From: Spiroplasma phoeniceum P40 | GTDB taxonomy: Bacteria > Bacillota_I > Bacilli_A > Mycoplasmatales > Mycoplasmataceae | DNA: 64,000 nt | Assembly (NCBI RefSeq): GCF_003339775.1 | Contig: NZ_CP031088.1 | Location: 496,001 to 560,000, forward strand | Direction of reading: 5' to 3' | Shown here: piece by piece, positions 1 through 64,000 of the stretch | Position numbering within the stretch: the stretch's first letter is position 1 | Layout: the number at the start of each line of letters is the position of its first letter | Position numbers and translations under genes: made by a program | Notes under the pieces: model-generated | Told to the model about the DNA's origin: nothing | The model's input: only the letters and a program-made list of their open reading frames with translations | Database searches by the model: none

Positions 1-358
1 AAAATAAAATATCAATTAATACTTTCTGTTGTATCATTCAATTTAATAAAACTTTATAATCATAATTTAATACTTTTGCATTATTTATTTTTAAGTTATT
101 TAAATTAGTTTCAATAATTTTGGAAGCACATTGGTGCGAATCATTAAAATAACATTGTTGTAATCCACGTGATAACCCTTCAATTCCTAATTGACCACTT
201 CCAGCAAAAATATCTAATCCAATTTTATTTTCATAAATAAAATAATTATCTAAAATATTAAATGTATCTTCTTTAACACGTGCCGTCATTGGCCGGGTAT
301 TTATTCCAACTAATGTTTTAATTTGATAACCCTTATATTTTCCACTAATTACGCGCAT
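1..358 (-). CDS. rsmD: 16S rRNA (guanine(966)-N2)-methyltransferase, N-terminal part, runs off window
   Basis: Starts at 358 (MRVISGKYKG, the family's typical start) behind AAGGG and stays open to the left edge, reading a UGA at 38-40 as Trp; about 119 residues are visible. The SAM-binding motif GLDIFAGSGQLGIEGLSRG is present. The catalytic NPPY-type motif lies beyond the edge. The family methylates G966 of 16S rRNA during 30S assembly. It is divergent from the deformylase gene. The visible part has no damage. Confidence 0.9.
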
Positions 359-409
359 CTTCTTAACCCTTTTCTTTCTTTTTTTTATTATACTAAAACT
401 TTAGAATTT

Positions 410-438
410 TCTTTAATAATTGCTGAATATGTTATAAT
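410..438 (+). promoter_or_regulatory. Probable sigma-A promoter of def
   Basis: TGTTATAAT gives an extended -10 box (TATAAT at 433-438). The -35 side is poor. It sits just upstream of AAGAGGTGA and the GTG start of def. Confidence 0.45.
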
Positions 439-458
439 TTTTTAAGAGGTGATTTTTA

Positions 459-1040
459 GTGTTGCAAAATGAAATACCAACTAAAGACTGACTAGTATTT
501 GATGATACACCGTCAATTCGACAAACATCAATTGATGTCTCTTTACCATTAGCACCTGAAAATGAACTTGTAATGCAAAAATTAATTGATTTTGTAAGAT
601 ATTCCCAAGATCCGCAAAAAAATAGTGGTCATACAATTAGACCAGCTGTTGGTTTAGCTGCTCCTCAAATTGGACATAATCTTAAAATGTATTATATTCG
701 AATTGAAGAGACAGATGACGAAACAGGAGATAAAAAAATAATTGAACATGCAATGATTAATCCTAAAATTATTGGAAAAAGTGAACAAATAGCTTGTATA
801 GAAGAAGGCGAAGGTTGTTTAAGCGTTAATTGTGATAAAGAAGGTTTTGTCCCTCGTAGTTTTCGAATTATTATTGAAGGTTATGATTATTTAAAACAAC
901 AACAAGTAACAATTACTGCCCGTAGTTATGAAGCAATTGTTTTTCAACACGAACAAGCACATTTAGAAGGTAAATTATATTATGATTTAATTAATAAAAC
1001 CGAACCTTGAATGAAAAAAAGTAATTGAATTATTTTATAA
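459..1040 (+). CDS. def: Peptide deformylase
   Basis: Removes the formyl group from nascent Met using a bound metal. Length is 193 residues with UGA as Trp (490s, 1008, 1026). All three family motifs are visible: GLAAPQIG (about 65-72), EGCLS (118-122, metal Cys) and HEQAH (164-168, the HExxH metal/catalytic motif). The GTG start at 459 follows AAGAGGTGA by about 7 bases and aligns with the ATG of the duplicate at 1142. The long C-terminal form is usual for Gram-positive deformylases. A hairpin terminator follows. This is the intact copy of a tandem pair. Confidence 0.95.
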
Positions 1041-1045
1041 AAAAT

Positions 1046-1069
1046 AAAAACTGGTAATACCAGTTTTTA
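1046..1069 (+). terminator. Rho-independent terminator after def
   Basis: Stem AAAAACTGG / CCAGTTTTT with a 5-base loop, ending in a T run, directly after the stop codon. Confidence 0.8.
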
Positions 1070-1141
1070 TTTAGTTTTAAATAGTAATTATATTTTCTTA
1101 TTTTAATTCTTATGATAAAATCGCATCAGAGGTTATTTTTA

Positions 1142-1723
1142 ATGCTACAAAATGAAGTACCAACTCATGACTGATTAGTATTGGATAACACTCCATCAAT
1201 TTGGCAACCATCAATTGATGTGTCTGTATCCTTAACACCCGAAAATGAAATTGTAATGCAAAAATTAATTGATTTTGTAAGATATTCGCATACTCCCCAA
1301 AAAAATAATCCCAATAAGATTAAACCAGCTGTTGGTTTATCCGCTCCTCAAATTGGGCATAATCTTAAAATGTATTATATTCGAATTGAAGAGACAGCTG
1401 CTGAAACAGTAGATAAAAAAATAATTGAACATGCAATGATTAATCCTAAAATTATTGGAAAAAGTGAACAAATAGCTTGTATAGAAGAAGGCGAAGTTTG
1501 TTTTAGTGTTAGGAATAACCAATAAGGTTTTGTTCCCCGTAGTTTTGAGATTATTGTTGAAGGTTATGATTATTTAAAACAACAACAAGTAACAATTACT
1601 GCCCGTCGCCTTGAATCAATTGTTTTTCAACATGAACAAGGGCATTTAGAAGGAAACCTTTATTATAATTTAATTAATAAAACGGAACCTTGAATGAAAA
1701 AAAGTAATTGAATTATTGTATAA
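1142..1723 (+). pseudogene. Second peptide deformylase, inactivated tandem duplicate
   Basis: Same length and frame as the upstream def (582 bases including stop) and nearly identical over long stretches, so it arose by tandem duplication. A single in-frame TAA (1523-1525) replaces the Glu codon after the second motif, with no frameshift. The motif itself reads EVCFS instead of EGCLS. Beyond the stop the frame still encodes GFVPRSF and HEQGH. Either change should abolish activity: the stop removes the HExxH helix. The ATG and upstream spacing are preserved, so it may still be transcribed. Confidence 0.9.
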
Positions 1724-1734
1724 AAATAATATTT

Positions 1735-1761
1735 AACTTTTTTTAAAACAAAAGTTTTTTT
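1735..1761 (+). terminator. Probable terminator after the def duplicate
   Basis: AACTTTT / AAAAGTT stem (1735-1741 with 1750-1756) followed by five T. It is A+T-only, hence moderate confidence. Confidence 0.5.
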
Positions 1762-1780
1762 GGTAATCTTACTAATCTTT

Positions 1781-1790
1781 ATGTTATAAT
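1781..1790 (+). promoter_or_regulatory. Probable -10 box of the RNase J gene
   Basis: ATGTTATAAT is an extended -10 with TATAAT at 1785-1790, about 100 bases upstream of the start codon. The -35 element is unclear. Confidence 0.45.
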
Positions 1791-1891
1791 TTCTTGGATA
1801 CTAGTAAATTAATTTTTTTCTTTTTAATAATATCCAATTTAATAAAGAAAAAACTATGCGTTAATTTTAGAATTATGAGGTGATAATTTCA

Positions 1892-3652
1892 ATGAATGAA
1901 GAAAAGAAAGAAACAAGTAAAAACAAAGCAATAGTTACAAAACCAACTAGTATAGTAACAAAACAACCAATCCAAAATGTTGTTAAAAATAAAATTCCAA
2001 CAAAAGTGTTTGCTTTAGGTGGATTAGAAGAAGTTGGAAAAAATACATATTGTATCGAGCATGATGAAGAGTTAATTATGCTTGATGCAGGAGTTAAATT
2101 TCCAAGTTCAACAATGCTTGGAGTTGATGCTGTTATTCCGAATTATAATTATTTAAAAGAAAACCAACGAAAAATAAAAGCATTATTTATTACACACGGC
2201 CATGAAGATCATATTGGTGGAATTCCCTATTTATTACGGGAAGTTAATATTCCAATTATTTATGCACCACGATTAGCAGCTGCTTTAATTCGTGATCGTC
2301 TAAAAGAAGCAAAATTGGAACAAACAACAATTGTTAAAGAAGTTGATAATATGAGTGTTATTAAAACAAAAAACTTTAAAATTAACTTTTTTGCTGTTAA
2401 CCATAGTATTCCTGATGCCTTTGGAATTTCAGTAGTTACTCCAAATGGAAAAGTTGTTTCAACTGGTGATTATAAATTTGACTGAACACCATTAGGACAT
2501 CGTGCTGATATTGAACGAATGGCAAATATGGGGCAAGAAGGTGTTATGTTATTAATGGCTGACAGTACCAATGCTGAAGTTGAGGGTTACACTCAAACTG
2601 AAACAAAAATTATTAAAAATATTGGTGAATTATTTATTAAAGCTAAGGGGCGAATTTTAATTTCAACTTTTGCTTCAAATGTTCATCGAATTCAACATAT
2701 TGTTGAAATTGCAAATAAATATGGACGAAAAATTTTAGTGTTTGGTCGCAGTTTAGATCGCATTATTAAAATTATTCGTCAAATGGGACATTTAAAAATT
2801 TCTGATAAGGCATTTATTAAAGCTAATGATACTAAAAACTATAAAGATAATGAAATATTAATTATTTGTACTGGAAGCCAAGGTGAACCAATGGCAGCAT
2901 TATCCCGAATTGCAAATAATCAACATCAACATATTTCTATTATTCCTGGTGATACTGTTATTTTTTCATCATCACCAATTCCCGGCAATCAAGCTGATGT
3001 TGAACGAGTTATTAATAAACTAGTTCGTGCTGGTGCTATTGTGCAAGAAAATAGTCCTTTAAATCAAATCCATACGTCTGGTCATGCTTCACAAGAAGAA
3101 CAAAAATTATTATTTACCCTATTGAAGCCAAAATACTTTATGCCAATGCATGGTGACTATCGTATGCTTCGCCAACATGGTGAAACAGCAATTAGTGTCA
3201 ATGTCCCAAAAGATAATGTCTTTATTTGTGCTAATGGTGATCAAATTGAACTATTAAATGGAACAGCAGCAATTGGTAAAAGAATTGAAGCTGAAGCTGT
3301 TTATGTTGATGGAAAAGATTTATCAGGGCAAACAACCGCTGTTGTTCGTGACCGTGAAATTTTATCAAAAGATGGATTAATTGCTGTTGTTATTTCAATT
3401 GATTCGCAAAATAATCAATTACTAACACCACCACGCATTATTTCAAGAGGAAGTTTCTATGTTAAAGAATCTGGAAATATTATTAATGAATCAATTCGTT
3501 TAGCAACCGAAGCAGTTAATGAAGTTTTAAAAACCCAAAAACCAACTTTTGGCGCTCTTAAAAATGCTATTAAGCAATCATTATCTCCTTTCATTTACCG
3601 TTATAAACGTCGTAATCCATTGATTATTCCAGTAATTTTAAATAAAAAATAA
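1892..3652 (+). CDS. rnj: Ribonuclease J
   Basis: Metallo-beta-lactamase/beta-CASP ribonuclease with 5'-3' exo- and endonuclease activity, central to mRNA decay and rRNA maturation in low-GC Gram-positives. Length is 586 residues with one UGA Trp at 2486. The metal motif HGHEDH is at 102-107, and later motifs include STFASNVHR, CTGSQGEP and HTSGHAS. ATG 1892 is preferred over GTG 1880 because GAGGTGA sits 8 bases before it. A Lys/Thr-rich N-terminal extension of about 36 residues precedes the beta-lactamase core. A terminator overlaps the stop. Confidence 0.95.
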
Positions 3653-3683
3653 AAGAATATGTAAAAATATTCTTTTATTTTTT
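3651..3683 (+). terminator. Rho-independent terminator after RNase J
   Basis: Perfect 10-bp stem AAAAGAATAT / ATATTCTTTT, loop gtaaaa, then a T-rich tail. It begins inside the stop codon. Confidence 0.8.
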
Positions 3684-3737
3684 AATATATTATGAAAATC
3701 ATTTTTAATTCACCTAATAAATTTTTCTTTTCCTTTA

Positions 3738-3765
3738 TTTACAATTTACAAATATAACATATAAT
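3738..3765 (+). promoter_or_regulatory. Promoter of the alanyl-tRNA editing gene
   Basis: TTTACA (3738-3743), 16-base spacer, TATAAT (3760-3765), about 30 bases before the start codon. Confidence 0.6.
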
Positions 3766-3793
3766 TTAATATTAAGAGAGGAACCGATATATT

Positions 3794-5194
3794 ATGACTA
3801 ATGAACAAATTGAATTATTATGAAGTACCTTGAAAAAACAAAATAATAGTGTTAATCTTCCCCTTACCACTTTTCTTGGTTATAACCAAACAACTGACAT
3901 TGGAACAGTTTTAGCATTATTTGATGCAAATGGTTATCCAGTTACCACATTAAATGGAATTGGATTTATTGCTTTTGATCACACTGTTTTTTATGCCCTT
4001 GGCGGGGGTCAAATTTCTGATACAGGAATATTAATTAAGAAAGACCAGAAAATTTCTGTTTTTGACTTAAATAAACAAATTTACAAAAAAGTATATCTTC
4101 ATCTTGTTAATACTAATGGTACAACAATTGAAATTAATGACGTATTAATCCAAAAAATAGATGTTGAACGTCGAATTAAAATTACAAAAAATCATACAGC
4201 CCAACATATTTTATCTTATATTATTGAGCATATTTTAAATGATGGTGATATGACAGATTCAGTTCAAATTAAAACTGATTATGCTTTCTTAGCAATGAAT
4301 AAAGTTGATAACTGATTAGAAATTATTTTAATCGCTCGTAAACAAATTATTGAGAAATTAATTAATCATAACATTGCGAAAATTGAACATCAAATGCCAA
4401 TTGACCAAGCAAGAGAATTAAAAATTGCTCATCCAAATTTTGAATATGATCCAATTGTTCGTGTTGTTGAATTTCCAACTGCAACAATTGATTTATGTGG
4501 TGGAACCCATGTTAATAACTTAAAAAAAATTAATTTTTTTGAAATTTGAGATTGTTGAGTTGATAAAAAGAAAGTTCGAATACAATTTTCAACAAATAAA
4601 GAAGCAACAGAAAGTTATTTTGCTAATTGAATTAACCAAAAAAAAGATAATTTATACCAAAGTATTAAAAAAATTAAAAGTTATGATGCTGATTTTAATT
4701 TCATAATACCTAATTTTGAAATTCCAACAACAATAATTGCAAAAAATAGTTTAAATACGGAAATTGAACAATTAGAAAAACAATTAAATGAAATTGCAAA
4801 AGAAAAATATAAATTATTATTACAAACAATTGATAATGCTGTTTTTCCATTCAAAGAAACAAGTATTAATAATAATTTAACAATCAAAGAAATTATTATT
4901 AATGATGAAAAAATAACACTTGAACTAATACGAAATAAATTAAATAAATTTTTACAAGAATATGAAAATAGCTTACTAATTTTTATTAATTCAACCTTAA
5001 AATATGGATTCATTAGTTTTACTAAAAAACATCAAAGTAAAATCAATCTTAATAACTTTTTACAAACCAATAAAAATGCCTTTGCAATATCTGGCGGCGG
5101 AACAGCTTTATTTATTAGTTTTACTTTTCAAAATGATATTAAACCATTTTTAGATCTTTTAATAGCAACAGTCAAACAAACAGAAATGGATTAA
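3794..5194 (+). CDS. Free-standing alanyl-tRNA editing protein (AlaX-like with DHHA1 tail)
   Basis: Length is 466 residues. It matches the C-terminal half of alanyl-tRNA synthetase: an editing domain with HTAQH (H134/H138) and CGGTH (C235/H239), the zinc-binding residues of the deacylase site, then a coiled linker and a DHHA1-like tail ending near AISGGGTALFISF. The class II aminoacylation domain is absent, so the predicted role is hydrolysis of mischarged Ser- or Gly-tRNA(Ala). ATG 3794 follows AGAGAGGAA. It is monocistronic: its own promoter and a strong terminator flank it. Confidence 0.85.
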
Positions 5195-5222
5195 AAAGAT
5201 GATATATAATATCATCTTTTTG
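5193..5222 (+). terminator. Rho-independent terminator
   Basis: 13-bp perfect stem AAAAAGATGATAT / ATATCATCTTTTT with a 3-base loop, starting in the stop codon. Confidence 0.85.
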
Positions 5223-5463
5223 TATGAAACAATTTGTTTACTAAATTTTTTAATAATTAGTATCTTTTATTAAAATTATTTATATATTTAATTCTTTCCA
5301 TAATACTTAATATTAATTATTTTGTTATATATAAAAATAATTATAAATGGTAAATAAATCAAAAAGTGTATTAATTTAATTAAAATGATTTTCACAATAA
5401 ATAAGATAGTATTTTATAAACTATGAAAAAATCTGTTAAGAATAAAAAAACAGAAAGGAAATA

Positions 5464-6113
5464 ATGCAATTAAAAAAATATTTAGTTTATTAGCACCCAT
5501 GAGTTTTGTTTTTGGAACTATGTCTAAAATAATTGCCACCAGTTCATTAGTAGACCAGCAAAGAGAACCATTAATAATAGAGGAACAATCAAATTTAGAT
5601 TTATATTATAAAAACAATGATAATAAATGTGATATTGTTTTTAATGATTGAGGTTTTAAAAAAAGATGGATGACGATTGTGACATACATTTAATATTCAC
5701 TTAATTAACCCTATAAATTACAAATACATTATGTTTTTAGGTCAAGAAAGTGATTTTTTTCAAAAATTAGATTAGGAAATATTGAATATTACGGTGATAA
5801 GTTAAATAAATATAATAATTTTCATAGTGATAATGAAACTTGCAAAAAAATGATTAATGCTAAGATTGTTGATGTCAAAGATATTCCTAAATTAATTAAA
5901 CCTGAAAATTATTTTTTAGTTCAAGCACGTTGAGTTAAATATGGAAATGCATATTTTGAAGGCAGTCAACGGTTTGCTTTAACTTGATATTATGAAAATA
6001 ATAGTTATTATATTCAAGTTTTAACACAGCATTGAGTAAATGTTACAGGTTCATCTATCGGCGGTGGAACATGAATGGGAATTGGAACTGGTATTAGATT
6101 ATATAATGATTAA
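5464..6113 (+). pseudogene. Decayed secreted protein gene, function unknown
   Basis: Begins behind AGAAAGGAAAT with MQLKKIFSLLAPMSFVFGT, a clear signal peptide, and then a polar mature region. The reading frame must change at about 5665 and again at about 5765 to continue. The third segment reads through several UGA Trp codons (VQARWVKYGNAYFEG and TWMGIGTGIRLYND) to TAA at 6111. It looks like a small exported surface protein lost by two indels. I do not recognise the family. Confidence 0.65.
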
Positions 6114-6224
6114 TAATAATATTGCTATAAATAAATCTCTAAAGAATCTTTTTTAGAAAATCATTAATTGTCTTAGAACATAACTAATTAAATATATATC
6201 TGCATAAGTTTGTTTCAAAAAAAT

Positions 6225-6246
6225 AAAAAGCACTTTAATGCTTTTT
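6225..6246. terminator. Bidirectional terminator between convergent genes
   Basis: AAAAAGCA / TGCTTTTT stem with a 6-base loop and T/A runs on both sides. It serves the minus-strand CPBP gene and possibly the plus-strand pseudogene. Confidence 0.75.
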
Positions 6247-6255
6247 TAAAATTAA

Positions 6256-7215
6256 TTATGCTAAAAATTTTGGTGCAGCAAGCATTAAAATGGCAACAAT
6301 GCAATTATAACCAGCATGCGGAATTATGGTATATGTAACATTTCCATTAACAATAAGAAATAGCATTCCTAGTGTTAATGATGCTCCAATATATCCAATA
6401 AAATGTTCTCAATCACCGGTTCCAGCGACATGCATGCCAGCAAAGAAAATTGTTGATGCAACAAATCCAAGTCATTTGTTACCACTTAAACTAAAAATTC
6501 CGTGTCTAGTTGCTAATTCTTCAACAACTGGAGCAATTAAAATTGTATAGATAAATAAGAAAACAATATTTCACCATTTATCTAGTCCTTTAATTAAATT
6601 ATTTTGATTGTTTGAAGTTGTTACTGTTATTAATGATTGTAAATAAACAAAAAATAAATGAATTGAAAAAACAGCAATAATACTAATTGAGAAAACAACA
6701 AAAAGACTTTTGCAATCTTGTTTTAAAGTTAATTTAATTTTTTCAAAAATTAATGGTGATGACCGATAAAGAATAAAAATTGTCACCAATCCCACAATTA
6801 TTAATGTTAATAAATTAATTGTTGTTTTAACACTATCAGATGGATGAAACTGGTTTACAATGGTTCCAATTACTAAACCAATAATATTTGGAATAAAATA
6901 AAAATAATAAAAGTAAATAGCACCTGATCGCATAATTTGATTTTGTGCACCACTAATAACAAAATATGAGCCAACTGCAACAATAATCCAACTAATAAAG
7001 TTCATCCCTGCTAAAGCATATTCATTATGTGTAAACATATATGAAATTAGAATATTAATAAAAAAGGGAGCAAAAATAGCTGTTCCTAAAAAAATATAAC
7101 CCGTATTTTTAAGTTTAACTAAATTAAAATCAAAGGGAGCAGCACGTTCAACTAATGTTGGTTTTAACTCATATCATGCTCTTTTACGATTATAAACATT
7201 ATCATTATTAGTCAT
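6256..7215 (-). CDS. CPBP family intramembrane metalloprotease
   Basis: Length is 319 residues with about eight hydrophobic segments. The family's motifs lie in the C-terminal half: EELATR (EExxxR), FAGMH (FxxxH) and HAGYN, the metal-coordinating residues of Rce1/CPBP (ABI) membrane proteases. ATG 7215 follows AAAGGAGT at good spacing; several UGA codons are read as Trp. The substrate is unknown. In bacteria the family processes membrane peptides or handles bacteriocin-like peptides; nothing next to it points to a partner. Confidence 0.85.
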
Positions 7216-7244
7216 TTTTATTACTCCTTTAAATCCTACTTTTT

Positions 7245-7250
7245 ATTATA
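7245..7250 (-). promoter_or_regulatory. Probable -10 box for the CPBP protease
   Basis: TATAAT on the minus strand about 30 bases upstream of the start, in an A+T-rich spacer. The -35 is not clear. Confidence 0.4.
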
Positions 7251-7320
7251 TAATAAATTAGTTAAAAATCCATTTAAAATTTAAAATTATTTGGTACAGA
7301 ATTTTGAATCCATCTATTAA

Positions 7321-7344
7321 AAAAGACATTTTGCAATGTCTTTT
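7321..7344 (-). terminator. Terminator of gpmI
   Basis: Perfect 10-bp stem AAAAGACATT / AATGTCTTTT with a 4-base loop, followed on the minus strand by T residues. It overlaps the gpmI stop. Confidence 0.8.
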
Positions 7345-8920
7345 ATTTAATAATTAATGATGGTTGTGTCATTTCAGGGGGAATTTCTTCACCTAATAAA
7401 TCTAAGATTGTCGGAGCAATATCAGCAATTGCCGCATTATCTTTTCGTAATTGTAATCCCTCTTTTGTAATAATAATTGGAACCAATTGTGAAGTATGCT
7501 TTTTATTAGGGCCCCCTGTTTCATCAATCATAATTTCAGCATTTCCGTGGTCAGCAGTAATAATCATAATTCCGTTAACTTTCTCAATTGCTGCATAAAT
7601 TTTGCCAAGACAATCATCAATAGCTTTAACTGCTTCGATTGCGGCTGGTAAGATTCCAGTATGCCCAACCATATCACAATTTGCAAAATTTAAAATAATA
7701 ACATCAAATTCATTTCGATTAAGTTCAGCAATTAATTTATCAGTAATTTCATACGCTGACATTTCTGGTTTTAAATCATAAGTTGCTACTTTTGGTGATG
7801 GAATTAAATCTGCTGAAGCCCCTGGTAATGTAATTTCGGCTTGTGTTGCTAGACCATTTTTAAAATAATCTTTTCCACCATCAAAGAAAAATGTAACATG
7901 AGCAATTTTTTCTGTTTCAGCAATTCGCAATTGACGGTAACCTTTTTTACTTAATCATTCTCCTAAACCATTAATAACTTCAATTGGTTTAAAAGCAACA
8001 TGTTTTGAAGCAACTGTTTCTGCATATTCCATCATTGAAACAAAATAAATATCATATAATTTTGGCATAAAATAAGTTTGTGCATCATTACCCGGAAAAT
8101 TAGGATTTGTTAAAGCCGAAGCTATTGCAATAGCACGATCAGGACGAAAATTAGCAAAAAAGACAGCATCACCTGATTTAATATAACCTCTTGGAGTATT
8201 AATATTATATGCTGGCATTAAAAATTCATCATTACGGCCAGCTTGATATTCACGGTCAATATATTCTATTGGGTCAATAAATTCCGAGCCTTTTCTTGAA
8301 ACTAAAACATCATAAGCAACCTGCACTCGGTCATATTTTTTATCACGATCCATTGCGTAATAACGACCACCAATGGTTGCAATTTCGCCAACTTTTAATT
8401 CGTTTTGTAATTGTTGAAATTGTTTAAGATAAATTTTAATACATTCTGGTTTAGTATCACGTCCATCACCAAAAATATGCAAGTAAATTTCTTTTATTCC
8501 TTCTTGTACTACTAATTTATAAGCAGCAAAAATATGGTTTAAATGTGAATGAACACCACCATCTGAAAATAATCCCATAATATGAAAAGCACCATTATTT
8601 TTTTTTGCAAAATTAATTGCAGCTAAAAGTTCTGGATTTTGATTAAATGTTCCATCTTTAATTGCTTTATTAATTAAAGTTAATGATTCATATTTAATGC
8701 GACCTGCTCCTAAATGAATATGTCCAACTGCAGAATTTCCCATTTGTCCTTCTGGTAAACCAACTCATCCTCCTGCCGCATGTGCTGAGACTCATGGATA
8801 TTTTGCTTTTAGCTTTTCAACATTGACCATATGCCCTTGTGTTACAGCATTTCCTTTTGAATCAGGTGCAATCCCTCACCCATCAAGAATTGCCAATAAA
8901 ATTGGTTTTTTAACTTTCAT
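7343..8920 (-). CDS. gpmI: 2,3-bisphosphoglycerate-independent phosphoglycerate mutase
   Basis: Glycolytic interconversion of 3- and 2-phosphoglycerate. Length is 525 residues, normal for the family. It starts MKVKKPILLAILDGWG behind AGGAG. The catalytic serine lies in GNSAVGH and the manganese-binding TADHGNAE motif is present. Three UGA Trp codons fall at conserved positions. It forms a single transcription unit with a terminator overlapping the stop. Confidence 0.97.
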
Positions 8921-8964
8921 TTTATTATTTCTCCTCTTTTTCTTTTTTCTTAACAATTATATAA

Positions 8965-9778
8965 TTATTTTCTATTATTGAGAATATATTTTTCAATCAT
9001 TTTTGCAAAACCACCTGTTTCAACGGTTGTCGTTACTTCTTTTGCTATTGCCTTGATTTGTTCTTGACTATTCTCCATTGCAATTCCCAATCATACATTT
9101 TTAATTATTCAATAATCATTCATACTGTCACTAATTGCCATCATTTCTGATAAAGCAATATTCCATTGGGGTGAAATTCATTTCAAACCAGCTAATTTAC
9201 TAATCTCTTGAGCATTTATTTCTGCTGTTCCTGAGGCATCAATTGCAATTTCAATATTTTGCTCACGAGCTGCAATAATAAAATCGTCGTTTTCATGAAC
9301 ATCTATTACAATACATTTATAACTTTTATTTTGAATTGTTAATGCAGAATCATATTGAATAAACTCTCCATAAAAAAATGCTAATTCAGAATTATTTTCA
9401 GCAACAGGATTAAAATTAACAATAACTTTGGTTAAATAATCAGTATAACATCATAATTTTTTATGATATTTTTTTGCCAATTGGAATAAAAAATTAACTT
9501 GAGAAGTAGACAAGGTTTGTTGATAAAAAATTGTATGTGTCTTAATATCATAAATACATGCACCATTAAAACCAATAAAGTATTGAATGAAAATAATCCA
9601 TTTTTACTTTAATAGCTTCTGATAACGAAGTTAATACTGGTCGTCCTGTTGCAAAAATAACTTGTACCCCCATTTCTTGTGCTTTAATAATTGGCATAAT
9701 ATTGGCCTCGTGAATCCCTTGATGAAAGGAACAAGCAGTTCCATCCATATCTAATGCAATTAATTTAATTTTAGTCAT
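8965..9778 (-). pseudogene. Cof-type HAD phosphatase, frameshifted
   Basis: Starts MTKIKLIALDMDGT (HAD motif I DxDGT) and shows the Cof pattern ATGRP (motif II region). The frame breaks near 9575: where the family expects DYFIGFNGACIYD, about 13 extra bases interrupt it, and IGFNGACIYD resumes in another frame. The second frame continues to ILNNRK and TAA at 8965, including motif IV-like MAISDSMND. Total length (814 bases) is one off a multiple of three. Members dephosphorylate sugar phosphates or flavin phosphates. It could be a sequence error, but the insertion is large. Confidence 0.8.
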
Positions 9779-9822
9779 AATTCCCTACTTTCTATTAAAA
9801 TCTCATAATTATATTGTAAAAG

Positions 9823-9849
9823 AAAAAACCATATTTTTAAATATGGTTT
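9823..9849 (-). terminator. Terminator of the Q/N-rich gene region or of the HAD gene spacer
   Basis: 11-base inverted repeat AAACCATATTT / AAATATGGTTT followed on the minus strand by a T run. It lies 30 bases beyond the stop of the Q/N-rich gene. Confidence 0.7.
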
Positions 9850-9880
9850 AAAAATTAAATTATTAAACAAGAATTATGCC

Positions 9881-10849
9881 TTAAAAAACTGCATTTGCAT
9901 TTTCAGTTGCTACTTCATCTTTTAAAAGTCAATATCTTAATTGCGGACGAAAACCATAAATAGCACCTACACAACCACCTAAAATCGATAAAACAATTAA
10001 AATAGTAATAAAAACAGTTAATCAAGGACGTATTTTCTTTGCACAATTTTTACATTGACATTGAATTTTTTCAATATTTGCTTGATGTTTTTTGCTATTA
10101 GTTCCTTTTTGCTGCTTATCATCAAATAAATCGGGTGGTCCTGGTATTCCAATATTCATATTTTTGCCAAGTCCAACTTTAATATTTGGATCAATTGGGG
10201 CATTTAAGAAATCTGATGGTTTAATTGAAGTACGATTTTGCATATTAGCAATTCGTTCAGCAATCGTTTGAGATTGAGTTACTTGTCCCGATAATTGTTG
10301 TGAATTTTCTTGCATAGTATTTATTTGTTGGTTATTTTGTTGTCCTCAATTACTAACATTAGGAGAATATTGTTCATTTACATTTTGTTGTTGATATTGC
10401 GACGCTGATTGAACTCCTTGGTTATTACTAAGCTGATTATAATTTTGATTAGGTCCATTCTGCTGCTGATACTGTGAACCAAGATTTGATTGTTGATTAA
10501 ATTGCTGTGGTCCAATATTTTGCGGTGGACGTTGCATTAAATTTTGCTGTTGATATTGTTGTGATAATTGATCCCCTTGGTTAGTACTAAGTTGATTATA
10601 ATTTTGACTATTACCATTTTGTTGTTGATATTGTTGTGAACCAATATTTATTGTTGGTGAATATTGTTGTTGCGAAATATTTTGTCCGACCTGTCCAGAT
10701 GTTACTGGATTATAATTTTGATTAGGTCCTTTTTGTTGATAATTTTGTTGTGAAACATTAAAATTATTTCCCTGGTTAAAAGAAGTTTGCTGTTGGTTAC
10801 TTTCTGGCTTGTTGCCTGAACCATTGTCAAAAGAATGTTTAAAATTCAT
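9881..10849 (-). CDS. Q/N-rich tail-anchored membrane protein
   Basis: Length is 322 residues (an ATG five codons upstream at 10864 also exists; 10849 has GAAGG at better spacing). Residues about 10-185 are Gln/Asn-rich with a repeating block (QYQQQN..QNYNQLS.NQG) of some 30-45 residues, seen at least three times. Next come a more ordinary linker, a Cys cluster CQCKNC, one hydrophobic helix (LTVFITILIVLSILGG) and a short tail. The predicted topology is a long cytoplasmic disordered region anchored by a C-terminal helix. It is last in the gpsA block, 79 bases after gpsA. I recognise no family; the composition resembles prion-like or scaffolding domains. Confidence 0.75.
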
Positions 10850-10928
10850 TTTATGCCCTTCCATTTCTTCAATAATTACATACTCTTTATTTTTGTATAA
10901 TAATTATAACATAAAAATGGCCGCAATT

Positions 10929-11939
10929 TTAGGATAATATTGCTTTTGTAAAAACATTATTAATAATTACACTTGGTCGTTTATTATAATATAAAATATC
11001 ATATAAAGCTTCAAATAAAGGTAATGTAATATTATTTGCACGCGCATCTAACACAATTGTTTTACAAGTTAAAACACCTTCTACTGTTTTTACTTGCTCT
11101 GATAAAACTTTTTGAGCATCATCAACTTTAGCAATTGCAAAACCAAGAGAATAATTCCGTGATTTACTTGAGGTAGTTGTTAAAATTAAATCAGCTAATC
11201 CTGCAAAGTTAAAAAAAGTTTCAATTTGAGCTCCTTTTGTTTTGGCAAAAAGTTGAATCTCATTTAACCCCATTGTAATTAATGATGCCTTAGCATTATC
11301 AGATTCATAAAGACCATTAAAAATTCCTGAGGCAATTGCTACTGCATTTTTTAAAGCAACCGCATATTCACTACCAATCACATCCGTATTAGCAAAAGTA
11401 ACAAAATATTCATTATTAAACAAATCACGAACTTCTTGCGCAATTACTAAATCCTGTGAAACTGCCATAATACACGTTGGTTTTCGTTGTAAAACTTCTT
11501 TTGCAATGCTTGGACCATAAATACCTGCATATGCTTTTAAAATTTTTGTATTTATTAATTTTATAATTGATTTTGATAAAACTTCGTGTGTTTCAGGATC
11601 TAATCCTTTAGCAACATTAATGATAACAACTGGTTTTATTACTGTTTGATTGATTTTCTCAATTATTAATTTAATAGCAACAACAGGAATTCCTAAAATA
11701 ATATATTCAGCATCTTCAACTGCTTCAGCAAAATTTGTTGTGGCCTTAATTTCTTTATTAATTTTTAAATTACCAAAAAAATGACGATTTAAATGTTCGT
11801 TGTTAATATCATTAACTTCTTTCTTATCAATTCCATACATAATAACGTTATGATCATTATCTGTCAAAACATTTGCTAAAACTGTCCCATATGCTCCTGT
11901 TCCAATAACAGTAATATTTTTTTGTGTTTTTTTCATCAT
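10929..11939 (-). CDS. gpsA: NAD(P)-dependent glycerol-3-phosphate dehydrogenase
   Basis: Length is 336 residues. The Rossmann motif GTGAYGTVLA is near the N-terminus and the typical GIPVVA, NVAKGLD, YGPSIA and AVALKNAVAIASG motifs follow. It reduces dihydroxyacetone phosphate to sn-glycerol-3-phosphate for membrane lipid synthesis. It starts at 11939 (MMKK) behind ACGAGG, 11 bases after der. The order cmk-der-gpsA is conserved in Firmicutes. Confidence 0.95.
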   Translation of the reverse strand: MMKKTQKNITVIGTGAYGTVLANVLTDNDHNVIMYGIDKKEVNDINNEHLNRHFFGNLKINKEIKATTNFAEAVEDAEYIILGIPVVAIKLIIEKINQTVIKPVVIINVAKGLDPETHEVLSKSIIKLINTKILKAYAGIYGPSIAKEVLQRKPTCIMAVSQDLVIAQEVRDLFNNEYFVTFANTDVIGSEYAVALKNAVAIASGIFNGLYESDNAKASLITMGLNEIQLFAKTKGAQIETFFNFAGLADLILTTTSSKSRNYSLGFAIAKVDDAQKVLSEQVKTVEGVLTCKTIVLDARANNITLPLFEALYDILYYNKRPSVIINNVFTKAILS

Positions 11940-11950
11940 AATTTTCCTCG

Positions 11951-13267
11951 TTACTTTCTCTCTCTAAATAATATTTTAATTGGTACTCCCTCAAATCCAA
12001 AATATTCTCGAAGTTGATTTTCAAGAAACCTTTTATAAGAAAAATGAAGATATTTTGGATTATTACAAAACATAATAAAAGTTGGTACAACACCTTCAGG
12101 CTGAGTAGCATAATAAATTTTTAAACGCCCACCATTAAAATCTGGTGGTGGATTTAACAATTGTGCTTTTACTAAAATTTCATTTAGAACACTAGTTTTT
12201 ACTCGCTGCGTTAAACCAACATAAACTTCATCAATTGTTTGAAATAAAATATGTAATCGTTTTTTTTCTAAAGCAGAAACAAAAACCATTTTCGCATAAT
12301 TTAGATATTTAAAATATCCACGAATACTTTGTTCAATTTTTTTCATTGACCGTTCATCTTTTTCCATTACCGCATCTCACTTATTAACTACCAAAATAAT
12401 TGGTTTATTTTGTTCAAATGCAATACCAGCAATATTTGTATCTTGGTCAGTAATAGGAACTGTCCCATCAATAATTAATAAAACAAGATCACTTCGTTCG
12501 ATTGCACTAACAGCACGAAGAACACTATATTTTTCTAATTTTTCATAAACTTTTCCTTTTCTACGAATTCCAGCAGTATCAATCACAGTATAAAGTTGAT
12601 TATTCCGTTTAAATGATGTATCAATTGAATCTGTTGTTGTTCCTGCAATTGGTGATACAATGACTCGTTCTTCACCTAAAATAGCATTTGTTAAAGAAGA
12701 TTTTCCAACATTTGGTTTACCGATTAAAGAAAAATGAATTCCTTCTGTTTTTGGTTGAACTGGAATTTGATCTAAATGAGAAATTACTTGGTCTAATAAA
12801 TCACCAATTCCAATTCCATGAGTAGCAGATACAGCAATTGGCTCACCAAATCCTAATGTCATATTTTCATACAATTCACTTTCTTTTTCTTGCTTATCAT
12901 ATTTATTAACAACTAAAAGAACCGGTTTTTTAGCACGATATAGTATTTTTGCAACCATTTCATCATCTGGGGTAATTCCTTCTTTGTACGATAAAACAAA
13001 AATAATAATATCAGCTTCTGCAATTGCAATTTCTGCTTGCATTTTAATCTCTTGTGCAAACATTGCTGTATTATTTAATGTAATTCCCCCCGTATCAATT
13101 ATTAAAAATTCTCTTGTTAATCATTCTGAGAAAGCATAAATTCGATCGCGTGTTACACCAGGAGTATCTTCAACAATTGCAAGGCGATTTTTAATAACAC
13201 GATTAAATAATGTTGATTTTCCAACATTTGGACGCCCTACAATTGCAACAGTTCCTTTTTTTGCCAT
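11951..13267 (-). CDS. der: Ribosome biogenesis GTPase Der (EngA)
   Basis: Length is 438 residues with two tandem GTPase domains: P-loops GRPNVGKS (about 11) and GKPNVGKS (about 183), DTGG and DTAG switch motifs, and NKYD and NKWD base-specificity motifs, then a KH-like C-terminal domain. It acts in 50S subunit maturation. Its ATG directly follows the cmk stop (TAAATG), indicating translational coupling. Confidence 0.97.
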
Positions 13268-13939
13268 TTATTTTCCTGCTTTCTTATAATTACATACTAT
13301 TTCATAAATTTTAGTTACCGTTTGTTCAAATGTTAACTTACTATTATCCACAATAACTGCATCAGGGGCAATTTTTAATGGTCCAACCGCTCGGGTAGTG
13401 TCAACATAATCTCGTTCTTTTAATTTAGCAGTAATTTCTGCCAAATTATTCGAAACAATATGGTTTTCTTGATTTTGATTTCATCGGCGGTTAGCTCGCG
13501 CTGTAATACTCGCTGTTAAGTAAATTTTCACTTCAGCATCAGGAAGAACAACAGTAGTAATATCTCGCCCAACAACAACATTACCTTTTTTAATCACTAA
13601 TTTTTGTTGCAGGCAAACCATTGCTGCTCGAATAAAATCAAGTCCAGTAATTTTGTTGATATTATCCAGAACAAGATCAGTTTGCAACTTATCAGTAATA
13701 TCTTTCCCATTGACATAAACACGGTTATTAATCACTTGATAATTAAAGTTTGTTAATTGCGCTTGTAACTGATGATGATTTGTAAAATCAACTCCAACTT
13801 TTACACAAAAATAAGTAAAAGCACGGTAAGTTAACCCAGTATCAATAAACTGATAATTTAGTTTTTTGGCCAATTCAGAACCAGCAGAAGATTTTCCACT
13901 ACCAGCGGGGCCATCAATCGCAATATTTATTTTCATCAT
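13268..13939 (-). CDS. cmk: Cytidylate kinase
   Basis: Length is 223 residues. P-loop GPAGSGKSS at about 10, then DTGLTYRAFT, the GRDITTVV motif and the RANRRW / RDYVDTTRA lid region. It phosphorylates CMP and dCMP. Starts MMKIN at 13939 behind TAGGAGTAG. It abuts der with no spacer and follows the membrane-protein gene by 13 bases, so all four genes probably form one operon. Confidence 0.95.
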
Positions 13940-13952
13940 CTACTCCTATTTT

Positions 13953-14654
13953 CTATAACATAAAGATTAAAACTAAACAAATAGCTAATAAAACAACAAG
14001 CAAAAGCATAGTACTAAATAACATTTTATAACCTGGTTTTATTTTTCGATAAACAACTAATACATTATTATGTTTTTCTTCTAAAAGAGCGCTTGATTCT
14101 TTTAGCATTTCTGCTGTTGATCGTTGATCATTTTTACGCATATGTGCAATTGTACTAAATTCAATATTAGCTGAATTAATTTTAAAATCACTATTTTCTG
14201 CTTGAATTTTATCACTTACTCGATGATAAGTAATTTTTTCTGCTAAAATACTTTCTAAAATTGCTTGATATTTTTGATATGTTGGTTTATTTAACAATGT
14301 TTCAGCAATTAAAATATTATGCATAACATCACCAGCATCTTGGTCATTTTTTTGATTAGTTTGAATTGTTGCTTTAGTTGTATTAACAACTTGTTCTAGC
14401 AATTGTTGCAAATCATATTTAAAATCAGATGGGTATGGTTGTTCATCTGGGTTTTTATCCAAATATACTTTTTCTCAACTAAATTCTTGTTCAAAATCTG
14501 ATTTAACACTACCAAAAAAATTATAATCAATAGCGTTTAACTTAGCCATGTAACTATTAATGACTTGACTAGTTTGATTAATTTCTTGATTAATCTCAAT
14601 CTCTTTCTTAATAATTTCACGTAGCTGGGCAAATTTCTCCATTCTAGTTTCCAT
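13953..14654 (-). CDS. Predicted tail-anchored membrane protein, unknown function
   Basis: Length is 233 residues, mostly charged and helical (coiled-coil-like) with one hydrophobic segment at the extreme C-terminus (MLFSTMLLLVVLLAICLVL). Starts METRMEKF behind GGAGG. It is the first gene of the cmk-der-gpsA block, opposite the ferredoxin gene. I recognise no family. Its position suggests house-keeping rather than acquired DNA. Confidence 0.75.
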
Positions 14655-14749
14655 GTTAAACCTCCAACTTTTTTAAACTACATTAAAATTATATATTATT
14701 ATTAAAATTTTTGTTATTATTATAGTGAATAAATAATGGAGTGATAAAT

Positions 14750-14995
14750 ATGGCAAATCGTGATATATCAAAAAAAAGAACATATGTAAATACTGACTTA
14801 TGTATTTCTTGTGGTAGCTGTATTATGATTGATGAAACTGAAACATTTTTTATGGATAATGATGGTTTTGCAAATACCATTGATAATGATAAGGAGTTAG
14901 TGGAAGCACAAATGGTGTGTCCAACAGCAGCAATTTTTATTAAAACATTAGAAGAATTTAAAGAAAATCGGAAAAGTAGTCTTGATACTGATTAA
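14750..14995 (+). CDS. fer: Ferredoxin, single [4Fe-4S]
   Basis: Length is 81 residues, close to the Bacillus ferredoxin. Cluster ligands are C18, C21 and C24 (CISCGSC) with C57 in CPTAAI. The ATG at 14750 follows GGAGTGA, which is why the in-frame GTG nine bases upstream is not chosen. The acidic C-terminus is typical. Redox partners are not evident nearby. Confidence 0.9.
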   Translation: MANRDISKKRTYVNTDLCISCGSCIMIDETETFFMDNDGFANTIDNDKELVEAQMVCPTAAIFIKTLEEFKENRKSSLDTD

Positions 14996-15010
14996 AAAAA
15001 TTTTTTTAAT
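14993..15010. terminator. Possible bidirectional terminator (A/T palindrome)
   Basis: TTAAAAAAA / TTTTTTTAA palindrome between convergent ferredoxin and dUTPase stops. Only A/T pairs, so it is uncertain. Confidence 0.35.
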
Positions 15011-15515
15011 AATTATTTTCTTGGCGAGTAAAATTAATTTTATTTTTTTTATTATAAGCGGTAAGTAAATCATCTTCAGTAAATTTTAACTGTTCAGCAA
15101 TTATTAAATAATGATTTAAAACTTTAAAATAAACTTCTAATGTTTGATTTTTAATTAGTTCTGTTGCAACTGCAAAACAATCTAAATAAAGTTTTGTTAA
15201 ATTAATATTTTCCTGACAATATTCATTATGGTATTGATATGTTTTAAAGTCAACGGTTAAAGTATTACCAATACTAATTAAAAAATGAATTCCATCAATA
15301 TATTCTTCTAATAAAATATCTTTTGCTGAAGCCGGCTTGACACTTCAATATTTAAAATCACGTTGTTCATTAATAAATTCTGCTAACTCAACTAAAAAAG
15401 CCAAAATTCGTTTCTCAAATGTTTCATTATCATTTAAGTTAAATTTTGTTAAAATATGCTTATCTAATTTTTTTTGGTTTTCTAACAAATAATTAAAAGT
15501 ATTGTTACTTAACAT
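15006..15515 (-). CDS. Dimeric dUTPase (all-alpha NTP pyrophosphatase)
   Basis: Length is 169 residues. The pattern FLVELAEFINEQRDFKYWS followed by LEEYIDGIHFLISIG gives the two acidic helices (ExxxE and ExxxD) of the MazG-like dimeric dUTPases. It hydrolyses dUTP to dUMP, preventing uracil incorporation. Its ATG lies inside the 3' end of the VWA gene (11-base overlap) with AAAGGAGA upstream, so it is translationally coupled to the RavA/ViaA pair. Confidence 0.85.
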
Positions 15516-17064
15516 TTTTGCTAATCTCCTTTGCAGTTCTCATTTGTCCTAAAATTGCTTTTGCATTAGGAACTTTATCATATTTCTTTACAATTTGCCC
15601 TGTTAACGAAGCAATTATTCGTTCTGAAGCAAATGGGTCACGTGGGTCATAAATTCAAGCATTATTAAAAATTGTTTCTATATTTTCTGCACCCATTGCC
15701 CCAATAACAATAGCATGAAAGCAATTCCGACGCTGTTTTAATAAATTTATCTTTGTTATTAAATCAGGTGATAAATCAGAAGTTAAAAAATCACTAATTA
15801 ATAACAAATCAGCATTAAAATATTCATTACTATCCATTACTGTTAAAGTATGTTCTAATGCTGGCTCAACATCTGTATCCCCAGCAAAACTTTTTGACAA
15901 AAATTCAATTAATTTTGGTAGTGAATCTTTTAAAGAAGATAAATTATAAACATCTAAACTTTTAGAAAAATTAATCATGTAGCAAGGACGATGCTCTGCT
16001 AAAGCAATTTTTGCAATTGCTAAAGCAAGAGCTTTGGCAATTTGTTCGGGACTACCTCGCATTGAAGAAGAGGTATCAATTGATAAAATGATTGGCCCTT
16101 TTTCTTGAGGAACATATGTTTCAATTGTTCGTAATTTAATTTGTTCTTTGGGAACTTTATCTTGTGATAAAAATTCAAATGTTGTTAATTTGCCCTCAAT
16201 ATATTTTTTATAAAAAATATATTTTAAAACTGGATCTTTTAATAAAACTAATTCGTTGGGAAACATATGTTCTAAATCTTTAGATTCAGTTGCTCCAATA
16301 ATTTCTTCTGGTGAAGAACCAATTGGTTTTCATTCATAATTTATTACAATTTCTTCTAAAATTCGTTGTTCAATTAAATTACTTTCACCTTGAAAACGCC
16401 CTAATAATGTTGCAATTTCAATAATTGATGGATTAGTTTCCAAAAATTTTGCAAATTTATCAATGGCTGACATATTAACACCTTTTTTTAATTCTACTGG
16501 ATTTCATATTTTGCCAAAAAAGTTTCATACTGTTTTTAATAAACTATTAGCTTTATTATAAATTTCCACTTTATTATATAAATCTTGCATAAACTTTGTT
16601 CTTAATTCTTCAATTTTTGCAAAACGATAATCATTAATTCTTTTAATTAAAATGGATTCTCAAATTCCAATAAAATCACGAAATAACATATTTGGATTAT
16701 TGTTTTGTTTTTTATTAAATTCATAACGATAATAATTTAGCCGATCATAAAATGGTGAATTAACTTTAAATAAAAAATCTTGTGTTGAAGCATAATTCTT
16801 TTTTAAACCATCATAACCATTAACTTTAATCCAATGAAATAAATAAATTTCTTTTTCGATATTTGAATCTAACTTAATTTTTATAATTTCATTTTCAATT
16901 TGATGATCATAAAAATTATTAACAGCTTGGTCAAACATTTCACTTAATCACCGGTTCGTTTTTTTCATCAGAGCAAACCTTGGATTAACTAAATCCGTAT
17001 TTTTTAATGCTGTTAATTTACTAGCTAGTTGAACTCCCGCTTTTTGCTCTAAATATGGATTCAC
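15505..17064 (-). CDS. VWA-domain protein, ViaA-like partner of the MoxR ATPase
   Basis: Length is 519 residues. The N-terminal helical half is uncharacterised. The C-terminal half is a von Willebrand A domain with the MIDAS motif DTSSS (in SIDTSSSM), GDTD and ISD. ViaA proteins act with the AAA+ ATPase RavA as a chaperone-like pair linked to membrane and respiratory complexes. Start is GTG 17064, 8 bases after GGAGG; the ATG two bases upstream is out of frame. It begins 26 bases after the ATPase and overlaps dUTPase by 11. Confidence 0.85.
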
Positions 17065-17090
17065 ATTAAATCCTCCCTTGTTTTACTCAT

Positions 17091-18629
17091 TTAATTTTTT
17101 GTTAATTGTTCAAAATTACTATTATTTATTTTTTGCTCTGAATTTGAAAATTGTTCTAATTCTAACCAATTTTCATTAAAATTTATTTTATTATCACTAA
17201 AGGCATTATTAACTGCCAACATAAAACGTTCTTTAAAAAAGAGGCAATTTAAAGATAATAATCGTTCTTTTTCATCCGGAAAAGCAATTGTTAAACTATC
17301 AATTTCTCGTTCAACAGCTAAAATTCTTTTTTCAAGTTTTGAATTATTATCCACTTTTGAATTCTTAATTTCAATTTTAATTTCTTCATTTGTTTTAATA
17401 ATTTTAAAAGTACTATCATTAACATAACTAATCTCTGTTTGCAAAACATCTGCCATATTATCTAAATCTTCACCATAATATAATTCAATTAATGTGGGTT
17501 TTGTCTTATTATGACGAGCATCAATAAAATCTTCAACACGAATAAAACAAATTGGATACTGTTGATTTTTTCAAAAAATTCGGTGAAATGTTCCTTGTAA
17601 TTTTCCATCAAAAACATCCAAATATTCACTTTTGCGACTATTAACTTCTTGAATATCTTCATACTGAGCTGATAATTCTTCTAATTCTTTGCTTAAACGA
17701 TTCTTTTTTTCACGAACATCATACGTTAAAGCATCTAAATAAAATTCATTAAAAATAGCATTATATGTTTCTTCTTGTTGTTCATCATCTCAAATACAAT
17801 ATGGAATGACTAACCAATCAGCTTTATCAACTGTATCACGACCATTATAAAATGCTGAAGCTTTCATTAAATGAGCAATCTTCTTTCAACGACGATCTGA
17901 AATATAATATTCACCTTCAGTCGCAATATACATTGCTTTTCGAAATCGAGAAATAAAATCAAAAGTTACTGGTGTTATTTTAATCTTATTAATTTCTTTT
18001 CGTCATGTATCATATTCTTCATGTGTAATTTGTAAAGCTTCATCAACTTTTACATCTAATTCAGTTACTCCAGCAATCATATCATTAAAGTTTTCTTCGT
18101 CTTTTAACCCTTGTGCAATATAACGAATAATAAAACGGTCATATAATGCTTCAAGACCTTGTCCTTCTGATGGCAACTCATTTGACGCTGAAATTAATAA
18201 TTTCATTGGCACTTTTATATCTACTCCAGCATTACGAAAAATCTTTTCATTAATAATTGTTAATAAAGTATTTTGAATTGATGGTCCCGCTTTTCAAATT
18301 TCATCTAAAAAAACAATTTCAGCCGTTGGTAAATATTTATCAATTAAGCGCTTATACACTCCTTTTTGTAAATCTTCAATTGAAATTGGTCCAAAAATTT
18401 CTTCTGGTGTTGAAAAACGATTCATTAAATATTCAAAAATAGTACCATTTTTAAAAGCATGCTTTAAACGACGCGAAACTAACGATTTAGCAATTCCGGG
18501 TTTTCCTAAAAGAAAAATTGATTCACCACTTAGCATCGCTAACATTGCTAAATTAAAAATTTCTTCTTTTTCATAAACATTTTGTTGTAATTGTTTGGTT
18601 AATTCTTCTAATCTTTCTGTAAGTGTCAT
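17091..18629 (-). CDS. MoxR-family AAA+ ATPase, RavA-like
   Basis: Length is 512 residues. Walker A is GKPGIAKS (about 42-49), Walker B is IVFLDEIWK, sensor 1 is ISASNELP, and the Arg finger region is near [10 protein letters not shown]. The long C-terminal helical extension and the adjacent VWA gene match RavA-ViaA pairs rather than short MoxR proteins. Starts MTLTERLEE behind AGGAG. It lies 16 bases downstream of a four-helix membrane protein that may belong to the same machine. Confidence 0.88.
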
Positions 18630-18645
18630 AATTTTCTTTTTTCTC

Positions 18646-19314
18646 CTAAACTTCTAAATTAATTCTTCGTTTAACATCATCTGATTTAACAATTAAGAGG
18701 CATGCTCCAACAATTCAAATAGAAGTAATTATTAGAACCAAAACAATAAAAACTAATAATCAAATATTAATTGGTTCAGCGGGATTTCCTTTAATACTTC
18801 CTAGAATCAATAAAATTGCACATAAAATTTCAACAAATAAAAAATATAAAATTGCTAACATAATATAAGCAATACCTCATCCATAAATAGCACCCGCAGT
18901 TCGGACCATTGTCATCGGAATAAAATATAATAAACTAAATAATAAACTAAGAAATAAGAACCCATAACTTAAAAGGTCTTTAACATAAATCTCAGCAAAA
19001 ACTTTAATATTTGGATCAAGATAATTACTTAAAGCAACTAAAATTGCCTTTTGACCAATAAAATAAGCTAAAACAATTGCTACTAACTGTCCAAAAATAA
19101 TAAAACTTCGCCCTACTCGTTCAAGTGGACTATCCCAAAACATTCGTCGTTGTGAAAAATCATTGTGCTGAGTTGGTGACAAATAACTAAAACGTTTCTG
19201 TTCCTGTTTAGATAATTCTTTAACTTCCTCCTCATATTTTCGGCGTTCTTCTTCAGTATCAAGCAACTCTAAATCTGGAAATTTGCTTCCATATGTTGGC
19301 TTATTTTTAAACAT
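18646..19314 (-). CDS. Four-helix membrane protein upstream of RavA/ViaA-like genes
   Basis: Length is 222 residues. The N-terminus is acidic and charged ([18 protein letters not shown]), then come four hydrophobic segments at about 70-90, 110-130, 145-165 and 180-205, ending in a basic tail. The pattern [14 protein letters not shown]...[11 protein letters not shown] resembles the PMEVIARIMILIGQ...VVPTLIVRNI pattern of the protein at 25691, suggesting one Spiroplasma membrane family. RBS AAAGGGGG. It is the first gene of the operon. Confidence 0.8.
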
Positions 19315-19404
19315 TTTGTTCCCCCTTTGGTATTTAACCCTATTTTAATTTGTGTAAACATTTTAACATTTTCCCTAAATTTAGGCAATTAAATTATTTT
19401 TTTC

Positions 19405-19545
19405 CTATTTTTTAACAATCAAAATATTTCATATTGTTCCCTCAAAATATTTTGCTCCAAAACTTGTTACTTTAATATAATATCAATAATTACCTTCTTC
19501 TAAAAAGACATCATTAGCATCTAATTTGTAGAATAAAGGATGAAG
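19405..19545 (-). pseudogene. C-terminal remnant of an unknown protein
   Basis: The minus strand reads FYKLDANDVFLEEGNYWYY...FEGTIWNILIVKK and a TAG at 19405, including UGA Trp codons, but has no start. It resembles the end of a beta-rich secreted protein. It lies at the left edge of an accessory region. Confidence 0.4.
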
Positions 19546-19549
19546 TAGG

Positions 19550-19583
19550 AAAAAAACAACTCTTGTTAAAGGGTTGTTTTTTT
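19550..19583. terminator. Hairpin terminator
   Basis: AAAAAAACAAC / GTTGTTTTTTT inverted repeat around a 12-base loop with T/A runs on both sides. Confidence 0.65.
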
Positions 19584-20042
19584 ATTTGAAAATTAACTCT
19601 AAAAATTAAATATATTGGCTCTACAATTATTTTAATTTACAATTACATATTTTTTAAGGGAAGGTTTCCCAGCAAGGCATTTTGCCGGTATGAAATTATT
19701 AGAACTGTTAACTTGTTTTTTGCGATTTTGTAAATTAATGACTTTGAGTTAAGATAGGCGCGTAGCGGTGCATTCATAACTATTAATTGCAAGAAAAAAA
19801 TAAAATCGTGTGCGTAGAGGTTGAATAACTTTTAAGAACTGGGCAAGGATTTCTTAATTAATCTACTAGTGGGGACTTGATGAGGAGGTACTTAATACTA
19901 CAAGTAACTACAAAATGTAGAACATTGTAGTACTTTGTAGTTAATTGTAAAAAGGAGAATTTAAAAATGACTATAAAAAGAAAATTTGTTTAAAAAAAAG
20001 ATATTGAGGTTATTGTTTTAAATGTAATAAACAAAAGCAATA
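19584..20042 (+). other. GC-richer non-coding block with CTACAA repeats and an aborted reading frame
   Basis: No gene is visible. The block has GC-richer runs unlike the surroundings (GGAAGGTTTCCCAGC, GGCGCGTAGCGGTGC) and then a cluster of CTACAA/TTGTAG repeats at about 19900-19942 with an inverted pair TAACTACAAA / TTTGTAGTTA. AAAAGGAG precedes ATG 19968, which stops after eight codons (MTIKRKFV). A Cys-containing remnant (GYCFKCNKQKQYC) follows. It looks like the control or origin region of a degraded mobile replicon. Confidence 0.4.
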
Positions 20043-20262
20043 TTGTCATATGGAGGGTGATGTTTCACATTATGCTAAGGGTATATTTTCTAAAAAAGGA
20101 ATTTATAGCGAAAAAACTGTTAAAAATAAATTGAATACTAGTATGCTAAAATTAAGAAATAATATTAAGGATTTTAAACAATCAGAAAAACCACCAGAAA
20201 ATAATAGTATTTTATATAATAATTTTAATAAAACTGAACAACAAAAATTACGTCTTTATTAA
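20043..20262 (+). pseudogene. UPF0236/ISLre2-type transposase, C-terminal fragment
   Basis: HMEGDVSHYAKGIFSKKGIYSEK and the following basic segment match the end of the larger copy (GCHVEGDV...HYIKVVKSRGAKIYCKE), which fits the EGHVSH-containing C-terminus of the UPF0236 family. Only the last 70 or so residues remain. Confidence 0.6.
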
Positions 20263-20339
20263 TTTTATTTTTAAATTAAATAATTTTAATAAAAATGCAT
20301 TTTTTGTTGTGATTAAATTTAAAAAAATATAAAAATTTG

Positions 20340-20367
20340 TTGACAATAAAATTAAACATGGTATCTT
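20340..20367 (+). promoter_or_regulatory. Sigma-A-like promoter
   Basis: TTGACA followed after 16 bases by TATCTT, upstream of the decayed transposase. It may be relic. Confidence 0.35.
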
Positions 20368-20462
20368 TAAGTTAAGTGTGTAGATTATTTATTCCATAAT
20401 TTCTTGAAATATAGTAAATACCCCAAAATAATTTATACTACCAGAAAAGTTGACTTTATTAG

Positions 20463-21318
20463 CAACAAAAATAAAATTAAAATTAAAAAATAATGTTTTA
20501 TATATTCAAATTGACGGTGCTTTTGTTCCTATGTGAGAAAATAAAAAAAGAGTTGAAAAGAAAATATTTTTTCAACTATGCATATTGGTATTGATGAAAA
20601 AAAATCAACTAAAACAAGAAAAATAATTAAAAAGAAAAAAGGTGTTTTTCAAATGATAAATAAAAATACTAATAAAAATGAAAAATATAGTTTTAATAAT
20701 TTTATTGACAAAATTTTTAAACTAATGGATACTTATGATATTAATGAAAATACTATAATATTAGTATTAAGTGATGGTGAAAAACAATTTAAAAAAATTT
20801 ACAAAGCAATAAAAACAAAATATAAAAATAATACTGTATCATATAGTTTGAATAAATTTCATTTAGTAAAAAGATTTAAAGACTTATTTTCATATATAAA
20901 TAGAAACAAAATTCATAGATTAAAATATAAATTAGCAAAAATATATTTTTTTGCTGGAAATTATGAAGTGTTATTAGATTTTTTAATTTGTCATTTACCT
21001 TATGTTATTGATAACAAAAAGAAATTTTTACTAGAAACTATTGAATTAATTAAAAATAATAAAGATGGTATTGAAAATCAAGCATTAGAATATAATATTG
21101 GTTGTCATGTTGAAGGTGATGTTTAACATTATATTAAGGTTGTTAAGAGTCGTGGTGCAAAAATATATTGTAAAGAAACATTTAATAATATTTTAATTGC
21201 TTCAATGTTAAGACTTAATAGCAGAATTAATGAAGTTAAAATTAATAAAAATAAAGAAAAAATTGAATTTAATATTTTCAAATTAAATCAATCTCAAAAT
21301 CAATTTTTATCTTTATAA
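20463..21318 (+). pseudogene. UPF0236/ISLre2-type transposase, 5'-truncated and frameshifted
   Basis: Reads NNVLYIQIDGAFVPMWENKKRVEKKIFF, then one T is missing from a T run near 20572 (the copy at 40.5 kb has the extra T), so the frame moves before STMHIGIDEKKSTKTRK. The second part contains VLSDGEKQFKKIYKAIK, NKFHLVKRFKDL and GCHVEGDV. A TAA (21124) replaces the Ser codon of EGDVSHY, after which the frame continues to TAA 21316. The N-terminal third is missing. The family moves UPF0236 insertion elements. Confidence 0.75.
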
Positions 21319-21352
21319 ATAAAAAAATTTTTAAAATTAGTAATAACTTTAA

Positions 21353-21387
21353 AAAGTATTTTTTAGTGTGCCAAAATTCATAATTTT
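21353..21387 (+). repeat. Transposon end sequence (AGTGTGCC)
   Basis: About 35 bases downstream of the transposase stop, AGTATTTTTTAGTGTGCCAA is closely repeated at 30597-30616, where it is one end of an 84-bp inverted-repeat element. Position and repetition suggest an IS terminus. Confidence 0.55.
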
Positions 21388-21510
21388 ATAAAATTATTTA
21401 TTTAATTAAAAATATAATTTTTTAAAAAGTTGAATTTTTTATAAATTTTGTTATCATTTAGTCATAAGCGAGACATAATTTGTTTCTAATTACTTAATTT
21501 TATTAAAAAC

Positions 21511-21981
21511 CTAAGAATAATGAATACTACCAACAACTTTGTAAGCTAAACCACTTCGTTTGCCATTTAATCCTTGCCCGTTATTATTGGCACTTGATAT
21601 GTCTTGGCATGGAAATGATCAAGTTATTAAATCAGCATACGGTAAAGTTTCTAATTTAGTAATGTCACCTAAATTTGGTGTGTCATAATCATTAAAAATT
21701 GCTCGATATGATTTTTCAGCGTATTTATCGTTATCACAAAATGCAATTACTTTGTGGTTAATTCCAATCTTTTCTAATGCTTTTCTTTGGCTTCCAATTC
21801 AAGCAAATAATTCAATTACTTTAAGCATAATAAACCGTCATTCTTCTAATTTTTCTTTTATATAAAACAATTCATGGATTGTGATACCTATAAGAACAAA
21901 AAAAAAAAAAAAAAATAATATATTGATATTGTTTTCATTATAAATATTATGAATATATTTACAAAATGGACAATTAATCAT
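21511..21981 (-). pseudogene. Cytosine-5 DNA methyltransferase, N-terminal fragment with leader ORF
   Basis: From ATG 21828 the frame reads MLKVIELFAWIGSQRKALEKIG..., then SFPCQDIS (motif IV with the catalytic Cys) and KRSGLAYKV, and stops at 21511. Only about 105 of the usual 320-400 residues remain. Motif I has Trp (UGA) where FAGIG has Gly. The frame is open further upstream to ATG 21981 (MINCPFCN) through a 19-base A/T homopolymer (21898-21916) encoding Phe repeats. A matching C-terminal fragment is at 38421. It last served as phage or plasmid modification. Confidence 0.75.
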
Positions 21982-22157
21982 TTCTGCACCTCTTTCTAAA
22001 AAAACAAGATATTAATTATCTTGTTTTGTGTTATTTTCATTATTTATGTTTTTTTTAATTTAATCTATTGATGTATTTTCATCTTTATATTTGCTTTTAT
22101 TTTGTTTTTTGTTATCTATACATAAATCATTTCTTCCTTAATTGTTTTTAATTTCGT

Positions 22158-22670
22158 CTAAAATTTTTTTATATTTTTAATTTTTGTATTTATTTTTTCT
22201 AAATCTTTCTGGTCAAAATCACTATTTTTATTTTCGCTTAATAAATTTAAAGCACTATTTAAGTTGTTTATTTGTTTTTTTAACAACTTAATTGCTTGTT
22301 GTTTTTGTTCGTCTGTAAACTCATTTTCTTTTTGACATAGTAAAATTTGATATTCGCAATTATTTAGTTCAGAAATTTTAATAAATTTTTCTGCTTGTGA
22401 TTGGTTTAATTCTGTATGATAATCTGTTTCGTTTTCATAATCATTTTTACTATTTTCAATTTCTTTAATTACTTCATCATATTCTTTGATTTCTGCTGTA
22501 ATTTCTTGTTTTAATTTTTCATAGTAAAAAACATCTTTGACTATTGGTTCTTTTGGTTTTGCTGGTGGTAAGTGTGGTTTGTTATTTGCAATATTACCAC
22601 AACTAATCAAATTCACTGTGTTTGTGCATAAAAACGAAAACATTGCTAAAAAACTAAGTAATTTTTTCAT
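22158..22670 (-). CDS. Small lipoprotein, accessory-region operon
   Basis: Length is 170 residues. Signal peptide MKKLLSFLAMFSFLCTNTVN with a lipobox ending LISC, then a Pro/Lys linker and a charged coiled-coil-like body with repeated E/K/N. The start overlaps the end of the preceding gene by 17 bases, so it is coupled to it. No family recognised. A lipoprotein in a phage/plasmid-like string could alter the cell surface; that is inference. Confidence 0.75.
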   Translation of the reverse strand: MKKLLSFLAMFSFLCTNTVNLISCGNIANNKPHLPPAKPKEPIVKDVFYYEKLKQEITAEIKEYDEVIKEIENSKNDYENETDYHTELNQSQAEKFIKISELNNCEYQILLCQKENEFTDEQKQQAIKLLKKQINNLNSALNLLSENKNSDFDQKDLEKINTKIKNIKKF

Positions 22671-23142
22671 ATTTGTTGTATTCTAAATAAAAACCATTAT
22701 CTCAATAATTGGGGTTATAAATATTTTCTAAATCTTCTAGTAATTGTTTTAATTCTTCTGATGTTAATTTTTGTTGTTGTATTTTATTATTTTTATAATG
22801 ATTATCATATTTATTTAGTAAATCATTATTAGCATCAATGTTGTTTTGCGAATTAAACTGTTTTTTGTTTTCATGTTTTAATTTTTCAAAAGATAAAATT
22901 AAATTTTTTCCCACAATATTACCATTTTTATTATTGATACTACTATGAACCGCATAATTTTTATTTTCATCAATTTTTAAACAAAAATAATTTTTATAAT
23001 TTGATAAACCTAAACAATTTTTATCTAAAACAACACAATCTTTTTGTTTGTTTATTAAAATATGCGTTTTATTTTTTATTTCTTGTGAAATTAAATTTTG
23101 GTTTAAATAAATTTTTTTTATCATATTTAACACATACATCAC
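22654..23142 (-). CDS. Unknown accessory protein
   Basis: Length is 162 residues with UGA Trp at the C-terminal end (NPNYWDNGFYLEY). The first part is beta-like (HILINKQKDCVVLDKN) and the rest Asn/Lys/Gln-rich and helical. It overlaps the lipoprotein start by 17 bases. No strong RBS is visible (GGAAAA lies about 25 bases away), and translation may start at MIKKIYLN (23124). Not recognised. Confidence 0.6.
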
Positions 23143-23319
23143 TTTTTTTGCTTTTAATTTTATTTTTCCTAAAGATTAATATCTAATAGTATTTTAAAAA
23201 TAAATAATTAATTAAACCAAAAAATCACTTCTTAACGAACTGGTTCTATATTTTTGTCTGACTCTTTTTGTCATTTAATATCAGATAAATAATTTATCAC
23301 TGTCACTGTATAACTAAAT

Positions 23320-23610
23320 TTATCTTCAACTAATTTTATCTTCCTTACTTTCTAACTTACTTGGTAAATTATTAATATCTTTAATTAGGCAATATCTATG
23401 ATTATTACTTTCACAATATTTTAAGTGAATTTCAATTGTTATTTCATCAGTTTGTAAACTTTCTCAATCATATGTAAGTTTATCTTCTTCACAAAGTAAA
23501 TAAAATTCTTCTTTAAATAAATGTTTTGATTTTAGTTTTTTAATTTCTTTATCTTTTTCAGCAAGTTCTTTTTTAAGTTTGTCATATTTAATTAATTCTG
23601 TTATATTCAT
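23320..23610 (-). CDS. Unknown small protein with N-terminal coiled coil
   Basis: Length is 96 residues. MNITELIKYDKLKKELAEKDKEIKKLK forms a clear heptad helix; the rest is acidic and mixed, with one UGA Trp (TYDWESL). It shares the A of its ATG with the stop of the preceding gene (TAATG), so it is translationally coupled. Function unknown. Confidence 0.65.
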
Positions 23611-23729
23611 TATTTTTTCTTTCTAAGAATATATGATTTTTTTGCTAAAACACAATAATCATTACTGCATCATAAATATTTATCATCACCATCTATTTTT
23701 GATCTACATTTAGGACAACTTTTCCTCAT
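23610..23729 (-). CDS. 39-residue zinc-ribbon protein
   Basis: MRKSCPKCRSKIDGDDKYLWCSNDYC has a CxxC..CxxxxC arrangement typical of a small zinc ribbon, with a basic tail. AGGAAAAAAT precedes the ATG. It is too short for usual gene callers. The stop overlaps the next start by one base. Such small ribbons are frequent in phage and plasmid gene strings. Confidence 0.6.
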
Positions 23730-23762
23730 TATTTTTTCCTTTCTTATTTATCAGAAATAAAG

Positions 23763-23793
23763 AACCAACTAATGTTAATAAATAGTTGGTTTA
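23763..23793 (-). terminator. Hairpin, possible terminator within the accessory operon
   Basis: AACCAACTA / TAGTTGGTT stem, 13-base loop, then TTCTTTATTT on the minus strand, between two small genes. Confidence 0.5.
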
Positions 23794-23802
23794 ATTTATT
23801 TT

Positions 23803-23955
23803 TTATCTTATTTGATTTAAAATATTTTCAATATTGTTAACTTTGTCAATTAAATCTTCCATAATTTGTTCTAAATTACTTAAATTATTTTCTGTTGTTG
23901 CTTTAATTTCGTTAATTAAATCGCTAATCGTATTTTTGATATTATTTTTAACCAT
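23803..23955 (-). CDS. 50-residue coiled-coil protein
   Basis: MVKNNIKNTISDLINEIK... continues as an uninterrupted amphipathic helix with Leu/Ile heptads (NLSNLEQIMEDLIDKVNNIENIL). AAAGGAGAAAT precedes the ATG. No family recognised; it is probably an oligomerising small accessory protein. Confidence 0.55.
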   Translation of the reverse strand: MVKNNIKNTISDLINEIKATTENNLSNLEQIMEDLIDKVNNIENILNQIR

Positions 23956-23972
23956 TTTATAATTTCTCCTTT

Positions 23973-24275
23973 CTAATTTTTAATATTAATAATTCATCAT
24001 TTATTTTTCTTAAAAATTAATTTTTTAATAATTTGATGGTTATTTTTGCATTTTAAAGTCAAAAATCAAATACTATAACTTATTTTTTGTTTATTAATAA
24101 ATTCTAATTTTGCTAAGCAATGCCGAGCATACTTTTTACAATATCATCCGCCTTTTCTGTTTTTAGTTAATTTTGTAAAGTACTCATTGATATAACACTG
24201 ACATTTATTAATTAATACTGTCTTATTTGCTAATTTAATTTTTAACTCTTTTCAACAGAGTTCTTTAAAAGACAC
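23973..24275 (-). CDS. Cys/Lys-rich small protein, first gene of the accessory operon
   Basis: Length is 100 residues. GTG start 8 bases after AAGGAGG, one of the best ribosome sites in the region. The sequence is strongly basic with scattered Cys/His (KCQCYINEYF, GGWYCKKYARHC) suggesting metal or nucleic-acid binding; several UGA Trp codons. It follows a long structured leader. No family recognised. Confidence 0.65.
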
Positions 24276-24299
24276 TTTCAAAACCTCCTTATAAATAGT

Positions 24300-24556
24300 A
24301 AAATTTCTAAATTTTTTTATTGTGGAACACTTACCCTTTAACCATTGCAGGTTAAAGATTTATCCCCAAACCACGATAACTCTTTTATATTGCCTAAAAG
24401 AATTGCCTCCATTATGTCGTAGCGGTACGGCCACCCCTGTATTGTTTATCCTCGCTTGCTTGATTTAACGACATTCCAAGTAGGAGAGTTTTATTTAGTT
24501 GGTTTTGCTGTTATTTTCTTATACTAAGCAAGGTTAACGACAATTTTAACCTAATT
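24300..24556 (-). promoter_or_regulatory. Structured GC-richer leader or origin region of the accessory operon
   Basis: No coding frame. It holds an 8-bp hairpin CTTTAACC / GGTTAAAG (24337-24358), a GC-rich run around GTCGTAGCGGTACGGCCACC (24417-24436), and two direct copies of TTAACGACA (24464-24472 and 24533-24541). The CGTAGCGGT word also occurs in the block at 19.75 kb. This may be a 5' leader, a small RNA or a replication origin of the mobile unit; the sequence alone does not decide. Confidence 0.4.
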
Positions 24557-24590
24557 AAAAAAGATAGAATTTTATATCTATCTTTTTCTT
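24557..24590 (+). terminator. Hairpin terminator
   Basis: AAAAAGATAGA / TCTATCTTTTT stem with a short A/T loop and a T-rich tail on the plus strand. Confidence 0.65.
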
Positions 24591-24636
24591 AGTTTTTGGG
24601 GTATGATTTATACCAACCGAATATTTTACGCGGTCT

Positions 24637-24936
24637 AATTATCATAATAATCAAAAAATTAGTGTTAAAAAGACTAATTTTACTCAATTTTTAACAGATA
24701 AAAATATTTTGCATCAAACAACACCAGTTCGCTCTCCACAGTCAAACGGTAAGATTGAAAGATTTCATCAAAATTATACTAAATTATTTGTATTTGAAGA
24801 AAAAATATTAAATGCAGTTATTTTACAGAATAAATTAAATGATTATTATTATTTTTATAATTTTGAAAGAGTGCATAAGTCTTTAAATTTTCAGACACCA
24901 TTTAATTTTTTGAATAGTTTAAGTTTAATTAAATAA
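24637..24936 (+). pseudogene. DDE transposase, C-terminal fragment
   Basis: From NQKISVKKTNFTQFL to the TAA the translation is almost identical to residues of the IS transposase at 32.2-33.0 kb, including SPQSNGKIERFHQN with the catalytic Glu. The N-terminal two thirds, with both Asp residues, are missing: homology ends abruptly at 24637. Confidence 0.8.
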
Positions 24937-25062
24937 TTTTAAATTATTAAGTTTTTGTGTTTAAACTAAATAAGTTTATTATATTTTAATTAATTAATAA
25001 TATGTAAATTAACTCATAAAATATGTTATTAAAATAATAAAATATGTATTTATTAATTAAAA

Positions 25063-25499
25063 TTTAATAAATTCTAGAAAAAATAGAGTTGTTGGTGAAA
25101 ATACATCGGGAATATTTGGTGAAGAAGAAGAAGAAGAACTTGAAATAAAAACATTTTTTCATAGTTCAAAACAAGAATATGAAAAGGCACAAGCAGAATA
25201 TAAACCAGCAGCAGAAAAATATATAAAAACAGAAGAAAAATATAATGAAGAAAAAGACGAATTTATAATAAAAACATTTGATTATGAAATCTTTTTAGGA
25301 AAAGAAAATAATAGTTATACAATAAAAGATAAAAATGTTACAAAACAAAAACTTAATTATGAAAAAGTAAAATTAGAAGAAGTAAAAAAAGAATTTAATT
25401 TCAGCAGGAATAAGAGAAGGAATATTGTTTGTTTCTATTTCGTTTGATATTCTCATAAAATTTATTCTGATAATCAACGTAACTTTAATTTTTGTCTAA
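25063..25499 (+). pseudogene. Remnant of an acidic protein with C-terminal membrane helix
   Basis: No start. A Glu/Lys-rich coiled segment (GEEEEEELEIKTFFHSS, EKAQAEYKPAAEKY) leads to FNFS at about 25400, where one base shift is needed to continue as AGIREGILFVSISFDILI and a hydrophobic tail ending at TAA 25497. This looks like the 3' end of a Spiroplasma surface or secreted protein. Family not recognised. Confidence 0.45.
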
Positions 25500-25639
25500 T
25501 ATAGAGTTTATAACTTCAAGATTAATGATTATTTTCTGGTGGCATTTTAATCGTTTAATCTTGCTTTTTTATGTATAGCCGGTACCTAAAAAATTTATTC
25601 TAAGCTTTTATTAAGAAAGATAGTATTTTTAAAAGAAAA

Positions 25640-25648
25640 TGCTATAAT
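25640..25648 (+). promoter_or_regulatory. Extended -10 promoter of the membrane-protein cluster
   Basis: TGCTATAAT (TATAAT at 25643-25648), about 40 bases before the first start codon. The -35 is weak. It follows the accessory region directly. Confidence 0.55.
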
Positions 25649-25690
25649 CATTGTAAACAAAGGAGAAATTATTAAATTAGGTGATTATTG

Positions 25691-26260
25691 ATGGAGAAAG
25701 CAACACAAGATTTTCAAAAAAATGATGTTCTGTTAACAAGAATGTATTTTACTACACCAATGGAAGTTATTGCTAGAATTATGATTTTAATTGGACAAGC
25801 GGTTATGCTAGGAGTAATTATTATTGTATCAGCTTCTTTAGCAATGATTGCAACTAGTAAATTACCAATTCCTGCCGTTTTTAATAATTTTGGTTTAGCT
25901 GATGGTGTTTTTCGTGGTCTTACCATTGTTATTGCTCTGTTTGGGATTATCTTTTCTTTAATATTTGTAGTTCCAACATTAATTGTTCGTAATATTAAAC
26001 TTTTAAAGGTAACTGGAATTATTTTTAATACAGTCGGATGCATCTTTGTTTTACTAATGTTAGGATTAAGCATTATTGCATATCTTTATATTCCTGTTCG
26101 ACTAAATTTACCAGGGATAATTATGGGTGGACTTTGTATGTTAATGTTATTTTGAGGCAGTTTTTTATTATGATTCTCAGCAATTTGTCAGCAGAAACGA
26201 ATTAATCTTGCTGTTGCTGAAAGTTTAGATTTTAGTTCTAAATTAAATATAGTTGAATAG
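25691..26260 (+). CDS. Multi-pass membrane protein (Spiroplasma family)
   Basis: Length is 189 residues with four hydrophobic segments at about 20-45, 75-100, 110-135 and 145-165. The PMEVIARIMILIGQAVMLG and VVPTLIVRNIKL elements resemble the membrane protein at 18646. Start is ATG 25691 after AGGTGA. It is the first of four co-directional genes with 12-29 base gaps. Function unknown; the string ends in a large extracellular protein, so assembly or anchoring of it is a reasonable guess. Confidence 0.75.
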
Positions 26261-26272
26261 GAAGGTGCTTTA

Positions 26273-27031
26273 ATGAAAAAAACAGAAAATAGTAAAACAA
26301 TAAATCAAGAACAATCAGCAAAAGTAGTAAAAAAAATGCAGTTTGTTGTTGATAATCGTCCGCTAGTTTTAAAAAATTTAGATAAAACTGTTATTGATCA
26401 CACCGTAAAATCATTAGGGGAATATGAATTAAATCGAAAGCAACAAATTCGTCCATTACCTTACCAATACAACATTGAAGCAAGTAAGTATTATTTTTCT
26501 ACTAAAAGTGAAACAATAGCGAGAACTTTAATTGTCTTTTCACAATTATTGTTAATTTTAGTTGCTCTAATATATATTCCAACGTTAGGGCAGGTAGGAG
26601 CACAATTTATTATTTCTTTATTATCCAAATTTAAAACTCTATTTACTGATCAAATTGTAGCAATTGGTCAACCAATTGTAATTGGAATAATTATTTTATT
26701 AGCTATTTTATGGGTTACAACATTCTTTTTTATAACAATTCCAATTTTAATTACTAAAACATTAAAAACTGTTAATATTTGAATAATTATTGTTAGTATT
26801 GTTGGTAATATTAATTGCTTTTCAATTCTTGGATTAGCTATTTTACAATTTATTTATGCTAAAAATTCAGTTGCTGGATTAAATATTAACCCATTTGTTT
26901 TACCTTCAATTGCGATTGTTGCTTTTTGTTGTTTTATATTGGGGTGCTTATTTTTAAAAAGTGATTGTAAAAAATATCAAACCAAATTAGAAAATGAAAT
27001 ATCAAACCAAATTAGAGCACTAAGAGAGTAA
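26273..27031 (+). CDS. Multi-pass membrane protein (Spiroplasma family)
   Basis: Length is 252 residues. A charged cytoplasmic N-terminus of about 85 residues precedes four hydrophobic helices; the tail is basic and helical. ETIARTLIVFSQLLLILVAL again mirrors the first-helix pattern of its neighbours (AR.L...Q), suggesting paralogues. RBS GGAAGG. 12 bases after the previous gene. Confidence 0.75.
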
Positions 27032-27045
27032 GGAGAAAAGCTATT

Positions 27046-27777
27046 ATGTTAACAAAAATTAGTTCAAAACGAGATGAATTAGCACTCCAATGAAATACAC
27101 GAATTGAAGTTGCAGCACGTTTATTAGTTATTAGTTTTTCAATTTTAGGAACTTTTATGGGTTATTTTATTAGTGCTGGTTGTGCAATGTCTTATAATAA
27201 TATTAAAAATTTAACAGGTGTTATTTCCCATCGAACTTATGAATTACATTATATTATTGCTGGTATTGTTGCTCTAATTTGTGCTTGTTTTTTCTTTTGT
27301 TTTATTGGTTTGCCATATGTAAAATTAAAAAAAGCAGCTAGTTTTAAAAGTTGAATTATTATTTCAAGTATTTTTGCAATAATATATTATACAACATGTT
27401 TTACCTTAGCAGTAATTTTTATGAATATGTTTAACAATATGAATAATTATTTTATTGTGGGTTTTACTTTAATTATTATTTGTTTTTTAGTAATTTTTTT
27501 ATCATATTTTTTATTATGACGTGAAGTAAAAAAACAATGAATTTTACGAAAAAAAATTGAGTATTTAGCAGATGAAGATCAAATGAAACAAGTAGAAACA
27601 AAATTAGCAACTTTAGAATTACGACGTCAGCGCCTTGTTGAATTAGAAAAGATTAAGTATAATAAAGAAAAGTATAGTTTAAATCATTTAAAGGAAAAAA
27701 AGAAAAATATTTATGTACAAAAACCTGTTTTAGAAGAGAAAAAACAAGAAGCTTTAAAATCATCTAAACAAGAATAA
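27046..27777 (+). CDS. Multi-pass membrane protein with cytoplasmic coiled-coil tail
   Basis: Length is 243 residues. Four hydrophobic helices begin with IEVAARLLVISFSILG, parallel to the two preceding genes. The last 80 or so residues (VETKLATLELRRQRLVELEKI...) are strongly charged and coiled. RBS AAGGAG. Third gene of the cluster. Confidence 0.75.
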
Positions 27778-27806
27778 TATAATAAATATTAGAGGAGACT
27801 GTATTA

Positions 27807-29831
27807 ATGAATAAAGAAGATAACAATAATAATGTGGTTAAATTAACAACTAAACCAGTTCGTCGAAAAATTTCTCGGAAAGCAAATTTAAATCTTTTTG
27901 CTATTATTGCAATAATAGCAATTACTGCTGGGTTAGGTGGAGTTATTTACTCAATTATTGCTGCTTCTTTTTATCATGATAAAAATCCGTGAGCAAATGC
28001 TATTTTGTTAGATGATAAAATTACAAAAAAGGTTAATTCACAATTGTCAAAAGCATTAGTTGATTCTAATGGGGTTGCAAAACCAGATCATTTAACTAGT
28101 TATGTTTGGTTTAATGCTGGTGAAAAAGATGGAATTGATATTTATGCTAATCTAACTAATATTCAAATTATTCAAGATATTTTTGCAAAAAATAATTGAA
28201 TTGAAGATAATTTAAGTATTGTTGAAACAATGCTAAAAGGAACAGGGGCTAGTTTATCAGGAACCAAAGTAATTTATCAAAATAATCTTTTGAATTTAGT
28301 TTTGCGACCAAAAATTTTATCTTATCCATATAATGATGGTGATGATAAATATGGTTTAGTAACAATTGTCCCAGTGGATTATCAACAAGGACTCTTTACA
28401 TATAAAGTTCGTTTTTCTTTGCAATTAATTGCAACTGATTTTACTGGTTATTATATTGATTTAAAGAAAACATTTGATTATACATATGATACAACAGAGG
28501 GTGCTTTTCCAGTTGCTTTAACATTAAGTCAACTTTTAAATTTAATTAGCAACCAAAAAATTATTAATTTAGTTCAGAAATATCATATTAGATTAGATAG
28601 CGACAATGAAGTAATTTTAAATAGTCTTTTAAGTGAATATTATCCAATTGCAAAACCAGATAATAGTATTCTTATTAATGAAGAAATTGCAAACAAAGAT
28701 GGTGTTCCTTTTGCACCAATTGTTAAAACACCATCGGCAAGTGACTTAACATTAAATATTAAGTATGATTCTAAAAAATTTAGTTCATTGCAGCAATTTG
28801 GTACTAATCTTTTTAATTATCATGATAAAAATTATTCAGCAATTGCTAATATTTTTACTAAAATTGGAGTTACAATGCCAACATTTGAAAATGTTAAAAA
28901 TAGTTATGATTTATATGATCGAAACAGTGAAGATACTTTTCTTGCTGATGAAATGATTAACCAACGAGTAAACTCTTATCGAGGATTTATTAAGGAAATG
29001 GGGATTGATTCCGATAATATTACTGATAATTTTAATTATGTTACTAATGATAATAGCCAGTATGTTTGAGGCTCAGAACATCAAATTTTTTATAATGAAG
29101 TTAAAATTAAATTTTTAAATATTAATAACAATTTAGGAAATAATATTTATCGAAGTCCAACTAAAATTTACTATGACCAACAACGTTATACAAATACTTC
29201 AATTAATTTCCAAGCATTTGATTTATCGGCAAATGTTCAAGATGTTATTGAAAAAGTTCAATATGATGATTCTGCAGTAGAAATTGATCGTCGTTTAACA
29301 AATCAAAGTGGAATTATTAAAACTCATTTAAAAGATTATTTATTAAAGAAATTAAATAACCCCTATATTAAAATTGATAATATTGTAAAAGAGATTACTG
29401 TTGGTGTTACAAATCATGCTTCTACAATTAAAGGAACAGTTTTTGTAAAACAGTCACCTATTAATGGAACTTTGCGTGGGAATGATAATAAAGTATATCA
29501 AGATAAATTGTTAACTTTACCAAAAATTGATATTACAGTACGTTTTTCTTATGATGGTACTAGCAGTAACACCTATAATTTATCTTATCAATATGATGCT
29601 GCACCTAAAGTAGTTAAAGATTGACGTGGTGTTGATAAAAATAATCTCAGTGTTTTACAAAGTGATTTTAACTTTTTTGAAAATTATACAACCCTTGATA
29701 AAATAACAAGTTTAGAAAATGATTATCGTGAAGAAATAATTGGTGTTGCTAATATATGAGAAAATAATAATCCAATGGGAGCAGGAAATAAATATAATAA
29801 TTATGACTGTATAAAAAAAAGTAGGGTATAA
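27807..29831 (+). CDS. Large membrane-anchored extracellular protein
   Basis: Length is 674 residues. A short Lys/Asn-rich cytoplasmic segment is followed by one helix (LFAIIAIIAITAGLGGVIYSIIAAS, about 31-55) and a long polar ectodomain, N-in/C-out. Repeated beta-rich modules appear (TIVPVDYQQGLFTYKVRFSLQL; LTLPKIDITVRFSY). Seven UGA Trp codons. RBS AGAGGAG. Its architecture resembles the protein at 35776-37818. Probably a surface protein; no adhesin motif recognised. The C-terminus (GAGNKYNNYDCIKKSRV) may be slightly altered by the adjoining accessory DNA. Confidence 0.75.
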
Positions 29832-29858
29832 AAATATAAAGAAATTAAATAAGAATAA

Positions 29859-29888
29859 TTAAACCATTTACTAAAATGGTTTTTTTAT
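29859..29888 (+). terminator. Rho-independent terminator of the membrane cluster
   Basis: AAACCATTT / AAATGGTTT stem, 4-base loop, then seven T. Confidence 0.8.
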
Positions 29889-29917
29889 TTTAAAAAACCT
29901 AAAATAACTAATTGATT

Positions 29918-30058
29918 CAAAACAAGGACAGCATCTTTAAATATTTATAATTTTTAAAATAATAAAAAAGTTGTTTCCTTTCAGAAAAAAACATATTAAA
30001 TTAAGAAATTAGTAAATAACACACATACTAACTTAGTAAAGGTGTTGTCCTTGTTTTG
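29918..30058. repeat. 13-bp inverted repeat enclosing 115 bases
   Basis: CAAAACAAGGACA (29918-29930) and its exact reverse complement TGTCCTTGTTTTG (30046-30058). The interior has no gene. It marks the left edge of the phage-like block. Confidence 0.7.
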
Positions 30059-30115
30059 TTTCACTTAGTTATATTAATAAATCAATCGTTAAATATTAGA
30101 TTGGAAAAACTAAAA

Positions 30116-30229
30116 ATGGAAAAAATCAATATTATGATTAAATGCAGTAAATGCGGAATGCCAAAGCGAATTCATAAAGTTAAACATCGCGGAAAAACAG
30201 AATGATTTGAAGATATTTATTATGGTTAA
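30116..30229 (+). CDS. 37-residue zinc-finger-like protein
   Basis: MEKINIMIKCSKCGMPKRIHKVKHRGKTEWF has CxxC and HxxxH pairs, one UGA Trp, and a basic face. Its ribosome site is weak (TTGGAAA). It is like the small ribbon protein at 23610 in kind though not in sequence. It lies at the head of the phage-like block. Confidence 0.5.
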
Positions 30230-30250
30230 TATTAAATTTGATTTATAAAA

Positions 30251-30496
30251 ATGAAAATTATTAAACAACAAAAAATATGTGATGTTATTAATTGTTATAA
30301 ATTATCATCATTTATCACCGAAGAATTTGAAACAAATAAAATTTTATGAACTTGTGAAAATCACAAAGTTTTATTAAATCAAATTAAGTATATAAACAAA
30401 GAAAAAATTTGACTTTATAATAATTTGGAAAATTCAAGGATAGATTCTGATTGAAAAACTGGGTATTTAAAAATCTTTTTTAGTAAAATTAAATAA
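30251..30496 (+). CDS. Unknown 81-residue phage-like protein
   Basis: MKIIKQQKICDVINCYKLSSFITEEF..., with Cys at 10, 15 and 35 and His soon after (CENHK), suggesting metal binding; three UGA Trp. No strong RBS. Not recognised. Confidence 0.45.
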
Positions 30497-30529
30497 TTCT
30501 AATATAACAAGATGAATAACTCATCTATG

Positions 30530-30613
30530 GCACACTAGTTATGTTATTTGATTTATTAATTTTAATTTTATATTTCTTTTATTAAACTTGTTAATAGTAT
30601 TTTTCAGTGTGCC
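30530..30613. mobile_element. 84-bp MITE-like element
   Basis: GGCACACT at the left and AGTGTGCC at the right form 8-bp terminal inverted repeats. The right end, AGTATTTTTCAGTGTGCCAA, repeats the sequence found just beyond the UPF0236-type transposase at 21353. No coding capacity. Best read as a deletion derivative mobilised by that transposase. Confidence 0.55.
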
Positions 30614-30683
30614 AATTTTTACTATTTTATATTTTTAATAATGTTAATATAATATCAATTTTAATATGCAAAAAGGAGTAAAA

Positions 30684-31085
30684 ATGAAAGAATTTAATCC
30701 AAAAACAGCAAGTTTGGCAACTTTTTATCGTAAAATAGAACAATTTTGAGAAAATAAATCACCTAATAAACCATATACTTTGAATGATTTAACCAATGAA
30801 TTTAACCTTTCTCGCAAGTGAAGATATGATACTTATGCGAGCGAAAAGATAGTTCCTTTGCTTGAACGACAAGTTGATAAAATTGAAAGTGAAATAATTA
30901 ATTTTATGATGAAATCACCTGATGGTGCTAAATTATATTGACAACGAGCATTTAATTATAAATATTCATTACAAGAAAAAGAAATGGAAAAAGAATTAAA
31001 CTTAAATAATCAACAACCAATCATTGTTAATTTGCAAACTGACATTAGAGATATTAAAAAAGAAGAAAGTGATAATAATGCTTAA
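30684..31085 (+). CDS. Probable phage terminase small subunit
   Basis: Length is 133 residues. Starts after AAAAGGAG. The sequence has a helix-turn-helix-like segment (YTLNDLTNEFNLSRKWRYDTYAS) and a charged helical C-terminus (QEKEMEKELNLNN), the usual layout of small terminases, and it overlaps the large-subunit gene by 8 bases. Assignment rests mainly on this context. Confidence 0.6.
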
Positions 31086-32145
31086 TCATTTTACTTATTT
31101 GTTAGAAATTCCTTATTGGTTATTACAAAATAGTAGTATTGGTAATAAATATCCATTTACTAAAAAGTTTGAATTAGTTAATGAAATTAATCAAATTGGA
31201 ACACGATATAGTGGTAAGACTATTTCAAATATTAAAATGTTTGGTGAATTATTAAAAATTAGTTTATTAATTAAAGAACCAATTTGTATAATTGCTAGTA
31301 TGTATTGGAGTAAAGATTTAAAAGATAGTGTATTTCAAAATATATGAAATATGTTAGATGAAAATAATATTCCTTATACTATTAATTTATCAAATTTTAC
31401 TTTTACTCTATCAAATGGTAGCAAAATATATTGTAAAGGTTTACATTCACCAAGTAGGAAAGAAAAATTGAAAGCCCTTTCTGACTTAAACAAATATAAA
31501 TTAGTAATTGATTGACGAGAAGAATGTGATCAATTTCAACAAAAAGACTTAAGTGATTTAGAGTTTGCTATTCGTGGTTATCAAAATAAAATAACAATTA
31601 ATACATGTAACCCTGAAAGTTTAAAAAGATATATTGTTGGTTATTGTAATCAATTATTACCTTTTAATGAAGAAATAATGCGTAGTAAATATGAACAAAT
31701 AAAATATATTGAAAAATGAAATATGAAAATTATTATTCATTATTCTAGTTGAAGATTAAATTATGAACTACCACAAGATAAAGTTAATGAACAATTAAGA
31801 TTAGAACAATTAGATATTGAAAGAGCAAAAGTGTGGAGTTGAGGTTTACCAGGCAATACTAGTGGGTCAATCTTTGCAAGATATATTGATATTATGCAAG
31901 CAACAGATATTATACAACCAACAAAATTATTAGGTGGTGTTGACTTTGTAGAAACCACACACATTTTTTATTTTTGGTTTTTACAGTTTTGGAAAGTAAA
32001 TTTTTTTAATATTTTTAATTGAGGAGTTGAAATTATGAAAACAAAGCAATATTTTATTTTGCGGTCCCTAGTGAAAAAGTATGGTAAAGATAATGTTATT
32101 AATACTGTTAATAAGATTGCAAAAGATATTGAAATTAAAAAGTAA
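31078..32145 (+). pseudogene. Phage terminase large subunit, truncated and fused in frame to an IS reading frame
   Basis: Residues 1-290 match a large terminase: TRYSGKTISN (P-loop), IDWREECD (Walker B with catalytic Glu), TINTCNPES (motif III-like), then LGGVDF, the start of the nuclease domain, where the insertion sequence begins (31956). The frame stays open across the IS end and reads into MKTKQYFILRSLVKKYGKDN... to TAA 32143, giving a 355-residue chimera. The nuclease domain is lost and not found after the IS, so packaging function should be dead. Confidence 0.7.
32035..32145 (+). CDS. IS orfA-like 36-residue N-terminal segment
   Basis: MKTKQYFILRSLVKKYGKDNVINTVNKIAKDIEIKK, behind GAGGAG, is a helical basic peptide of the kind that starts transposases (HTH). 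It ends just before a perfect hairpin, and the catalytic part lies in the next frame. It may be the real N-terminus of the transposase, separated by a rearrangement. It is also in frame with the interrupted terminase. Confidence 0.5.
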   Translation: MKTKQYFILRSLVKKYGKDNVINTVNKIAKDIEIKK

Positions 32146-32148
32146 AAG

Positions 32149-32191
32149 AATAAATTATTCCGCTAATAAATTACGCGGAATAATTTATTCA
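32149..32191. repeat. Perfect 16-bp hairpin inside the IS
   Basis: GAATAAATTATTCCGC and GCGGAATAATTTATTC are exact reverse complements with an 11-base loop. It sits between the two transposase frames. Confidence 0.8.
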
Positions 32192-32203
32192 GTAGTGTTT
32201 TTA

Positions 32204-33013
32204 ATGGAGCAAAGCGACAACGAGCGGAGCGAGTTTGCAAATTTCAATTTTTTAGTTTTTTGTGATTTATATTTTGAATATTGTAATAAACATGATGGTG
32301 GTGTTTTATCTTTGTTTTATAATTTAAAAAAAGGAATTCATGGAGAAGAATTAAAAAATAAAGCACCAAAAAATTTAAAAACATTTTTTCGTTGACTTAA
32401 AAAAGATGAAAGATGATTAAAAATAAAAAATAAAATTAAAGAAATTAAAAAACAACATCCAAAATATGAAGTTAAAGAAATAGGTTTGTTACAGATGGAC
32501 GCTAAATATTTTGTACCAAGTAAATTTCCAGTTGATAAAAAGTATTATGTTTATGATTTTATTGATGAAAAAACAAGATTAGCATTAGGATATGTTTATG
32601 ATAAATTAAGTACTGATAATGCTATTGATGCTGTTAAAAAAGCAATTAGTGATTTTAAAAATATATTTGGTATTATAATAACACGGATTAGAACTGATAA
32701 CGGTTCTGAATTTATTAATAATTATCGTAATAATCAAAAAATTAGTGTTAAAAAAACTAATTTTACTCAATTTTTAACAGATAAAAATATTTTGCATCAA
32801 ACAACACCAATTCGCTCTCCACAGTCAAACGGTAAGATTGAAAGATTTCATCAAAATTATACTAAATTATTTGTATTTGAAGAAAAAATATTAAATGCAG
32901 TTAGTTTACAGAATAAATTAAATGATTATTATTATTTTTATAATTTTGAAAGAGTACATAAGTCTTTAAATTTTCAGACACCATTTAATTTTTTGAATAG
33001 TTTAATTAAATAA
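32204..33013 (+). CDS. IS transposase, rve/DDE integrase core
   Basis: Length is 269 residues from ATG 32204; the frame is open further left, but that part overlaps the orfA-like peptide and looks non-coding. DDE residues are visible: LQMDAKYF (first Asp), RTDNGSEF (second Asp), NGKIERFHQN (Glu). HKSLNFQTPFNFL ends the core as in IS481/IS3-like enzymes. The peptide MEQSDNERSEFANF before the core comes from purine-rich DNA unlike the rest. It may depend on a frameshift or be inactive. Confidence 0.75.
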
Positions 33014-33148
33014 TTTGCGAATTATTATTTTTTGTATTTAAACTAATTTTTAGTTTGTTTAATTTTATATTTTTTATTTATTTATTTTATGATATTTTTT
33101 TATTATAAATAAATATTTTTATTATTTTCTTGTAATCTTTAAAATGTG

Positions 33149-33472
33149 TGTGGTATACTACAAAAATATGATAAAATTACCTTTTTGTAGTTTTAATATC
33201 TGTTAAATTTTTCTTAAAAATTAACATAATAAAATAATCATTTGGTCTAAAATTTAGATAAAAAATCTTGAATATTCTATCTAAATCTATTTAGGTTTGA
33301 AACTGACTTTGAAAAATTTTTAGTCTTGTCAGTTTCAGATAGTATATCTAAGCCTACAGATGCACTAATTTTTGATTTACCAAATTTATTTTATGCATAT
33401 GAAATTAGTACATAGACAGCTGGTTTTCTAATTTTAGGAACTACTTAACTTTTATTCTATCTAATAAAAGAA
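33149..33472. other. Intergenic remnant region
   Basis: No intact gene. CTACAAAAA / TTTTTGTAG (33154-33190) is an inverted repeat. The minus strand reads SKISASVGLDILSETDK in a short open stretch, perhaps a protein relic. Nothing else is supported. Confidence 0.3.
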
Positions 33473-33498
33473 AAAACTCTTCTTTTTTGAAGAGTTTT
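33473..33498 (-). terminator. Terminator of the lipoprotein gene
   Basis: AAAACTCTTC / GAAGAGTTTT perfect 10-bp stem with a six-T loop, overlapping the stop codon; a T run follows on the minus strand. Confidence 0.8.
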
Positions 33499-35704
33499 AA
33501 GGTTGATAAATTAAGTTTATTTTTAACATAAATGTACCATTAGCGAATTGGCCAGTTGATGTTTTAACCTTAATAATCAATTCTTGTTGTGGATTATTTT
33601 CTGTTGGGAAATTAAATTGTTCAATGAATTCTTCTGATTCTGTATCATAAGATAATAATTCTCATAAAATATTTGGTTGTTGTCCTTTTAAACTTGGATT
33701 TTTTATGATTCCATCATATAGGATTGCATTAACCATATTTTTTACTAATTCTTTTTTATTTGCTAATGTTCTTGGTAAACTACGAATAAAGATTAGCAAC
33801 ATTGAACTTGTTAAATCAAGATTAAACTTAATTGGGACAGTTGGGGTTAAATTTAATTTAAGAGTAACTTGACCTTTAAAAATAGCATTATTTTTAGATG
33901 AAAACTGCAACTCTAAAGGAATTTTATTATCACTACTACTTACATCATATTTATTAATCGCTTCATTTAGTTGTTGACAAATTGACTCAAAGTAGTTTCA
34001 ATCCGTTTGAATTTTAGAAAGCCCAAAAGTTGGTTCATCTTCAACAATAAATATTGGATTTTTAATAATATCGCCTCAAATTTGATGAGCTAAATATGGC
34101 ACTTGGTTGTCCGAACTACTTTGTTTTCTTGGCACAAATTGATAAGTTTTATAGGATAAATCAACTACGGGGTTTTCTTCAATTGGCTTATTAACCATTT
34201 TAATTTGACCGTGAACAGTAACTTTAAAATCACGACCAGCAACCTCTTGTTTTCCAGAAATATTCATTACATAAGTTTCTCATTTTCCACTTTTTTTAGT
34301 TTCTTTTAAAGCATTACTTAGTCTGTCTAGGTCTTGAGGTTCAAAATTCACTAAATCACCTGATAAATGCGGATTCCATGCCTTATTATTAATCAGTTTA
34401 TATCATACTAAATCTAAAACTGAGTTTGTTGTGTGTTTATCATCTTCAGCCAATAAAATTGGGTCTAATGCTAATAACCCAGGATCAATTCCTTGATTAA
34501 TTAATGTTAATGTGATTGTAATATTGCCTTTAAACATTGGGTCAGTGTTAAGATTAAGTGCCTGCAAAGTAAATTTTTCTCTTTGCCCAATATTAGGTCA
34601 ATTCTTATTAAATATTGATTGTCAACTTGTGGTGTCAAAATTAGTTAATGCTGGGCCACCATTAATGTTTGTTTCACGCATTACTAATTTTCAAATTCAA
34701 TCTTTATCAACATTTGGTCGTTCTTGTTGAGTTACAATAATTGGAATTGATAATTCTATTGTTGGTGGTAATTCAATTTGATCTTTAAAAATGAATCCAA
34801 CAACTCTCATATAATGATGAATGCTTTCATCAATTGGTGTTGCTAAAAAATTCAACTCTGTATTACTACCAATATTTTGTTCTGTTACAGTACTTCAATC
34901 AATTTGATAGTCATTATAATCACTTGAAACTTGCGAATCATTGTTAAACTGTTGTTTAATTTCTTTTCACACTAAGTCATATAACTTTGCTAGTTCTAAG
35001 TTATTCTGCTGTAATTTCAAATTAACCATAGCACGATAACTAATAATGCTTAATTTAATTGTAATTGTCCCACTAAAAAGACTTGTTGGCGTATTTGCTT
35101 TGCCATTATATTCAGCAAACATTGTTACAGGCAATGCTTTGTTATAATCTCCTGCCAATTGAAAACCTGAGATATCATAAGTTTCTGCATCAATTGGCGT
35201 TTCTGGTTTAAAACTACCAACGGCCTTTTCTCAAATCTCATTATATAATTCCTCAACATTTTCATATTTTGTGACATCTCATATATTTTCTAAGTTAACA
35301 TTTTGACTAATATCCATTGACAACTTTTTAACTAAAGTAAAACGAACGGTAATTGAACCAATATATGGAATATTTTCATCGTGGCGAATTGTTAAAACAA
35401 CATATCCAGTTTGTGGTGTATTAGCAGTAACCGGTTTTACCATATTTTCCGAATCAGTAATTTCAACAAAATCTAAAAGTAAATCTTGAGAAAGCCTTCC
35501 TTCAATTTTTGCTTGATTAAAAATTGATTCTTCTACAGTCATATTATCATCAGTAACAATAACATTATTAGTTAAAGTGAATTCTGTTGAAATATTCTCT
35601 CTTCCAGCAATTTTTGATGGAGAAGGCGTTCCGCATGATATAACACTAACTATCGGAGCACTTGTAGTCAGAAATGTTGTTAGGAGTGTTAAAATTTTAC
35701 GCAT
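33497..35704 (-). CDS. Large lipoprotein with repeated beta domains
   Basis: Length is 735 residues. Signal MRKILTLLTTFLTTSAPIVS and lipobox VISC (Cys 24). ATG 35704 follows AGGAAGGG; an upstream in-frame ATG would place that site inside the gene. The mature part contains about five copies of a loose module that ends in SGTITIKLSI / KGNITITLTL / KGQVTLKLNL-type strands after a Trp-containing helix (ELYNEIWEKAV; KLYDLVWKEIK; SVLDLVWYKLI). This repetition suggests duplicated domains on the cell surface. Function unknown. Confidence 0.8.
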
Positions 35705-35742
35705 GTAAATCCCTTCCTTTTCAAACATTAATACTTATTATC

Positions 35743-35752
35743 ATTATACACA
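35743..35752 (-). promoter_or_regulatory. Extended -10 promoter of the lipoprotein gene
   Basis: TGTGTATAAT on the minus strand, about 40 bases before the start, in the short gap after the upstream gene. Confidence 0.45.
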
Positions 35753-35775
35753 TTTTCATCTTTTATACATAAATT

Positions 35776-37818
35776 TTAAATATAATTAATATTAAAACGG
35801 AAAGTAATTGATTGAAGATGGTCTGGAACATTTTCTTTTGCTTTTAATTCTAATTTAATATCAAGAACAGTTAAATTACTATATCTTTCTTCACTGCTAA
35901 TTTGCAATGCATAAAATCAATCATTAAAAGTAGCAGCACTATTATGATAATTATTTAAAGGTGTAAATGTGATAATATCGTCTGCAATTCCATTAGCATA
36001 ATCTATTTGTGATACATTATCACTAATGTTTAAATTGTTTCCTGCCATTTGACTAATATTTTGTATAAATTCCCATGTACGATTAACAATTTGTTTTTGT
36101 AGTATTGCTTTAAATGAAGTTACATCATGTGGAATATTTCGAACATCAATATCAATGTAATTTAATGGTTTTTGTGCTCAATATAAATTAGCACTTCAAT
36201 ATTTTGTAAATAAAATATTTCGTTTTTGTTTATCACTAATTAAATAGGCATCATGATCACCGGGATTAACTAAATTAGTAATTGAATGTAACGATGGTTG
36301 ATCAATTATTACATAGTTTGTTTTTGCCACTTGATTATTATTAAAACTAATTGTTAAATCACCATTTTCTTGAATCGTTCTTTTAACAACAGTATAATCT
36401 GCTTTTTCAATTATTCCATATGATTGAAATGGTAAAATATTTCAATCATAAACTCATTTATATTTTGAACTATTAGGGTTACTCAAAACATCTTCTTGTA
36501 ATTCTCTAATTGCTGTTGCTAATGAATATTTTCCATTTAAAACATCTTTAATTTGCTCTCCCAATCGATTTGCAATCACATTTTGAATTGTTTCACCTTG
36601 TGGTAAAAACATAAAGTAAAATTGCTCTGGTTGGTTAACATTTAAAGGTTTTGGTTGAAGATGTTGATATCAAAATTGTCATTCGGTTGGTACAAGTTCT
36701 TTTGGTAAGACTAAACCACGATTTTGTGATGTTTCTAAAATATTAATTAAAAAAATTAATAATTGTGGAATATATTTACCATTAATTTGAGTATCTGTTT
36801 TTTCAAAACTTTGCTCTGAATCACCCTTTTTATATGCTGACTGAATTACCCGATTAATATCAAGCATATAATGCGTACTATCAATAACAGTTCCTGGAAG
36901 CAGTTGATCATTTTGATTAACACTTGAAATAGCAAAATTACTATATGGATTATAATCACCAATAAATTCTTTATCATTTCCTTTATTTTCTGCATAAAAA
37001 GCAGCAAAACGTTCTTTATAGGCAGCATAAACTTGATCTGCTAACGCCAAACTATCATTAGTACCATTAATCATAATATTATTAGCTTGTTCACCTAGAA
37101 CATTTGTTTGTTTTTCTCAAACTGTTGGTTTTAAATAATCTTTGTTTCTTGTTTCTCCTAATTTAAAACTTAAAAAGTTTGATAAAAATCCTTGATTTCC
37201 AACAAATAGGGTTGGCATTCAAACCAGATTTTTTTGGATTACGTCTTCGTATTTGATTTTTAAAAATAATAAATTTTTCATCAAATTAAATTGGTTTTTT
37301 TGCACATCAGCAAGACTTAACTGTTGTGCCCCTCGTGAATCAGTATAAATATCTAAAATTTGAATTTGCTTAGGATCTTTGTATTTATTCTTAAAAAAGA
37401 TATTTTTTGTAATGTATAAACTAGGTGCTTTTTCAAAAATTAAATTATAAGCATATTCTAATCGTAATGATCTCGCACGAGCGCGAGTTTGTGCAACTTG
37501 CCCAGTATTACGGTCAGGAGGAATTTCATAAGTTTCAAAAACCGGAGTTGTTGTTGTATTATCGCGTAGTTTTGTTTTTGCAAAGTTAACTTCAAAATAA
37601 TCCCCATCATTAACATCAGGCAAGGGTCCATCAGTTTCAATTCCACCATAATTTAAAATATTTGCTAAAAATGACACACCAAAATAAGCAGAGGGAATTA
37701 AAGCACCAAGATATAACACAGCACAAATTGCGGCAAGTCACCCTTTTTTACGTGATGCTACAGTAACATTCTTTGTTAAGTTATTAAGTTTATGTCAACT
37801 ACCTGGTTTTCTTGCCAT
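35776..37818 (-). CDS. Large membrane-anchored extracellular protein
   Basis: Length is 680 residues. A basic N-terminus (ARKPGSWHKLNNLTKN) is followed by one hydrophobic helix (WLAAICAVLYLGALIPSAYFGV, about 27-48) and a long ectodomain rich in Asn, Gln and Tyr; no lipobox. RBS AAGGAGA. Architecture as in the protein at 27807. It is followed by the lipoprotein gene 71 bases downstream, so the two surface proteins may work together. Function unknown. Confidence 0.75.
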
Positions 37819-37865
37819 TGAAATCTCCTTTAGTAAGCTTAATAATAGACTTATTGAATGGGTTT

Positions 37866-37893
37866 ATTATAACAAAATTAATATTAAATGCAA
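37866..37893 (-). promoter_or_regulatory. Sigma-A promoter of the membrane-anchored protein
   Basis: On the minus strand TTGCAT, 16-base spacer, TATAAT; the -10 lies about 48 bases before the ATG. Confidence 0.55.
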
Positions 37894-37939
37894 AGTAACC
37901 TTTTTGAACAAAATTAAGCTTTTTAATTGTTCTTTTTAA

Positions 37940-38062
37940 ATAAAAAGTGGTAGTAAGAAAAAAGATGAATTAAATCTAAATTTAGAACAAGAATTTAGCA
38001 GTAATGAAATAAATGATGATGAAGAAATTGCTAAAACTGTTGATGAAATTTTTTCTGATTAA
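37940..38062 (+). pseudogene. C-terminal fragment of a phage-like protein
   Basis: KSGSKKKDELNLNLEQEFSS then an acidic tail ending IFSD; no start codon. Highly charged ends of this kind occur in small phage proteins. It lies 4 bases before the HNH gene. Confidence 0.35.
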
Positions 38063-38066
38063 GAAA

Positions 38067-38420
38067 ATGAAAAATAATTGAAAAGATTATGATAAAAATC
38101 GTCCAATTAGACATAAATTTTATCGCAATAAAAAATGAGTAAAAATAAGAAACGATTATTTTAATAGCAAAATGGGAATATGTAAACGATGTTATCAAAA
38201 AAGATATATAGTTAATGGCGTTATTGTTCACCACAAAGAATATATTACCGATCAAGATTTTATTAATTGAAACATTGATAAACTTTTTGCATGAAAAAAT
38301 TTAGAACTATTATGTATGAAATGCCACAATAAAGAACACAAAACCGAAAAAGGATATCGCGATAATGTCATAATTGACGAAAAAACTGGCAAAGTAAAAA
38401 TAATCGATAAAGAAGAATAA
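38067..38420 (+). CDS. HNH endonuclease, phage type
   Basis: Length is 117 residues. GICKRCYQKR (first Cys pair), VHHKEY (catalytic His pair), NLELLCMKCHNKEH (Asn, second Cys pair and final His) give a complete zinc-bound HNH fold. In dsDNA phages such genes sit next to terminase genes and assist genome packaging. Here the neighbours are phage fragments. RBS weak (AAGAAA). The gene appears intact. Confidence 0.85.
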
Positions 38421-38547
38421 AGACTTTGATAAAGCAAGCAAAGTTGTTTCAGAAACACAACTTTATAAACAAGCTGGTAATAGCATTGTGATTGATGTAT
38501 TAGAAAAGATTTTTATAAAAATGTTTAAAACAGAAAAGAAAAATTAA
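38421..38547 (+). pseudogene. Cytosine-5 DNA methyltransferase, C-terminal fragment
   Basis: TQLYKQAGNSIVIDVLEKIF corresponds to motif X (YKQAGNSI) of the family. Only the last 40 residues remain, directly after the HNH stop. It complements the N-terminal fragment at 21511-21981, but the two lie 16 kb apart. Confidence 0.75.
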
Positions 38548-38564
38548 CAAAGGAAGTGAAAAAA

Positions 38565-38744
38565 ATGAATAGTTATAAAATAATAATAGGATATTATAAT
38601 AAAATTTGTTCTGTTTGTAATAAAGAAATTCCAATTATTTTTACCCAAGCAGGATTATTAAAAATTAATGAAAATGAAAATCAATTACTTTATAATGGAC
38701 ATTTTAAATGTATAAAAAATAAGTATGATAAGATTAATTTATAA
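38565..38744 (+). CDS. 59-residue Cys-containing protein
   Basis: MNSYKIIIGYYNKICSVCNKEIPIIF has CxxC at 15-18 and a later HFKC, suggesting one zinc site. The ATG at 38565 follows GGAAGTG. Not recognised; part of the phage-like string. Confidence 0.5.
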   Translation: MNSYKIIIGYYNKICSVCNKEIPIIFTQAGLLKINENENQLLYNGHFKCIKNKYDKINL

Positions 38745-38768
38745 ATATTAAAATAAGGAAAAAATATT

Positions 38769-40174
38769 ATGGAATATAATTTTAAAATTAGTTTATTCAA
38801 AAGCATTGCAGAAGAACAAGAATTAACATTATATACAAATAAGCTAAATATTATTTTTGGAGAAAATAGTTCTGGTAAAACTGTTCTATTAGATGCTATA
38901 AAATGGGTATTAGGAGAAGATAATAACTTATATTAAAAATTATGATAAATTGGATAATTTTATTTTTAAAATAGAACAAATTAATAATTTAAAATTTAGT
39001 GAAAATGAAAAATTTATAACTTTTACCAGAAAATATAATGAGGGTACATTATGGGAAAACAATGAATTTGATTATGAAGGTAATCCTACTTTTATAAATA
39101 AAATTAAAAGAGAAATTTATGAAAAATATGAAAATTATTGACCAAAAAGTTTTTTAACTGTAAATAAAGATTTAAATGATGAAAAAATATTAATTTCTTT
39201 TAAAGAAAATATTACTCATCAAGATACTAAACCAAAAGTATTAAATAAATTAGTAAATAATAAAGAAATGAATCTAAAAGCAAAACAAAAATAGATTTTA
39301 TTTATATTTTAGATAAATTTAATAAACTTAATTTTGATTTTTATAAAAATAATGATTATGATATTTCTTCTGCAACAGAAAATATTTCTTTCCCCTTAAA
39401 TGAAATAACAAAAATATATTCAGATAATAAAAATTCAGATAATAAATATTTAAAATTATTTTGTGATTTCTTTGGAGGAAAAAAATCGCGGAAGAAATTA
39501 ATAAATTTATTAATTTGAATAATATAACAGAATACGATAAACAAATTCGTAATAATTTTAAAAAAGTAATAGAGAATAATACTAATGAAAAAATTAAAAA
39601 TATTTTTTTAAATATATTTTCAATCAATAAATTATTTTTATTACTAAAAATAAAATTAGAAAATGATTATTTAGAGTTATGTGTGGAAGATCAAAATAAT
39701 TCTAGATTATTTGGTGGACAATCACCAAAAGAACAGAGTCAGGGATATAAACAAATTTTTTATTTAATAGCTATTTTAGAAGGAATAAAATTAATTGACG
39801 AAAACAAAAAAAGAATTAATTCTAATTCCAATAGTTGTTTTATTTGATGAACCCGATAAAAATATTCATTATTCTATTCAAAAAGAATTATCAAAATATT
39901 TAATAAAATATATTAACGAAAATAAAAATATTTTAATAGTTATTGCTACACACTCGGGATTTTTACTTTCTGAAGAAAAAGAAGAAAATAATGAAGAAAA
40001 TAATATAATTATTACTAAATTATTAGAAAATGGTCAAACAGAAATTAAAGAATATGATGAAGTAAAAAAAATGATAATATTGATTTTGATAATTCAATTT
40101 TTCCTATTAATTCCTTTTATTTAATTTCTAACTGATATAAAAAAATAGAAGAAATAATTAAAAAAGTAAATTAG
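38769..40174 (+). pseudogene. AAA/SMC-like ATPase (OLD-type), multiply frameshifted
   Basis: Pieces in three frames give one protein of about 460 residues: GENSSGKTVLLDAIKW (Walker A), FGGQSPKEQSQGYKQ (signature-like), VVLFDEPDKN (Walker B) and ATHSGFLL (H-loop). At least five indels (about 38925, 39285, 39485, 39805, 40070) break it. Similar ATPases occur in phage-defence and plasmid genes. No nuclease domain is seen. Dead as it stands. Confidence 0.7.
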
Positions 40175-40711
40175 CATTTTGATATAATGAAGAGGAATAT
40201 ATTAAAAAATATAATAAAGATATTAATATAGAAAAAATTAGATTGAAAAAAATTTAAAAGATAGATATTTATATTTTTTGAGTGATGGAAAAAGATATAA
40301 AGATATTTTACATACAACAGAGAATGCAAATATTAGCGAAAGAACAATATCTAATATTTTTAAAAATGCCGATTTAGAAGAAACCGATTACATTAGTAAT
40401 AAAAATAACAATAAAATTAAAATTCCAAATAATATTTTATATATTCAAATTGACGGAGCTTTTGTTCCTATGAGAGAAAATAAAAAAAAGAATTGAAAAG
40501 AAAATATTTTTTTCAACTATGCATGTAGGTATTAATGAAGAAAAATCAACTAAAACAAGAAAAGTAATTAAAAAGAAAAAGGGTGTTTTTCAAATAATGG
40601 ATAAAAATGTTACTAAAAATAAAAAATCTAGTTTTAATAATTTTATTGACAAAATTTTTAAACTAATGTATACTTATGATATTAATGAAAATACTATAAT
40701 ATTAGTATTAA
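40175..40711 (+). pseudogene. UPF0236/ISLre2-type transposase, N-terminal fragment
   Basis: Reads EEYIKKYNKDINIEKIRL, LKDRYLYFLSDGKRYKDIL, SERTISNIFKNADLEE and IQIDGAFVPMRENKKK. An extra A near 40488 then shifts the frame before STMHVGINEEKSTKTRK and on to ILVLS. Another shift lies near 40255. Homology to the copy at 20.7 kb ends at 40711, where pdhA begins on the opposite strand. Confidence 0.75.
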
Positions 40712-41349
40712 GCTGCAAAGTTTATTGCTTTCGTTGCTTTACGACGCGGAGTTGAAATTGCATACTGATTATTTTCCACAATAAAAATTGCTGGAACTTC
40801 ATGTAACTTCGCAAGGTTCATTGCTTCATAAAATTCTCCTTCAGAAGAACCACCATCACCAGTTGTTGTAATAACAACACCATGACGTTTATTATATTTT
40901 TCAGAAAATGCTAACCCAGTTGCATGCGAATATTGTGTTGCAATTGGAATATTAATTGGTAAAGTATTAATTCCTTCTGGCATATAACTTCCCATTTCAT
41001 TTCCACATCAATATAACATAATATTGCGCATTGGAACACCTGTTGCTAATCAAGCAGCATTATTTCGATATGCTGAGGAAAATCAGTCTTTTCCTTTAAT
41101 AATTTGCATTCCATATGCTACTTCAGTTGCTTCTTGACCAGTTGATGAAAGAAATGATAGCATTCTTCCTTGTCTTTGAATTTTATTTTGAAAATCATCT
41201 TGGCGACGTGATAAGCACATTAATTTATACGCTGTTAAAACCTCATCGTCACTAATTTTTGGCACCAAATCTGGTTTAACAATCTTTCCCGTTGCATCCA
41301 TAATTTGAAGCATTTCATTTTTTAACGAATCAAATTTGTTAAAATACAT
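40708..41349 (-). pseudogene. pdhA: Pyruvate dehydrogenase E1 alpha, 3'-truncated
   Basis: Residues 1-213 of an enzyme of about 370. Starts MYFNKFDSLKNEM behind CAGGAA. It has the E1 substrate-channel region (SSTGQEATEVAYG), the thiamine-diphosphate/Mg motif GDGGSSEGEFYEAMN and NNQYAISTPRRKATKAINFAA, and then ends at the edge of a transposase fragment with a chance TAA. The C-terminal third, with the phosphorylation-loop/active-site His region and subunit contacts, is absent, and pdhB, pdhC and pdhD do not follow. It lies 37 bases downstream of lplA. Confidence 0.85.
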
Positions 41350-41386
41350 CTTTTTGATTCCTGCCTTTCCTGTTTTTTAAATATTT

Positions 41387-42373
41387 TTAGGTAAAAATAA
41401 CATCTAAAATTTCTTGTAGTTCAAATTTATTCCCAAAAATATCTTTAATATTAATTTCTAATAATTTTGTTTTAATTTTATCCAGATTATATTCACAACC
41501 TGTTAAAAGAGTTTCAAGTGGCTCTGTTCCACTAGAACCTAAAAAATCACCAAAAAATTTAATGTTCGTAATTTTTCCTTCATTAACATTTAAACGCACA
41601 TCAACGGTACCTTTTCCTTCATATCGAATTTTATTCTGATAACTAAATTCAGGTGAATTACCAAAGTTTCATTCCCATGTTTGATATTTTTCATCAGCTA
41701 GTTTATTAACTGCCGCAATAATATCTTGTGGTAAATCTAACACTGGTGTTCCTTGTGCTAAAAACTCATTAGTAATAAATAGCATAAATTCATCAATTGT
41801 AATATCATTTGTTAATAATGGTCGAATATTAGTTACTCGTGCCGGAATTGATTTAATTCCTTTTGAAATAATTTTATCTTGACTAACATTTAAGTATTTT
41901 TGCATTTTACTTAAATCAACATCAAATAAAAATGTTCCATGGTGTAGCAACCGATTTTTATACTTTATTTGTGCATTACCAGAGATTTTTTTGCCATCAA
42001 TTTCAATATCATTTTTACCAGCAAACTTAGCATTTAAACCAAGTTTTTGTAAAACATTAATAATAGGTTGTAAAATACTTTCATAATTTTGCGCAATTTT
42101 ATCATCTTTATTAACAATAATGGAAAAACACAAATTACCATCATCTTGATAAACAGCCCCACCACCTGTTATTCGACGAGCAACATTCACCTTATCAGTT
42201 TCAACCGCTTGTAAATTAATTTCTTCAATCGTATTTTGATTTCGACCAATAACAATTGTATTAAAATTTTTTCACAAAAAGAAAATGTTGTCTTTAATAT
42301 CACTTTTTAAAAGATACTCATCTAAAGCCAAATTAAAATAAACATCTGTAGAAGAATTTTTAAAACAAATCAT
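41387..42373 (-). CDS. lplA: Lipoate-protein ligase A
   Basis: Length is 328 residues. It activates free lipoate and attaches it to lipoyl domains of 2-oxoacid dehydrogenases. Motifs: RRITGGGAVYQDDGN (lipoyl-AMP site), GKNDIEIDGKKISGNAQ (catalytic Lys region) and HHGTFLF. The C-terminal accessory domain is present. It begins 5 bases after nox and precedes pdhA, so the substrate was probably the PDH complex encoded here. RBS is poor (AAGAAA). Confidence 0.93.
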
Positions 42374-42378
42374 TTTTC

Positions 42379-43737
42379 TTATTTTTTAAAGTAATTTAAT
42401 CCTAATACTTCTAAGCCTGGTAAAGTAATAAAGTTATATGGCTTATTAAAATGTGGCAAGAAGAAAATATCAATTAATGGTAGTTCATCAATTGTAACTC
42501 CCTTCATAATTGCTAATGAAAACATATACATAACTTCGGTATGATTAGCCTCTGAAGCTATTTGTGCACCAATAATTTTTCTTGTTTTTTTGTCTCAAAG
42601 AATTTTAATTAAAACTTCTTGATATGTATCCATAAATTCTGGACGATCATTATCAGTAAATGTAATTTGATCGTAATCAAATCCTAAATCTTTTGCCACC
42701 GTTTCTGTCATTCCTGTTGAAGCTAGCGCTCAACCAAAAACATTAATTGCATTTGAACCTTGGAATCCTGGTGATGCTAAACCTGCTGGTTTTAAAGCAT
42801 TAACAGCTGCAATAACTCCTGTTCGGACAGCATTTGTTGCTAAAGCAATATATGCTGGCTGTTTCTTAGCATTATCATAAACTTCAACACAATCACCAAT
42901 TGCAAAAATATTTGGGTCTGATGTTTGCATATATTGATCAACTTTAATGGCTGCATTTTTGTCTAAATCAATAACACCATTTAAAATTTCTGTTGCAGGT
43001 TTAAAACCAACTGACCAAATTACTAAATCAGCATCATATGAACCTTTATCTGTTACTACTTTTTTTACTTTATTATTTTTACCCTTAAATTTAATAACTT
43101 TTTCGCCACCACGTAAATTAACAACCGCTTTACGCATTGCTCCTTCAACTTTATCAGTAAAAGGTTTATCGTAATAACGTGGCATAATGCGATCTGAAAT
43201 ATCAACTAAAGTAACATTTTTTCCTTTTTGATGAAAAGCATCAACTAATTCAACGCCAATGTATCCTGCCCCACATACAACAACATTTTGAATATTTTTG
43301 TCATCATTTGCTTTTTTTACTAATTCCCCATGTTGAAATCATTTAACAATATGAACACCTTCCTGCTTAATTCCTTCAATTGGTGGAATAATTGGTCAAG
43401 AACCAATCGCTAAAATCAATTTATCATAATTATCATCAAATTCATTTCCTGATTTTAGATCTTTTACACGAATTTTTTGATTTTTATTATCAATTGATAA
43501 TACTTCATGCTCCATGTTTACTTTAATACATTCATTTTTTAATACTTCTGGTGAAGCATAAAATAAACCGTTTGGATCTTTTACCTCTCCTGAAACTCAT
43601 AGTGCAATTCCGCATCCTAAAAATGAGATATTGTTGTTTTTATCATAAGTAACAATTTCTGCTTTCGGATCTAATCGTCTTAAGGTTCTAACAGCAGTTG
43701 TACCTGCATGGTTAGTTCCAACTACAATAATCTTCAT
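42379..43737 (-). CDS. nox: NADH oxidase (H2O-forming, CoA-disulfide-reductase family)
   Basis: Length is 452 residues. FAD motif [13 protein letters not shown], redox-active Cys in [13 protein letters not shown] motif [19 protein letters not shown] motif [10 protein letters not shown]. Regenerates NAD+ by four-electron reduction of O2; in mollicutes it balances glycolysis and pyruvate oxidation. RBS AAGGAGAA; first gene of nox-lplA-pdhA. Confidence 0.95.
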
Positions 43738-43855
43738 GTTATATTCTCCTTTTCTATTCTTAGTAGTATTAATAGTTCTTTCGATATAACTAAATGTGCC
43801 AATAGTTATTTTGTTATGGCATTTATTCCTGAAAATTAAATCATACCGTAATGCT

Positions 43856-43861
43856 ATTATA
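43856..43861 (-). promoter_or_regulatory. Probable -10 box of the nox operon
   Basis: TATAAT on the minus strand about 120 bases before nox. Between it and the gene lies an imperfect inverted repeat AAATGTGCC / GGCATTT (43792-43824). Confidence 0.4.
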
Positions 43862-43970
43862 TACCTGTCATAAAAAAGAAAAAAGAAAAATCATAATTAA
43901 AAACAGAAAAAAATTGCAAAAAATATAAAATTTTAAAAAAATTTTAAACTTTTTACAATTAAACTAACCA

Positions 43971-44912
43971 TTATTTTTCAAAATGTTTTAAAAATCAACG
44001 GCCTTCAACAGATAACAAGCGTTGTGTTTGCTCATTAAGCAATGTTTTTTCTAGTTCTTTATCAATACGGTAAATTCGTGCATCTAAATTATCTAAAAAT
44101 GATAAGATTTCTGCTTCTAATAAGTGTGGTTCAACAGGTGAACCATATTCCAATCGACCATGGCTAGATAAAATCATATGTTCTAATAAAACAATTTTTG
44201 CTGAATTTAAATTATTACTTTGGGCAAGATGATTTAATTCATTTGCCATAATTGAAATATGACCAAGTAATTTTCCTTCAAATGAAAAATCATTCGTAGC
44301 ACCACTTGTAATTTCAATAACTTTTCCTAAATCATGTAAAATAACACCACAATATAATAGTTCCGCATCAATTAAACGATCATGATAAACATTGACAACA
44401 TTTTTTGCCATTTGCAGCATAGTTAAACTATGCCAAATTAAACCTGATTTAATTTCATGATGATTACGAATAGCAGCTGGTCAAATTTTAAATTGCTCAC
44501 CATATTTTGCTAAAATTAAAGTCATAATTTCACGATATTCAGTTGTTTTCATTTTTTTTACTGTTATAATAATTTCATCATACATTGCATCTGCTGGAAG
44601 CGGCGCAACTTCAATAAAATCATCTAGATTAATACTGGCATTATCAACAATATTATAACTATTAATTTTTGCTTGTAAAACTTTTCGATACTCAATAATA
44701 TTAATATTTACTTTGTAACAATTACCTTTAATTCAACTTTCAATGTCAGCAGGACGAGCATCTCATAACCTTGCTTCAATTGTTCCAGTACGATCTTTCA
44801 AGGTTATTGATAAATAAGTGCTGCCATTAGATGCTGTCCCTTGGGTCACCTTATCAGCAATTACGATTAATTCTACATTATTAACTTCTTTTGTTAAATC
44901 TTTAATATTCAT
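43971..44912 (-). CDS. yhaM: 3'-5' exoribonuclease YhaM
   Basis: Length is 313 residues. An N-terminal OB-fold nucleic-acid-binding domain (STYLSITLKDRTGTIEARLWDA) is followed by an HD domain: HSLTMLQMA, ILHDLGK (HD pair), EHMILSSHG and HLLEAEILSFLDNLDA. Degrades RNA and single-stranded DNA 3' to 5'. RBS GGAGGGG. 44 bases after the E2-like gene with a hairpin between. Confidence 0.9.
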
Positions 44913-44929
44913 TTTTCCCCTCCTAGAAA

Positions 44930-44953
44930 TAAAAAAGTGAGTAATGACTTTTT
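44930..44953 (-). terminator. Hairpin terminator between the E2-like gene and yhaM
   Basis: AAAAAGT / ACTTTTT stem with an 8-base loop and T run on the minus strand, directly after the E2-like stop. Confidence 0.55.
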
Positions 44954-44956
44954 ATC

Positions 44957-46807
44957 TTATAATAAAAGCCCTGGATTTGATAATAAATATGCAACATAAT
45001 GGATAAATTTACTTGCTTCAGTAATATCAATTACAGCTTCATTATACCCCAATGTAATTACCATAATATCACGAATTGCAATATCATTTTTTTCAACCAC
45101 AACAGGTTTTTTAAAAATAATACCCATTGCAATTGCGGCAACATTATCATCTGGAATTGTAAATGTTCCCCGTGTTATTCCATATTCACCATAATTTATA
45201 ATTGAGAATGAGGCATCTTGACAGTCTTTTTCTTTTAATTCATTATTAATACTTTTACTTATTAATTTTGTTACCTTTGAAGCAATTTCTTTAATTGAAA
45301 CATTTTTTAAATTATATAAAACAGGCATTTTTACTGCAGTATCACTATCTACACTAAAAGCAATATTATAAAATCATTTTAATAAAATTTTATTTTTCTG
45401 ACTAATAAAGGATGCATTTAAAACAGGGGTTTTTTTTAATCCATCATAGACTGCTTTAACATAAAAAGGCAATAATGTTAATTCAATATCATTTTGTGAA
45501 TATGCTTCACGCATAATTGACAATAAACTAACTAACTCACTAACATCAACTTCAACATCAATAAAACAATGGACAATATTTTTTTTACTTTCCATAATTT
45601 CTTTTGCACGAATAATTGCTTCTTGATTTAATTTTACCTTGTCAACTTGCAAAGTTTGTGGATTTTCTTTTATTTTATGTTCTGAAGAAACGGAATGTTC
45701 CCTTGACGTTGCATCTTCTGACTTATGCTTTTTAAGATTAGAGGAAACAGACGAATGAACCGTCGAATGTGACTTTGAATGTTCACCATGATGTCCCTTC
45801 GGCTTATCCTCTACTGGCTTATGCTTTTCATAATGCGACGAAGCAGACGAATGAACCGTCGAATGTGACTTTGAATGTTGACTATGATGCTCCTTCGGCT
45901 TATTTTCCACTAATTTATCTTGCTCTAAATTTATAATAGGTTCCATTTTTGAATCATCAACATTATTTATACTTTGAGCAAAATTACTTTTTAATTCTTC
46001 TTTTGTATAATTTTCTTGTTTGTATTCTTCTCTATCAAAGGGTTGATGATGTAAGGGGTCTAGTTTTTTATCATCAACTTGTTTTCTCACAGCCATTTCT
46101 GCTGTAAATGCTAAATCACGTTCTAAATTTTCAAGTTCTTCAATAACTTCTTCTTCAATTGTTATTGTTGCTAAATCATCTTTAACAATTGCCAAATCTT
46201 CTTTTAAATCACCCAAATCTTTTTGCAATGTTTCAATATTTTCTTCACTAGGAATATTCTCAAGAACATTTTCAACTTTATCTTTAAACGGAAATGTCTT
46301 TGAATCATTATTCTGGCTAAAAAATGGGGTTGAATCTTGTTCTATATTTTCTTCTGATAAATCAATTTCAATTGAATCTTCAAAATCATCTTGTGGATTT
46401 TCACCAGCTACTTCACGTGCTAGTAATGTTTCAATTAATTCTTCGCGAAAAATTTCTGTTTCTGATTTTTTAACATCAATTGGTGACCGATTTTGTACAT
46501 TATATTTTCCAGAACCATTAAAATAAATATTATTATAGGGTTGCTCAAAATTATTGCCATGTTCATTAAGGGTTGCCTCAAATGGTAATAAATCTAATAA
46601 AACATCACCACTATTAATAACTTTATTTTCATAAACAATAAGATTTAACACTTCACCAGTAATTGGCGCTTTAATTTCATAAACTTTATTTTGTGTAATA
46701 ATGTTAGCAAGTTTATCCCCCTTTTGGACAACTTGTTTATTTGTAACAAAAATTTTATCAACAATTCCTTTGCAATTATCATCTGCTTCAAAAATAATTT
46801 TTGCCAT
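44957..46807 (-). CDS. Lipoyl-domain protein with degenerate E2 acyltransferase domain
   Basis: Length is 616 residues. Residues 1-76 form a biotinyl/lipoyl domain (MAKIIFEADDNCKGIV...); the expected DKA lysine context reads QNKVYEIKAP (K41). The long middle (about 90-410) is acidic, then His/Ser/Lys-rich with a 34-residue tandem repeat (HSKSHSTVHSS). The C-terminal 200 residues resemble the 2-oxoacid dehydrogenase acyltransferase domain (FIDVEVDVSELV, LLPFYVKAVYDGLKKTP, FSIINYGEYGITRGTFTI), but where HRxxDG belongs the sequence reads YNEAVIDITEA, so the catalytic His is missing. Start ATG 46807 after GGGGGG. Confidence 0.7.
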
Positions 46808-46849
46808 ACCCAACCCCCCGTATTTTCTAACTATATATTAGCATAACTT

Positions 46850-48526
46850 TTATTCTTTTAAATAATTAGTTTCTAATTCTTGGTACATTGCTTCCATTTT
46901 TCTTTTTGCTTCTTCATTTGTTTTATCAACACAAACAAAATAGAATTTTATTTTTGGTTCTGTTCCACTTGCACGAACTGCAAATCAACTACCATCTGCA
47001 AAATAAAACTTTAGTAAGTCTTGGCCTGGCATTTCATATAAACCATGCAAATAATCTTCTTTTTTAATACATTTAATTTTATCTAAACTAGTAATTGTTT
47101 CTTGTCGTAATTTTTTTAACATATTATTAATAATTTTTTTGCCATCAATTCCATCACGAACTAAATTAACTGTTTTACAATAAAAATAACCAAATTTATT
47201 ATATTGTTCAACTAAAACATCATATAATGTTTTTCCTTGATTATGATAATACCAACAAGCTTCTGATAAGACTAATGATGATTGAATTCCATCTTTATCA
47301 CGAGTTATGTCTTTTAAAACATAACCATATGCTTCTTCAAATCCAAATAAAAATTCTAGACCTTTATCTGCTGCTTTGCTCATTTGATCCCCAATTCATT
47401 TAAAACCAGTTAATGTTTTAATAACTTGAACACCATAACTTTCAGCTACTTTATCTGATAAATTTCCAGTAACAAAAGTATTATACATAACCCCATTTTT
47501 AGGTAATGTTTTTTGACGTTGATAATGGGAAAATAAATACTCAATTAATACCGGAGCTGTTTCATTTCCAGTCATTAAATAATACTCATTATCTTTAATT
47601 TTAACACCAATTCCTAAACGATCAGCATCAGGGTCATTTAAAATAATGACGTCAGCATTAATTTTTTTCGCATATTTTAATGCTAAATCATAACATTCTG
47701 TTAATTCTGGATTCGGATTAGGGGCAAAAGTAAAATTAGGATCATTATCAAATTGCTCTTCTACAATCGTAACATCATAGCCACATTCTTTTAAAATTCG
47801 TGGAGTTCATTCTTTACTTGTTCCATGCAAATTAGAAAAAACAATCTTAATATTACGTTTTTGATTTGGATAAAAATGCATTGCTTTAACATCGCTGACA
47901 TAATTATCCTCGACTTCTTTTGCAACATATGTAATTAAAGTTGAATCTGGATTTAAAGTTAAAGTAAAAACTTCTTCTTTAATTTTTAAGTAATTTTCAC
48001 CAATGACATCAGTTGCGACTGGCAAAAACTGTGAACCATTATGATCATAAATTTTATAACCATTATATTCACGCGAATTATGACTTGCTGTAATAATAAC
48101 ACCCGCTACCGCTTTTATTTTCCGAATGGTATAAGAAACCATTGGAGTTGGGCGAAGGTCATTATTAGTAAATAAAATTGCTTTAATATTATTACTAGCA
48201 AAAATATTTGCTACTTCTTGTGCAAATTCAGCTGAAAAATGACGGTTATCATGCCCAATTACAATTCCTTTTGATTTTAAATCTGTCGCAGAATAAATTG
48301 TTTTTAAATATTGCATAAAAGCTAATGTTGCTCTTCGAATTGTATATAAATTCATTTTTCCGGTTCCTGGACCTAATAATCCTCGCAATCCAGCAGTTCC
48401 AAATTCTAAATCATCTGAAAAAGCAGCAATTAAATCTGCTTCAGACATTTGTTGAAATTCAGTGGCTAATGTTGGATCTAAATTTTTAGCATCTTTCCAT
48501 AATTTTAAATTATCTAAATATGACAT
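46850..48526 (-). CDS. pgm: Phosphoglucomutase/phosphomannomutase
   Basis: Length is 558 residues. Alpha-D-phosphohexomutase with phosphoserine loop TASHNSREYNGYK, metal loop DPDADRLG, sugar-binding FGFEEAYGY and phosphate-binding RASGTEPKIK. Interconverts hexose 1- and 6-phosphates. Start MSYLDNLKLW at 48526 behind AGGAG. Gap of 42 bases to the E2-like gene. Confidence 0.93.
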
Positions 48527-49023
48527 CTTAATTCTCCTCTTTTTTTAACAAGCAACAAAGTTTTTGGTTTTAACCAAAATACATTCTTGTTTGCTACAAC
48601 CAATAATTTTCACCTTATATAGTAAATTTTTCTATTTTGATTTTATCTATTTTATTGTCTTCATATTATTTAATGAGGATATTTTCTAGATAGAATTTTA
48701 TAGATACTTAAATTAGTACTTATTACTATTGAAACAATAATTAAATACCAACTATAATTCAATATTATTTTCTTTTTTTGATTAAAACAATCTTTACAAA
48801 GATTTTTAATTTGTTCATTTCCTATTAACAATTTCATTAAGTGTAATTCTTCATTTTCAACATTTCATTGTATTTATTACAAATTTTCACATCTTTTTGT
48901 CACCTTCTTTATTTTTTATATACATTATAAATTATACTTTTATTTTTAAAAATTTAGCAATAAATTTAATTATATTAAATATAAAATTACAATTAATAAA
49001 AATTTATTGATAATTTTGCATTA
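48527..49023. other. Intergenic region, possible small membrane peptide
   Basis: Upstream of pgm is a TTTTGGTT / AACCAAAA inverted repeat (48554-48575), perhaps regulatory. The minus strand 48837-48670 could encode 55 residues with CKDC and one hydrophobic helix (WYLIIVSIVISTNL), but no RBS precedes it. Nothing else is seen. Confidence 0.3.
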
Positions 49024-49050
49024 AAAATGATCTTCATCATGAAGACCATA
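49024..49050 (-). terminator. Terminator of the pst operon
   Basis: Nearly perfect palindrome TCTTCAT..ATGAAGA followed by CATTTTT on the minus strand, just beyond phoU. Confidence 0.7.
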
Positions 49051-49710
49051 TTAAATTGGTAATTCAAAATCATAAATTTTTCCTTCAATAATATAAATTA
49101 ATGTTTCAGCAATATTAATGATATGTGTTCCAGCCCGTTCAATTGAACGTAATTGTTGCATTGTTAAAGTAATAACTTTAATTTCTTCTTTTGATTTTGC
49201 TTCACGAATTTTTTCAATTAAAGCATCATTTTCAACTTTATAAATCTTGTCTAATTCAGTATCATATTTTAAAATATTATATGCTGACTCAATTCGTTCT
49301 TCCTCAAAAATATTTGACACTTCTGTTAACATTTCAATGACTTTTGCAACTAATTTTTTTAAAAAATTAATTAACTTTGTTGAAGGTTTATATTTGATAT
49401 AATAACGACAAATACTTTTTGCATAATCTGCAATACGTTCAACTTCCTTAACAATCAAAATGAAACCAACTATTCGTCGTAAATCTTTTGCAACCATTTG
49501 TTGTTTTGCAATTTTTCATAGTGAAACTTCAATGAAAGCCTCTTGCATTTTATTAATTGTTTCATCAGCGGAAATAACACTTTGAGCAAGCTCAACATCA
49601 TTTGTTTCTAAACATTTAACCATATCATCATATTGATTTTTTGTCATTGCAATCATATCAATAATCATTTGTTTTGTTTGTGCTAAATCATTTTCAATTT
49701 TTATGCTCAT
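49051..49710 (-). CDS. phoU: Phosphate uptake regulator PhoU
   Basis: Length is 219 residues in two similar three-helix bundles, with the E.D..DY and E.AGTHI..I repeats (VKEVERIADYAKS; SIERAGTHIINIAE) that bind metal clusters. Restrains the Pst transporter. RBS AAAGGAGGGGG. Last gene of the pst operon, 20 bases after pstB. Confidence 0.93.
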
Positions 49711-49730
49711 ATTTTGTCCCCCTCCTTTCG

Positions 49731-50540
49731 TTATTCAAAACGCCCAGTAATATAATCTTCTGTTTTTTTATTAGCCGGGCGAGAGAAAATAATCTTAGTT
49801 TTATTATATTCAATTAATTTCCCTTTTGCAAAAAAAGCAGTATAATCAGCAACTCGTGCGGCTTGTTGCATATGGTGGGTTACTAAAAAAATTGTAAAAT
49901 CTTTTTTTAGTTGGGTAATTAATTCCTCAATTTTTGATGTTGAAATTGGATCTAATGCACTGGTTGGTTCATCCATTAACAAAATTTTAGGTTTCATCGC
50001 AATTGCCCGGGCAATACATAAACGTTGTTGTTGTCCCCCCGATAATGCAAAAGCAGAATCTCGTAAATTATCTTTTACTTCATCTCATAATGCTGCTCGT
50101 TTTAAACTTTCAACAACAATACTATTAACTAATTTTCGATCACGAACTCCTTGATTCCGTGGTCCATAAGCAACATTATCATAAATTGACATTGGAAATG
50201 GTGAAGGTTTTTGAAATACCATCCCAATGTCTGTTCGTAATTTAACAATATCTGTTTCAGGACTATAAATATTCTTCCCATTAATTAAAATTTCACCTTT
50301 AAAAATTGACTTTGGCTCAACATCATTCATTCGATTAAATAAACGCAATAATGTTGATTTTCCTGATCCTGAGGAACCAATAAAAGCAGTAACAGTATGT
50401 TCTTTAATTTTCATTGAAATATTAAAAAGAGCCTGCTTGTTTCCTTTGTAAAAAAAGTCAACATTTTTTACTTTAATTAAATCTGGATTATTATCTGATG
50501 AATCAAATGTTGGATTCTTAATAATTACTTTTGGATCCAT
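49731..50540 (-). CDS. pstB: Phosphate ABC transporter ATP-binding protein
   Basis: Length is 269 residues. Walker [11 protein letters not shown]-loop [11 protein letters not shown] (typical of PstB), signature LSGGQQQRL, Walker [13 protein letters not shown] and H-loop THH. Its ATG overlaps the pstCA stop by one base (TAATG). Confidence 0.97.
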
Positions 50541-52645
50541 TATTTTTCCCCCTTCTTCTTCTTCTTCTTCTTCTTCGTCTTATTTTCTTCATGGCGTTGT
50601 TTTTTCTTTGGTACAAATTTTTTTCAAAAATTATTAAAACTTTGTTTTTGATGAAGATAATTTTCTTTTGAAAAGAAAAATTTCAAGTTATTAATTCGAT
50701 TTTTTCACTTCGCTCTAAATCCAATATTAACATAATTTGGTGCAAATTTCTTCCCTAAAATATGGGCCAAACTATTTGATAACCAAATTAAAACCATAAT
50801 CGCAAAAGCTAATTCAAACATAATTCGCATTGCTCCTGCTGTTGCTCCTTCTTTTGAGAGCATTAGAATTTGTGTTGTCATACTTGCCCCTGGTGACATA
50901 AATCCAGCAATTGGTAACCGTGCCGCGGTTCCTAATGTTAAATAAACTGGCGCTGATTCACCAATAACACGTCCAATTGATAAAATAATGGCAGTAATAA
51001 TACCTGGCATCGCATTTGGTAAAACAACTTTGAGCGTTGTTGATGTTTTGTTAGCTCCTAATGCTAATGAGGAATGTCGCAATGAGTTTTCAACACCTGA
51101 TAAAGCATCCTCAATACTACGAATCATAATTGGTAAAATAACAATTGTTAAGGTTAAACCAGAGCTTAAAATGGATAATGGTAAACGACAAACACCAATA
51201 AAGAAAGCTAATCCAAAAGTTCCATAAATAATACTTGGTGTTGATGATAAAACATCAATTGCAAAACGCACCACTTTTGCAAAAATGCTATTTGGACGGG
51301 CATATTCATTTAAATAAATGGCAACCATTAATGATAATGGTATCGCAAAAATTATTGAACAAATAACTAATAACAGAGTAACTAAAAATGTTGAAAGAAT
51401 TCCTGCTCCGCCATCAAAGGTTGATGTTGAAATTAGATCACTTCATACCATTCCAAATAATCCTTTTCAAATAATTGTAGTTAAAATAACTAATGTAAAT
51501 GATACAACAATTACAGTTGAAGAGATTAAAAAGAACATTCCGATTCCATCTTTAAACTTTTTCAAACCCATTTTTTTTTCAATATGTTCATAAAATAACT
51601 TATTAATTTTATTAGCATTATATGATTTACTTAATCGTAAACCTTTTGTTGTTTTACGAGCATGATAGTTTAGTTTTCGATTATGAAATGCTTGTGATGA
51701 AATAATAAAAATATTAATAATACAGACGATAATAAATAATACTAGTCCAATTGCATATAATGCTGATTCATGCATTGGCCCTGAATTTTCCAACATTTCT
51801 AATCCAATTGTTGATGCTAAAGTTGCTATTGATAAAAAAATAAAATTAATAAAACCATTTCCAAGTTTTAAACCATCTGGTGCGTTTCCAGCAATCATCA
51901 TCACCGCCATTGTTTCTCCAATAATCCGTGCAACTCCCATCATAATAGCAGTAATAATTTTAAATCAAGCTGAACGTAAAACAATACGATAAGTTGTATG
52001 GGTTTTACTTAATCCTAATGCTAATGAACCAAATCGATATGAATCAGGAACATTTTCTAAAGCATTGATTGATAATGAAATCATAATTGGTAAACCCATA
52101 AAAGCTAAAGTAATTGATGTTACTAATAAGTTTGAGGTTGAAGGAGCGCCCATTAACATGAAAAGCGGTCCTAAAATTGCTAAAGCAAATAATCCAAAAA
52201 CAACAGATGGAATTCCAGCTAGCAATTGGATAATACCAATCACTTTACGTTTAATCCTTGGACTTAAATATTCTGAAATATATAATGATGAAAAAATAGT
52301 TAACGGAATTGCAAATAGTAAAGCAATTAATAAGACAAAAAATGTTGCAATAATAATTCGTCAAATACCAAATTGACTATTATTAGCATTTCAAGTATTA
52401 CCTGATAAAAAGCCTCAAAAACCACCAGGATAATGCTGGAAGAAATAAATTGATTTATAAATGATAAAACCAACTAGAGTTAATAAAATTAAAATTGTTA
52501 AAATCGCAAAACAATAAATAATAATTTTTGAAGTAAAATCAATAATTTGTTTTCGTCCGCGAAAATTATTTGTAAAACGAATTTTTCATAATGTTATTTT
52601 TTGGGAAAACGGTTGTTTTTCTTTCGTGACTTCTTTCTTGGACAT
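50540..52645 (-). CDS. pstA: Fused phosphate permease PstC-PstA
   Basis: Length is 701 residues, two ABC permease halves in one chain. The first half has GIIQLLAGIPSVVFGLF and GVARIIGETMAVMMI; the second has DVLSSTPSIIYG and SIGRVIGESAPVYL, each with a BPD_transp signature and about six helices. A basic linker of 60 residues joins them. The C-terminus ends in a lysine run encoded by a CTT repeat (50552-50575). Fusion of PstC and PstA is known in mollicutes. It starts 3 bases after pstS. Confidence 0.93.
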
Positions 52646-52647
52646 AG

Positions 52648-53970
52648 TTAATTCTCCATTCCGTTATATTCATATTCATAATATGCTTGATATTTTTCGG
52701 GAAACTTTTTCACAATAATATCTCAAATACTTTGATAATCTGATTTAAAATTTCAAGCTACTTTTTCACTATCAGTTGTTCTTCCACTTTTTGCAAAAGT
52801 TGTATTATTATTATACTTTCGGAATAAAAAGTCATCAATTGATAATGGTTCTTCGCCTTCTTCCATATATCAATATGCAGGATCATGTGGACTTAACTTA
52901 AAATTTCGATCATAATAAGGATTATCTTTCCCATTTCGTAGTTTTGGTTTTGTTTTTGAATATGGTAATGGATCTAACATTCATGCAATAAAAGGTAAGG
53001 CATTATTGAATTGTTTTCCTTGATAATTAATAATTCCAGTAAAGGGTCTTGTTAAAGAATAAGCTGGATTAAATTCATAATTATTATCAATAACTTTATA
53101 TGGTAATTCTGGTTCTGTACTTCCTTTACTAATAACACTAGCAATTGCTTTTGGCCCTAAATCTTCATTGCTAATAATTCTTTTAATATATGAAAAAGAA
53201 ATATAACCAATTGACCCAGGAGTAGTTGAAATTGCTTGATACATTGAGCCATTTGATGAAGCTACTTGATTTGTTTCATATTTTTTGCTTTTAATTACTG
53301 CTGATTCAAAAAAATCTCTTGTCCCACTTCCAGACTCACGTGTTAAAGTATAAAATTTATTGCTACCACTACTACAAACTAATTGCGAACCAAAAGCTTG
53401 TTGTCAAGTAAAATTTGGATCAGTATAAATCTTACGAATTAATTCAGTTCCTTCTCCACCAAAAAAACTTTGAAATTGTAACGAATCTTGGTGTGGTTTA
53501 ATTTGACAACCATTTGGTAAATGATATACCAAGATAATATAATCACGGGCAAAAACAAAACGACCAGTATGATAATCTGCTCATAGTTGTTGAACATTAG
53601 AGCGGTTATCCCCTGGTTTAGGTGTTGAATTAACATCTTTTGATAAAAAACCAAAAGAATAACTACCATTTTTTACACCAACTAAGGCAGCAGCACTTCC
53701 TAATGAATTATATAAAATATCTTCTTTGTTATCACGTTTATATTGTTCCGTAATATTTGCCATTACTTGGGTAACTGATGTACTCCCTCCAGCAACAATT
53801 ACATTACTCGCCGATGCAATTGTTCAAATAATAATTGATATTACTAATACCAAAGCAGAGCCAACTAAAGTAAACATTTTATGATGGCTAATCTCTCCTA
53901 CTACACTCTTAAGAAAATGTTTTTTTTCTTTCTTTTCCTTAACAGCCTTAGTAGATTCGTTTGGCTTCAT
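52648..53970 (-). CDS. pstS: Phosphate-binding protein PstS, membrane-anchored
   Basis: Length is 440 residues. Instead of a lipobox there is an uncleaved N-terminal helix (FTLVGSALVLVISIIIWTIASA). Phosphate-site motifs AGGSTSV, SLGSAAALVG and RESGSGTRDFF are clear. RBS GGGGAGGAAA. First gene of pstS-pstCA-pstB-phoU. Confidence 0.92.
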
Positions 53971-54059
53971 TCGTTAAGTTTCCTCCCCTTTATATGGTTT
54001 TATTTCTTTAAAACTTATTTATACTAATTGTATCAAAAAAATAAAAAATCATAAATAAT

Positions 54060-57026
54060 TTATGCTTTTTTATTTTCAAGTTTATTCTCAAATTCTTTAA
54101 TCATTTCAGCAGCTTGTTGTAATTTAATTCCAACAATTTTTGTAACTCCTTTTTGTTGCATTGTTGCCCCATATAATAAATCACAATGTTCCATTGTTCC
54201 AACGCGATGGGTAACAACAATAAATTGAGTGGTATCAACAAAACTACGAATATACTTAGCAAATCGCTCAACATTTGCTGGGTCTAATGGTGCTTCTGCT
54301 TCATCTAAAATTACTAATGGAATTGGTCGGACTTTTAAAATCGCAAAAAGAACTGATAAAGCAACCAATGATTTTTCTCCTCCAGATAATAAATTTAAAT
54401 TAGTAATATTTTTCCCTGGTGGTGATACTTTAATATCAACTCCTGTTTCTAATAAATTTTCTGGTTCAGTATAAATAATTCTTGCTGAACCACCCCCAAA
54501 TAATACTTCAAAAGTTGAAGGTAAATTCTCATTTACTTCTTTAATTGTTTTATCAAACTGTTCTTTCATAATACTATCCATTTCATCAATTGACTTTAAC
54601 AAGTTTTTAACCGAATCATTTGCATCGTTATATTCATTATTCATAAATTGAAAACGATCATTTTCCTCTTTATATTCTTCAATTGCTTCTAAATTAACAT
54701 TGCCAATTTGAGATAAGTCACTTCGTAACTGTTTAATTTCATCACGAATTAAATCTTCATTATCAATTACCTTTAATTCCAATGTCTTAGCATGGTCATA
54801 TGTCATTTGATATTCTTCTGTTAGTCTTGTTAGATTTTGCTGAATTTTAACATTAATAATCGATAAATCAGTATTCATTTTGCTAATTTGTTCTTGCAAA
54901 GCTGAAATATAATATCGTTTTTCTCCAATTTGATTATTAAGCTCATTGATTACTAATGACTGCTTATCTTTTAAACTACGGGCAACATTTAATTGTTGTT
55001 CAATTTTTGTTTTTAAAAGTTCTTTTTGTTTAATTTGATCCGTAATATTAAGCACTGCTTCATTTTCAACTATTTTTGTTTCATTAATATTTTTTGATGT
55101 TAGTAACTGATATTCATTTTGCAACTTTGTTTGGTCATACATAATAATTTCAATTTGTCGTTTCCCCGCCCCAATTGAAGCTTGATTTTCAGCAATAACT
55201 TCATTAATTTCATCTAATTGTCGTCGAAGCATATTTAATTGTTTTAAAATATGATGATATTCTTCAGTTTGCATTGCTAATTTTTCATTAAGAATTCTTA
55301 ATTCTTTTTCTGGATTAACAATGGTCATCCGTGTTCGTCTAGAACCCCCTGTAACAGCTCCTTGCGGGCGAAGAATTTCGCCATCTAATGTAACAATATT
55401 ATAACGATATTTTGTTAACTTTCCAATTTCTTGTGCACTATCAAAATCAGTACAAATCAAATAACGACTTAGTAAATAATCAACTGCAATTCGAAATTCT
55501 TTTTTTACTTTAACTAAATTATTTCCTAAGCCTAAATATCCTCGCACTGATTTAATTACAAATTCTTCATCACTGTTAAGATAGCGTGGCGATATTACAT
55601 CTAACGGAATAAATGTTGCTCGTCCAGCACGGTTTTGTTTTAAATATAAAATTGCTCGTTTTGCACTATCAACATTTTTAACTAAAATATCTTGTAAACG
55701 CCCACTTAAAGCAGTCACAATTGCTTGCTCATATTTTTCATCAACATTAATAATATCTTGAACTAATCCCATAATTCCAGGCAAAACATTTTTATTATTA
55801 ATAATATTTTTAACACCTTCATGTAAATTATCCTGATTTTCAAAATTATGTTGTGCACGTTCTAATTCACTTTCTAAACGAATAATTGTTTTATTAATTG
55901 CTCCTAATTGCTCATTTAACCCAGCTTGCTTTGTATTAAAAGTTTCACGTTGAGCACGATATTCTTGTTGCTGTGTTTCTAATGTTGCCAATTTTTCACG
56001 TTCATTTTGTAAGTTAACGGTTAATTCATTATAATCATTAACCATATTAGTAATAGTAATATCATTATTAGACATTTTTAAAGATGCTTCTTTATTATCT
56101 AATTCAATTTTATGTACTTTTAAATCACTAATTTCTGAAACTAAACTTTGAAATTCTTTAGTTAAAACATTAATTTTACTATCCAAATTAAAGTTTTCTT
56201 TGTTTAATTCATTATATTCAATTTCTTTATTTTTTAATTCTCGATCAGCATCTTGTTTTGTACTAATAATTTTTTTCTGCTGTAAGCGTGATTCTAATAA
56301 TTTGTCATTAAAAAAAGTAATATCTTTTACTAAAACAGCTAATTCAATTTGATTTAATTTATCTTTTAATGTTGTATATTTGATTGCTTTTTCACTTTGT
56401 CGTTTCAAACTTGGTAATTTACGTTTGATTTCATTTAAAATATCTTTTAAACGTGCTAAATTCTCATTTGAACGGTCCAATTTTTTTAAAGCTTCTAATT
56501 TACGGCGTTTATATTTTGCAACCCCAGCAGCTTCTTCAAATAAAGCACGTCGTTCTAATGGTTTTGCTTCTGCAAAAGCATTAATATTTCCTTGTGAAAT
56601 AATTGCTAATGATGACTTTGTTAAACCACTATCCATTGCAAAATCCTGAATGTCTTTTAAACGAACTCGTTGTTTATTAATAAAATATTCATTTTCACCA
56701 GTTCCTCGAAAAACGCGACGAATAATTTCGATTTCATAATAGTCCATTGAAAAAATCCGGTTTGTATTATCAAAAATTAGTTTAACTTCTGCCATATTTA
56801 ATGCTGGTTTTGTTTCTGACCCATTAAAAATAACATCTTCACTATTATTTCCACGAAGTGATTTAATTGATTGTTCACCTAAGCATCAACGAATTGCATC
56901 ATTAATATTTGATTTTCCGCTCCCATTTGGTCCTACAATTCCTATCATTTCATGATCAAAATTGACTGTTAATGGATCAGCAAATGATTTAAAACCAAAT
57001 GCCTCTAATTTTTTTAAAAATAACAC
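54060..57026 (-). CDS. smc: Chromosome partition protein Smc
   Basis: Length is 988 residues, somewhat short for Smc. N-terminal head GIVGPNGSGKSN, arms of coiled coil, hinge near 405-570 (GLVQDIINVDEKYEQAIVTALSG), then LNLLSGGEKSLVALS (signature) and LVILDEAEAPLD (Walker B). Start GTG 57026 (MLFLKKLEAFGFKSFAD), preceded by GAAGTGATG. Works with ScpA/ScpB, which are not in the window. Confidence 0.95.
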
Positions 57027-57194
57027 TACTCATCACTTCCTTAAATCTCAAAATTAACAACCAATTTATTCTTTAATAATTATTCTATAAAAGTTTATTA
57101 TTTGCAACTAAAATTAATAAAAACATCAAAATAAAGTTTCCTAATGAAAAATGAGAGTAAAATTTATTCTTATTTTATTCTTATTTATAAGTAC

Positions 57195-58637
57195 TTACTT
57201 TTTCTTATTTTTTTCTCTTTTTTTACTCTTTTTTTGTTCTTTTTGTGTTTTAATAAATAACTTTAATTTTTCTCATCATTGAAAACCATTATTTTGATGA
57301 TCTGGTAACAATAAATTTAAGAAAATTCCAGCAAATGATGCTAGTGCAACACCCGTAAATTGTAAATTACCAGTCCCTAAATTAAAATTAAAAAACGCCC
57401 CTCCTAATCCTAACACTAACATAATTGCTGTTACAAAAACATTTTTCATATTTGTATAATCAATTTTATTATTAATTAACACTCGAATTCCGTTTGTAGC
57501 AATCAAACCAAACATAATCATACTAATCCCGCCCATTACTGGTGCTGGCAACATTTGTACTAATTGATTCACTGGAGCAATAAATGATAATCCAATTGCA
57601 AACAAGGCAACCAATCCTGTTACTCATACCGAAGCAATTCGTGTCATCCCAACTACTGAAGCATTTTCACCATATGTTGTATTTGCTGGTCCACCAACTA
57701 AACCATCAAAAATAATTGAAACTCCATCAGCAACTAATGTCCGATGCATTCCAGGGTCTTTAACAAAATTTTTTCCTGTCATTTGCACCATACTAATATG
57801 ATCACCAATATGTTCAGCAATCGCAATAATTGCCAAGGGACTAATTGATAAAATAGCTGGCCCAATATTACTTGCTTTTAAATCTCAAATTTTTTTAAAC
57901 AATGGATATCATTGTCATTGACTTGGGTCAGTAATTTTTGATGTATCTAAAATTTGATATTCTGTTCCAATTACGAAATGAAGAATTACACATAATAAAT
58001 ATCCTGCGACAACACCAATAATGACTGGAACTACCTTAGCAAATCCTTTACATTTCAAAGCGATAATTGCTGTTACTAAAAAGGTAAAAATAGCAATTCC
58101 AATCTTATTCCAATGTGAATAAGGTTGCTTTCAAGCAGTTGGATTAAAACCAGCATTATTAATTGCACTTGGGGCAATAATAATAATAATAATAATTAAT
58201 GGTCCAACAATTACTGCTGGTAAAATTCGTTCTAAAAATTTATTACCAATAAAATATACTAATACTCCAAAAGTGATATAAATAACACCAACCATCATTA
58301 CGGCAATAAAAACCGCATTGCCATATAAAGGGAAATACACCCCCATTGCTCCCATATATGCAAACGAACTTCCCAAATACATTGGTACTTTTGCAGCGGT
58401 AATTGCAATATAAATTAATGTTCCAACCCCCGAACAAAACAAGGCCATTGCAATGTTCATAACTTCAACTCTAGCTGTTTGATTAATAATTAATGGTACT
58501 AACAACGTAGAACCAAACATAGCAAAAACATGCTGTAATGCTAAAATTGACCATTGCAAAAATCTTTTTGGGCGATCATGCGGACCTAATAATAATTTAA
58601 TATTATTTTCAATTAAAGTATTTTGTTCTTTTTCCAT
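57195..58637 (-). CDS. Uracil/xanthine permease (NCS2 family)
   Basis: Length is 480 residues with about 12-14 helices and a Lys-rich C-terminal tail. Family features: LQHVFAMFGSTLLVPL near the N-terminus, AEHIGDH (substrate-binding Glu/His) and LVGGPANTTYGENASVVGMTRIAS (NCS2 signature with the second Glu). Close to UraA-type carriers; the exact base is unsure. RBS GAAGGAGAAA. Confidence 0.88.
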
Positions 58638-58667
58638 TATTTTTTCTCCTTCTTTTTTAAAATTGCA

Positions 58668-58702
58668 TAAAAAAACTAGTTTGTAAATTATTACTAACTA
58701 GT
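58668..58702 (-). terminator. Terminator between guaA and the permease (or attenuator)
   Basis: AACTAGT / ACTAGTT stem with a 14-base loop, followed on the minus strand by seven T, 30 bases before the permease start and 190 after guaA. Confidence 0.65.
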
Positions 58703-58889
58703 AAATTGCATTATTAACATTAATTATTGTTTTATTTTGTAGAATATTAAAGATATCAAAAACAATCTTCTTTTTTTGTAAAAAAACTTCAAATTATTTA
58801 ATCAAACCAATTTGCATTTTGTACCTAAACATTCCTGCAAATAATGATAACATTTTTTAATATTAATGTAAAGAATTACTAATATTTTT

Positions 58890-60428
58890 TTATTCCCATT
58901 CAATTGTTCCTGGTGGTTTTGATGTAATATCATAAGTAATTCGATTAATTCCATTAACTTCACTTACAATTCGAGCTGATACTTTTTCCAATAATTCAAA
59001 TGGCAGCCAACTTCAATTTGCTGTCATAAAATCAGTTGTATCAACACTGCGCACAACAGCAGTATATCCATATGTTCGTACATCGCCCATTACACCAACT
59101 GACTGAACAGGTAATAAAACAACAAATGCTTGTGCAACTTGATCATATAAATTTGCCCGATATAATTCATCAATAAAAATTTGATCAGCTGCTTGTAATA
59201 AAGCTACTTTTTCTGCGGTAATTTCACCAATAATTCGGACTGCTAAACCTGGTCCTGGAAACGGATGCTTATACACAAATTTAGAATCAATGCCCAATGC
59301 TTCACCAGTTCGGCGAACTTCATCTTTAAATAATTCACGTAATGGTTCAATTAATTGAAATGGTAAATCCTTTGGTAATCCCCCAACATTATGATGCGAT
59401 TTAATTGTGGCAGATGGTCCCTTCACTGAGACAGATTCAATCACATCTGGATAAATTGTTCCTTGTCCTAATCATTTAACATTTTGAATTTTTATTGCTT
59501 CTTCATTAAAAATTTCAATAAATAAATTCCCAATAATTTTTCGCTTTTCTTCTGGATTAGTAAATCCCTTTAAAGCAGTTAAAAATCTTTCTTGCGCATT
59601 AATTTTAATAATATTTAATTTAAATTTTTCTTGAAATTTTTGTAAATCATTTCATCCACTATTTTGGCGTAATAATCCGGTGTCAACAAAAATACATGTT
59701 AATTGTTTTCCAATTGCTTTATGTAATAAAACTGCACAAACACTAGAATCAACACCACCTGATAATGCTAAAACAACATTATCAGTTCCAACTTTATTCT
59801 TAATCTCAGTTGTTGCTGCTGAAATAAACTCTGTAATTTTTCATTTTGGCTGACAACCACAAATGTTAAAAACAAAATTGCTTAATAATTGTTGGCCAAT
59901 TAAAGTGTGGGTTACTTCTGGATGAAATTGTAAACCATAAATTTTCTTTTCTGAATGTTTAATTGCACTAATTGAATTTTCACTATGAGCAATTTGAATA
60001 AAATTTGTTGGCATGCCTTCAATATGATCAGCATGACTCATTCACACTTGTGATTTAACAGGGATGTTCGCAAATAAATCTTCTTGATTATCAATAATTA
60101 ATTCTGAAAAACCAAATTCTTGTTTTGTTGCTCGTTGTACTGTCCCTTCATGTAAATGACTTATTAATTGCATTCCATAACAAATTCCTAAAACAGGAAC
60201 TTTTAATTCAAACAATTGTTTATCAATTAAAAATGCATCTTCTGCATAAACAGAAGCAGGCCCACCTGATAAAATAATTCCTTTCATTGGTGTTGTTTTA
60301 ATTTTTTCTAATGCTGTATTATATGGTCATACTTCACAATATACTTCTAAGTCACGGATCCGGCGGGCAATTAATTGAGTGTATTGTGACCCAAAATCTA
60401 AAATAATAATTTTATTTGTTGTTTTCAT
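58890..60428 (-). CDS. guaA: GMP synthase (glutamine-hydrolysing)
   Basis: Length is 512 residues. Glutaminase domain with GICYGMQL (nucleophile Cys) and LQFHPEV (His/Glu), ATP-pyrophosphatase domain with LSGGVDSSV, and the dimerisation domain ending KPPGTIEWE. Converts XMP to GMP. ATG directly follows the hpt stop (TAAATG), so the two are co-translated under the guanine riboswitch. Confidence 0.97.
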
Positions 60429-60953
60429 TTATTCACCTCTCCATATGTATACATTTGGTAATTGTCGAAATTGGTCATTATAATCAAAACCATAACCAAC
60501 AATAAACTCATTTGGAACAATAAATAGTGCATCATAGGGATAATTAAAATTTGGATGCATAGCAATTTTATCTGCTAAGCAAACTACTTGTAAACTATTT
60601 GGTTTTTTTGCTTGAATTTGTTCAATCACAGCCGATAAAGTTTTACCGGTATCAATCAAATCTTCAATTAATAAAACATCTTGTCCAGTAATATCTTTTG
60701 AAATATCCTTATGAATAGTAAGTTTATTTGTTGACTGAGTTCCAATGTAACTTGAAATACTCATTGTATCAATCACAATTTGAATTTTAAGTTGTTTTAA
60801 CAAATCACTCATAAAAAATAATGCTCCATTTAGTAAACCAATACAATATAATGTTTTGCCTTCGTATAATTTATTTAATTTTTCCGCATAATCCTTAATT
60901 TTATTTTGAATTTTATCCTCTGGTAGATATAATTCTAATTTGTCTATTTGCAC
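60429..60953 (-). CDS. hpt: Hypoxanthine-guanine phosphoribosyltransferase
   Basis: Length is 174 residues. PRPP-binding VLLIEDLIDTGKTL, flexible-loop SISSYIGT and base-specificity FIVPNEFIVGYGFDYN motifs. Salvages hypoxanthine and guanine. GTG start at 60953 is 10 bases after AAAGGAG. Abuts guaA. Confidence 0.95.
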   Translation of the reverse strand: MQIDKLELYLPEDKIQNKIKDYAEKLNKLYEGKTLYCIGLLNGALFFMSDLLKQLKIQIVIDTMSISSYIGTQSTNKLTIHKDISKDITGQDVLLIEDLIDTGKTLSAVIEQIQAKKPNSLQVVCLADKIAMHPNFNYPYDALFIVPNEFIVGYGFDYNDQFRQLPNVYIWRGE

Positions 60954-60977
60954 AATTGTTATTCTCCTTTACAAAAT

Positions 60978-61028
60978 AAAAAAATAAAAGCATAAACTAT
61001 CATTGCTAATGTGCGAAATAGGTTATGC
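60978..61028 (-). terminator. Riboswitch-controlled terminator before hpt
   Basis: On the minus strand GCATAA pairs with TTATGC, with a CTAT/ATAG inner stem, followed by TTTTATTTTTTT. It lies between the aptamer and the hpt RBS. Confidence 0.7.
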
Positions 61029-61068
61029 AAATTATTTTTGTTAAATTTACGAAAATAAAACAAAAAAA

Positions 61069-61140
61069 TTATGCCCTATAGTATCTTAATGACGGTAAGA
61101 TGTAGAAACATTAGTCCATAATACTAACATATATCAGCAT
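61069..61140 (-). ncRNA. Guanine-class purine riboswitch aptamer
   Basis: Minus-strand leader of hpt-guaA. P2 is GTTAGT / ACTAAT around loop ATTATGG; the conserved GTTTCTAC joins P2 to P3; P3 is ATCTTA / TAAGAT around loop CCGTCAT; then ACTATAG. The pyrimidine at the ligand-pairing position is C, which selects guanine or hypoxanthine rather than adenine. P1 pairs ATGCT.ATA with TAT..GGCAT. Confidence 0.9.
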
Positions 61141-61247
61141 TTTATCTTTTTATCACACGTTAACTATAACTTATTCTTAAAATTAATGCAAGATAATTTA
61201 TAAAACTTTAATGTGGAAACCATATACATTTAAGACCAGTTCTATCG

Positions 61248-63375
61248 TTAGATTAAGTATACCGATTTTTTATTAATTTTTAAATCAACTAAATTAAATC
61301 TAAAAAATGACAAAGTACATTCAAATGCATTAGTAGCAGCCAATTTATTTCAGCCAGGACGTTCGTCTCTAATATTCGTTTTTTCGTAATTAATACATTT
61401 ATATAATTCATCATATAGGTAACCATATTTTTTTGTAACTATATCTTCACCATTAATATTTTTATTAACAGTTAAATTTTTTGAAAAATATATTCTTCCA
61501 GAAGATAACAAGCGTTTTATCGTAAAATGTCGATCAAATATTTTTCATCCTTTTTCACCCGTAACCAAAATCCGACTAATACTATTTTCAAGACTTTTTT
61601 AATCTCAATTATGATTAATAATTAATTTTTCTCAAACAAAATCGCCTACTGTTCGTACATCATGCCCAATTCTATATTTTAATCTTCTTTTAATTTATGG
61701 TATTTTAAAGATCAATCATTAACTTTATTTGCCATACTAGAAACCTTTTTAGTCATATCTTTAAATTCAGTAGTTGAAATTGATTGTTCTTCTAAAATAT
61801 AAATTTCAGTTGGAAAATTATTTTTATTATTTCTATCCCAACTAAAATTTGTACAGCATCGTCTTTCCCTTGAATACTATCTGCATAATCAGACCCAACA
61901 GCTATAAAACTAAATCAATATTTATTAAAATCTTTTCATCAAAATTCAGTTGGATCAAAAAACTTTGCTCCTTCTATATAGTTCTTTTCGATAACTATAT
62001 TTTTCCAAAGCAAATTGACGTTCTTTTCCTAAAAATAAAGAATCGTATGTTTGTGGATTATTTTCCTTTAAAATTTCAGTATCTTGATTAATGTATTTTT
62101 CAATAGTATTAAAATTATCTTCTGTTATTTGTTCTTTGGTTAATAAATATAAGTTTTCTGAATTATAATCTAAATTTTCATTTTGCATAGTAAAACTTAA
62201 TGATGACACGTTTTTTAACAAAGCTTCGGATGGATTAGTTGGATCAATTAATTCTGATAAAGAAAAACTTGGTTTTTCTGTTATATAAACTCTAATTTTT
62301 TTACCCTTAGAAATTTGTGTACAACAAATTGTAATTTTATTAAATGAAGCTCTAATTCCATTTTTAACATTATTTCCTGTTAACGATAATAACGGATAAA
62401 TTCAATAATCTTTTACTTCGGCTTCGGAATATATTAAATCATTGTCAATTTCCTCCTTTTCAATTCCCTTTTTGCTCATCATTTGAATCGATGAAGCAAT
62501 ATTCTTGTCAGTTGTTAAATCAATTGTTACTTTTACTTTTCATTTTGAAAAATCAATATCTTTAATATCATTTTTTTCTGAAATATTACATTCATTCAAA
62601 AACATTAAAATTTTTTTACCAAAATTCGACAAAAAATTTAAAAATAACATTTTTTCTCGTTCAATAGTTGGTGATGTTAAAAATTGTTTTGCATAAATTT
62701 CAGCTGTTGTTTGTTGAACTGATTTAATTTCATCAATATTAGGAATGCCTAAGTCTTCTTTTATTTCATTTCACATATCATTTCTAGTATTTCGCATAGT
62801 TTGAATTATACTACGTGGTTGTCATGTGACAATTTGCTCTTGTAACGTATTCGAATATTGATCAAAAGCATTAGGTTTGATGTCGCTAAATTTTTTTAAA
62901 AGTAGTTGTTCCATAAATTTATAATTCTGCTGGGTAACATTTTCTGGTAAAACATCTTTACCGTTTCGCATAATTCCCCCACGTTCTCAAAATGGCAAAA
63001 CTACTAATTATTCATCGTATGCTGCTAAAGTAACTAATTTATTATCGATATGTTTCGTTCGTGGTAAACCTTCTTTATTAATTTTTAAAATTTCTATTGG
63101 TAAAAATTTTTGCTTTATTTTTTCATTTTTTTCTAATTTTAAACTGTTAATTGTATCTAAAGTAAATATTTTTTTATATTTTTTAGAATCAACTTGTTTA
63201 TTATTGGTTAAATCTCATATACTTCTTGTTATTGTTATTTTATTTTGAAAGATAGAAACTATTTCATTTAAAGTATAAATTAAATCTTCATAAGCAATTT
63301 TTTCTTTTGTTTCTAAGGCTTGATAAATTTTAAGTCAGTCCCCATCATATTTTAATGCAAAAAAACTTGACGCAT
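61248..63375 (-). pseudogene. Decayed large protein, terminase-like C-terminal part
   Basis: A frame of about 690 residues can be pieced together: MRQV.FFALKYDGDWLKIYQALE, ERGGIMRNGKDVLPEN, TWQPRSIIQTMRNTRNDMW, IVIEKNYIEGAKFF, SFIAVGSDYADSIQGKDDAVQIL and DERPGWNKLAATNAFEC. Breaks: a short T run after the fourth codon, TAA at 63008, indels near 61985, 61835 and 61690, and TAA near 61610. The VGSDYADS..GKDDA segment recalls the nuclease domain of large terminases, but no clear P-loop is seen. Family uncertain. Confidence 0.45.
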
Positions 63376-63453
63376 ATTAATTCCTTTCTATTTAATAATT
63401 AGAATTTTCTTAATATAAGAAATATAACATTAACAGTTTTACTTTTGTTATTT

Positions 63454-64000
63454 TTATTTATAATTAACATTATTTTTTAACATAGCTTCATGAACAGGGC
63501 GATAAGTTTTCCCATGCAATGATGTAATTCCAAATTCTTGTAATGCTAATAAATGTTTTTTGGTTCCGTACCCTTTATTATTTTTAAAATCATATTGTGG
63601 ATAATCTTGATCAAATTTGAGCATTAAATTATCTATTGTTACTTTTGCTAAAATTGAAGCTGCCGCAATTGATTGTGAAAGACTATCTCCTTTAATAATT
63701 GCTTGGTGATGATAAGATGGTCCTAACTTTTCTGCATCAGTTAAAATTATATCTGGTTTAACCATTAAATTATCAATTGCTTGTTTTATACCAATAATAC
63801 TTGCTTGCTTGGGATTCAAAGTTTCAACCATTGCAACAGAAATAATCTCAATCGTATAACTAATTGCAATAGACATAATTTCATCTGCTAATTTATTTCG
63901 TTACTTTACTGTTAATTTTTTAGTATACTTAATTTCATCGTTAACATAATTTAGCGGTAAAATAACAGCGCTAACAACTAAAGGACCTGCTAAACACCCA
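63454..64000 (-). pseudogene. rnhB: Ribonuclease HII with in-frame stop; start beyond window
   Basis: The translation from the right edge, GCLAGPLVVSAVILPLNYVND, YTKKLTVK, then TAA at 63901-63903, continues in the same frame as RNKLADEIMSIAISYTIEI and on to SIAAASILAKVTID and HGKTYRPVHEAML. The stop falls inside the conserved DSKKL..KKR block, which also reads YTKKL, losing the conserved Asp. The enzyme removes RNA from RNA:DNA hybrids. ATG 63876 could start a 140-residue product without the first active-site residues. Confidence 0.85.

What the first reader, a model, noticed from the sequence alone, without database searches (positions are those of the whole stretch)
40700..41349. pdhA cut off by a transposase fragment
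E1 alpha stops at residue 211 exactly where UPF0236 sequence starts on the other strand, and pdhB-pdhC-pdhD are missing. Unless the rest lies elsewhere, pyruvate oxidation is lost or the operon has been split by recombination between IS copies.
Basis: partly seen in the sequence, partly recalled or inferred. Interest (0 to 1): 0.65.

Follow-up and report, generated by a model that had tools for sequence, protein, structure and literature searches.

The report
Truncated, lost pyruvate dehydrogenase operon
A plant-pathogenic Spiroplasma has lost most of the genes for its pyruvate dehydrogenase complex through one local deletion filled with mobile-element scraps; related species show other states of the same loss, so it looks like real gene decay rather than a sequencing mistake.

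Summary
By size, the genome is Spiroplasma phoeniceum P40. pdhA runs for 212 codons and then meets, bluntly at 40712|40713, an internal piece of a UPF0236/Mbov_0401 transposase gene. Against S. citri R8-A2, 4,174 bp are gone (pdhA 3' part, pdhB, pdhC, pdhD), replaced by 2,766 bp of prophage, ATPase and transposase scraps. Gene order is kept on both sides, and searches found the missing genes nowhere else. So PDH is lost, by a local deletion, not by a split through IS-IS recombination: the transposase piece lacks both ends of its element. An assembly artefact is unlikely: S. kunkelii (97-98% identical nearby) has a different deletion of the same operon, G012 a decaying copy, G007 no pdhA or pdhB. 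Of 14 genomes of the genus, 9 keep pdhA and pdhB and 5 do not. P40 still has intact lplA, pta, ackA, nox and ldh and a constrained pdhA fragment, so its loss looks recent. PDH loss in three other Citri-clade strains is already published. A modest, clean case of recurrent gene loss.

The parts
40713..41349 (-). 5' 212 codons of pdhA (pyruvate dehydrogenase E1 alpha), no internal stop or frameshift; open frame closes at 40708 in foreign DNA
40240..40712 (+). internal piece of a UPF0236 / Mbov_0401-family transposase-like gene, lacking both ends of the element; joins pdhA bluntly
39461..40124 (+). broken gene: 39795-40124 has weak, sub-cut-off AAA_15/AAA_21 ATPase matches; 39461-39859 matched no family
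37954..38755 (+). prophage-type fragment with an HNH endonuclease ORF (38013-38420); its first part has five 97-98% copies elsewhere in the chromosome
37946..37947 (.). distal breakpoint: homology to S. citri resumes 17 bp after the end of pdhD
35776..37818 (-). conserved 680-aa gene that follows pdhD in intact genomes; shows that the locus is syntenic
41387..42373 (-). lplA, lipoate-protein ligase, intact here, broken in S. kunkelii
42379..43737 (-). nox-like flavoprotein (452 aa; name recalled), intact, upstream neighbour in intact genomes

Best explanation
This is a real, recent and local loss of the pyruvate dehydrogenase operon in Spiroplasma phoeniceum P40. An illegitimate (non-homologous) rearrangement replaced the 3' part of pdhA and all of pdhBCD with a mosaic of prophage and transposon debris. 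It is one of several probably separate losses in the Citri clade. Shown: the breakpoints, the synteny, the absence of the missing genes from the assembly, the different remnants in relatives, and the intact lplA, pta, ackA, nox and ldh frames. Inferred: that the cell now disposes of pyruvate mainly as lactate through LDH, that the remaining AckA-Pta pair could make acetyl-CoA from acetate, that the 213-aa E1 alpha piece is useless without E1 beta, and that the change was one event rather than an insertion followed by a deletion.
For: Intact operon order nox-lplA-pdhA-pdhB-pdhC-pdhD-680aa gene in S. poulsonii MSRO_BK; lplA-pdhABCD in the same order in S. citri and S. melliferum. The window matches S. 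citri up to L148:6170 and again from 10345. Family and protein searches of the own genome find only two transketolases, DXS, two E2-like proteins without the DHRxxDG motif, Nox and one broken flavoprotein. Genus survey of 14 genomes: pdhA and pdhB full-length in 9, missing or partial in 5. The S. kunkelii CR2-3x deletion runs from inside lplA to pdhD codon ~165 (citri 5178-9436), with an insert sharing only scattered short matches with P40's. G012 keeps a frameshifted, transposase-interrupted pdhB-C-D. Pta intact in 9 of 9 PDH+ genomes and in P40, broken or absent in 4 of 5 PDH-less (Fisher p 0.005 ignoring kinship). LDH frame intact in all 5 PDH-less genomes. pdhA fragment dN/dS 0.05-0.07 against melliferum and citri.
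Against: No reads could be inspected, so the exact base join is not proven. Absence from a 99.5%-complete assembly is not absolute proof. Pyruvate formate-lyase was not searched. The timing test is weak: the neutral expectation since the S. kunkelii split (6.2 changes) is not rejected (P 0.26). Shared ancestry of part of the P40 and S. kunkelii deletions cannot be excluded, since citri 6171-9436 is missing in both. The Drosophila-associated strains that lack PDH are reported as the sister clade (PMC12453411), so one early inactivation followed by separate erosion remains possible.
Confidence: 0.87

Rival explanations
1. Assembly artefact: pdhBCD exist in the cell, but the assembler joined pdhA to a repeated transposase fragment and dropped the rest.
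For: The join lies in a repeat family (7 other places at 88% identity or more), next to other multi-copy prophage DNA. No reads available.
Against: Both flanks stay syntenic; a misjoin would also have to lose about 4.2 kb of unique sequence. Independent assemblies of close relatives lack the intact operon too: S. kunkelii, G012 and G007, whose contig length equals the Pieris-symbiont record PmM2021_Spiro.
Confidence: 0.07
2. Homologous recombination between two copies of the UPF0236 element inverted or moved the rest of the operon elsewhere in the chromosome.
For: The element is multi-copy and touches the break.
Against: The pdhA 3' end and pdhB are not in the genome; the piece at the break lacks both ends of the element; gene order beyond both breaks is ancestral.
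Confidence: 0.03
3. PDH was inactivated once, in the common ancestor of P40, S. kunkelii, G012 and G007, and each genome has since eroded differently (a variant of the best explanation on timing, not an alternative to the deletion).
For: These four group together in the LDH tree, with weak internal support, and all lack PDH; the published PDH-less Drosophila strains are sister to S. phoeniceum plus S. kunkelii.
Against: The P40 pdhA fragment shows 6 nonsynonymous differences from S. citri, 4 polarised to P40; about 15 are expected if neutral since the G012 split by the 680-aa gene (P 0.001 for 4, 0.009 for 6), though only about 11 if the LDH dS of 0.044 is used. sNigra, placed at a polytomy with this group, is reported to keep the whole operon. 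P40 keeps lplA and pta intact.
Confidence: 0.25

Closest known systems
PDH loss in Drosophila-associated Citri-clade Spiroplasma (sAld-Tx, sHy2, sMoj; PMC12453411, passages and one section read)
   Same: Same operon lost or broken in the same clade; reported there as pdhA pseudogenised, pdhB and pdhD absent, pdhC complete
   Different: Different remnants; here pdhA 5' survives, pdhB-D are gone, and lplA, pta, ackA are intact. S. phoeniceum and S. kunkelii are not among the strains named in the passages on that ten-strain comparison; its Fig. 2 has more columns that I could not see
S. kunkelii CR2-3x (G004)
   Same: 97-98% identical flanks, PDH operon gone from the same locus
   Different: Deletion starts in lplA and ends in pdhD; pta is also broken
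PDH loss in other Mollicutes such as Mycoplasma hominis and hemoplasmas (recalled; search listing only)
   Same: Reductive loss of pyruvate oxidation
   Different: Not tested here

Membership tests
Functional pyruvate dehydrogenase operon (pdhABCD) | Full-length E1 alpha (about 371 aa) | tested here: not met
   212 codons only; TIGR03181 positions 1-199 of 341, below cut-off
Functional pyruvate dehydrogenase operon (pdhABCD) | E1 beta, E2 with DHRxxDG (motif recalled), E3 present | tested here: not met
UPF0236 / Mbov_0401 transposase-like family | Profile match of the element's protein over cut-off | tested here: met
   full copy L005: PF06782 46.2 bits (cut-off 24.3), NF046004 174.5 (cut-off 162); the window piece is 94% identical DNA
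UPF0236 / Mbov_0401 transposase-like family | Complete element with its ends at the break | tested here: not met
   internal ~472 bp of ~1.65 kb
IS-IS homologous recombination product | Displaced operon half found at another copy | tested here: not met
Assembly chimera | Read support breaks at the join | not testable with these tools
   no reads held

The most novel reading that the evidence does not exclude
The pyruvate-to-acetate branch (PDH, then LplA and Pta) is being lost repeatedly and independently in the Citri clade, always with LDH kept, while some PDH-bearing relatives (S. poulsonii, G006) have instead broken LDH. Each lineage keeps one outlet for pyruvate, and P40 is caught just after the first step, with the partner genes not yet eroded.
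Probability: 0.45. Interest if true: 0.45.

Novelty: new member of a known kind. Interest (0 to 1): 0.3.

Why it matters
It turns a suspected assembly oddity into a roughly dated step of metabolic decay in a culturable plant pathogen. It predicts that P40 and S. kunkelii make lactate and cannot oxidise pyruvate through PDH, and it gives a small set of genomes in which the order of loss (PDH, then LplA and Pta) can be tested. It also warns against annotating PDH in these genomes from the E2-like paralogues.

Tried and rejected
Second operon: rejected. Compensation by the E2-like proteins: rejected, because both lack the catalytic DHRxxDG motif and no E1 beta or E3 was found. Other TPP pyruvate enzymes: PF02775 gave only one weak, sub-cut-off hit in P40, inside dxs. 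The LDH tree places G011 outside citri+melliferum with 0.81 support only, so the number of losses is not counted firmly. Literature searches: Spiroplasma, pyruvate dehydrogenase, pseudogene; Spiroplasma, pdhA, kunkelii; PDH loss, Citri clade; Spiroplasma kunkelii, pyruvate dehydrogenase; S. phoeniceum. I searched PMC12453411, PMC3563533, PMC9666726, PMC10306273, PMC7356856 and PMC5874924 for terms and read the passages shown (the last two gave none), and section 18 of the first. None of the passages read reports the P40 or S. kunkelii deletion; figures and supplements were not seen.

Full report
Identity. PMC11320922 (whole text) gives S. phoeniceum P40 as 1,908,276 bp, one chromosome and three plasmids: an exact match. 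By the same reasoning G002 is S. citri R8-A2 (chromosome 1,599,709; abstract), G004 is S. kunkelii CR2-3x (100% plasmid match), G005 is an S. melliferum strain (contig of 57,604) and G007 has the length of the S. phoeniceum MAG PmM2021_Spiro (2,179,570). That record corresponds to the circular 2.17 Mb contig from the butterfly Pieris mannii described in PMC10306273 (passages); that the two are the same is my inference from size and name.

Observation. Read in code 4, pdhA starts at 41349 on the minus strand and stays open for 213 codons to a TAA at 40708-40710. Alignment with S. citri and S. melliferum ends at 40713, and alignment with six other copies of the transposase in the same genome ends at 40712. 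The join shows no microhomology. The E1_dh and TIGR03181 profiles match only their first 178 of 300 and 199 of 341 positions.

What is missing. In S. poulsonii MSRO_BK the order is nox, lplA, pdhA (371 aa), pdhB, pdhC, pdhD, then a 680-aa gene; S. citri and S. melliferum agree. The window has nox, lplA, the 5' part of pdhA, 2,766 bp of foreign DNA, then the 680-aa gene. In S. citri coordinates (L148) homology stops at 6170 and resumes at 10345, just past pdhD (last aligned codon ends at 10325); 4,174 bp are absent, including about 155 codons of pdhA.

The insert. 37954-38755 is prophage-type DNA with an HNH ORF; its first 468 bases have five copies at 97-98%, and its first 742 one relative at 93%, elsewhere in the chromosome. 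That these copies are prophages is my reading of the gene types, not a search. 39795-40124 holds the end of an AAA_15/AAA_21-like ATPase, below the curated cut-offs. 40240-40712 is 88-94% identical to seven other places in the chromosome. Full copies are about 1.65 kb and are over the cut-offs for UPF0236 and the Mbov_0401 ICE transposase-like family. The window piece is internal to the element and has neither end, which speaks against a simple insertion and against recombination between intact copies.

Elsewhere in the genome. PF00676 found the window copy and two transketolases. PF02779 found the same two transketolases and DXS. PF00198 found two E2-like proteins, one in the window at 44957-46813; neither has DHRxxDG. 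PF02852 found Nox in the window and a broken flavoprotein at 906 kb that gives no tblastn match to S. poulsonii PdhD at 1e-3. PdhB of S. poulsonii finds only DXS, at 27%. The same tblastn settings recover all four genes in S. citri. PF02775 gives one weak, sub-cut-off hit in P40, which falls in dxs.

Relatives. Of 14 genomes of the genus searched, 9 have full-length pdhA and pdhB (G010 has one TAA inside the aligned pdhA stretch, open frame 369); G000 has pdhA codons 4-217 only, G012 pdhB 222-329 only, and G004, G007 and G011 only weak or no hits. In S. kunkelii the deletion runs from lplA codon ~222 to pdhD codon ~165, lplA carries stops, and half of pdhD remains. Its 1,278-bp insert shares only scattered short matches with the P40 insert. 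G012 has pdhB cut off with a transposase-type gene upstream, another between pdhB and pdhC, and frameshifted pdhC and pdhD (transposase labels by eye). So the assembled loss in P40 fits a pattern seen in independent assemblies.

Partner genes. Pta is intact in all 9 PDH-bearing genomes and in P40; it is broken in S. kunkelii, and only weak hits to a 315-320-aa frame remain in G007, G011 and G012 (Fisher p 0.005 without correction for kinship). P40 also keeps ackA; S. kunkelii keeps an ackA frame. LDH has a full frame in all 5 PDH-less genomes; it is broken in G008 (S. poulsonii) and G006, both with PDH. lplA is found in 11 of 14 genomes: intact in the 9 PDH-bearing ones and P40, in pieces in S. 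kunkelii, not found in G007, G011 and G012.

Timing. The P40 pdhA fragment differs from S. citri by 20 synonymous and 6 nonsynonymous changes (dN/dS 0.07), 4 amino-acid changes falling on the P40 side. Neutral decay since the split from G012, dated by the 680-aa gene (dS 0.059), would give about 15 nonsynonymous changes (P 0.001 for 4, 0.009 for 6); the LDH gene gives dS 0.044 and so about 11, a weaker test. Neutral decay since the S. kunkelii split would give 6.2 and is not rejected (P 0.26). The P40 loss is thus probably no older than roughly that split.

Literature. PMC12453411 (passages; [quoted passage not shown] melliferum and sNigra among them) keep it, and that S. phoeniceum plus S. 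kunkelii are the sister lineage of the former. PDH loss in this clade is therefore known in kind. I found no text describing the P40 or S. kunkelii deletion in searches, but figures, supplements and the P40 genome announcement (not held) were not seen.

Verdict. Observation confirmed; interpretation half right: PDH lost by a local deletion, not split by IS recombination. Ordinary reductive evolution, with mild extra interest because several stages of the same loss are visible side by side.

Noticed in passing
window 44957-46813 (-) and L101:1492-3627 (-): Two E2-like acyltransferase paralogues that lack the DHRxxDG catalytic motif; the window one has a lipoyl-like N-terminus and a His/Ser-rich linker and has counterparts in S. 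poulsonii and S. kunkelii. Function unknown, perhaps structural.
   Followed up: partly
L205 (G006), L206/L207 (G008): Lactate dehydrogenase is broken in two PDH-bearing genomes, the reverse of the PDH-less genomes, which all keep it.
   Followed up: partly
window 20458-21126: A second, also incomplete, UPF0236/Mbov_0401 transposase fragment in the same window.
   Followed up: partly
window 30666-33013: ORFs that look (by eye, not searched) like prophage terminase subunits followed by an integrase-type transposase.
   Followed up: no
L107 (G000:C1 about 906 kb): A flavoprotein disulphide-reductase-like gene broken into overlapping frames.
   Followed up: partly
L208-L212 (G009, G008, G010, G006, G003): A strong TPP_enzyme_C gene (266-aa frame) present in five of the 14 genomes of the genus but in none of the seven Citri-clade ones.
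   Followed up: no

Follow-up and report, generated by a model that had tools for sequence, protein, structure and literature searches.

Inactive relatives of the E2 acyltransferase are familiar mainly from the pyruvate dehydrogenase (PDH) complex of eukaryotes, where protein X (E3BP, PDHX) is an E2-derived subunit devoid of acyltransferase activity that keeps lipoylated and E3-binding domains and needs an active PDH. In E2s, a conserved C-terminal tail helps trimers pack into cages. In mollicutes, metabolic enzymes have been turned into parts of the cell architecture or of the motility machinery, the Spiroplasma fibril protein and the F1-ATPase paralogs of Mycoplasma mobile gliding being the examples treated in two reports (PMC9710875, PMC8406192). 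The open-access literature yielded neither a cytoskeletal protein of Spiroplasma that resembles an E2 nor a dead E2 of bacteria, which leaves their absence unproven.

Here we describe psE2-A, a gene located in a window of 64,000 nucleotides of Spiroplasma phoeniceum P40 (contig NZ_CP031088.1, positions 496,001 to 560,000), whose product is a conserved E2-derived pseudoenzyme. With the E2 of bacterial PDH (Spiroplasma pdhC; B. stearothermophilus 3duf and 1b5s) it has a common ancestry by sequence and shares the lipoyl-type domain, the linker, the core fold and the C-terminal tail, while differing in the lack of the catalytic His, the lipoyl Lys and the E3-binding domain, in its longer linker and in its location outside the pdh operon. 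As in E3BP, the E2 core is dead, but psE2-A has neither a lipoylated nor an E3-binding domain and persists without PDH. The fibril protein and the M. mobile F1-ATPase paralogs have folds unrelated to these E2-like proteins.

Gene context and distribution

The gene is a single open frame with its ATG at position 46807, read with code 4 (TGA as Trp) and containing one TGA codon; the table 11 reading was rejected, as it broke both psE2-A and its neighbors, which code 4 resolves. The surrounding genes all lie on the minus strand, in the order pstS-pstA-pstB-phoU-pgm-psE2-A-yhaM-nox-lplA-pdhA fragment (Table 1). The source genome (1.9 Mb; G000 in our set) resembles those of the Spiroplasma citri group, with psE2-A orthologs 88–94% identical in its nearest relatives, and a scan of named genomes returned two loci, in S. 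phoeniceum and S. poulsonii, both Spiroplasma. The gene occurs in all 14 genomes of the genus, broken in one (G011). In G007 it is separated from yhaM by a few short ORFs (L042:6050-7077) that may belong to an insertion element. In other genera the ortholog, 479 to 856 aa long, lies directly upstream of yhaM in 22 of 24 further loci (yhaM is not adjacent in L129 and L132), and orthologs in this position span five genera.

Domain organization and loss of the active site

The original prediction had read this frame as an E2-like protein without catalytic His, and both parts of that reading were borne out. Pfam assigns 2-oxoacid_dh (PF00198) to residues 393–618 (E 6e-43) and, by a weak match below its cutoff, Biotin_lipoyl to residues 16–74 (both numbered +2). 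The AlphaFold2 model agrees with the fold proposed for the two ends of the protein: it places a lipoyl-like beta sandwich at 2–75 (pLDDT ~85) and an E2 core at ~388–616, joined by a linker that is disordered or helical. Foldseek pairs the predicted core with E2 cores of known structure, among them 8xll_L, with a TM-score of 0.92 over the target. The HRxxDG position is occupied by E590-A591-V592-I593-D594-I595, and a catalytic His at this position is absent from every psE2-A ortholog aligned; nor does an aligned catalytic His stand anywhere else in the family. The C-terminus reads NPG[LFY]L[IL], or closely so, across a set of 32 sequences. Cutoffs of the curated NCBIfam E2 equivalogs are not reached by psE2-A, the best score being 126.8 bits vs. 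722.

The linker, predicted to be long and acidic and then His-rich, proved to be so: its ~315 residues are first acidic and helix-rich (37 D+E vs. 12 K+R in residues 137–260) and then His/Ser-rich with a 32-residue repeat. A further segment, residues 113–136, is modeled by AlphaFold2 as a helix at 116–133 with low confidence. Outside the genus this segment is not recognizable, in contrast to the lipoyl-like domain and the C-terminal motif, which can still be identified there.

Table 1. Position of psE2-A, its domains and neighboring genes in the window, and of the longE2 gene of the same genome.
Feature	Position	Strand	Evidence
psE2-A, E2-like pseudoenzyme gene, 616 aa	44957..46807	-	Code 4 open frame; between pgm and yhaM
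Lipoyl-like beta-sandwich, residues 1-76, conserved TQ vs. canonical TD before the lipoyl K	46580..46807	-	AlphaFold2; sub-cutoff Pfam Biotin_lipoyl
N40 (aligns with lipoyl lysine), then K41 (earlier candidate)	46685..46690	-	phmmer to 3duf; ortholog columns
Residues 113-136, KKSETEIFREELIETLLAREVAGE, predicted helix, most constrained stretch within the genus	46400..46471	-	13-way alignment; omega 0-0.13
Acidic helix-rich linker, residues 137-260	46028..46399	-	Composition; AlphaFold2 helices 188-213, 217-246
His/Ser-rich segment, 32-residue tandem repeat, residues ~303-364	45716..45901	-	Alignment, composition
E2 core domain, residues 392-616, conserved C-terminus NPGLLL	44960..45634	-	Pfam PF00198; Foldseek
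Inactivated active site Y588-N-E-A-V-I-D-I595 (canonical FDHRxxDG)	45023..45046	-	Alignments
Phosphosugar mutase (pgm-like), neighbor of psE2-A	46850..48526	-	NCBIfam matches below cutoff; synteny in genus
yhaM, 3'-5' exoribonuclease family, conserved downstream neighbor of psE2-A	43971..44912	-	NCBIfam PRK13480, E 5e-85, below its cutoff; synteny
lplA, intact	41387..42373	-	TIGR00545, 405 bits vs. cutoff 280
pdhA fragment, 213 of ~367 aa, pdh operon remnant	40708..41349	-	Operon intact in nine relatives
longE2 of the source genome	G000:C1:856138-859098		PF00198

A second dead E2 family

The source genome holds only two PF00198 loci, psE2-A and a gene for a 987-aa protein here called longE2, and no catalytic E2. 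The two families have the same layout, have each lost both active sites and occur in the same genomes; longE2 differs in its replacement of the His (H to Q), its greater length (~890–1030 aa in most genomes), its other conserved linker segments and its wider distribution. At L035:3136-6099 longE2 was noted as a family of ~900–1000 aa that shares its genomes with psE2-A. In longE2, DQRIIDA stands in place of DHRxxDG and the lipoyl position has no lysine; Q and R persist in distant members with few exceptions, such as G051 (DRR). Foldseek likewise pairs its core with E2 cores of known structure, and the E3_binding domain, clearly matched by Pfam in Spiroplasma pdhC, was detected neither in longE2 nor, at E ≤ 10, in psE2-A. 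In a tree of E2 cores the psE2-A clade received 100% support and the longE2 clade 99%, the two being joined at 98%, a grouping that long branches may inflate. An order-wide search with longE2 returned mostly cross-matches to ordinary E2s, together with true relatives in one other family of the order, where a version of 670–692 aa carries DQRAID. The G050 and G051 copies have no lipoyl-like domain; divergent longE2 relatives without it were noted in two small genomes, at L155:1043-3010 and L154:954-2552, one of them with DRR at the active site.

Co-occurrence with fibril and MreB

Full-length or nearly full-length fibril homologs were found in 42 of 60 family-level genomes, the other 18 giving short nucleosidase-like matches or none, and MreB-type matches number 4–9 in the former vs. 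1–3, and weaker, in the latter. longE2 is present in all 42 fibril genomes and psE2-A in 39 of them, while neither occurs in any of the other 18 (counts not corrected for phylogeny); the fibril genomes in which a search did not find psE2-A are G018, G050 and G051. In G011 psE2-A is broken despite an intact fibril gene. The fibril genes at G048:C1:366301-367833 and G036:C1:424287-425815 are disrupted, by a stop codon or a break in the frame, in genomes that keep both E2-like families, and a review reports disrupted fibril genes in some helical species (PMC7609405). Against a part of the E2-like proteins in cell shape, published work indicates that MreB, with or without fibril, already confers helicity and kinking on other mollicutes. 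The joint profile of fibril, MreB and E2-like genes is phylogenetically nested and may reflect one event, as it would if the other 18 genomes form one clade.

Proteomic lists were also compared with the two families. In the genome that we take to be that of S. eriocheiris, psE2-A is 621 aa and longE2 1005 aa long. By size or annotation, neither was seen among the 16 Triton-resistant internal-structure proteins of S. eriocheiris (PMC5289999), nor among the ribbon components of another study (PMC9582952). Such gel-based lists cover abundant bands, so that a minor polar component would be compatible with them.

Because both working parts of the PDH core have been lost, psE2-A and longE2 are probably building blocks and not enzymes. 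The suggestion of a structural protein in the original prediction gains ground, with the E2 fold kept, no catalytic His family-wide and the gene conserved, and a scaffold is the most economical function for psE2-A. The protein derives from the E2 of pyruvate dehydrogenase: the core fold, the C-terminal tail and a lipoyl-like domain, carried by a long and flexible linker, are retained, but catalytic His, lipoyl Lys and E1/E3-binding domain are gone; its core may assemble into an oligomer, the lipoyl-like domain and linker may serve as protein-binding arms, and longE2, of the same design, probably works alongside it. Helical cell architecture appears the likeliest setting, as a lead, since the occurrence of longE2 coincides with that of fibril and multiple MreBs and the occurrence of psE2-A almost does. 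On balance we lean towards psE2-A being an E2-derived oligomeric scaffold pseudoenzyme tied to the helical body plan, where the scaffold role is deduced from the retained parts and the cytoskeletal role is a lead. A more specific version, in which two scaffolds derived from the PDH E2 core would form cages or hubs of the helical architecture, e.g., in the polar dumbbell, and thus add another enzyme fold to the mollicute shape or motility machinery, is rather doubtful.

Alternative functions

Instead of an independent scaffold, psE2-A could be an accessory PDH subunit like the eukaryotic protein X/E3BP, incorporated into the PDH core and modulating or placing the complex. In seven genomes of the genus it lies near the operon lplA-pdhABCD, which speaks for such a link, as does the fact that the only broken copy (G011) belongs to a PDH-less genome. 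Furthermore, the rate of the psE2-A core, measured against control genes, is about doubled in PDH-less lineages (2.4 vs. 1.2), although that of longE2 rises likewise, so that this acceleration is a weak and non-specific hint of a PDH link. However, pdhB is intact in only nine of the 14 genus genomes, being absent or fragmentary in G000, G004, G007, G011 and G012. These nine also have an intact pdhC, whereas the G012 copy is broken. psE2-A is nonetheless intact in four genomes (G000, G004, G007 and G012) whose pdhB and pdhC are either gone or damaged, so that no usable PDH is left. It also has no E3-binding domain, lies far from the pdh operon in G003 and G006, and was not found in G018, which has pdhC. 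We therefore regard a protein X-like role as unlikely. The pdh operon as a whole is lost or broken in five of the 14 genus genomes; G000 retains a pdhA truncated to 213 aa and has neither pdhB nor pdhC.

The loss of the His might have been compensated if Glu590 acted as base in a protein that is still an acyltransferase. Every ortholog of the genus has Glu here, and D594 is nearly invariant (13-way alignment), but beyond the genus the position is variable (Q/N/T/S/K/A/C/E) and the R and G of HRxxDG are lost as well, which leaves little likelihood for a Glu-based enzyme. A role of the His-rich segment as metal store or metal sensor, suggested by 15 His in the 86 residues 300–385 and by the longer His-rich stretches of G008–G010 in the alignment, has an equally slim chance, as the repeat is variable and lineage-specific and is missing in G001, G003, G006 and G013, although both end domains are kept there.

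The lipoyl domain had been proposed to carry a candidate lysine, K41, which LplA might modify, making psE2-A a moonlighting lipoyl carrier. While the fold stood, and a Lys does lie in the hairpin with lplA nearby in G000, the lysine did not: in a phmmer alignment ungapped through the hairpin, the lipoyl lysine of B. stearothermophilus E2 (3duf) falls on N40, leaving K41 one residue out of register. In model domains, lipoylation is lost when the lysine is displaced by a single residue. Across psE2-A orthologs the lipoyl-lysine position is N/S/L/V/M/F/G/R and never K, and since Arg replaces K41 in G001 and G013 and the residue is not conserved in other genera, a lipoyl carrier is judged from sequence to be very unlikely. 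The proposed check, whether lplA accompanies psE2-A where PDH is gone, gave a negative answer: lplA is intact in the nine pdhB-bearing genomes and, among the five PDH-less ones, in G000 only, being broken in G004 and not found in G007, G011 and G012, so that three of the four PDH-less genomes with intact psE2-A (G004, G007 and G012) have no intact lplA. In G000 lplA is intact, yet no lipoyl-lysine protein was found among the Pfam lipoyl and E2 matches, GcvH lying outside this search.

Selection was measured as omega by Nei-Gojobori with code 4; values from the closest pairs are higher and carry more noise. In wider pairs omega was 0.09–0.21 for the core, 0.05–0.35 for the lipoyl-like domain and 0.3–0.65 for the linker, falling near zero in residues 113–136; the core and the lipoyl-like domain are under purifying selection. 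Decay without function is the least likely reading of all, since this constraint and the retention of orthologs upstream of yhaM in five genera outweigh the broken G011 copy and a linker omega near 1 in the closest pairs.

The scaffold reading leaves a picture of two bacterial families that have lost catalysis, lipoylation site and partner-binding domain and are nevertheless kept across the small genomes of helical Spiroplasma, even without PDH. If they belong to the apparatus for shape or swimming, then the current efforts to rebuild this system in synthetic cells would be missing these components; if their role is not related to shape, they would still represent an E2 core used as a pure scaffold.
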